30,257 bases of DNA, taken from the IMG/VR virus record IMGVR_UViG_3300032322_000951, positions 1 through 30,257 of that record. One strand, 5' to 3'. How positions within the stretch are numbered: the first letter of the stretch is position 1; every line of letters starts with the position of its first letter. This document shows, piece after piece, positions 1 to 30,257 of the stretch. Under the pieces are notes generated by a model, which saw nothing but the letters and a program-made list of their open reading frames with translations, was not told where the DNA came from and did no database searches. The translations under genes were made by a program, and so were the position numbers. Origin of the DNA: a virus.

Positions 1-270
1 AAACAAGTCCGTGTCCAGTTCTCGGAAGAGTTTTTAGAGTTTTTTTTGGGGGTGGTTGAAGAGAAGGGAGTGTGGATAAGTAAGGAGCAAATGTATAATG
101 ATTTTTTAAATATGACTGGTTTTGAGAAGAAAGAATACTCGATGAAACGGTTTTCAAAGGCGATTGATGAATCGTGTACTATTTTAAAAATCGTGTACCA
201 AAGTACGCGTTCAAAGGCTCATAATAATAAAAAATGTATAAAGTTCGTAGAGACAGAAGAGTTGTTTTAA
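1..270 (+). CDS. C-terminal fragment of a probable primase/helicase
   Basis: The frame is open from base 1, so this is the end of a gene that starts outside the window; the TTG at 46 is not a convincing start. The visible 89 residues are charged and predicted helical (VRVQFSEEFLEFF near the start, then WISKEQMYNDFLNMTGF), and resemble the winged-helix tail that follows the ATPase domain in phage D5/VirE-like primase-helicases. The helicase start at the other window end and the origin-like repeats just downstream fit a replication role. No catalytic motif is inside the window, so the family call is inference. Two AATCGTGTAC repeat copies (170-179, 189-198) lie inside the coding sequence. Confidence 0.5.
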   Translation, partial: KQVRVQFSEEFLEFFLGVVEEKGVWISKEQMYNDFLNMTGFEKKEYSMKRFSKAIDESCTILKIVYQSTRSKAHNNKKCIKFVETEELF

Positions 271-484
271 AAGTGGCTAGTAGTTTTGCCATTTTGGGTA
301 CACGATTTTGGGCTTGGGTACACGATTGGTACACGATTAGTACACGATTAAAACGTTGATTATCAATGCCGGTACACGATGTACACGATTTTTCTATGTT
401 TTTTCTATGCCCTCCTTTTTTTTGGGCAAAAAATATAGGTGTGGGTGGAGTAAGGAAAATCGTGAAAATCGTGTTATCGTGTAC
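170..484. repeat. Iteron-like cluster of GTACACGATT repeats (candidate origin)
   Basis: Seven exact copies of the 10-mer GTACACGATT or its complement: minus orientation at 170-179 and 189-198, plus orientation at 298-307, 318-327, 329-338, 340-349 and 381-390. Two 9/10 copies lie at 372-381 (plus) and 475-484 (minus), and two AATCGTG half copies at 458-464 and 467-473. Neighbouring starts are 11, 11, 20, 32, 9 and 19 bases apart, close to whole helical turns. Such phased repeats are typical of initiator binding sites (iterons). The cluster lies just before the DnaA domain IV-like gene, which supports an origin or autoregulatory operator. There is no gene from 271 to 590. Confidence 0.7.
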
Positions 485-487
485 CTA

Positions 488-505
488 GCAATTTTTTAAA
501 ATTGC
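488..505. repeat. Perfect AT-rich inverted repeat
   Basis: GCAATTTT, TT, AAAATTGC: an 8-bp perfect stem around two bases, placed between the repeat cluster and the DnaA-like gene. It could be an unwinding or hairpin element of the origin, or a weak terminator for the gene ending at 270. The position favours the first, but function is inference. Confidence 0.45.
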
Positions 506-590
506 TTTGTATAGGATATAGACCAATTAGTGTTAAAGGTTTTTTGTTAGGTTTTTATTGATAGTTGTCAACAATATTAAATTTTATAAT

Positions 591-980
591 ATGATTAGTT
601 TGTCGAATGTTTTGGATTCAGTAGTTGAGATAACTGGTGTACCATCTTACCAGGTGATTGGTAAGAGTAGAATGAAAGAAATTGCAATGGCAAGGCATTT
701 GTTTTGTTATATGGCTCGTTTGCATACCAATGCTTCACTTTTGGCTATTGGAGAGTTTTTGTCGGGTAGGGACCACGCAACAGTGATGAACTCAGTCAAA
801 GTTGCTAATGATATGATCGACACCGATTATGGGTTTTTTGTCGAGATCGTGAATTTGTGTTCTAATCATATTACAAAGAATTGGAAACAAGATTTCACTT
901 TCAGCGTTACCATACCTTACGGAGTTGAGTTTACAAAAGTAAAGCAAGCTCTGGAGGTTTTTGGGGTTACTATTGCATAG
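591..980 (+). CDS. DnaA domain IV-like DNA-binding protein
   Basis: A 129-residue protein. Residues 4 to about 85 align by eye with the C-terminal DNA-binding domain (domain IV) of the initiator DnaA: a helix with VxEITGVP, a basic loop GKSR (24-27), an MARH helix, SLxxIGEFL, and the signature GRDHATV (59-65), which in DnaA reads GGRDHTTV and contacts the DnaA box. No AAA+ domain, Walker motif or domain I is present and the upstream DNA holds no coding continuation, so this is a free-standing domain. About 35 further residues are not DnaA-like. I chose ATG 591 over an in-frame TTG at 558 because it begins just before the domain. Likely role: binding the adjacent repeats to start or regulate phage replication, or competing with host DnaA. 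Confidence 0.8.
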   Translation: MISLSNVLDSVVEITGVPSYQVIGKSRMKEIAMARHLFCYMARLHTNASLLAIGEFLSGRDHATVMNSVKVANDMIDTDYGFFVEIVNLCSNHITKNWKQDFTFSVTIPYGVEFTKVKQALEVFGVTIA

Positions 981-1037
981 GGTTTTTGGCTCAGTTCACT
1001 TCGTTCACTGAGGTTTTTGGCGGTAGGGGTTTTTTGG
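956..1037. repeat. Four GGTTTTTGG repeats
   Basis: GGTTTTTGG at 956-964, 981-989 and 1012-1020, and GGTTTTTTGG at 1028-1037, starting in the 3' end of the DnaA-like gene. Between copies 2 and 3 is a short stem CTCAGT/ACTGAG (990-1012). Direct repeats on this side of the gene add to the origin-like appearance of the region; function unknown. Confidence 0.5.
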
Positions 1038-1060
1038 CACCTATCACAAAATGGGGGTCT

Positions 1061-1105
1061 ATACCTAATTACACCTAAGTAGGTGCAAATAGGTATGACA
1101 TACCT
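1061..1105. promoter_or_regulatory. Nested inverted repeat, operator or origin element
   Basis: An outer arm ATACCTA (1061-1067) pairs with TAGGTAT (1090-1096), and an inner arm CACCTA (1072-1077) with TAGGTG (1080-1085), perfectly symmetric around AG and separated by 4-base spacers. A third ATACCT (1100-1105) can pair with the outer right arm through a 3-base loop. TTGCAA follows at 1106-1111 and 1116-1121. This looks like a multi-dimer binding site or a cruciform; no gene covers it. Confidence 0.5.
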
Positions 1106-1152
1106 TTGCAACATATTGCAAAAATATATCAATTAATTTAAACGCTATTTTC

Positions 1153-1175
1153 AGCCGTTTTACGGGCTTTTATTT
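1153..1175 (+). terminator. Possible terminator after the DnaA-like gene
   Basis: AGCC (1153-1156) pairs with GGCT (1165-1168), with inner GT/AC pairs around a short T loop and one bulged base, then TTTTATTTT. The stem is short and imperfect, so this is a weak call. It would close the rightward transcript before the converging minus-strand operon. The rest of 1106-1241 shows only AT-rich sequence with TTAAAATGG-type repetition. Confidence 0.3.
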
Positions 1176-1241
1176 TGTGGTTGATAGTTATGTATCATTT
1201 TAGTGTTTTAATGGCTTAAAATGGTTTAAAATAGGCTTTAA

Positions 1242-1412
1242 TTACTTTGCTAGATAATTATTGTAGTAATTTTTGCCTAATTTAACGCAATACCTGACAA
1301 CCTTAATATTTTCGCCATAATAAGCCGCCATAAGTTTGTAATTGCTGTTGAATTGGTTGACAAACTGAAAATAAATTTCAGTCATTAAAAGATCCTTGAA
1401 TTGTTTATTCAT
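1242..1412 (-). CDS. Small hypothetical protein (56 aa)
   Basis: ATG at 1412, stop at 1242, leader with an A-rich stretch before the start. The product is basic and tyrosine/asparagine-rich (MNKQFKDLL, FNSNYKLMAAYYGENIKVV, GKNYYNNYLAK). No known family is recognised. The spacing AAYYGENIKVVRYCVKLGKNYY could form a small helix-turn-helix, but that is weak. It is the last gene of the leftward operon and lies beyond the terminator at 1477-1505, downstream of a structured leader (1432-1476), so it is either read through or controlled by that structure. Confidence 0.5.
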   Translation of the reverse strand: MNKQFKDLLMTEIYFQFVNQFNSNYKLMAAYYGENIKVVRYCVKLGKNYYNNYLAK

Positions 1413-1431
1413 TATTGTATTTTAAATTGGT

Positions 1432-1476
1432 GATCCTTGCCAGTAATGAACTGGCTTCGCTACATTGCTAAGGATC
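1432..1476 (-). promoter_or_regulatory. Structured leader upstream of the 56-aa gene
   Basis: Outer arms GATCCTT (1432-1438) and AAGGATC (1470-1476) pair perfectly over 7 bp. Inside, GCCAGT (1439-1444) and ACTGGC (1450-1455) form a perfect 6-bp hairpin around 5 bases, leaving a 14-base single strand (1456-1469). On the minus-strand RNA this fold sits directly after the terminator and 19 bases before the ATG of the small gene. It could control translation or be a processed small RNA; no riboswitch class is recognised. Confidence 0.45.
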
Positions 1477-1505
1477 AAAAAAAATACCCTAATTAGATAG
1501 GGTAT
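1477..1505 (-). terminator. Rho-independent terminator of the leftward operon
   Basis: On the minus strand, ATACCCTA and TAGGGTAT form a perfect 8-bp stem (1484-1491 with 1498-1505) around a 6-base loop and run straight into eight T residues (1484 down to 1477). It lies 8 bases after the frameshifted stop of the gene ending at 1513. Confidence 0.85.
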
Positions 1506-1512
1506 TGAACTG

Positions 1513-1697
1513 CTATTTTTTATCAAAAATTTCAGTAATTAATTCAAGCATAGTTTTGTCTTTTTTCATGGCTTTAATGTAGTAATGATTAAATGACTTT
1601 TGATCCAATCCTTTGAAACATTTTTTTCAATTAGCTTTTTTTCAATTGCCGTTTTTAGATCCTTAATTTCAATCGGTTTCTTTTCTTGCTTTTTCAT
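1513..1697 (-). CDS. Small protein with apparent -1 frameshift
   Basis: From ATG 1697 the zero frame gives 43 residues (MKKQEKKPIEIKDLKTAIEK..., stop at 1566). A second frame, shifted by -1, continues with a protein-like sequence (CFKGLDQKSFNHYYIKAMKK then LELITEIFDKK) to a stop at 1513 and has no good start of its own. Seven A residues (1627 to 1621 on the minus strand) at the junction make the slippery word A AAA AAT (1626-1620). A -1 shift there would give one 61-residue protein. Either this is programmed frameshifting, or a one-base deletion or sequencing error in a homopolymer. Function unknown; highly charged, helical. Confidence 0.45.
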
Positions 1698-1708
1698 GTG
1701 TTTAATGT

Positions 1709-2452
1709 TTAATTTATTACAAAGTTTGAATTTTGCTTTTTTGCCTTACCTTTAGCCACTAACCCTACAATACAATTTTTTGGATCATTAATTCTAAGGT
1801 CGCTAAGGTCACCATTTATAACGGTTAATCCTTTGTAGGTTGCTGGTAATTCGTTACGGAAAACGACTGCAATGTTAACGCCCAATTGTATAGCCTGGTC
1901 AACTGTTGAATCGTTACACTCTGAGCGGGAAAAAGTTAAATGATAGCGTGAACCTTTATACTTTTTTACGTGATTGATATTTTTGGTATAATCGTAAAAA
2001 ATAAGGTCAGAGTAAAATTCATCTAAAAAATTTATCCCAGTATACCTAAGCAATAAGCCTAAGTGGTCGATGTCGCTTGTTCCATTTAAACGTATGGCAA
2101 TGCTTTTATTTTGCTTAATTGCCTGGTCGTGGATCTTTAACAATTCATTGCCCAATTGAAAATAAAACTGTTCACGGCTATCTCTGAAAAACTCAGTCTT
2201 TTTAATTCGAGATAATTGGACGTTTGAGAATACTCCGCGTCCCGAAGTGTTCAAGCATAGTGCAACGCACTCTGGTGACGCGAAAGGACACATATTAACG
2301 CCGTCGACCATATTTGCGGGTGCAAGGTACATAATAAAGGTAGTTAGTTCATTTTTGGACGTTTTGGCGTTAGTTGATCCTTTGGACAATAAGTTGGCAA
2401 TTTTAGTTTTGTTGCGTCCTGAACTTGCTAATGTAGTAAAGTTTTGTTTCAT
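1709..2452 (-). CDS. Gene product 88-like protein
   Basis: A 247-residue protein with the hallmark of the phage gene product 88 family: YLAPANMVDGVNMCPFASPE followed by CVALCLNTSGRG, then an FRDSREQF segment and a C-terminal alpha/beta region. Three cysteines (C55, C62, C66; spacing CX6CX3C) suggest metal or Fe-S binding, but no biochemical role is established for the family to my knowledge. ATG at 2452 is preceded by a 19-base leader that is repeated before the 26-aa gene. It is the largest gene of the leftward operon; the surrounding genes are tiny, which suggests an early host-interaction role (inference). Confidence 0.65.
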   Translation of the reverse strand: MKQNFTTLASSGRNKTKIANLLSKGSTNAKTSKNELTTFIMYLAPANMVDGVNMCPFASPECVALCLNTSGRGVFSNVQLSRIKKTEFFRDSREQFYFQLGNELLKIHDQAIKQNKSIAIRLNGTSDIDHLGLLLRYTGINFLDEFYSDLIFYDYTKNINHVKKYKGSRYHLTFSRSECNDSTVDQAIQLGVNIAVVFRNELPATYKGLTVINGDLSDLRINDPKNCIVGLVAKGKAKKQNSNFVIN

Positions 2453-2465
2453 TGTAGTGTAGTTT
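2447..2465 (-). repeat. 19-bp repeated start region, copy 1
   Basis: TTTCATTGTAGTGTAGTTT (plus-strand reading) is identical at 2882-2900. On the minus strand it spans the start codon and the 13 bases before it for two different genes (2452 and 2887). It is probably a duplicated ribosome-binding region. Confidence 0.6.
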
Positions 2466-2474
2466 TAGTATGTA

Positions 2475-2567
2475 TTATAATTGTTCAACAATATTGATAA
2501 TTTTAAGTGCAATGATTATAACAGTAAAAAATAAAATTAAGGTTAGTGTACTTTTGCGAATTTTCAT
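2475..2567 (-). CDS. 30-aa single-span membrane peptide
   Basis: MKIRKS followed by an uninterrupted hydrophobic stretch (TLTLILFFTVIIIALKIINI) and EQL. Basic residues before the span and none after predict an inner-membrane peptide with a cytoplasmic N-terminus. Its ATG overlaps the TAA of the upstream gene (TAATG at 2569-2565), a sign of translational coupling, which is the main argument that so short an ORF is real. Function unknown. Confidence 0.6.
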   Translation of the reverse strand: MKIRKSTLTLILFFTVIIIALKIINIVEQL

Positions 2568-2785
2568 TAGTAGTTTATTTTAATTGTTTTTTTTGATGGT
2601 ACTTCGCGGGCTTGCAATTGGTAACCTTTGTGATCCTTTGTAAATTCAATGAACTTTTGTAGCTCGAATTCATTTAACAAACTTGCATAAATTAAATTGT
2701 TAACCTGGTAACCTTGGTTAACGTCGATAGCCTTGAATTGCCTTTGGTTGTCAAACTTTGCATAAATTCGGTAGTAAGTGTTCAT
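2567..2785 (-). CDS. Hypothetical protein (72 aa)
   Basis: MNTYYRIYAKFDNQRQFKAI begins a small soluble alpha/beta-looking protein ending KKTIKINY. No family recognised. ATG 2785 has an AT-rich leader (TAAAA before the start). Its stop overlaps the start of the 30-aa membrane peptide. Confidence 0.65.
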   Translation of the reverse strand: MNTYYRIYAKFDNQRQFKAIDVNQGYQVNNLIYASLLNEFELQKFIEFTKDHKGYQLQAREVPSKKTIKINY

Positions 2786-2806
2786 TTTTATATTTTTTTA
2801 AGTTGA

Positions 2807-2887
2807 TTAAATAAGCCCCCACTGTGAGAGGTTAAATAAAATAATTGCAGTGTAAAAAACGATTGAGATGATAGTTGCCTTTTTCAT
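2807..2887 (-). CDS. 26-aa single-span membrane peptide
   Basis: MKKATIISIVFYTAIILFNL then SQWGLI: two lysines then a hydrophobic span of about 18 residues. It is supported by the repeated 19-bp start region shared with the gp88-like gene and by tight packing between neighbours (11 bases after the 46-aa gene). Function unknown. Confidence 0.5.
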   Translation of the reverse strand: MKKATIISIVFYTAIILFNLSQWGLI

Positions 2888-2900
2888 TGTAGTGTAGTTT
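2882..2900 (-). repeat. 19-bp repeated start region, copy 2
   Basis: Identical to 2447-2465; carries the start codon and leader of the 26-aa gene. The copy lies 435 bases from copy 1. Confidence 0.6.
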
Positions 2901-3039
2901 AATTGTTTAATAATTGTGATTCAATAGATTTAATTGTTTCATCTGTTGCTCCCGTGATGATAGCAATAAAATGAGCGTTAGCGTTAATCAATTCGAGTTC
3001 AGCAGTGTTGCAGATGGTTTGAAGTAGTTGTGTGTTCAT
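2899..3039 (-). CDS. Hypothetical protein (46 aa)
   Basis: ATG 3039 to TAA 2899. The product (MNTQLLQTICNTAELELINA, then HFIAIITGATDETIKSIESQ) is predicted helical and soluble; no family recognised. Leader is A-rich (AAAACAAAACACA before ATG). It lies between two other genes of the operon with short gaps. Confidence 0.55.
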   Translation of the reverse strand: MNTQLLQTICNTAELELINANAHFIAIITGATDETIKSIESQLLNN

Positions 3040-3066
3040 TGTGTTTTGTTTTTGTTTGTTTATTAA

Positions 3067-3300
3067 TTAATTAATTATTTTAACGTCAATAACTTTTCCA
3101 AAAGTATTCGGATAGTTAAATTCCCATATTTGTTGAGCCCATATGTAAACTATACTAGGGTTGAATTGCTTTACTTCATTGTAAACCTTTGTCTTTTGTT
3201 CATCTAATTGAACAGTCATTGTTGACGGGATAGATATAACAGAAATTGAACCGTTAACAATGTTGTGCGAAATTGTGATAACAATTGATAAATTTTTCAT
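3067..3300 (-). CDS. Hypothetical protein, first gene of leftward operon
   Basis: A 77-residue product starting MKNLSIVITISHNIVNGSIS and containing a beta-rich segment and WAQQIWEFNYP. No family recognised. An in-frame ATG at 3348 would add 16 residues, but the promoter -7 element (3334-3341) overlaps that extension, so a transcript from it could not contain the 3348 start; ATG 3300 is therefore chosen. Confidence 0.6.
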   Translation of the reverse strand: MKNLSIVITISHNIVNGSISVISIPSTMTVQLDEQKTKVYNEVKQFNPSIVYIWAQQIWEFNYPNTFGKVIDVKIIN

Positions 3301-3333
3301 ATATGTGCTTTTTGTTGTTTGCGTTTGTGAATT

Positions 3334-3366
3334 CAAATATACTAACATAAAACGTTATAATCCAAA
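3334..3366 (-). promoter_or_regulatory. Bacteroidota-type promoter, leftward operon
   Basis: On the minus strand TTTG (3366-3363), 21 bases, then TATATTTG (3341-3334). This fits the Bacteroidota primary sigma factor pattern of TTTG at -33 and TAnnTTTG at -7. The predicted start of transcription near 3327 lies about 27 bases before ATG 3300. Confidence 0.65.
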
Positions 3367-3486
3367 TATTGTTTATACTTTTTTTATATATTTCTTTAAA
3401 TAATCTCTAATTAGTTAGTTTTCAACATAGTATTGATAAGTATATTATAGATTTATTTTGGTTTATTGCTAATTTTATGGTAATTG

Positions 3487-3702
3487 ATGAATAAAAAGGG
3501 CTTTTATATATCTAAGCAGCGTAAAGGTGAACTAGTGTTAAATGTGTTCGCGGATGACTTTTGCGAATACCTGGAACAATGCACAAAGGTAAATGGTTGG
3601 GTGAAATTTAGGATCTATGAAAGGGAAAAGGCGGCTTCGAACGGGCTTACCCATAATATGGAGCTGATAGAATATAGGGAAGAAGTAAAAGAAAAGTTAT
3701 AA
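3487..3702 (+). CDS. Hypothetical protein (71 aa)
   Basis: MNKKGFYISKQRKGELVLNV then a charged region ending EYREEVKEKL. No family recognised. ATG 3487 is chosen over the adjacent TTG 3484. It is the first gene of the rightward block and lies 6 bases before the terminase small subunit candidate, so a DNA-packaging association is possible. No clear TAnnTTTG promoter precedes it; TTATTTTG near 3454-3461 is a poor match. Confidence 0.6.
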   Translation: MNKKGFYISKQRKGELVLNVFADDFCEYLEQCTKVNGWVKFRIYEREKAASNGLTHNMELIEYREEVKEKL

Positions 3703-3708
3703 CACTTA

Positions 3709-4026
3709 ATGAATAGTCAAACCGATATCATACAAGAAGAAGACAAGAAGAAAGGCAGAGGCGGTTTCCGTCCAGGCTCAGGTCGTCCTAGAAGGATGGA
3801 TGAAGCTGAGATAATAAAGAAGCTCGAACCGATGGCTGCAACTGCCTTTAAGGTATTGGAGTCTAAGATTAAGGATGGCGACATGAACGCAATTAAACTA
3901 TACATGCAATACTTCCTGGGCTTACCTACTCAGAAAATAGAGAACAAGATCGAAGGTCAACTCAATCAGGTATCAGTCGAGGTAGTGCGCCCTGAGTTAG
4001 TAAAGGAAGAAGTAATATGTAACTAA
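3709..4026 (+). CDS. terS: Terminase small subunit (putative)
   Basis: A 105-residue protein. A basic glycine-rich N-terminus (KKKGRGGFRPGSGRPRRMDE) is followed by helices (AEIIKKLEPMAATAFKVLES, then DGDMNAIKLYMQYFLGLPTQ), a common layout of small terminase subunits in phages of Bacteroidota. Small subunits bind the packaging site and regulate the large subunit. The call rests on position directly before terL plus the GRP-rich start. ATG 3709 follows the preceding stop by 6 bases. Confidence 0.65.
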   Translation: MNSQTDIIQEEDKKKGRGGFRPGSGRPRRMDEAEIIKKLEPMAATAFKVLESKIKDGDMNAIKLYMQYFLGLPTQKIENKIEGQLNQVSVEVVRPELVKEEVICN

Positions 4027-4308
4027 CTGAGTGTTAACGGGTTAGAGCCCTACTTAACATAACATACCTTATAAGGGAAAAGGGTTTTTTTTGGGGGCAT
4101 ATACGATGGGGGGGACTTAAAGAAAAAAGGATTTGACCGAGGCGGGGTAAAGCGAGCAGTTTGATAGCACCCAAATGAGTATCTAACTTTTGATAATAAA
4201 GCTATAACTTGACAAACTACTGATAAAAGTAAAGCTATACGATGACCCCTATTTATACCATACTTTTCAAACTCAAAACACAATACTAAATTTTAATTTT
4301 TCTCTGAA
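4027..4308. other. Gene-free gap between terminase genes
   Basis: About 280 bases without a convincing gene. It begins G-rich (runs of 5 to 8 G or T near 4084-4115) and becomes AT-rich. Two related direct repeats lie at 4191-4206 (TGATAATAAAGCTATA) and 4221-4239 (TGATAAAAGTAAAGCTATA), each followed within a few bases by TGAC. These could be packaging-site (terminase binding) or regulatory repeats. The minus-strand ORF at 4050-4283 has low-complexity composition and no support. Confidence 0.4.
4160..4192 (+). promoter_or_regulatory. Possible late promoter before terL
   Basis: TTTG (4160-4163), 20 bases, TAACTTTTG (4184-4192): like the Bacteroidota pattern but with one extra T in the -7 element. 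It would serve the packaging-head-tail operon. Weak match. Confidence 0.3.
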
Positions 4309-5454
4309 ATGAACGCTAAACTCCAAACTAACAAGGTATACGAAATACTTTCAGACTCAAAGAAGAGAATCACTGTAATGCAAGGGGGTTCTCGTTCTGG
4401 AAAAACTTACAATATTCTGATTTGGTTCATTGTTAAATTGTTACAAGAGAATGGCAAGACCTTAACAATAGTCCGACAATCGCTTCCGAGCATTAAGGGT
4501 ACGGTGTTAAGGGATTTTATAGATATACTTTCCCGTCTTGGTATTTATAGTGAGGACAATCACAACAAGACGGACCAGATTTATTCTTTGAATGGAAATA
4601 TAGTGGAGTTTGTATCGGCTGATCAACCTCAGAAGATTCGTGGTCGTGCAAGAACGTATTTGTTCTGCAATGAGGCTAACGAATTGACATATGAGGCTTG
4701 GATGCAGTTGATAATGCGTACTGAGGGTAAGATAGTGATTGACTATAACCCTTCTGACTTATCATCTTGGATTTATGATTCAGTAATTCCTCGTGATGAT
4801 GCAGACTTTCATATTACTACTTTCCGTGATAACCCATTTCTTCCAAATGAGTTAGTCTTGGAGTTAGAGAGGCTGAAAGATGCCGACCCTAACTATTGGA
4901 CTATCTACGGATTAGGTGAGAGAGGATTGTCACAAGACTTGATATACTCACACTGGAAAACAACTGAGCAGATGCCAGAGGATGGAGAGGTGGTGTACGG
5001 ATTGGACTTTGGGTTTAATGTGCCTACGGCTCTTGTAAAGGTTGTGTTCCACGAAGATGCTGCGTATTGTCAAGAGTTGATATATGAGCCGAAGATGACA
5101 ACTGATGATGTGATAGACAGACTAAAGACATTAGGCATAGAAAAGTGGGATGATTTGTATTGTGATGCTGCCGAGCCGAAAACAATAGAGAGTATAGTGA
5201 GGGGAGGATTCAATGCCAAACCAGCTAACAAAGATGTGACGGAGGGAATAAAGACTGTAAAAGCAACTCCATTGTATATTCACCAAGATAGTGTAAATTT
5301 GTTAAAAGAAATAAAAAACTATCGTTGGAAAACTGACCGTAATGGAAACAAACTTGATGCTCCCGTGAAGTTTAATGACCATATTCTTGATGCACTTAGA
5401 TACGGCATATTTAGTAAATTAACTATCCCAAGTGTTACTTGGGGTGCAATATAA
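4309..5454 (+). CDS. terL: Terminase large subunit (PBSX-like)
   Basis: ATP-driven DNA packaging motor with a headful or cos nuclease. Residues 26-33 GGSRSGKT are the Walker A motif, and YLFCNEAN (117-124, with E122) the Walker B region in the NE form typical of PBSX-type terminases. The C-terminal RNase H-like nuclease shows YGLDFGFN, LYCDAAEP and FNDHILDALRYG with its acidic residues. At 381 residues it is slightly short but complete. It is separated from the portal gene by 6 bases. Confidence 0.95.
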   Translation: MNAKLQTNKVYEILSDSKKRITVMQGGSRSGKTYNILIWFIVKLLQENGKTLTIVRQSLPSIKGTVLRDFIDILSRLGIYSEDNHNKTDQIYSLNGNIVEFVSADQPQKIRGRARTYLFCNEANELTYEAWMQLIMRTEGKIVIDYNPSDLSSWIYDSVIPRDDADFHITTFRDNPFLPNELVLELERLKDADPNYWTIYGLGERGLSQDLIYSHWKTTEQMPEDGEVVYGLDFGFNVPTALVKVVFHEDAAYCQELIYEPKMTTDDVIDRLKTLGIEKWDDLYCDAAEPKTIESIVRGGFNAKPANKDVTEGIKTVKATPLYIHQDSVNLLKEIKNYRWKTDRNGNKLDAPVKFNDHILDALRYGIFSKLTIPSVTWGAI

Positions 5455-5460
5455 AAATAG

Positions 5461-6936
5461 ATGGGTTTATTAGACATATTCAAGAAAAAGGGTTTAGACC
5501 CGAATCAGAATGTAACAACAAATATTAGGGGCATCAACGGAGCGTTGTTACAAGAGTATGAGAATGGTAAGTATGTTTACGAAGGATATTTAGGTAATGC
5601 AGATGTGTATAGCATTGTGTCATTCCTTGCACGCAAAGCTGCATCTATTCCGTGGTACGTTTACAAAACAAATAATACAGAGAAGGGTAGGACATCACTA
5701 ATGCGCTACAAGCAATTAACAAAAGGCTTGGGGAATCAAGGTGCGTTTGAGAGAGCGGTGATAGAGAGGAAGAACGCATATAGTGAGAATATTGTGATGA
5801 ACTCTGCATTAGCTAGATTATTAGAAAGACCGAATGAATATCAAGCACAAGACCAATTCCTCGAAAACTTATTTGGTTATAGATTTTTGTCAGGAGAAGG
5901 TAATATTTACGGCAATGATGGAAAGATGGGGGGAAAGTTCGCTGAACTTAACGTGCTTCCAACCCATTTCTTGGACATCTACCCCGACCCTAACGACCTC
6001 TACGGACTCGTTGGTTATAGACTTATGGTTGACAGAGGAATAGATATTCCGAAGGACCAAGTATGTGCTTGGAAAACTTGGAACCCAGACTTTGATGCAA
6101 CAACAAGAACACACTTGCGTGGGTTGTCACCATTACGTGCTGCATACAAAACACTTCGTATGAGCAACAATGCTGCTGATGCAAGTGCGATGATGGCTGC
6201 GAATGGTGGAGCAAAGGGTGCAATTACTCCGAAGCCACTCGGAACGGTGGTGCCATCATTTACAATAGAGCAAGCAAACATCATTAAAAGAGCAGTCAAC
6301 GAGGACATCAACACTGTTGACAATAAAGGCAAGGTTGCAGTGCTGCAAACACCTTGGGACTATTTAAACTTTGGGTTGTCATCAGTAGATATGGAGCTAG
6401 TTAAAACAATGCAGATGAGCCTTCATCAGTGGTGTAGGGTGTTTGGAATGCCAGCGGTGTTATTTGATGTTGATACGTCATCATACAACAACTACCAAAA
6501 TGCAATGCGTGACCTAATCACTAACACAATTATGCCAATGTGCTGCTCACTCAGAGATGAGTTGAACAAATGGTTGGTACCAAGATTTGGTGAGGATGTG
6601 TTCATTGACTTTGATATAACTGCACTACCAGAGATGCAGCAAGATATGGAGAGGATGGTACGGTCTCTTCGTGATGCTAACTGGCTAACGATGGATGAGA
6701 AGAGAGTAGCTATGAACTATTCTAAGAAAGAGGGTGCGTGGGATATGAGTTATATCAATCAGGGGCTTGTGCCAATCACTCAAGTAATGATGGACCTAAG
6801 CATAGCAGATGATAATAGCAACGACAACAGACAAAGAGATATGGGCGATCGTGATGAAGAGATTTCCGAAGATCCCTACGGAAATGACGTGCCTAACGGA
6901 GAGGACTATGAGGATGCAAGTGAGGATGTCGTATAA
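5461..6936 (+). CDS. Portal protein (HK97 family)
   Basis: A 491-residue protein forming the dodecameric ring at the capsid vertex through which DNA enters. Features typical of HK97-type portals: VYSIVSFLARKAASIPWYVY near residue 48, LLERPNEYQAQDQFLENLFG, GNIYGND, VLPTHFLDIYPD, LRGLSPLRAAYKTL, and VLFDVDTSSYNNYQNAMRDL near residue 340. The C-terminus is acidic. It follows terL and precedes the MuF-like protein, the standard order. Confidence 0.93.
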   Translation: MGLLDIFKKKGLDPNQNVTTNIRGINGALLQEYENGKYVYEGYLGNADVYSIVSFLARKAASIPWYVYKTNNTEKGRTSLMRYKQLTKGLGNQGAFERAVIERKNAYSENIVMNSALARLLERPNEYQAQDQFLENLFGYRFLSGEGNIYGNDGKMGGKFAELNVLPTHFLDIYPDPNDLYGLVGYRLMVDRGIDIPKDQVCAWKTWNPDFDATTRTHLRGLSPLRAAYKTLRMSNNAADASAMMAANGGAKGAITPKPLGTVVPSFTIEQANIIKRAVNEDINTVDNKGKVAVLQTPWDYLNFGLSSVDMELVKTMQMSLHQWCRVFGMPAVLFDVDTSSYNNYQNAMRDLITNTIMPMCCSLRDELNKWLVPRFGEDVFIDFDITALPEMQQDMERMVRSLRDANWLTMDEKRVAMNYSKKEGAWDMSYINQGLVPITQVMMDLSIADDNSNDNRQRDMGDRDEEISEDPYGNDVPNGEDYEDASEDVV

Positions 6937-6950
6937 AATAAAACTTATCA

Positions 6951-7778
6951 ATGAACGCAACGCAGCGAGGGACATATTGGCTGAAGGTGGAGAGGCTGCG
7001 AAGGACTCTTGATAAGAAATATAGTTCTTTGTTTTTTGGTGTATTAAAAAGTGAGCTAGAGAACTTTGCAAGAAGTGTAAGAAGAGATGGTGCGAGTGCT
7101 GCGGTGAGTGGGCTTGGTGCAGTTGCTTGGGATGATAGGATAATGCCTATTATGAGGCAGATGTACCGAGAAGTAGCTACTATATTCGGCAACGCAACAT
7201 TTAGAGCAGTGAGTGTCGATAGCAAGAAGGCTGCTAACCCATTTGGTATAAATGATGAGTTACTCGATGAGATAACATCATTTCTAATACAATGGGGGTT
7301 TTTACTTGCATCACTAATGACTAAGACAACCAAAGATAGGTTGATAGTGATAGTGAACGATGCGATGGCACAAGGCTTGAGCAATGAGGAGATAGCAAAG
7401 TTAATACTTAGCGACCCACAGATACAATATGCAAGGTATAGGAGCGTGATGATAGCAAGAACTGAGGTGATGAGAGCAAGCAACTATGCAGCATTAAAAG
7501 GTGCAGAGAAGTTGCCATTCCAAGTTGACAAGATTTGGATAAGCACAAGAGATGCGAGGACAAGGCGCATACCTAAAGACTTCTTTGACCATTGGAATAT
7601 GGATGGGCAGATTGTAGGTTACAACGAGCCATTCATTAGTGCGGATAAGGTTGGGAGACCTATTGTGGTGGATGCACCTGGTGACCCAACTGCACCAAAA
7701 GGATTTACAATTAATTGCAGATGCGCAGTAGGATTCATTCCGAAGCGAGATGCAAACGGACAACTAATAATGAAATGA
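6951..7778 (+). CDS. Minor head protein (MuF / SPP1 gp7-like)
   Basis: 275 residues with an alpha-helical N-terminus and a C-terminal MuF-type domain: ARTEVMRASNYAALKGAEK, IWISTRDARTRRIP, HWNMDGQIV, then APKGFTINCRCAVGFIPKRD. These correspond to the conserved RTE, DxRTR, H and CRC features of the phage head morphogenesis family. The protein probably binds the portal and is carried in the head. It lies between portal and protease; ATG 6951 is 14 bases after the portal stop. Confidence 0.9.
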   Translation: MNATQRGTYWLKVERLRRTLDKKYSSLFFGVLKSELENFARSVRRDGASAAVSGLGAVAWDDRIMPIMRQMYREVATIFGNATFRAVSVDSKKAANPFGINDELLDEITSFLIQWGFLLASLMTKTTKDRLIVIVNDAMAQGLSNEEIAKLILSDPQIQYARYRSVMIARTEVMRASNYAALKGAEKLPFQVDKIWISTRDARTRRIPKDFFDHWNMDGQIVGYNEPFISADKVGRPIVVDAPGDPTAPKGFTINCRCAVGFIPKRDANGQLIMK

Positions 7779-7779
7779 T

Positions 7780-8634
7780 ATGCCAGTTTACGAATGTTCA
7801 AATGGAAAATATAGAATAGGCGATGGTGAATGTATTTACACTTCAAGGGACAATGCCAACGCGGCTTATAGGGCTTATTTGGCAGAGGAGGGACAGAAGG
7901 AAGAGGAATCTAAAAACGATAATACAAAGAGCAAAAATATGATATACAATTACAAGTCTTTTGGTCTTGAGGTCAAAGATGTTGATGCGAAAAGTGGGGT
8001 AGTAAGTGGTTACTTCTCTGCATTTGGTATGGTGGATAGCGATGGCGATATTATGATGCCAGGAGCATTTAAAAGGTCCATCCAAGATTGGGGTGTAGAT
8101 GGTAAGCAAAGGATTAAGCACTTACTAAACCACGACCCATCTAAACCTTTGGGTAAATTAATGAGTCTAAAGGAAGATAGCTATGGACTCTATTACGAGT
8201 CGAAAATAGGCACTCACCAACTTGGTAAGGACTTTATCAAGATGGTTGAGAGTGGACTCATTGGTGAGCATTCTATTGGCTTTAGAACACTAAGAGAGCA
8301 AAAGAGTGGTGAGGCTAATGAGATTCACGAGGTGATGCTATTCGAAGGCTCAAGTTTGACGGCTTGGGGTGCAAATGAGAACACACCATTATTAGGATTG
8401 AAAAATATGGGTAACGTAGAACAAGTTAAGGATCAAATCAAAGCATTCGAGAAGTTTATCCGTGATAGTGATGTCACTGATGAGACAATCGATTTGTGTT
8501 TAATTAAAGTAAAACAACTCGCACAAGCAATAGAGATGATGAGTAGCACTGCTCCAGTCATTGCGACAGAGCCGCAGCAAAAAGAAGCTGAATTGCCAGT
8601 GGGTTCATTTATATCAATAATCAATAAAATCTAA
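7780..8634 (+). CDS. Prohead maturation protease (HK97 family)
   Basis: 284 residues. A short N-terminal unit (YECSNGKYRIGDGECIYTS, two cysteines) precedes the protease domain starting near FGLEVKDVDAKSGVVSGYFS. The catalytic His is in LLNHDPSKPLG and the catalytic Ser in EHSIGF, with the usual fold features (FGMVDSDGDIMMPGAFKRS, LFEGSSLTAWGANENTP). It cleaves the scaffold part of the capsid protein during maturation. The N-terminal Cys unit is an extra module of unknown role; the C-terminus is a helical tail. One base separates it from the MuF-like gene. Confidence 0.92.
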   Translation: MPVYECSNGKYRIGDGECIYTSRDNANAAYRAYLAEEGQKEEESKNDNTKSKNMIYNYKSFGLEVKDVDAKSGVVSGYFSAFGMVDSDGDIMMPGAFKRSIQDWGVDGKQRIKHLLNHDPSKPLGKLMSLKEDSYGLYYESKIGTHQLGKDFIKMVESGLIGEHSIGFRTLREQKSGEANEIHEVMLFEGSSLTAWGANENTPLLGLKNMGNVEQVKDQIKAFEKFIRDSDVTDETIDLCLIKVKQLAQAIEMMSSTAPVIATEPQQKEAELPVGSFISIINKI

Positions 8635-8637
8635 AAA

Positions 8638-9807
8638 ATGAGCGATTTAAAAGCATTCGAATCTGCCCTCGAATCAAAATTGGCAGAACAAAAAGCTGAG
8701 GTTGCACAAGTAACCGAGAAGGCTGCAAAGGCATTTGACTCTAAAGTAGAGCAAATCAACGAGCAAATGGAGAAGTCTAACAAGACTCTTGCTGAAGCAT
8801 TGAACGAAGTGAAAGACGCTAAGGCTGCTTTCGGTAAGTTGAGCGCAAAGGCTGAGCAAAAAGTTGCTACTTCTTATGCTGAGCACGTTAACAACATCAA
8901 AGCTGAGATTGGTTCTGCAATCGAGAAAGGTTGGAACGAAATTAAATCTGCTGCTCGTGGTAATGGTAAAGGCTTCTCTGCTGACATCGATTTGAAAGCA
9001 GTTGGTGTAATGACCATTGCTAACAACTTGACTGGTTCTGTTTACACTTCTTATGTAGACAACCCAGCATTGCGTTCTTTCGTTAACCCACACCTTAGAA
9101 GTGTGTTCAACATCATCCCAGTATCAACTGGTTCTGTATCTTTCCCAAGAGGTAACACTCCAGTAGGTGAAGGTTCTTTCGGTAAGCAAACTGAAGGTTC
9201 TGCAAAGCCACAAGTTGATTACGATGTAACAGTTGTAAACACTGCATTGTCTTTCATCGCTGGTTACGCTAAAGTATCTCGCCAGATGATTGATGATTTG
9301 CCATTCTTACAAGCATATTTGCAGCAGTCATTGATTGAAGATTTCCAAAAGGCTGAAGATACTTATTATCTTAACGCTATCGCATCTTCTGCAACTGCTG
9401 GTTCTTCTTCTGGTGCTAACACCGCTGAGAAGTTTATCGATTACGTTGCACAACTTGGTGCATTGAACTGGACTCCAAACCTTGCGTTGACAACTCACGC
9501 TGGTTGGGCTTCATTGTTGAAAACCAAGCCAAGTGACTATTCACTTCCTGGTGGAATGGTTATCGACAACAATGGTAACGTAAGAATCGTAGGTGTACCA
9601 GTTATCCCTCACTCTTTGGTTACTGCATCTAAGATTTATGTTATGGACACTACTAAGTTCGCTATTGCTCAGCAAAGCGGTCTTGCAGTTCGTTCAACAG
9701 AGTTCGATCAAGATGATTTCATCAAGAACCTTATCACTTTCAGAGCAGAAGCTCGTTGTGAACTTCTTCAGTTCCAACCAAGTGCTGCTATCTACGGTGC
9801 TATCTAA
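8638..9807 (+). CDS. Major capsid protein (HK97 fold)
   Basis: 389 residues. Residues 1 to about 105 form a coiled-coil, alanine/lysine/glutamate-rich scaffold (delta) domain, expected to be removed by the upstream protease. The rest is the HK97-type shell domain: FNIIPVSTGSVSFPRGNTPV, AGYAKVSRQMIDDLPFLQAY, LPGGMVIDNNGNVRIVGVPV and FDQDDFIKNLITFRAEARCE. Codon use differs from neighbours: Asn mostly AAC and Ile often ATC, against AAT and ATA around it, as expected for a very highly expressed gene. A terminator-like hairpin follows the stop. Confidence 0.95.
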   Translation: MSDLKAFESALESKLAEQKAEVAQVTEKAAKAFDSKVEQINEQMEKSNKTLAEALNEVKDAKAAFGKLSAKAEQKVATSYAEHVNNIKAEIGSAIEKGWNEIKSAARGNGKGFSADIDLKAVGVMTIANNLTGSVYTSYVDNPALRSFVNPHLRSVFNIIPVSTGSVSFPRGNTPVGEGSFGKQTEGSAKPQVDYDVTVVNTALSFIAGYAKVSRQMIDDLPFLQAYLQQSLIEDFQKAEDTYYLNAIASSATAGSSSGANTAEKFIDYVAQLGALNWTPNLALTTHAGWASLLKTKPSDYSLPGGMVIDNNGNVRIVGVPVIPHSLVTASKIYVMDTTKFAIAQQSGLAVRSTEFDQDDFIKNLITFRAEARCELLQFQPSAAIYGAI

Positions 9808-9821
9808 GGTTTATAAATATA

Positions 9822-9851
9822 GGGGAGGGAGAAATTTCTCCCCTTATTTTT
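9822..9851 (+). terminator. Terminator/attenuator after the capsid gene
   Basis: GGGGAG (9822-9827) pairs with CTCCCC (9838-9843); the alternative GGGAGA/TCTCCC stem (9827-9832 with 9837-9842) also forms. A T-rich tail TTATTTTT (9844-9851) follows. The next ATG is only 4 bases beyond. Partial termination here would give excess capsid message over the downstream genes. Confidence 0.75.
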
Positions 9852-9855
9852 ACTT

Positions 9856-10419
9856 ATGAATTATATTATCATAGGGGCAATGGATGGAGTTAGCTTTGAC
9901 AATATATTTGACAAGCTAACAAAAGATGATGTTGCTTTATTTGTTGAGCCTATACCACATCAGTTCAAGAAACTGCAAAAGAACGTAGAAAAATTGAGTT
10001 GTAAAGTATTCCTTGAGAACTCAGTTGTCAGTGATAGGATAGAGAATATTGTGATGGCATATTTGCCTGATGCTGAGGATTTTTTGGGAGGATGTAGTAG
10101 TGTAGTTAAGTTTGGCACACCACTGAATAGATATTTGGCTAAGATAGATGAGTTAACTTACCACGAAGCAAAGGCGATAACATTTGATATGTTGTGCGAG
10201 AAGTATGGCTTTGAAGAGGTGGATTATGTGCAAGTAGATTGTGAGGGTTACGACCAAGTAATTGTTGATAGTATTGATATTGACAAATACAAAATAAAGC
10301 AATTAAAATTTGAGACGCATTATGTAGATAATGAGTTTTTACAATACTTTATACATAAGACCAATCCGAATAACGTAATAAAATTAGAAGCTGACATTAT
10401 CTATGAATATACTTTTTAG
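9856..10419 (+). CDS. FkbM-family methyltransferase
   Basis: 187 residues of an S-adenosylmethionine-dependent methyltransferase of the FkbM type: an early GAMDGVSFDN (the nucleotide-binding loop, usually GxxxG/GANDG), VEPIPHQFKKLQKNV, SSVVKFG, ITFDMLCEKYGFEEVDYVQV followed by DCEGYDQVIVDSID, and KFETHY. FkbM-type enzymes methylate sugars or polyketide hydroxyls. It overlaps the glycosyltransferase by 17 bases, so the two probably act together on a glycan. It is not part of the standard head module and sits between capsid and connector genes: a moron-like insertion. Confidence 0.82.
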   Translation: MNYIIIGAMDGVSFDNIFDKLTKDDVALFVEPIPHQFKKLQKNVEKLSCKVFLENSVVSDRIENIVMAYLPDAEDFLGGCSSVVKFGTPLNRYLAKIDELTYHEAKAITFDMLCEKYGFEEVDYVQVDCEGYDQVIVDSIDIDKYKIKQLKFETHYVDNEFLQYFIHKTNPNNVIKLEADIIYEYTF

Positions 10420-11377
10420 CATACACTTATATCCTCCTCAGCATCTTTGTGGCGCGGAGATGATGGCTCATAGAATAATAAAAAGTTTGCAGAGCAAAGG
10501 ACATCAAGTAAGGGTTTTACTTCATCAAGCCAATCACTATAAGATTACAAATACTTATACTTATGATGGTGTGGATGTATTCCCTCCAAATCCTAATGTT
10601 ATAGAGAATTTATTCAGATGGAGTCAATGTGTTTTTACGCATTTGGACTATACAAGATGGACAATAGGGGCTGCACAATTATACAAAAAACCAGTATTTC
10701 ATCTAATACATAATACTCATAAATACCCTGAAATTGAGAATGCAAATAGTTCTCAACATATAGTGTATAACTCTTTATGGGCAAAAGACAAATTGGGGTA
10801 CAAATGGAGTAACTTTATACTCACACCTCCTACTGATTATCGTGACTTTGAATTAGATGTAGATAGTGCTGATAATGAGTACATTACACTTATTAATCTT
10901 AATGAGAATAAAGGTGGTGAGATATTTTATCAGATTGCGAAGGCTATGCCTCACAAGAAGTTCTTAGGAGTTAAAGGGTCTTATGATGAACAAATAATTA
11001 AAGACTTGCCTAATATAACTTATATTGACAAAACCACTGATATACTTTCTGTTTATAACAAGACTAGAATACTACTTATGCCAAGTAAATATGAGAGTTG
11101 GGGCATAACTGCGACTGAGGCGATGTGCAGTGGGATTCCAGTAATAAGTAGTGAGGCAGAAGGTTTAAAAGAGAATTGTGGCAAGGCTGGTATATTTATA
11201 AAAGATAGAGATGATATTCAAAGCTGGGTCAAAGAAATTACGAAACTTGATGATGCCAAAGCCTACGCAGCAGCATCTAAAAAAGCAAAAGGAAGAGCAA
11301 GAGAACACGACCCAAGAAAAGCACTTGATGAATTTGAGCAGTGGCTCAGAGAAGAAGTTAATAAATACAACGGATAA
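10403..11377 (+). CDS. Glycosyltransferase, GT4-type (GT-B fold)
   Basis: 324 residues. The N-terminal Rossmann half begins MNILFSIHLYPPQHLCGAEM with MAHRIIKSLQSKGHQVRVLL, typical of GT4 enzymes. The C-terminal donor-binding half contains LLMPSKYESWGITATEAM, with the E-x7-E pair at E231 and E239, and GIPVISSEAEGLKENCG. It would transfer a sugar from a nucleotide-activated donor. The 17-base overlap with the methyltransferase and 2-base gap to the connector gene place it in the late operon, so virion glycosylation or modification of host surface glycans is the likely purpose (inference). Confidence 0.85.
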   Translation: MNILFSIHLYPPQHLCGAEMMAHRIIKSLQSKGHQVRVLLHQANHYKITNTYTYDGVDVFPPNPNVIENLFRWSQCVFTHLDYTRWTIGAAQLYKKPVFHLIHNTHKYPEIENANSSQHIVYNSLWAKDKLGYKWSNFILTPPTDYRDFELDVDSADNEYITLINLNENKGGEIFYQIAKAMPHKKFLGVKGSYDEQIIKDLPNITYIDKTTDILSVYNKTRILLMPSKYESWGITATEAMCSGIPVISSEAEGLKENCGKAGIFIKDRDDIQSWVKEITKLDDAKAYAAASKKAKGRAREHDPRKALDEFEQWLREEVNKYNG

Positions 11378-11379
11378 GT

Positions 11380-11940
11380 ATGGCGATTTATATAGATAGT
11401 ATCATAGTCACCGCTGACGCAAGTGTAGAGCCAGTGAGCCGCACACAAGCCAAAGATTGGATGAGAATTACCTATAATACCGATGATACTTTGATTGATG
11501 AACTTATTACAAGTGCAAGAAAGCACATTGAGAAATTAACTTCTTTATCACTTGTAAACAAGACAATAAAGAGCTACGTAGAACTAACTGGCGAAGTGCC
11601 AGCAGTTTGGATGGTAGATTTGCCTTATGGACCACTTGGATGCGTTGACTTGGTTAGATATAAGAGTGGCATTAATTTGTGGGACACTTTGGATTTAAAT
11701 GAGGACTATGAGAAGATTGGTAATAAGTTGTGGTTCTATATGGCTGGAACTTATGAGATTACTTACCAAGCTGGATACGGTAGCATACCAGCAGATTTGG
11801 AGAACGATATTTTGACACTTGTGGCTTGGATGTATGAGAACAGAGGTAAGAGAATGAATGCTGATCCAAAAGGAATAATTGCAGAATATCCATTTTGGAA
11901 TGGTTTAAATTATCATCAGTATAAAAAAGTAGTTATATAG
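11380..11940 (+). CDS. Head-tail connector protein (gp6-like)
   Basis: 186 residues, helical, with the pattern of phage gp6-like connectors: a beginning PVSRTQAKDWMRITYNTDDT then LIDELITSARKHIEKLTSLS, a central beta part with DLPYGPLGCV, YEITYQAGYGSIPADLENDI, and LTLVAWMYENRGKR. It builds the ring below the portal. It directly precedes the gp10-like gene; the stop TAG and the next GTG share one base. Confidence 0.82.
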   Translation: MAIYIDSIIVTADASVEPVSRTQAKDWMRITYNTDDTLIDELITSARKHIEKLTSLSLVNKTIKSYVELTGEVPAVWMVDLPYGPLGCVDLVRYKSGINLWDTLDLNEDYEKIGNKLWFYMAGTYEITYQAGYGSIPADLENDILTLVAWMYENRGKRMNADPKGIIAEYPFWNGLNYHQYKKVVI

Positions 11941-12395
11941 TGGCAAGAAAAGCACTTAATATAAGAGGTTTAAATAATTCTTTGAAACAACTGGATGACG
12001 CTTTTATTCAGCGACTTGATAAAATTGAACAAGAATTTCGAAAGTCAATGTCTAAAATAGCTCAAGATGCTAAAAGAGATGCACCAATAGGTGTTCTTGG
12101 ACCAAATCCTGGCAGACTTGCAGATAGTATTAGTTGGGATGAACCAGCTAAATTATCTTATCAATTAAGAGCTGATGTGCCATACGCTGCATTTGTAGAG
12201 TTTGGTACTGGTAAATATGCAGTAAAAGAATTAGGCAGAAGAGAAGATAGTGAATATTGGAGTGTTATTGCAAATCCATTTAGAGGTAGTAAAGATGGAA
12301 ATATGAAAGCACAACCATATTTCTATCCTAATGTGAGAAAAGAGATACCGAAGTTAGTTGAAAAAATAGCAAAAATACTAAGCAAAAATGCTTGA
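11940..12395 (+). CDS. HK97 gp10-like head-tail joining protein
   Basis: 151 residues starting with GTG, which overlaps the preceding TAG by one base. The hallmarks of the gp10 family are DAKRDAPIGVLGPNPGRLAD with SIS, YAAFVEFGTGKYA, and KAQPYFYPNVRKEIPKLVEK. The family acts in tail completion or joining. A lysine-rich C-terminus overlaps the next gene by 8 bases. Confidence 0.82.
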   Translation: MARKALNIRGLNNSLKQLDDAFIQRLDKIEQEFRKSMSKIAQDAKRDAPIGVLGPNPGRLADSISWDEPAKLSYQLRADVPYAAFVEFGTGKYAVKELGRREDSEYWSVIANPFRGSKDGNMKAQPYFYPNVRKEIPKLVEKIAKILSKNA

Positions 12396-12819
12396 TTGTA
12401 GTAATAATGTGAGAGTGATTTATGTCAATGCCTTAAATGGCAACTTGTCCTACAATGGCAAAGACGTGCCAGTGTATGGACAGACTCCATTTGACACTAC
12501 ACCACAAAACTATGTAGTAATAGGCAATATAACTGAGACAAGTGATAATACTAACCATTCATTTGGTAACAATGTAGAAGTAGTGGTTGATATTTTTAGT
12601 GAGCAATATAGAGTAAATGACTTAGGAGTGGTTGATAGTATTGCATCACAAATTTTAAATATACTCATACCTGACACTCAGGTAGATGGATTTGATGATA
12701 CTTATTTTGAGGTTTTCCCAATAGGTAGATCAAGTTCAAGATACTTACCATTACAAGATGGTGATAACTATGTAGCGAGAAAAATAATAACAATAAACAA
12801 TTTAGTAAATCAAAAATAG
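12388..12819 (+). CDS. Tail completion protein (DUF3168/gp17-like)
   Basis: 143 residues. It has the compact alpha/beta layout and position of the tail terminator/completion family: a start with VIYVNALNG, PVYGQTPFDT, YVVIGNITETSDNTNHSFGN, VEVVVDIFSEQYRV and a final RKIITINNLV strand. It caps the tail tube and contacts the connector. The call rests mainly on position between gp10-like and tail tube genes plus these segments. Confidence 0.7.
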   Translation: MLDCSNNVRVIYVNALNGNLSYNGKDVPVYGQTPFDTTPQNYVVIGNITETSDNTNHSFGNNVEVVVDIFSEQYRVNDLGVVDSIASQILNILIPDTQVDGFDDTYFEVFPIGRSSSRYLPLQDGDNYVARKIITINNLVNQK

Positions 12820-12825
12820 AAAACA

Positions 12826-13260
12826 ATGGCACAAGTATTAGGTAGTTTACAAAACATTGAGATTGATGTAGCTAATGGCTCATCTTATAAAAATCTTGTA
12901 TGTTTACGTACATCATCAGTTAACACCACTATGGATGCAACAACTGAGCAGACAAACTGTGGAGTTTTAACCTCTCCTTCAGAACCTCAGATGAGTCTTG
13001 ACTTTGATGCAATCTGTGAGACTGCTCCAAGTATTGCACAAGTATCTTATGAAGATTTGTTAACTGCAATGGTAAATAAAACATTGGTTGCAGTTAGGGT
13101 ACAAAATCCAACTGTAACTGGTTCAAGTCAAGGTACCGCTTATTATCACAAGTTTAGTGGTTATATCACTGACCTTACTTTAAATCAATCAACTACTGAA
13201 TTTGTAAACTTCTCTGGAACAATCCAATCAACTGGTACTTTGGATGTAGACCCAGCTTAA
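12826..13260 (+). CDS. Major tail (tube) protein
   Basis: 144 residues, beta-rich, small polar residues, no cysteine-rich or membrane segments: MAQVLGSLQNIEIDVANGSS, NTTMDATTEQTNCG, SYEDLLTAMVNKTLVAVRVQ, YYHKFSGYITDLTLNQSTTE and FSGTIQSTGTL. The late strand with FSGxIxSTG is typical of tube proteins. It sits directly before the tail assembly chaperone pair, the standard position. A second tube-like gene is at 18502. Confidence 0.78.
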   Translation: MAQVLGSLQNIEIDVANGSSYKNLVCLRTSSVNTTMDATTEQTNCGVLTSPSEPQMSLDFDAICETAPSIAQVSYEDLLTAMVNKTLVAVRVQNPTVTGSSQGTAYYHKFSGYITDLTLNQSTTEFVNFSGTIQSTGTLDVDPA

Positions 13261-13268
13261 TTTAACTT

Positions 13269-13640
13269 ATGAACTATACTACTATTACTATTAACGACCA
13301 AAAGGTCGGACTTAAATTTGGAATGGCTTCCTTCAGATACTTATCCGATAAGTTTATAGATGGGATTTCATTTGACAATGGCGAACTTAATGAGATTGGA
13401 ATAGCACACTTAATTTATAGTGGTTATTATAACAACTGCCTTGTAAAGGGTGTTTTGCCAGAAATGACATTTGAGAAATTTGTAGACTATATTGAGGCAA
13501 ATATAATGAAGAATGAGTTTTTAGAAGAACTTAAAAACATTATAAGTGTCTGGGGTGAGAGTGATATGGTTAAAAGCAATATACCAGTATCTGAACAAGA
13601 AGATAAAGCAAAAAAAAAGACTTCACGTGGGAGGAAATAG
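13269..13640 (+). CDS. Tail assembly chaperone, short form (gpG-like)
   Basis: 123 residues, predicted soluble and helical, ending in a basic tail (KAKKKTSRGRK). Position between tube and tape measure and the frameshift site at its 3' end identify it as the analogue of lambda gpG. Chaperones of this kind coat the tape measure until tube polymerisation. The zero-frame stop is at 13638-13640. Confidence 0.82.
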   Translation: MNYTTITINDQKVGLKFGMASFRYLSDKFIDGISFDNGELNEIGIAHLIYSGYYNNCLVKGVLPEMTFEKFVDYIEANIMKNEFLEELKNIISVWGESDMVKSNIPVSEQEDKAKKKTSRGRK

Positions 13641-13924
13641 AGGCTTACGCATTTGGTGAGTTGCAGATTCTTCCACGTGATTTCTTTGATATGAGTCCAC
13701 GACATTTTTCTCTTATGCTAAAAGGCTATAATGAGAAGAAGGTGGATACTTATAAACAAACAAGACTATTAATGTTTACAATGGTGCGTCTAATGGGTGA
13801 CCCTAAGACTGCACCAAAGACTCCAGAGGCATTATGGGAGTTACCAGGAGATGAGGTGCATAAGCCTTCTGATGAAGAGTATAGGGAAGTATTTAATAGA
13901 TTAACAAAATGGCAGAAAACATAA
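13269..13924 (+). CDS. Tail assembly chaperone, long form by -1 frameshift (gpGT-like)
   Basis: Join 13269-13619 with 13619-13924, giving 218 residues. After the run of lysines the -1 frame continues DFTWEEIEAYAFGELQ, ILPRDFFDMSPRHFSLMLKG and ends LTKWQKT. The second part has no usable start (a TTG at 13661 falls inside already protein-like sequence), so it is read only by frameshifting. The slippery word is A AAA AAG (13613-13619), the same heptamer as in E. coli dnaX. It overlaps the tape measure start by 16 bases. Confidence 0.85.
13613..13680 (+). promoter_or_regulatory. Programmed -1 frameshift site and stem-loop
   Basis: Slippery heptamer A AAA AAG at 13613-13619. Three bases later TCACGTGG (13623-13630) pairs perfectly with CCACGTGA (13673-13680), and the stem extends inwards over five more positions with two G-U pairs (13631-13635 with 13668-13672), leaving a 32-base loop. 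A stimulating stem this close to the slip word is slightly nearer than the usual 5 to 9 bases, but the outer pairs may open. Confidence 0.8.
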
Positions 13925-16017
13925 ATGCATTAATATTACCAATAGGAGCTGATGCAACTCAGTTTAAACAATCTATTAATGATGTAAAATCTGCTTATAA
14001 AGAGTTATCAAATACGATAGCTGCAACTCCATTTAATTTAGTCACGGAAAAGCAAAAGTTACAATTAAATGCATTACAAGAAACTTTACAGATTTTAACT
14101 AAAGATGTAAAAGACTTTGGGCAAGATTTAAAAATACCAGAGAATTCCATACTAGGTTTAACAAATAGAATTAAAGAGTTAAATGCAAAAAAAATTACTC
14201 TTGATGCAAAAACAAGTGCTGCCGAAATAGCAAGACTTACAAAAGAAATAGAGAGGCTTACTGCACAAAAAAATAACATCGATAGTTTAGGGACTTCAGT
14301 TTCTCAAATTGGTTCATTATCTCAAACTGCATTTAAAAAAGTTGAAAATTCTTCAAAGAATGGAAGAACTGCATTAACAAGTGTTTCATTAATAGCCCAA
14401 GATTTACCATTTGGGTTTATTGCAATTCAAAATAACTTACCAGCTGTAATATCTTCATTTGGAGCATTGACGGCAGCTAGTGGGGGATTATCAGGGGCTT
14501 TAGTAGCATTGAAAACTGCATTGATAGGACCAGCTGGTTTATTTTTAGCATTTAGTGTCATAACTGCTGGAATCACTTTTGCAATACAAAAATATGGAAG
14601 TTTAAGTGATGCCTTTAATCAATTAACGCAAGAATCAAATGAATTTAGTGCAGCAATATTTAATGCTAAAAAATCACTTGATGAATATAACAAAAGTGCA
14701 AAAAGTGTTAATGATATTCGATCTGCCTCACTAGGCTCAGTACAAAATGAGATAATCAAAGTAAAAACACTTGCTGATGTAATTTCTGATTCAACAACAT
14801 CTGATGATAATAAAAGAAGAGCATTAGCTGAATTAAAGAGAACAAATGATGAGTATTTTGGAAATCTAGATAAACAAAAAATAGATTTAGATGCATTAAA
14901 TAAATCTGTTGCTGCATACTCTGAGTCATTAATAAAAAATTCTGTTGCACAAGGATTAGCATCAGAAGCAGCATTAATATATACAGAATTTTTAAAACAA
15001 AATCAGAGTGCGTTTGATGTAAGTCAAAAAATAAATAAAATATTTAAAGATGTACCTACATTAACTAAAGAACTCGATGACTTTACAAAAAAGAGAGATA
15101 AGTTAATAGCAAGCGGACAAACATCTTCAATTAGATTTATCCCAATATCAAAAGAACTAAATCAATATTTTGTTCTTAATGACCAATTAGAAGAAGTAAA
15201 TGAAAGAGTAAGGACTACTGCAAAAGGTTATGAAAGTTTAAAAAATCAAACTGAATCAGCTTATAAAGAAGCTAGTAAACTTTTTAATTTAGAGAAACAA
15301 GATAAAAAAGAACCAAAAGGTAGGAAAACAAAAAAAAGCACAAAAGAGGAAAAAGAAAGATTAGATTTACTTAGATTAACAAGAGAAAGAATTGATAGGC
15401 AAGATTTTTTAAATAAGGTAGAATTAAAAGATTTACGTGCTGCTACTGATGAAAGAAGAAAGATTGAGAGAGAAGCTGGTATTATAACTCCAAAACAATT
15501 ACCAACTGTACCAGTAATACCAATAAATACTGAAAAACTAAAGGAAAATGCACAAATAGCCACAGAGGCATTAAGAATTATTAAAGAAGAAGCAAATTTA
15601 GAAGCAGCATACAATTTAGCAGAATCAACATTTTTTAATCCAATAAATGACTTATTTGAAAACTTCTTAAATACTGGAAAGTTTGCATTTAAAGAATTTG
15701 GGCAAGCAGTATTAAAAGCTATAAATCAAATTGTTTCTAGAATTATTGCAACTGGCATTATATCCCTTTTATTTACTATATTTAGCGGAGGTTTTGGAGC
15801 TGCAAAAGGAGGTGCAGTCGGTGGGTTTAAAACAGTTTTGGGATTAATTACCTCATCATTAGGTTTCGGAGGTCCAGCTAAAATAGCTGCGCCAAATATT
15901 GCAAACATTAATCCAGGTGGAGTTCAGATGAGCGGTCAAGTAGTATTTGTACAGAGAGGAAGTGATTTGGTAGGTGTATTAAATAGAACAAACGGAACAA
16001 TCAATAGAGTTGGCTAA
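13909..16017 (+). CDS. Tape measure protein
   Basis: 702 residues. The N-terminal 150 residues are predicted coiled coil (LKELNAKKITLDAK-like helices around EIARLTKEIERLTAQKNNID). A hydrophobic region follows near residues 180-225 (GGLSGALVALKTALIGPAGL, FLAFSVITAGITFAIQ), then long charged coiled coils, and a hydrophobic glycine-rich end (IISLLFTIFSGGFGAAKGG). Such proteins fix tail length and are ejected with DNA. By the usual ratio of about 0.15 nm per residue the tail would be near 100 nm. ATG 13909 overlaps the chaperone; the stop overlaps the next gene. Confidence 0.9.
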   Translation: MAENINALILPIGADATQFKQSINDVKSAYKELSNTIAATPFNLVTEKQKLQLNALQETLQILTKDVKDFGQDLKIPENSILGLTNRIKELNAKKITLDAKTSAAEIARLTKEIERLTAQKNNIDSLGTSVSQIGSLSQTAFKKVENSSKNGRTALTSVSLIAQDLPFGFIAIQNNLPAVISSFGALTAASGGLSGALVALKTALIGPAGLFLAFSVITAGITFAIQKYGSLSDAFNQLTQESNEFSAAIFNAKKSLDEYNKSAKSVNDIRSASLGSVQNEIIKVKTLADVISDSTTSDDNKRRALAELKRTNDEYFGNLDKQKIDLDALNKSVAAYSESLIKNSVAQGLASEAALIYTEFLKQNQSAFDVSQKINKIFKDVPTLTKELDDFTKKRDKLIASGQTSSIRFIPISKELNQYFVLNDQLEEVNERVRTTAKGYESLKNQTESAYKEASKLFNLEKQDKKEPKGRKTKKSTKEEKERLDLLRLTRERIDRQDFLNKVELKDLRAATDERRKIEREAGIITPKQLPTVPVIPINTEKLKENAQIATEALRIIKEEANLEAAYNLAESTFFNPINDLFENFLNTGKFAFKEFGQAVLKAINQIVSRIIATGIISLLFTIFSGGFGAAKGGAVGGFKTVLGLITSSLGFGGPAKIAAPNIANINPGGVQMSGQVVFVQRGSDLVGVLNRTNGTINRVG

Positions 16018-18502
16018 ACAAGAGAAATATAGAATAGATTTTTATAGTCTTGAAGGCTATCAAGCTAGGGTATCTTTATATTATGAAGGATACACTGGTT
16101 CAGTTACAACATTAACTGCTGGCGCAAGACCATTTGTGTTAAAAGAGTTTAATACTGAGGAAGATATATATAAGCCAATCAGAGCGCAATTAGCAGAGAT
16201 AGAAATATTAGCTAGTGCTACTGGAAGTAAACTTGAAGATTTTTTGGCAACAAGTGATACGGATATACAAATATATTTTTATTATTATAATTTATCAGAA
16301 GTTTATTGGACTGGTTATGTTATGCAGTCTGATTATCGTGAAGAATGGCAAGATCAAAACCATCTCATCACCATTACGGCAACTGATGGATTTGGAAAGT
16401 TAAAAGATATATTATTTAGCAATAGTGGAGTAGAAGTAACTTCTAAGCAGAAGGTTATTGATATGATTCAATATGCCACTGGTGGCACTGCTTTAGGATG
16501 GGATAAATATCAAGTAATAAATAATTTGTACCACGATAGTATGAGTACAACTTATCCTAATATATCACTTAATCAAGCATATATTGACCCTAAGACATTT
16601 GAGACTGAGCCGAGTATATATCAAAGCTCGTATGATGTGTTAGAAAAAATTAATATTTCATTTAACCAAAATATATTTATGTATCGTGGTTTTTGGAATA
16701 TTATGAGGGTTGAAGAATTATATACTCCATCAACATCTAATTTAAAAGTATTATTTGTTGACACTCCTCCAAATTTACCTATTACATACAACAAAAGATT
16801 TGATTTGCAAGTTGGTGTTGGATATGACATAAAGCCAATCTCGCCGCAAATGCTAAGATTTATTAAGAGATTAACTAATCAAGATATTGTTGAATTTAAT
16901 TATGATAGGTTTGTTGAGGTAATTAATAATAGTTCATTTGTAAGAGGTGCATTGATATTAGAGCAACCAACACTGAAGCAGTATGAGGTTGATAATTGGA
17001 CATTCGTAAAAGGAGATCCAGTATCTAACACACCAGTTACTGCGGTTAACTTTTATCGTAATGAAGAATATACATCAATAACTGGTCCTATCATTGACAA
17101 TTATGTTGTCATTCCACAAGACTTAAATAATGTGGCACCAGAGGATTATATGATTGAATCTGAGCCAATTAATGTGTATGCTGGTGAAAGATTAAGACTA
17201 TCATTTGAGATGCAATTTAGTGATGCTTTCCCAGGTTCGGCAACGATATATCCTACAAGGGTAGCTTATGCTAAATTAGTTACAGATACTGGAAATTTCT
17301 TTCTAGTAAGCGATGGACAATGGAGCGGTTCGCCACTTGCTCAAGCTATGCTAGTTAATTTCGGAAGCGCAGAGAATATTATTGAAACCGAATGGAATAC
17401 GCTTGAAGTTGAATCATACCCATTACCAAATAATGGACAATTATATTTTTATTTTGTTTGTGATGTTACATTAACAACTTGGGTAAGTGGGCAAGTAATA
17501 AAAATTAAAAACTTTGATTTTTCTGTTTACAATAGATTTGACCAATTTGAGCTTGGATTAGAGAAAGTAGAAGCAACATTTACTAAAAATAACACTGCAC
17601 TAGAGAAAGCTCGTAGGCAAATATACTTTGATGACCAATTAACTCAAGCGTATAGAGGATGTATATTTGAATCAGAGATAGTTAGTGGAAATGTTCAATT
17701 AAAATCACCAATAACACCAACAGATAATAATTGGTTTAGATTAAGATATAGTGGAGAAAGGCAAGCATTTAGAAAGCAAAATGCAATCACGCACTGGTCA
17801 CACAATAGATACAATAGAAATAAGATTGATGCTAATTTTTATGGCTTGACTTGGGAAGATACTTTAAGAGTTCCAATAGGTTTAATCAATACAGTTAGAT
17901 TTATGGATGATGACCCTAATAAAATTTATTACATAGCCAATCTTAAAGAGATTGACTTTGCATCATCTACTTGGAGCGCAACACTTGAAGAAGTATGGGA
18001 TAATGATAGAGATGGAAGTTCGGCAGTTACTAGGTCATTTAGTACATCTGTTAAAACTGGCACCTATGTAGGAACACAATCAGTTCCCTTTTTAACCGCT
18101 TCTAATACAGACTTTATAGTTACTGGTGATAACAAAATTATTTATAGTGGAGCGCAGACAATTACCAATGCAATAACCATTTCGCTAAGTGGTAATATTA
18201 TACAAACTACTGGTACTTTGCCAGTTGCCACAAGTTTCTTAGTGAAGCAAAATGGCACAACAATAAAGACTCAAACTTATCCCGTTAACATAAATCCTCA
18301 ACCATTTACATTTAATTTGTCACCATCTGGAACAATTACTATAAACCCTAATGATATTTTTGAAATAACTTTTAGTGCAACAGAAGTTGGAAAGACATTA
18401 GATAGTATTCAATTTACATCAGGAAGTTTCCAAGTTAATAATTATTCTGTGCCAAATGCTTTAAATTACGACACATATACAGATAAATATATATATAAAT
18501 AA
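16010..18502 (+). CDS. Tail hub/tip protein (putative)
   Basis: 830 residues from a TTG start (16010) that overlaps the tape measure stop by 8 bases; an ATG start in the right position is absent. The N-terminus (YRIDFYSLEGYQARVSLYYE) and the following beta-rich domain, with a repeat of YRGFWNIMRVEE-like strands, resemble tail-tip proteins of Bacteroidota siphoviruses, and the location straight after the tape measure supports a distal-tail/hub role. The C-terminal 150 residues are a serine/threonine-rich beta domain. No peptidase motif is recognised. Confidence 0.6.
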   Translation: MAKQEKYRIDFYSLEGYQARVSLYYEGYTGSVTTLTAGARPFVLKEFNTEEDIYKPIRAQLAEIEILASATGSKLEDFLATSDTDIQIYFYYYNLSEVYWTGYVMQSDYREEWQDQNHLITITATDGFGKLKDILFSNSGVEVTSKQKVIDMIQYATGGTALGWDKYQVINNLYHDSMSTTYPNISLNQAYIDPKTFETEPSIYQSSYDVLEKINISFNQNIFMYRGFWNIMRVEELYTPSTSNLKVLFVDTPPNLPITYNKRFDLQVGVGYDIKPISPQMLRFIKRLTNQDIVEFNYDRFVEVINNSSFVRGALILEQPTLKQYEVDNWTFVKGDPVSNTPVTAVNFYRNEEYTSITGPIIDNYVVIPQDLNNVAPEDYMIESEPINVYAGERLRLSFEMQFSDAFPGSATIYPTRVAYAKLVTDTGNFFLVSDGQWSGSPLAQAMLVNFGSAENIIETEWNTLEVESYPLPNNGQLYFYFVCDVTLTTWVSGQVIKIKNFDFSVYNRFDQFELGLEKVEATFTKNNTALEKARRQIYFDDQLTQAYRGCIFESEIVSGNVQLKSPITPTDNNWFRLRYSGERQAFRKQNAITHWSHNRYNRNKIDANFYGLTWEDTLRVPIGLINTVRFMDDDPNKIYYIANLKEIDFASSTWSATLEEVWDNDRDGSSAVTRSFSTSVKTGTYVGTQSVPFLTASNTDFIVTGDNKIIYSGAQTITNAITISLSGNIIQTTGTLPVATSFLVKQNGTTIKTQTYPVNINPQPFTFNLSPSGTITINPNDIFEITFSATEVGKTLDSIQFTSGSFQVNNYSVPNALNYDTYTDKYIYK

Positions 18503-19113
18503 TGGCAGACGCAGTAAAAGCAGAAGGTTTAATATTAGCACTCACAAATGAAAGTGGTGGAGTTTACCCTTTTGCTTGTGCTAAAGATGCTAATTTAACA
18601 ATAAGTGCTGAGACAATAGAATTAGCTCCTAAAGTTAATAGTGCTTATAGGCAGTATATAAAAGGTAGAAAGACCTATACTATTAGTGGAAGTGGGTTGG
18701 TAAAATTGGTAGAAAGCAATTTGCATCCTATCACATTTTTCGAGCCATTTATAGAATCAACTGATACTACATATATTGGATATTTAGACATAATTGATGC
18801 TCAGAATAACTATAAAATCTTTAAATTTAATTGTGTAATAACAAGTTTGTCACTTGACTCAAATGTTGGTAACTTTGGTCAATACTCTTATACTCTTCAA
18901 GGTACTGGACCTTTTACTGAAATAACTAGTGTTGATACTTATACTGTTTCTGGTGGAACTATTACGGCTCGTAATCCACTTACTTTTAAACTTGTTGCGG
19001 TTGGATATGGAGGCAAATGGTATTACAACTATACTGTTAGTGCTGGTCCAGTAATCAATTTAGGTTCATCGCTCAACGGCACTAGTGTCGTTGCAGTATA
19101 TACAACAAGTTAA
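18502..19113 (+). CDS. Tail-tube-like protein, second copy
   Basis: 203 residues. The segment LTISAETIELAPKVNSAYRQ followed by YIKGRKTYTISGSGLV matches the tail tube family pattern (ISAETIE...GRKxxTISGSGL) better than the gene at 12826 does, and QYSYTLQGTGPFTEI resembles the closing strand. The C-terminal 45 residues look like an added Ig-like/beta domain. Its start overlaps the previous stop (TAATG). Either the true tube is here, or this is a tip-associated tube-fold protein. Confidence 0.6.
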   Translation: MADAVKAEGLILALTNESGGVYPFACAKDANLTISAETIELAPKVNSAYRQYIKGRKTYTISGSGLVKLVESNLHPITFFEPFIESTDTTYIGYLDIIDAQNNYKIFKFNCVITSLSLDSNVGNFGQYSYTLQGTGPFTEITSVDTYTVSGGTITARNPLTFKLVAVGYGGKWYYNYTVSAGPVINLGSSLNGTSVVAVYTTS

Positions 19114-19123
19114 ATCAATAATT

Positions 19124-19282
19124 ATGAAACAAATGATGGAAAACGTAAAGACAAGCCTTTTCGGAGCAGTAGCTGGATTGCCAATGATTTGGGAAGGTGC
19201 TTTGGCTCAAGATTGGAAAATGGTCTTAGCTGGTATCGGAATGCTATTAGTTGGCATTTTTGCTCAAGATGCTAAAAAGTAA
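19124..19282 (+). CDS. Small membrane protein, possible holin
   Basis: 52 residues: MKQMMENVKTSLFGAVAGLP, then two hydrophobic stretches (FGAVAGLPMIWEGALA and MVLAGIGMLLVGIFA) split by QDWK, ending QDAKK. The size, two short spans and position near the lysis-associated genes suit a small holin-like protein, but the endolysin is 5 kb away. An in-frame upstream start at 19085 overlaps the previous gene and is not preferred. Function is inference. Confidence 0.5.
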   Translation: MKQMMENVKTSLFGAVAGLPMIWEGALAQDWKMVLAGIGMLLVGIFAQDAKK

Positions 19283-19287
19283 TTGAG

Positions 19288-19509
19288 ATGGAGCAAGGGG
19301 TGATTGTGACAATTATAATTCAGACTATTGCATTTGCAATGGCTTTGTCGAAGATGTTTACGGATATGAAGATTAAGTTGAGAGAGCTTGATCTTCGTGT
19401 CCGCACCCTAGAGAAGAAGGAGGATGAGATTGGTGAGAAGTTGGGGAAGATTTTTGATGCTTTGCAAGACATACAATTAAAATTAAAAGATAAAGCAGAC
19501 CGATTATAA
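19288..19509 (+). CDS. Membrane-anchored coiled-coil protein
   Basis: 73 residues: an N-terminal hydrophobic span (VIVTIIIQTIAFAMALSKMF) then a charged coiled coil (KLRELDLRVRTLEKKEDEI...). This layout resembles XhlA-type or other phage lysis accessory proteins. It follows the 52-residue membrane protein by 5 bases, so the two may work as a pair. Confidence 0.5.
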   Translation: MEQGVIVTIIIQTIAFAMALSKMFTDMKIKLRELDLRVRTLEKKEDEIGEKLGKIFDALQDIQLKLKDKADRL

Positions 19510-19538
19510 ACATTTATAAGGAATTAATTATTTAAATA

Positions 19539-19877
19539 ATGATACCAGAATTTAACTTAATGCCGATTAGACAAGGAGACACTTACGTTCTCCCATTGTC
19601 ATTTTGGGAGGATGAGTGTGAGACTATCGCAATAGATGTCACCACTGATGTCTTTAAGCTAATGGCTAAGAATAGTGCTGGTGTCACGCAGTTTACTTGG
19701 GACAATGCATCCTTTGTAGTTGGTCAGCCTAATGAACGCACAGTTACTTTGACGGCGGTAACCACCGCTGGTTATACTGCGGGTGAGTACAAATACGACC
19801 TACAAGTAACTACTGCAACGGGAACTTATACTTGGATGCAAGGATATATTCAAGTGCAATCGCAAATAACATCATAA
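19539..19877 (+). CDS. Small beta protein, baseplate/fibre adaptor (putative)
   Basis: 112 residues, beta-rich: RQGDTYVLPLSFWEDE near residue 10, FKLMAKNSAG, TAGEYKYDLQVTTATGTYTW. The RxGDTxxLPLxF pattern is common at the start of phage baseplate and fibre proteins (BppU-like N-terminal domain). Its stop overlaps the start of the next gene. A short AT-rich inverted repeat (TTATAAA / TTTATAA) precedes it. Confidence 0.5.
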   Translation: MIPEFNLMPIRQGDTYVLPLSFWEDECETIAIDVTTDVFKLMAKNSAGVTQFTWDNASFVVGQPNERTVTLTAVTTAGYTAGEYKYDLQVTTATGTYTWMQGYIQVQSQITS

Positions 19878-20527
19878 TGGTTATTAAGGTTAGTTATACA
19901 ACAACGCAGCCAATAATTAGGGTCACTGACACCTCTACAAATGTAGTAGTGAAGGTTGTGCCTCCAAGCCCTATTTATATCAAGGCTGGTAGCAATGGTG
20001 GAGGCGGAGCAGTTGACTCGGCTCTTACCTTGTTGCAATATGTAAGGAATCAAACTGGTGCGACAATCACCAAAGGAACGGTTGTGTATATCAGTGGAGC
20101 AACGGGCAATACTGCAACTATAAGTAAGGCTATTGCCACAACTGATGGCACAAGTGCGCAGACATTAGGCTTGGTTAAAGATAATATAGCAAATAACGGC
20201 TTCGGATATGTGGTGGTGTTTGGTAAGGAGAGTGGGCTTAATACAAGTGCTTATGCGGAGGGTCAGCAATTATACTTGTCTCCTACCGTGGCTGGTGGTT
20301 ACACAACCACTAAGCCTTATGCTCCTAATCATTTGGTGTATATAGGGATAGTGACACGCTCACATCCCAATCAAGGGACTATCGAGGTGAGGGTGCAGAA
20401 TGGATACGAGATGGATGAGTTGCACGATGTGGCGGCTCAAAATCCATCTGATGGTGACGTGATACAATATGTAAGTAGTACGGGACTATGGACAAAGACT
20501 TCATCAATTAATTTCGGTACCTGGTGA
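19877..20527 (+). CDS. Fibre-module protein 1
   Basis: 216 residues. ATG 19877 overlaps the previous stop (TAATG). Low-complexity N-terminus with a poly-Gly linker (AGSNGGGGAVDSA), then a beta domain (LQYVRNQTGATITKGTVVYI, QTLGLVKDNIANNGFGYVVV, EGQQLYLSPTVAGGYTTTKP) that resembles capsid/fibre decoration domains in many Bacteroidota phages. The C-terminus ends SSINFGTW. The next gene starts at the stop, with a GTG overlapping by 4 bases. Confidence 0.55.
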   Translation: MVIKVSYTTTQPIIRVTDTSTNVVVKVVPPSPIYIKAGSNGGGGAVDSALTLLQYVRNQTGATITKGTVVYISGATGNTATISKAIATTDGTSAQTLGLVKDNIANNGFGYVVVFGKESGLNTSAYAEGQQLYLSPTVAGGYTTTKPYAPNHLVYIGIVTRSHPNQGTIEVRVQNGYEMDELHDVAAQNPSDGDVIQYVSSTGLWTKTSSINFGTW

Positions 20528-21084
20528 GAATTAACAAATCACTTATAACTTATATACCTAGTAGTGGAAGTGGTAGTGGTACTGTGACAAGTGTCGCTAT
20601 GTCCGTTCCAACGGGGTTGGTGGTTACTGGCTCACCTATCACATCGAGTGGAACGTTAGCGGTGACATTCGCTAGTGGCTACTCCATACCAACAACTGCT
20701 AGTCAAGGGTTGTGGAATGATGCGTATGCATTTACGAGTAACTTCCCAGTAGGTACAGAGGGTCAGTTACTAAGATATGATGAGTTCGGTAGTTTGGAGG
20801 TGTTTACTGCGGACTATATGTCCAACCCAATGACATCATTGGGTGATATTATATATGGCAATGCGGCTGGCTTTCCCATACGAAGGAGTCCAAACATCAC
20901 AACTACTAAGAAGTTCTTGAGTCAGGTTGGTGATGGCACTACAAGTAGTGCGCCGCAGTGGAGCGAGATTACAAGTACGGATACGGGATCAGTCCCCACG
21001 AGTCGTACACTAACTATCAACGATGTGGCATTTGACTTGACGGCGAATAGGGAATGGAGTGTTGGTGACTATGGGACGTGGTAG
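20524..21084 (+). CDS. Fibre-module protein 2
   Basis: 186 residues from GTG 20524. A GSGSGTVTSVAMSVPTGLVV start, GYSIPTTASQGLWNDAYAFT, and the typical Bacteroidota fibre motif RTLTINDVAFDLTANREWSV near the end, finishing GDYGTW. Same C-terminal GTW as the previous gene. Together with the previous gene it resembles pieces of one longer fibre divided into separate proteins. Confidence 0.55.
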   Translation: MRINKSLITYIPSSGSGSGTVTSVAMSVPTGLVVTGSPITSSGTLAVTFASGYSIPTTASQGLWNDAYAFTSNFPVGTEGQLLRYDEFGSLEVFTADYMSNPMTSLGDIIYGNAAGFPIRRSPNITTTKKFLSQVGDGTTSSAPQWSEITSTDTGSVPTSRTLTINDVAFDLTANREWSVGDYGTW

Positions 21085-21117
21085 AACGAGAATATGAATA
21101 TAAGAAAATAAAGATAT

Positions 21118-24042
21118 ATGGCAAATACATTAAGATTTAAAAGGGGTTTAGCGAGTGGGATACCTACGGCTTTAGCTGGTGAGCCACTATTCACGACAGA
21201 CACCTTTGATTTATACATAGGCAACGGAACGACTAACACTCGCTTCCAGAAGTACATTGCAAGTGGGACAACATCGCAATTATTAAGAGGTGATGGGTCA
21301 TTACTTACTATGCCGATAGTATTGACAAGTCCTAGCAATGGTCAAGTGTTGAAATTCAACGGAACAAGCTGGGTGAACGATAGCGATGCTGGGATTACGG
21401 GGTCGGGTGCTGCTGGTCAAGTTGCATACTTCACTGGTGCGACTACACAAGCTGGTAGTAATAATTTATTTTGGGATACAACGAATTTGAGGTTGGGAGT
21501 TGGCTTAAATAACCCATCAGAAAGATTACACGTTAATGGAAGGATTTTAAATCAATCTGGATTTATATTAAATAGAGGTGATAATCTTGGTGTTTTTACT
21601 GGTGCTTCAGATGATTTAGGAATTTATCACGATGGTACTAATAGTATTATTTCAAATTCAACTGGTGCATTAATATTTAGTAACCCATCTGAACGTGCAA
21701 GAATATTCGCCACTGGCAACTTCGGTATCGGCACTGGTGCGAGTGATTCGGGGCAGAAGTTACAAGTTGTAGGGACTGGGTATTTTAGTGATAGTGTGGG
21801 GATTGGGAGTACGAGTTTGACGATTACTGCTCTTCGTGTATCAAAAAATATAGAGGGTGGAACAACTGCTTATGGAGTTTTAGTTGATAGTTCAATAAGG
21901 TCTGGAGTAACGGCACAAGCACTTGTATTTACTTCTTCTCCATCGTTACAAAATTCTGCATTTACATTAACTAATTTAAGGCATTTTTACGCTATACCTT
22001 CAGCAAGTTTTGGCAGTGCAACAGTTATAAATCAGTATGGTTTTTATGCAGAAACAACCTTAACTGGGGCAACAAATAACTATGGATTTTTTGGCGACAT
22101 CGCAGCCGCTAGTGGTCGTTGGAATCTCTATATGAACGGCACTGCCAACAACTATATGGCGGGTAGATTAGGGATTGGTAGTACAAATTTAGTTTTCTCT
22201 AATCTTAGAATCTCAAATACAATAACTGGAGGTGCAAACTCATCATCAATTTTTACTGATTCTGTTATACAAAGTGATGTAACAAATAGTGCAACTGGTT
22301 TTTATAGTGGAATTGGTACTGCCGCAGCAAGTTTTACTGTACCAAGTGTAAGGCATTTTATCGCAGAGGCTGGTTCATTTGGTGCTGGTAGTTCTGTTAC
22401 TACACAAGTAGGATTTGTTGCATCATCTAATCTAACTGGTGCGACAAATAATTATGGGTTTCAAGGAGGTATCCCAAGTGGCACTAATCGTTGGAATCTC
22501 TATATGAGCGGCACTGCCTTGAACTATCTCAACGGCAATACTCTCATCGGCAGCACAACCGATTCGGGCGAGAAGCTACAAGTGACGGGGACTGCGAAGA
22601 TAACGGGGGCGAGTAGTTTTGGTGGTGATTTAATGGTTACGAGAAATAGTGGAAGTCCAGTTAAAATTACTGTTAATGATGGTAGTAACACAACATCTAC
22701 TGAAGCACATATATTAGTAAATGCAAACTCAACACAAGGTTATTTTAGTGCCTTTGGCCCTTCAAGAAGTACATATAAAATATTATCAAGTGGGGATGTA
22801 TTTATATATAAATCTGGAACGGCTGGTGATATTGCTTTGATAAATGACCAATCAACGGGCAACATCAAATTTGCTGCTGGTGGTTCATCAACAACACAAA
22901 TGCTACTCAACGCATCTGGCAATCTCGGTCTGGGTGTGACTCCGAGTGCGACAAGTGGTGGCTATATAAATATTCAGAATGGTCGTGCAACAATGATGGG
23001 TTCTTCATCTGATGCTTCTGCTTATTGGAACGCAAACGCTACATTTAATAGTGGATGGAAATATATAGCTAATGGAGCATCTTCAAGATATGAACAAGCG
23101 TCAGGTGCGCATTATTGGTTTACGGCTGCAAGTGGTACTGCTGGAAATGCAATCTCCTATCTACAAGCAATGACCTTGCATTTAACTGGTAATTTAGGAT
23201 TAGGCACTGGAAGTGCTGCTGATGCTGGGTTTAAATTAGATGTTAATGGCACTGCGAGGATAACGGGGGCGACAACAATAACAAATAATGTAACATTCGG
23301 AACATTAGCATTAGGAACTGGTCTATATTGGAATAATACAAACAATAGACTTGGGATTGGAATGTCTTTACCAGAAAGTCAACTTCACGTTAGAAATGCA
23401 ACTGGTTGTGTTCTTACAATAGAATCAACTAATGCTGGATTAATAGCAACACCAGTTGAAACATCAATAAACCTTACTGGTTATGGAGCTACTATACAAG
23501 CACAAATTTCCTCACAAGATAGGCAAGCAAATATAACTGGTGGTCGTTTAATTTTTAGAGTTAGAGATGCATCAAATGTTCTCCAAGATAGATTTAGTAT
23601 AGATAGAGATGGGTCTGCGACATTTAATGGTGCTGCAACAATCGGATTAACATCCACAACGGGCTATTCGTTGGTTGTGCAGAATAGCGGAGCAACTGAC
23701 GCAACGGGTATAAGACTGACAAGTGGAGGAACGGACAACGGGTACTTCATTACTGCTTACAACTCCGTATCAAAATACGCATCACTACAAGCTGGTGATA
23801 ATACTGCGTATCGTTCGATAGTACTAAATGCTCTTGGTGGAAATGTGGGTATAGGAACTAATTCTGTAAACGCATCAGCAAGATTCCAAGTTGATTCCAC
23901 AACTCAAGGAGTATTGCCACCACGAATGACTACAACACAAAAAGTAGCAATAGCATCACCAGCGGCTGGCTTGATAGTATACGATACAACTTCAAACAAA
24001 CTTTGTTGCTATAACGGCACAACTTGGAACGATTTATTTTAA
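21118..24042 (+). CDS. Large repetitive tail fibre, probable receptor binder
   Basis: 974 residues. N-terminal attachment-like segment (LRFKRGLASGIPTALAGEPL), then repeats of the LGIGT/KLxVTGTAxITGA type common in fibres of Bacteroidota phages. Two tandem units of about 124 residues (21796-22167 and 22168-22533) end in RWNLYMNGTANNY and RWNLYMSGTALNY. No S74 chaperone domain is visible; the end is RFQVDSTTQGVLPPRMTTTQ with a KVAIASPAAGLIVYD tail. Patches of AT-rich and GC-richer sequence alternate, suggesting domain exchange. Confidence 0.8.
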   Translation: MANTLRFKRGLASGIPTALAGEPLFTTDTFDLYIGNGTTNTRFQKYIASGTTSQLLRGDGSLLTMPIVLTSPSNGQVLKFNGTSWVNDSDAGITGSGAAGQVAYFTGATTQAGSNNLFWDTTNLRLGVGLNNPSERLHVNGRILNQSGFILNRGDNLGVFTGASDDLGIYHDGTNSIISNSTGALIFSNPSERARIFATGNFGIGTGASDSGQKLQVVGTGYFSDSVGIGSTSLTITALRVSKNIEGGTTAYGVLVDSSIRSGVTAQALVFTSSPSLQNSAFTLTNLRHFYAIPSASFGSATVINQYGFYAETTLTGATNNYGFFGDIAAASGRWNLYMNGTANNYMAGRLGIGSTNLVFSNLRISNTITGGANSSSIFTDSVIQSDVTNSATGFYSGIGTAAASFTVPSVRHFIAEAGSFGAGSSVTTQVGFVASSNLTGATNNYGFQGGIPSGTNRWNLYMSGTALNYLNGNTLIGSTTDSGEKLQVTGTAKITGASSFGGDLMVTRNSGSPVKITVNDGSNTTSTEAHILVNANSTQGYFSAFGPSRSTYKILSSGDVFIYKSGTAGDIALINDQSTGNIKFAAGGSSTTQMLLNASGNLGLGVTPSATSGGYINIQNGRATMMGSSSDASAYWNANATFNSGWKYIANGASSRYEQASGAHYWFTAASGTAGNAISYLQAMTLHLTGNLGLGTGSAADAGFKLDVNGTARITGATTITNNVTFGTLALGTGLYWNNTNNRLGIGMSLPESQLHVRNATGCVLTIESTNAGLIATPVETSINLTGYGATIQAQISSQDRQANITGGRLIFRVRDASNVLQDRFSIDRDGSATFNGAATIGLTSTTGYSLVVQNSGATDATGIRLTSGGTDNGYFITAYNSVSKYASLQAGDNTAYRSIVLNALGGNVGIGTNSVNASARFQVDSTTQGVLPPRMTTTQKVAIASPAAGLIVYDTTSNKLCCYNGTTWNDLF
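21796..22533 (+). repeat. Tandem duplication inside the fibre gene
   Basis: Two units of about 370 bases encoding GIGST...LRxSxxIxGG...GATNNYGF...RWNLYM(N/S)GTA. The unit ends are the most similar at nucleotide level: GTTGGAATCTCTATATGA is shared at 22119-22136 and 22489-22506. The units have diverged in the middle, so the duplication is old. Confidence 0.6.
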
Positions 24043-24060
24043 TAATTAAAACAAAATAAA

Positions 24061-24327
24061 ATGGGAGTAAACATTCAACCAGTATCAATCTGGAACAACG
24101 GACAAAGCAAGCAAGCATCTGAACTAGATGCAAGGATTATCTTCGATGACCTAGCAACATCTGCAACTTTTTACTACGAACTTAAAGAGGTAGTAGAAGG
24201 AGTTAGTGGTTCTGCACTATCAGTAGGCAACGTGGCTATGGATGGTCAAGACTACATCGATTGGGATAATTCAAACGAACAAGCCTATGTTTACATAGCT
24301 GGTAAACTTAACCTAACTATCATCTAA
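24061..24327 (+). CDS. Hypothetical fibre-associated protein
   Basis: 88 residues: MGVNIQPVSIWNNGQSKQAS start, a beta-rich core (IIFDDLATSATFYYELKEVV), and a YVYIAGKLNLTII end. No family recognised. It follows the large fibre by 18 bases and overlaps the endolysin start (TAATG), so it is probably a late fibre accessory. Confidence 0.6.
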   Translation: MGVNIQPVSIWNNGQSKQASELDARIIFDDLATSATFYYELKEVVEGVSGSALSVGNVAMDGQDYIDWDNSNEQAYVYIAGKLNLTII

Positions 24328-24977
24328 TGAAAATTAGACAAGTGCCTTTTAAGGAGTCTCAATACATCAAGGAAGAGCATCCTAAGAAGCAGATCTACCT
24401 CCATCACACTGCTGGTAACCCCAACGGTGAGAATGTGTACAAGCACTGGGAGGGGACACCAGTTAGAGTAGCTACTTGCGTCACAATATCTGGCATAGGT
24501 AGAGGCTGCACAGACGGAGAGATAGTGCAAGGGTTCTCATCGAAGTATTGGGCATTTCACCTTGGCTTACAAGAGGCAACCTTCCAAAAGTTTGGTGTCA
24601 AATACAAGTCACTAGACCGCATCAGCATCGGCATCGAGATATGTAATTGGGGTTACTTAACCTTAAAAGACGGCAAGTACTATAACTATGTGGGGGGTGT
24701 AGTGCCAGAATCCCAAGTTATTAAACTTGCCAAAAAATATAAGGGTAAGCAATACTTCCATAATTATACCGATGCGCAGATAGAGTCGGTGAGGCAATTA
24801 TTACTGCTTTGGAAGGAAAGGTATGGCATCCCTCTCAAGTACAATGAAGACATTTGGGATATATGCCCACGAGCCTTAAATGGTGATAAGGGGGTTTTTA
24901 CGCATAATTCGGTAAGAATGGATAAAATAGATATTTATCCACACCCAAAGATGATAGATATGTTGAAATCTTTGTAA
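24327..24977 (+). CDS. N-acetylmuramoyl-L-alanine amidase (endolysin)
   Basis: 216 residues, amidase_2/PGRP type. It cuts the bond between MurNAc and the stem peptide. Motifs: YLHHTAG (residues 24-30, H27 a likely zinc ligand), SIGIEICNWG, and THNSVRMDKIDIYPHP at the end (H193 and D202 likely zinc ligands). No signal peptide or wall-binding domain is present, so release through a holin is expected. Start overlaps the previous stop. Neighbouring genes 25136-25585 fit a Gram-negative lysis cassette. Confidence 0.9.
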   Translation: MKIRQVPFKESQYIKEEHPKKQIYLHHTAGNPNGENVYKHWEGTPVRVATCVTISGIGRGCTDGEIVQGFSSKYWAFHLGLQEATFQKFGVKYKSLDRISIGIEICNWGYLTLKDGKYYNYVGGVVPESQVIKLAKKYKGKQYFHNYTDAQIESVRQLLLLWKERYGIPLKYNEDIWDICPRALNGDKGVFTHNSVRMDKIDIYPHPKMIDMLKSL

Positions 24978-24998
24978 CTTTATTAAAATTTTAAAACT

Positions 24999-25124
24999 AT
25001 GGATCAGATTAAAGAATTGAAAAGTCAAGCATACGATATCTTGGCTCAACTAGAGTATTTGCAAAAGCAATTAGCAGAAATCAATCAGAAAATCGCAGAA
25101 GCGATGCAGAAGGAAGCCGAATAG
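24999..25124 (+). CDS. 41-aa coiled-coil protein
   Basis: MDQIKELKSQAYDILAQLEY continues as LQKQLAEINQKIAEAMQKEA: an almost entirely helical heptad-type peptide. ATG 24999 is 21 bases after the endolysin stop and its TAG is 11 bases before the spanin-like gene. Function unknown; a partner in the lysis cassette is possible. Confidence 0.6.
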   Translation: MDQIKELKSQAYDILAQLEYLQKQLAEINQKIAEAMQKEAE

Positions 25125-25135
25125 AATCCAAACTT

Positions 25136-25585
25136 ATGAAAAACCAAACTTTATTAGTTTGCATTATCTTCTTAACTTCTTGTGTCACGCAGAAGAAAAT
25201 TGATAGGTACTTCCAAAAGCATCCAGAGGCTATTGAGAAAGTATTTATCTTTCAAGATGTCCACGACACCACAATTATTACAAGGGATAGTCTGGTTATT
25301 AATAAAATAACCGACACCTTGTATAATTGGTTTACGGAGTATAAGATTGTTGACAAGCAAATCACCAAATGGAAAATTAAAGAGGTACTAAAGCCTTGCA
25401 AAGACTCCATCGTTATTGTCGACAAGAAGATTTTTGTGGACCGATATAAGAAGATGTATGAACTAGCTAAGAAAGATGCAGCTGCAACCGAGAAGATGTA
25501 TAGATGGTGGCAGAAAGGTGCATTAATCACTTGGGGTTGGATTCTATTAATCGCTGGTGTTATTTACATCATAAAGCGCAGATGA
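25136..25585 (+). CDS. Unimolecular spanin-like lipoprotein
   Basis: 149 residues. MKNQTLLVCIIFLTSC is a lipoprotein signal with lipobox LTSC (C16 lipidated). A periplasmic stretch of about 105 residues follows, and then a C-terminal membrane span (ALITWGWILLIAGVIYII) ending KRR. An outer-membrane lipid anchor plus an inner-membrane span in one chain is the layout of unimolecular spanins such as T1 gp11, which fuse the two membranes in the last lysis step of Gram-negative hosts. The gene follows the endolysin; overlaps the next gene (ATGA). Confidence 0.75.
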   Translation: MKNQTLLVCIIFLTSCVTQKKIDRYFQKHPEAIEKVFIFQDVHDTTIITRDSLVINKITDTLYNWFTEYKIVDKQITKWKIKEVLKPCKDSIVIVDKKIFVDRYKKMYELAKKDAAATEKMYRWWQKGALITWGWILLIAGVIYIIKRR

Positions 25586-26601
25586 GAATAGGGGAGTTGA
25601 TAAAGCCATATTTGGACTTATATCCAAAGATGAAAAGCTACACTCTTGCTGCAATTATTTGTAAGGATCATAGCGATTTGAAATTACATAACGTAAGATG
25701 CTCGATAAATTATTATCGTGGTTCACAAGGTGAAAAGAATCGAAAGAAACTTAAAGATAGGACTCACCAACAACCACTTAATTACGACACCTCAAATTCC
25801 AAGATGGAGAAAATCCAAACATCCGCAAAGGTCCTAATTCTCGACATTGAGACTGCACCCATATCGGCTTACGTTTGGGGCATCTGGAATCAGAACGTAC
25901 ACTTGCCACAAATCAAGACCGATTGGTTTTGCTTAACCTGGGCAGCTAAGTGGCTATTTGAAGATAAGGTGTATAGTGCCAAATTAAAACCTGAGGAAGT
26001 AGCCAACCAAGATGATAAGCGAATAATGGAGGGCATTTGGAAGCTGGTTAATGAGGCGGATATTGTGATTGCACATAACGCTGAGAAATTCGACATCCCT
26101 CGCCTTAACTCAAGGTTTATTCTTAATGGTCTCAACCCACCACTCCCCTATCAAGTTATAGACACTTTAAGGCACATTCGTAGGCAATTTGGGTTCACGA
26201 GTAATAAGTTAGATTACGTCAATAAATTGCTCAATTTAGAGCGCAAGAAAGAAACGTCCTTCGAGCTTTGGGATAATTGTATGAAGGGAGATAGAAAGGC
26301 ACTCAAGGAGATGGAGGATTATAACGTACAAGACGTGCGCATACTTGAAGAGACATACTTACAAATTAGACCTTGGATTAAGCCTCATCCTAATATGGGG
26401 CTATTTATATTGGATGAAACCGAGCATAGGTGTCCAAGTTGTGGCAGTGGTGAACTGAAGGATCAAGGCAAGTGTTATAACACCAGTGCTAACATTTACG
26501 AGTTATTTAGGTGTGGGAATTGCAATAGTGTATCAAGGAAAAGGCTTGGAGCAGCTACAATAAAACAAAAGCGTCACTTACTAATCCCAACTGCAAAGTG
26601 A
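25582..26601 (+). CDS. DEDDy 3'-5' exonuclease with zinc ribbon
   Basis: 339 residues from ATG 25582, which overlaps the spanin stop; a longer frame from 25504 is less likely. Residues 1-60 look like a small helical DNA-binding domain (MRIGELIKPYLDLYPKMKSY, YRGSQGEKNRKK). Residues 83-260 are an RNase H-like exonuclease: Exo I LILDIETAP (D88, E90), Exo II AHNAEKFDIPRLNSRF (D171), Exo III YNVQD (Y247, D251). Residues 284-314 hold CPSCGSG...CGNC, a zinc ribbon. Proofreading domains of family B polymerases are similar, but no polymerase is fused. Confidence 0.8.
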   Translation: MRIGELIKPYLDLYPKMKSYTLAAIICKDHSDLKLHNVRCSINYYRGSQGEKNRKKLKDRTHQQPLNYDTSNSKMEKIQTSAKVLILDIETAPISAYVWGIWNQNVHLPQIKTDWFCLTWAAKWLFEDKVYSAKLKPEEVANQDDKRIMEGIWKLVNEADIVIAHNAEKFDIPRLNSRFILNGLNPPLPYQVIDTLRHIRRQFGFTSNKLDYVNKLLNLERKKETSFELWDNCMKGDRKALKEMEDYNVQDVRILEETYLQIRPWIKPHPNMGLFILDETEHRCPSCGSGELKDQGKCYNTSANIYELFRCGNCNSVSRKRLGAATIKQKRHLLIPTAK

Positions 26602-26870
26602 AGCGGATAAAAGTACAATATAGCAAGTTAGGTAAGCAAAAGGCTTGGGGATTGGCTCACTCTGATGAGCTGATTGAGATAGATATTCGGCTCAAAGGTC
26701 GCAAGGCAATGGAGATATTAATACACGAGATTTGCCACATATTAGCTCCAGAGGATGATGAGGAGGAAGTAATACGAAAAAGTGTAATCCTCACCAAAAC
26801 CTTATGGCACGAGGGTTATAGAAGAATAGATAATACGGAAGATATACCATTGCAGAATGGTGAAACTTGA
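26598..26870 (+). CDS. Small HExxH metalloprotease-like protein
   Basis: 90 residues starting GTG that overlaps the previous TGA. MEILIHEICHILAPEDDEEE contains HEICH (H43, E44, H47) with acidic residues shortly after, as in minimal zincins. The protein is too short for a full SprT or ImmA protease, so catalysis is uncertain; a small zinc-binding domain is the alternative. The next sequence is a terminator, so this gene ends the late/lysis transcript. Confidence 0.55.
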   Translation: MKRIKVQYSKLGKQKAWGLAHSDELIEIDIRLKGRKAMEILIHEICHILAPEDDEEEVIRKSVILTKTLWHEGYRRIDNTEDIPLQNGET

Positions 26871-26899
26871 TTTGTTTTAAATACGGTATGGTCAGATTC

Positions 26900-26928
26900 G
26901 CCCTTCGTTTCTACGAGGGGCTTTTTAT
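26900..26928 (+). terminator. Strong rho-independent terminator
   Basis: GCCCTTCGT (26900-26908) pairs with ACGAGGGGC (26913-26921) with one G-U pair around a 4-base loop, followed by TTTTTATT. It ends the transcript of the lysis/exonuclease block. Confidence 0.88.
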
Positions 26929-26963
26929 TGTTCATTACATTCACAATATTTTAACACATATAT

Positions 26964-26994
26964 TTTGTGGTTTAAAAATAATCATATAACTTTG
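26964..26994 (+). promoter_or_regulatory. Bacteroidota-type promoter before the HTH gene
   Basis: TTTG (26964-26967), exactly 19 bases, then TAACTTTG (26987-26994), a consensus match, 23 bases before ATG 27018. An imperfect inverted repeat CACAA (26942-26946) / TTGTG (26965-26969) overlaps the -33 element and may be an operator for the HTH protein; the arms are only 5 bp. Confidence 0.75.
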
Positions 26995-27017
26995 ATGTCA
27001 TAACAAATAAACACACT

Positions 27018-27236
27018 ATGACTGAAATTTTAATTAAAGAAAAACTGAGAGCATTACGAGAATCGAAGGGATTATCTCGTGAAACATTATCAAAGATGGC
27101 TAATGTAACAATGCAGACTATTTTTAGAGCAGAGACGGGTGGTAACATTAACCTTAACAACTATCTAAAAATCATTAATACTTTACAATCCTATGGAGTA
27201 CATAGCAATACTGGTGATTCTGTTAATTACATTTAG
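27018..27236 (+). CDS. XRE-family HTH regulator
   Basis: 72 residues of a Cro/CI-type helix-turn-helix: IKEKLRALRESKGLSRETLS, then KMANVTMQTIFRAETGGNIN and LNNYLKIINTL. One domain only, no cleavage or oligomerisation domain, so Cro-like. It lies right behind a consensus promoter and may control it. It overlaps the next gene by 44 bases. Confidence 0.82.
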   Translation: MTEILIKEKLRALRESKGLSRETLSKMANVTMQTIFRAETGGNINLNNYLKIINTLQSYGVHSNTGDSVNYI

Positions 27237-27525
27237 TGTAATTTTCGTTCCTAACCAATGGGACACACCTATCAAAACAAAACGCAAACACACCAATGCA
27301 AAGTATATTATACCAGCGGAGTTTTGGGCAGAGTACAATGAGATGTTGCAAGATGTAAATGATATGACTGAAGGCAATGCAAGGGTAGTGTTTCAGAAGT
27401 TAAATCAGTTAAATGATAAGTATTTTAGGTTGTTTATGAATTATACCTATGATGAGAAAATGAGCCAACTGATAGAAAAGTATAACCAAAAGATTAATTA
27501 TTTTCATAACCAAAAAACAAAGTAA
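27193..27525 (+). CDS. Membrane-anchored protein (110 aa)
   Basis: MEYIAILVILLITFSVIFVP is an N-terminal membrane anchor, followed by a basic loop (IKTKRKHTNAKY) and a soluble helical domain (EFWAEYNEMLQDVNDMTEGN, LIEKYNQKINYF). No family recognised. ATG 27193 overlaps the HTH gene; the anchor makes this start the preferred one although the overlap is long. Confidence 0.55.
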   Translation: MEYIAILVILLITFSVIFVPNQWDTPIKTKRKHTNAKYIIPAEFWAEYNEMLQDVNDMTEGNARVVFQKLNQLNDKYFRLFMNYTYDEKMSQLIEKYNQKINYFHNQKTK

Positions 27526-27526
27526 A

Positions 27527-28111
27527 ATGGGACTAAATCAGAGTCAAGCAAAAGGAGTGTTTTTAAGCATCACAAATGGTAAACTGGTAAGACAATTTCC
27601 ATCAGCGACAGACAAGTCAGTATCTCGTGTTAACAAGATGGGCAGAGAAGTCCACGAAGAGTTCTATGACTCTCTCAGTGGATGGCTGACAGATGTAAAG
27701 ACCAAACAGAGTGAGTACGGCAAGTTTTGGGTCATAACCCTTAAAGATGAGAATAGCTACTTTAATCTTGAGATGAAGTATGCTAGTGGCTATGCCACAT
27801 CATTTCTAAAGGCATTGCCAAATGCGGATTTGAGTGAAGTGATTACATTATCACCTAAGCTAATGGTAGATGGTGACAAGAAGCAGTCAGTACTTTTCAT
27901 TTCGCAAAATGGCAAAGGACTCAAGCATTACTGGACCAAGGACAATCCACGTGATCTGCCCCCAATGGTCAAGATTAAAAGGAAGGGTATAGAAGAGTGG
28001 GATGACTCAGAAAGAATGGAATATTTGGAAGATTTTGTAAAATTATCTATCTTACCAAAGATTAAACCTACCCTCTCAGATGTAATCGAGGGAGAAGATA
28101 CACCATTTTAG
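27527..28111 (+). CDS. Possible ssDNA-binding protein with SSB-like tail
   Basis: 194 residues: beta-rich core (GKFWVITLKDENSYFNLEMK, KLMVDGDKKQSVLFISQ) and an acidic, proline-containing end VIEGEDTPF. The final D-x-P-F matches the C-terminal tip that bacterial SSBs use to recruit partner proteins (E. coli DDDIPF). Fold similarity to an OB fold is inferred only from strand pattern. ATG 27527 follows the previous stop by one base. The neighbouring nuclease fits a replication/recombination role. Confidence 0.5.
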   Translation: MGLNQSQAKGVFLSITNGKLVRQFPSATDKSVSRVNKMGREVHEEFYDSLSGWLTDVKTKQSEYGKFWVITLKDENSYFNLEMKYASGYATSFLKALPNADLSEVITLSPKLMVDGDKKQSVLFISQNGKGLKHYWTKDNPRDLPPMVKIKRKGIEEWDDSERMEYLEDFVKLSILPKIKPTLSDVIEGEDTPF

Positions 28112-28127
28112 TGTTGGGTTGTATTCG

Positions 28128-28175
28128 GGGGTTGCGCAAGAGCGCATTTGGAGATAGATTCTCACCCCTTTTTTT
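28128..28175 (+). terminator. Three-way-junction terminator
   Basis: GGGGT (28128-28132) pairs with ACCCC (28164-28168). Inside are TGCGC/GCGCA (28133-28137 with 28142-28146) and GAGA/TCTC (28151-28154 with 28160-28163). Seven T residues (28169-28175) follow. A branched stem is unusual for a simple terminator. Confidence 0.65.
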
Positions 28176-28192
28176 AAATTATTCTAACTATT

Positions 28193-28209
28193 GCTAAATA
28201 AGATTTAGC
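28193..28209. repeat. Perfect 7-bp hairpin between the two terminators
   Basis: GCTAAAT (28193-28199), loop AAG, ATTTAGC (28203-28209). No T tract follows; it could be an operator or RNA element. Confidence 0.4.
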
Positions 28210-28235
28210 AAATGTGTTTCATTAGTGTAGCATAC

Positions 28236-28266
28236 GACCTAATGTGTCGACATTGGGTCTCTTTTT
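28236..28266 (+). terminator. Second rho-independent terminator
   Basis: GACCTAATGT (28236-28245) pairs with ACATTGGGTC (28250-28259), 10 bp with one T-G mismatch, loop GTCG, then TCTTTTT. It lies only 14 bases before the nuclease start codon, so it acts as an attenuator for that gene or a second stop of the upstream transcript. Confidence 0.75.
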
Positions 28267-28279
28267 AACTGACTAAATT

Positions 28280-29071
28280 ATGCCTAATACTGTCACTGCG
28301 GTGACTAAATTTCAAACTATGAACAATTATACTATTGACTTGAACAAGAACAGAATTGAGTTTCTCGACTCAAGATTTTATGCCACACCATCAGGTGGCT
28401 ACGTTCCATCAGTTACCACAATCTTAGAATGCTTCCCCAAGGGTGCAGAGTTTTACAAATGGCTGAAAGATATGGGAGGTGATGCCGACACCATTCGTGA
28501 TGAAGCTGGTCGTAGAGGCTCTAATGTACACCAGTTGACTGAAAGGTATGACGATGGAGAGGAAGTGTCTTATTTGGACCACAATGGCTTCCCAGCTTAT
28601 AAGAATTTAGAATGGGCAATGTTTGAGAGGTATGTCGATTTCTGCACTACCCACAACCCAAGCATCGAGATGATGGAGGCGCACTTTGTGAGTGAGAAAT
28701 TAGGTTTTGCTGGGACTTTAGATAGGGTAGTCAGTCTTAATGGCAAGAGGATATTATTAGATATTAAGACATCCAACTCGGTGCAAGATAGCTATTGGTT
28801 GCAGTTGTCTGCTTATTACGAATTGCTTAGTGAGATTGCTACTGACTTGAGAAGTATAGATGAGGTTGGTATATTGTGGCTCAATGCCAAGACTAGGACC
28901 ACTGGCAAAGGTGGAGCAATACAAGGAGTAGGTTGGCAACTAATCACCAAGCCAATTAGTGAGGTGTTAAGCTATTGGACACTATTTCAAGCTACCCATC
29001 AGCTATGGCTATATATGAACGAGACAACCAAACCAAGACAATTATCTTACACTTTAAAGCATAAGAAATGA
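28280..29071 (+). CDS. PD-(D/E)XK nuclease, RecB/Cas4-like
   Basis: 263 residues. Residues from H84 (RGSNVH) continue to FAGTLDR (D148), ILLDIKT (D161, K163) and QLSAY (Q175, Y179): the H, GxxD, DxK and QxxxY signature of the RecB/Cas4/AddB nuclease superfamily. Phage members recombine DNA ends or degrade host DNA. A second in-frame ATG at 28319 (MNNYTIDLNKNR) would shorten it by 13 residues. It follows two terminators and overlaps the next small gene (ATGA). Confidence 0.82.
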   Translation: MPNTVTAVTKFQTMNNYTIDLNKNRIEFLDSRFYATPSGGYVPSVTTILECFPKGAEFYKWLKDMGGDADTIRDEAGRRGSNVHQLTERYDDGEEVSYLDHNGFPAYKNLEWAMFERYVDFCTTHNPSIEMMEAHFVSEKLGFAGTLDRVVSLNGKRILLDIKTSNSVQDSYWLQLSAYYELLSEIATDLRSIDEVGILWLNAKTRTTGKGGAIQGVGWQLITKPISEVLSYWTLFQATHQLWLYMNETTKPRQLSYTLKHKK

Positions 29072-29235
29072 AATTATACTCAATACACACTGGACCTGAA
29101 GTTTATGAAACAGAAGGAGATGAACATTCTATTTACGATGATAAAATTGTAATATTTAGAGATAAAGAAGCAGTAATGATAATAAATATTAACAAAATAG
29201 AAGTTATAGAAATAGAAACTATTAAAAACTTATAA
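29068..29235 (+). CDS. Small acidic hypothetical protein (55 aa)
   Basis: MKLYSIHTGPEVYETEGDEH continues to IFRDKEAVMIININKIEVIE. The product is beta-rich and acidic. Start overlaps the nuclease stop (ATGA). No family recognised. Confidence 0.6.
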   Translation: MKLYSIHTGPEVYETEGDEHSIYDDKIVIFRDKEAVMIININKIEVIEIETIKNL

Positions 29236-29237
29236 TT

Positions 29238-29444
29238 ATGGACTTTATTACCATCGACAACAAAGACACCGTAGTGTATCGCATCGCTTCACTACTCCGC
29301 TCTCGCTCCGAGACTGGCATTCGCAAGTATGGGACAACATTAGATAGGACTGATTTAGAGGTTAAGCAATGGATTGACCACGCGATAGAAGAATGTTTGG
29401 ATCAAGCATTATATTTACAACGTATAAAAGATGAATTAAAATGA
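29238..29444 (+). CDS. Conserved phage protein, MazG-like helix motif
   Basis: 68 residues: MDFITIDNKDTVVYRIASLL, then KYGTTLDRTDLEVKQWIDHA with EECLDQALYLQRIK. The KYGTTLDRxDL...WxxHAxEExxDxxxYL pattern is frequent in small phage proteins, with an EE...D array as in all-alpha NTP-pyrophosphatases (MazG type), but here only a fragment length. Function unsure. It overlaps the next gene (ATGA). Confidence 0.6.
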   Translation: MDFITIDNKDTVVYRIASLLRSRSETGIRKYGTTLDRTDLEVKQWIDHAIEECLDQALYLQRIKDELK

Positions 29445-29584
29445 ATCACAACCTACAACAAGCCTACGACATCATCATCAAAATGATAGATGAGAAAATT
29501 GACAGTACAGACATCAATGACCTTTATTATGTAAAGGGATTATTAGATGCATTGAAAATCATAAATGATAAGAAATATGACTAG
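29441..29584 (+). CDS. Small hypothetical protein (47 aa)
   Basis: MNHNLQQAYDIIIKMIDEKI then TDINDLYYVKGLLDALKIIN: a helical peptide. ATG overlaps the previous TGA; the next membrane-peptide start overlaps its end. Coupling on both sides supports it. Confidence 0.55.
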   Translation: MNHNLQQAYDIIIKMIDEKIDSTDINDLYYVKGLLDALKIINDKKYD

Positions 29585-29675
29585 ATTAATCGCTTACATA
29601 TTTATCATCGTTATAACGATGATAGTTTGGTTCTTCTTTTTTTATGGTGTTATTAAATTCTTTACGCAATGTTAA
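29577..29675 (+). CDS. 32-aa single-span membrane peptide
   Basis: MTRLIAYIFIIVITMIVWFF followed by FFYGVIKFFTQC: almost wholly hydrophobic. Overlaps neighbours on both sides (start 8 bases inside the 47-aa gene; stop 7 bases inside the HNH gene). Third very small membrane peptide of the window. Confidence 0.5.
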   Translation: MTRLIAYIFIIVITMIVWFFFFYGVIKFFTQC

Positions 29676-30157
29676 CTGCTACGATAAATATATGGTTTGA
29701 TATAGAAGATTATGTAGGTTTATATTCTATTAATTTTAATGGTGAAATTAAAAGTTGGAAAAATGATATTATTTTAAAACCAGAAATAACAAAAGGATAT
29801 AAAAGAGTTACATTATCTAAAAACGGGAAAAGTAAAAGATATTTAGTTCATAGATTAGTTGCATTAACATTTATAGATAATACTGATAAAAAAAAGTATG
29901 TAAACCATATAGATGGTAATAAATTGAATAATTGTATTAAGAATTTAGAATGGGTTACTTCATCTGAAAATGAAAAACACGCACATAAGTATTTAAATAA
30001 AATACCACCAGAGGCTAAACTTACATTAAATACGGAAAATGGTATTTTTTATGATAGTGTAACTAAAGCAGCTGATTCTTTAAATATTAATCCTACTACT
30101 CTACTTGCTAAATTAAATGGACAAAATAAAAATAACTCAAAGTTTATAAATGCTTAA
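29669..30157 (+). CDS. HNH homing endonuclease (NUMOD4-HNH-NUMOD1)
   Basis: 162 residues. WFDIEDYVGLYSINFNGEIK is a NUMOD4 DNA-binding motif, HRLVALTFIDN and VNHIDGNKLNNCIKNLEWVT the HNH core with its N and N-L-E-W motif, and DSVTKAADSLNINPTTLLAK a NUMOD1-type helix-turn-helix at the end. It would cut DNA lacking the gene and promote its own spread. Higher AT content (Asn AAT, Lys AAA) than neighbouring genes supports recent arrival. Overlaps neighbours on both sides. Confidence 0.85.
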   Translation: MLTATINIWFDIEDYVGLYSINFNGEIKSWKNDIILKPEITKGYKRVTLSKNGKSKRYLVHRLVALTFIDNTDKKKYVNHIDGNKLNNCIKNLEWVTSSENEKHAHKYLNKIPPEAKLTLNTENGIFYDSVTKAADSLNINPTTLLAKLNGQNKNNSKFINA

Positions 30158-30257
30158 ATTAAGAGACTATCAAATTGAGTTGTCGGATAAGGCAACTTCA
30201 ATACTTAAGCAATATGGTTTGGTGTACTTAGCATTAGAGCCACGAGTAGGCAAGACC
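30150..30257 (+). CDS. N-terminus of an SF2-type helicase (partial)
   Basis: Starts at ATG 30150, 8 bases inside the HNH gene, and runs off the end. MLKLRDYQIELSDKATSIL followed by YLALEPRVGKT matches the start of phage DEAD/SNF2-like helicases: RDYQ (Q-motif region) and a Walker A-like EPRVGKT. Identification to subfamily needs the rest of the gene. Confidence 0.7.
   Translation, partial: MLKLRDYQIELSDKATSILKQYGLVYLALEPRVGKT

Follow-up and report, generated by a model that had tools for sequence, protein, structure and literature searches.

Genes and repeats at the left end of the fragment

The window, that is the whole stretch of DNA analysed, is an IMG/VR virus fragment of 30,257 bp. It begins inside a plus-strand gene, whose 5' part lies outside the record and whose last 89 amino acids are encoded at positions 1-270; a gene for a 129-aa, DnaA domain IV-only protein follows on the same strand (591-980, with the ATG at 591), and a cluster of short repeats lies at the end of the first gene and between the two. 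Among the other window genes checked are those of a tailed phage, such as terminase, portal, Mu F-like, protease and capsid genes. Since the record starts within the initiator gene and cumulative GC skew almost only rises along the fragment, skew is uninformative on the origin here.

Positions 1-270 hold the 3' end of a gene for a Prim-Pol/SF3-like initiator of about 830 aa. Relatives were gathered both via the DnaA-like protein and via the upstream protein; full-length relatives of the latter measure 829–832 aa in the close family of the window. A Prim-Pol domain (PF09250) is found at their N-terminus (E 1e-13 in L009, 3e-13 in L023), the window holding the C-terminal 89 aa only. The helicase part of the relatives matches DUF5906 (E 1e-7 to 3e-8) and features a visible GGGTGKG P-loop and a TTN motif: its description as SF3-like is based on this match and on these motifs. 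The AlphaFold2 model of the C-terminal 89 aa has a winged-helix topology, helices followed by a two-strand wing, with a pLDDT of 88; this domain, a predicted winged helix, is the proposed reader of the boxes described below. No solved structure convincingly related to the initiator by sequence was found. Fold searches with the model returned generic winged-helix and similar folds and no specific relative, the P4 alpha domain not being among the fold matches shown, and the 89-aa fragment gave no match against phage records.

The 129-aa protein, as anticipated in the preliminary description, contains a DnaA-type DNA-binding domain: Bac_DnaA_C (PF08299, E 1.2e-17) is its sole match above the cut-off, and DnaA AAA+ domain III was not found. 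Its model compares with the DNA-binding domain of M. tuberculosis DnaA (3pvp) at a TM score of 0.95, by target length; the invariant R27 and H62 positions are retained, and the gene is under purifying selection (dN/dS 0.09–0.17). Ahead of it, a TTGATAGTTGTCAACA element (558-573, not assigned to a strand), replaced by TTGATAGTTATCAACA in most close relatives, resembles a DnaA box and might tentatively be considered an operator. A universal DnaA-box operator before this gene is a weak proposal and was rejected: of 46 representatives, 10 have TTATCCACA with one mismatch at most (2.2 in shuffles), and most of these belong to one lineage. Just past the gene, within 956-1020, GGTTTTTGG is found three times (956, 981, 1012), along with a CAGTTCACTTCGTTCACTG inverted repeat (992); L008 and L054 have similar elements in the corresponding place.

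The repeated box, GTACACGATT, occurs seven times without mismatches, always within 170-390, where 0.03 copies are expected in the whole window from dinucleotide shuffles; seven or more were reached in none of 100 shuffles. With one mismatch allowed, nine copies are found (1.38 expected; 0 of 100 shuffles), all of them inside 170-484 and none in the rest of the 30-kb window. The cluster is therefore real, and two of its copies do lie within the upstream gene. These two are on the minus strand, and both are exact: g1 (170-179), with E-S-C-T on the coding strand where the predicted recognition helix ends, is identical in 11 of 11 aligned relatives; g2 (189-198), which codes for K-I-V-Y in strand one of the predicted wing, encodes K-I-A-Y where the boxes are of the GTACGCGATT type. 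Six plus-strand boxes follow the gene: b1 (298-307), b2 (318-327), b3 (329-338) and b4 (340-349), all exact, then b5 (372-381), which has one mismatch (GTACACGATG), and b6 (381-390), exact and 9 bp past b5. The phasing originally noticed is precise, b2, b3 and b4 being spaced by exactly 11 bp. A dyad, TTGATTATCAA (356-366, no strand), lies between b4 and b5; among relatives its position is conserved and its sequence nearly so, while the boxes vary. To the right of b6, a T-rich or AT-rich stretch (391-452, no strand), including two TTTTTCTATG repeats 11 bp apart, is a candidate unwinding element. Beyond it, facing b5/b6, are three boxes on the minus strand: R0 (458-467) and R1 (467-476), degenerate copies with two mismatches each, and R2 (475-484), with one. 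The array is not built of standard DnaA boxes, TTATNCACA, a difference already pointed out in the preliminary description.

Conserved layout and concerted switching of the boxes

To compare the array, a box-finding script was run on 72 loci; it mis-registered some lineages, and the loci without well-scored boxes were judged from alignments. The usual order is b1, about 20 bp, b2, 11 bp, b3, 11 bp, b4, a TTGATNATCAA-like dyad, b5 and b6 placed 9 bp apart, T-rich DNA and inverted boxes. The conservation in relatives, by which the preliminary description proposed to judge the cluster, is thus found in the layout: repeat number, order and spacing are largely kept in the 72 relatives, while the motif itself switches by lineage. 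The b4–b5 gap, in the 33 loci with all boxes well scored, is of 30–32 bp in 22, 42 bp in ten and 53 bp in one. Helical phasing is suggested by these increments, each of about one helical turn. Some lineages, L095 and L046 among them, have no recognisable right-hand boxes. In eight relative contigs of 29–43 kb, exact box matches are confined to the array region, and no second such cluster was seen.

Arrays with two box types are found in L095, L103 and their kin, where GTAGTCCATT occupies b1, b5 and b6, and a GTAGCGCA-type box occupies b2–b4. Another variant is found in a chromosome contig of the cultured Niabella aurantiaca DSM 17617 (L129, positions 3965-7221): a related initiator gene, related repeats accompanied by the same TTGATTATCAA dyad, and a DnaA domain IV gene. 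This locus is read as a flipped version of the layout, and the element carrying it may be a prophage.

Several box types are distributed among the lineages (GTACACGATT, GTACGCGATT, GTACGTGATT, GTAGTCCATT, TTAACATCATT, TTGTACCACTT and others), mostly uniform within one array. The uniformity extends to both ends of the cluster. The in-gene segment, read on the opposite strand, has a mismatch of 0.06 to the boxes of its own locus versus 0.21 to those of other loci, and the right-hand segment 0.13 versus 0.24 (permutation p 0.0005); a control segment, 200 nt further upstream, shows no preference for its own boxes. In the L008 locus the second in-gene box is switched, together with a valine-to-alanine change in the protein, while the first, coding for E-S-C-T, is unchanged. 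The boxes, in-gene copies included, switch in concert among lineages. Because the in-gene copies change sequence along with the array, they are taken as part of it, which supports their earlier interpretation as a functional part of the cluster. An import into L008 of a C-terminal domain and array of the L038 type was also considered: identity to L038 is only slightly higher there, and dS is not raised.

Covariation of the boxes with the two flanking proteins

The variation of the boxes was correlated to that of each flanking protein by partial Mantel tests on 61 loci; these tests model no tree, for sequences which share ancestry, and use motif distances from the automatic box caller, by which some lineages are mis-registered. 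The motif correlates with the C-terminal domain of the initiator, given the DnaA-like protein (0.57, p 0.001); the correlation with the DnaA-like protein, given the initiator domain, is -0.04 (p 0.79). When the initiator is scanned by 90-residue segments, the strongest correlation is found at the C-terminal end (0.74–0.76 for close pairs, versus 0.20 for the DnaA-like protein) and is still 0.71 without the residues coded by the in-gene boxes; a segment further upstream, residues 601-690, correlates too (0.66). The coding sequence of the C-terminal domain adjoins the boxes, so that its correlation could be inflated by linkage; the DnaA domain IV gene, being comparably close to them, serves as a partial control (0.20).

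Two loci separate the boxes from the DnaA-like protein, since they dissociate in opposite directions. In L008 both boxes and winged helix are changed, while the DnaA recognition region is 92–95% identical; compared to relatives of the window family, dN is 0.14–0.16 in the C-terminal domain versus 0.03–0.04 in the helicase core, about 4–5 times higher, with similar dS. In L023 the DnaA recognition region has diverged and the boxes are unchanged. Near-identical boxes are also found with DnaA domain IV proteins just 30–49% identical. By these sequence comparisons, the boxes follow the C-terminal domain of the initiator, not the DnaA-like protein.

The DnaA domain IV gene is nevertheless a regular companion of the array. 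It lies downstream of it in 65 of the 72 loci (five of the other seven have less than 400 nt of flank), and adjoins it in 65 of the 67 with sufficient downstream flank. In L054, L055 and L063 the array is beside the helicase gene, with the DnaA domain IV gene kilobases off. Among 25 contigs searched, exactly one copy is present in 22 and none in three (L036, L039, L109), stretches which end at about 360 nt or less from the helicase gene. L130 and L131, whose initiators are 43–45% identical, feature no such gene apart from the host's own DnaA, and repeat-rich sequence is still found beside their initiator gene. DnaA domain IV genes of other phages occur in different replication contexts. L063 and L054 carry a DnaA domain IV protein of another kind, with SHHTTVMHG / THHTTVIHA as recognition region and a frame stopping directly after the domain. 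A podovirus record (MW202828, L146) carries a 100-aa 'dnaA' gene (436-738) about 2.4 kb before a primase-helicase which matches this initiator at 31%.

The array as a putative replication origin

The compared sequences establish the architecture of the array, its conservation, the concerted switching, and that the boxes covary with the initiator's C-terminal domain; from them we infer initiator binding and origin activity for the group carrying the array, taken to be phages of Bacteroidota. Region 170-484 is very probably the phage replication origin, an iteron array whose reader is the predicted C-terminal winged helix of the Prim-Pol/SF3-like initiator that the phage itself encodes; the DnaA domain IV protein would be a separate accessory. 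Initiator molecules would occupy boxes on both flanks of the AT-rich stretch, the phased b1–b4 and b5/b6 to its left and the inverted R boxes to its right; their helicase domains would assemble as facing rings, leading to the opening of the stretch, and the Prim-Pol domain would then prime. The 129-aa protein, proposed to be a conserved accessory factor and not the box reader, could act as a regulator, or as a helper or antagonist of host DnaA. A more elaborate, rather unlikely version is that of a two-part replication module: the boxes, including those coding for part of the initiator's DNA-reading domain, would be rewritten in step with it, and host DnaA boxes would be the target of the DnaA domain IV protein, favouring phage over host initiation.

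The preliminary description had also proposed an origin, made by repeats and domain IV protein as a self-contained initiator system. Its first half is retained, for a conserved cluster which, by inference, looks like an origin; the second is contradicted by the covariation with the initiator domain and by the behavior of L008 and L023 and of L054, L055 and L063. Near-constant vicinity to the array, purifying selection and a fold able to bind DnaA boxes would all suit a DnaA domain IV protein reading the repeats; yet its correlation with the motif vanishes once the initiator domain is accounted for, similar boxes are found with very different DnaA domain IV proteins, L130 and L131 have repeat-rich sequence in the presence of the host DnaA only, and the protein is devoid of the DnaA ATPase domain, so that such a role is very improbable. 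Much the same can be said of the boxes as operators, by which the initiator would control its own gene or the DnaA domain IV gene, replication beginning elsewhere. Boxes do flank the intergenic region ahead of the latter gene, and iteron autoregulation is common in plasmids; an operator, however, needs less than at least nine phased boxes, of which two are inside the upstream gene, along with a fixed dyad and an AT-rich stretch. Moreover, the array stays with the helicase gene where the DnaA domain IV gene is elsewhere, and the eight relative contigs contain no further cluster of this kind. We consider this reading to have a low probability.

A structural element may also be envisaged. In the window, b5/b6 can pair with the inverted R boxes in a large stem-loop (fold z -7.0), as is the case in several relatives, and pRN1 requires one past the 3' end of its initiator gene (PMC4234260). 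In line with what was proposed for pRN1 and phage BIP-1, it could be the stem-loop that is recognised at the origin, the boxes being simply its arms. This is improbable, as some lineages, among them L095, L046, L052 and L115, lack a significant stem-loop but keep boxes similar to b1–b6, and b1–b4, outside the stem, are equally conserved. The stem-loop, absent or weak in several relatives, is not universal. Finally, terminase genes about 4 kb downstream could hint at a partition or packaging site, or at another non-replicative protein-binding array; given that the covariation is with a Prim-Pol/helicase initiator, and that the array adjoins the gene for it rather than a terminase or ParA/ParB gene, the probability of such a function is minimal.

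The preferred reading, an origin recognised by the initiator, finds its closest parallels in known self-loading systems. In staphylococci, SaPI Rep and SCC Cch2 each use their C-terminal domain to recognise repeats that directly follow their own gene (PMC7581432). The phages likewise feature short repeats directly 3' of an initiator helicase gene, and would share with these systems a self-loading initiator helicase and recognition by its C-terminal domain (PMC7581432), a likeness drawn from layout and recognition mode, as published for those systems. They differ in that the helicase is fused to a Prim-Pol, boxes are also present inside the initiator gene, the layout includes a conserved dyad and a DnaA domain IV companion, and the carriers are tailed phages, related to elements in Bacteroidota genomes. 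P4 alpha is a primase-helicase whose winged-helix domain binds origin repeats (PMC4234260); the initiator described here resembles it for the primase-helicase with a predicted winged helix and for the origin repeats, which it would presumably bind, but has a Prim-Pol (AEP, PF09250), while the primase of P4 alpha is a Toprim one. By analogy, the best reading is that the origin works like those of SaPI, SCC-Cch2 and P4.

The domain order, an N-terminal AEP/Prim-Pol and a predicted C-terminal winged helix, is that of pRN1 ORF904 and of phage BIP-1, with an AEP primase, an SF3 helicase, a C-terminal winged helix, and an origin region 3' of the gene where a large stem-loop is possible (PMC4234260). 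In pRN1-type replicons, however, no iterons were found, and stem-loop recognition was proposed, with sequence motifs yet to be identified (PMC4234260); here iterons are present, and make up the arms of the stem. As to bacterial DnaA and oriC, the likeness is in the domain IV fold of the downstream protein; the boxes are not DnaA boxes, and domains I–III are absent from the 129-aa protein.

How Prim-Pol/SF3/winged-helix initiators find their origin was left open for pRN1-type replicons (PMC4234260), and these phages offer candidate motifs. A DnaA domain IV companion, nearly universal and in single copy, is conserved in the system, with a putative accessory role. Within the coding sequence the sites are under a constraint, a change of box replacing the valine of K-I-V-Y, in the predicted wing, by alanine, and the several protein-DNA pairs switched in nature make the recognition code testable.
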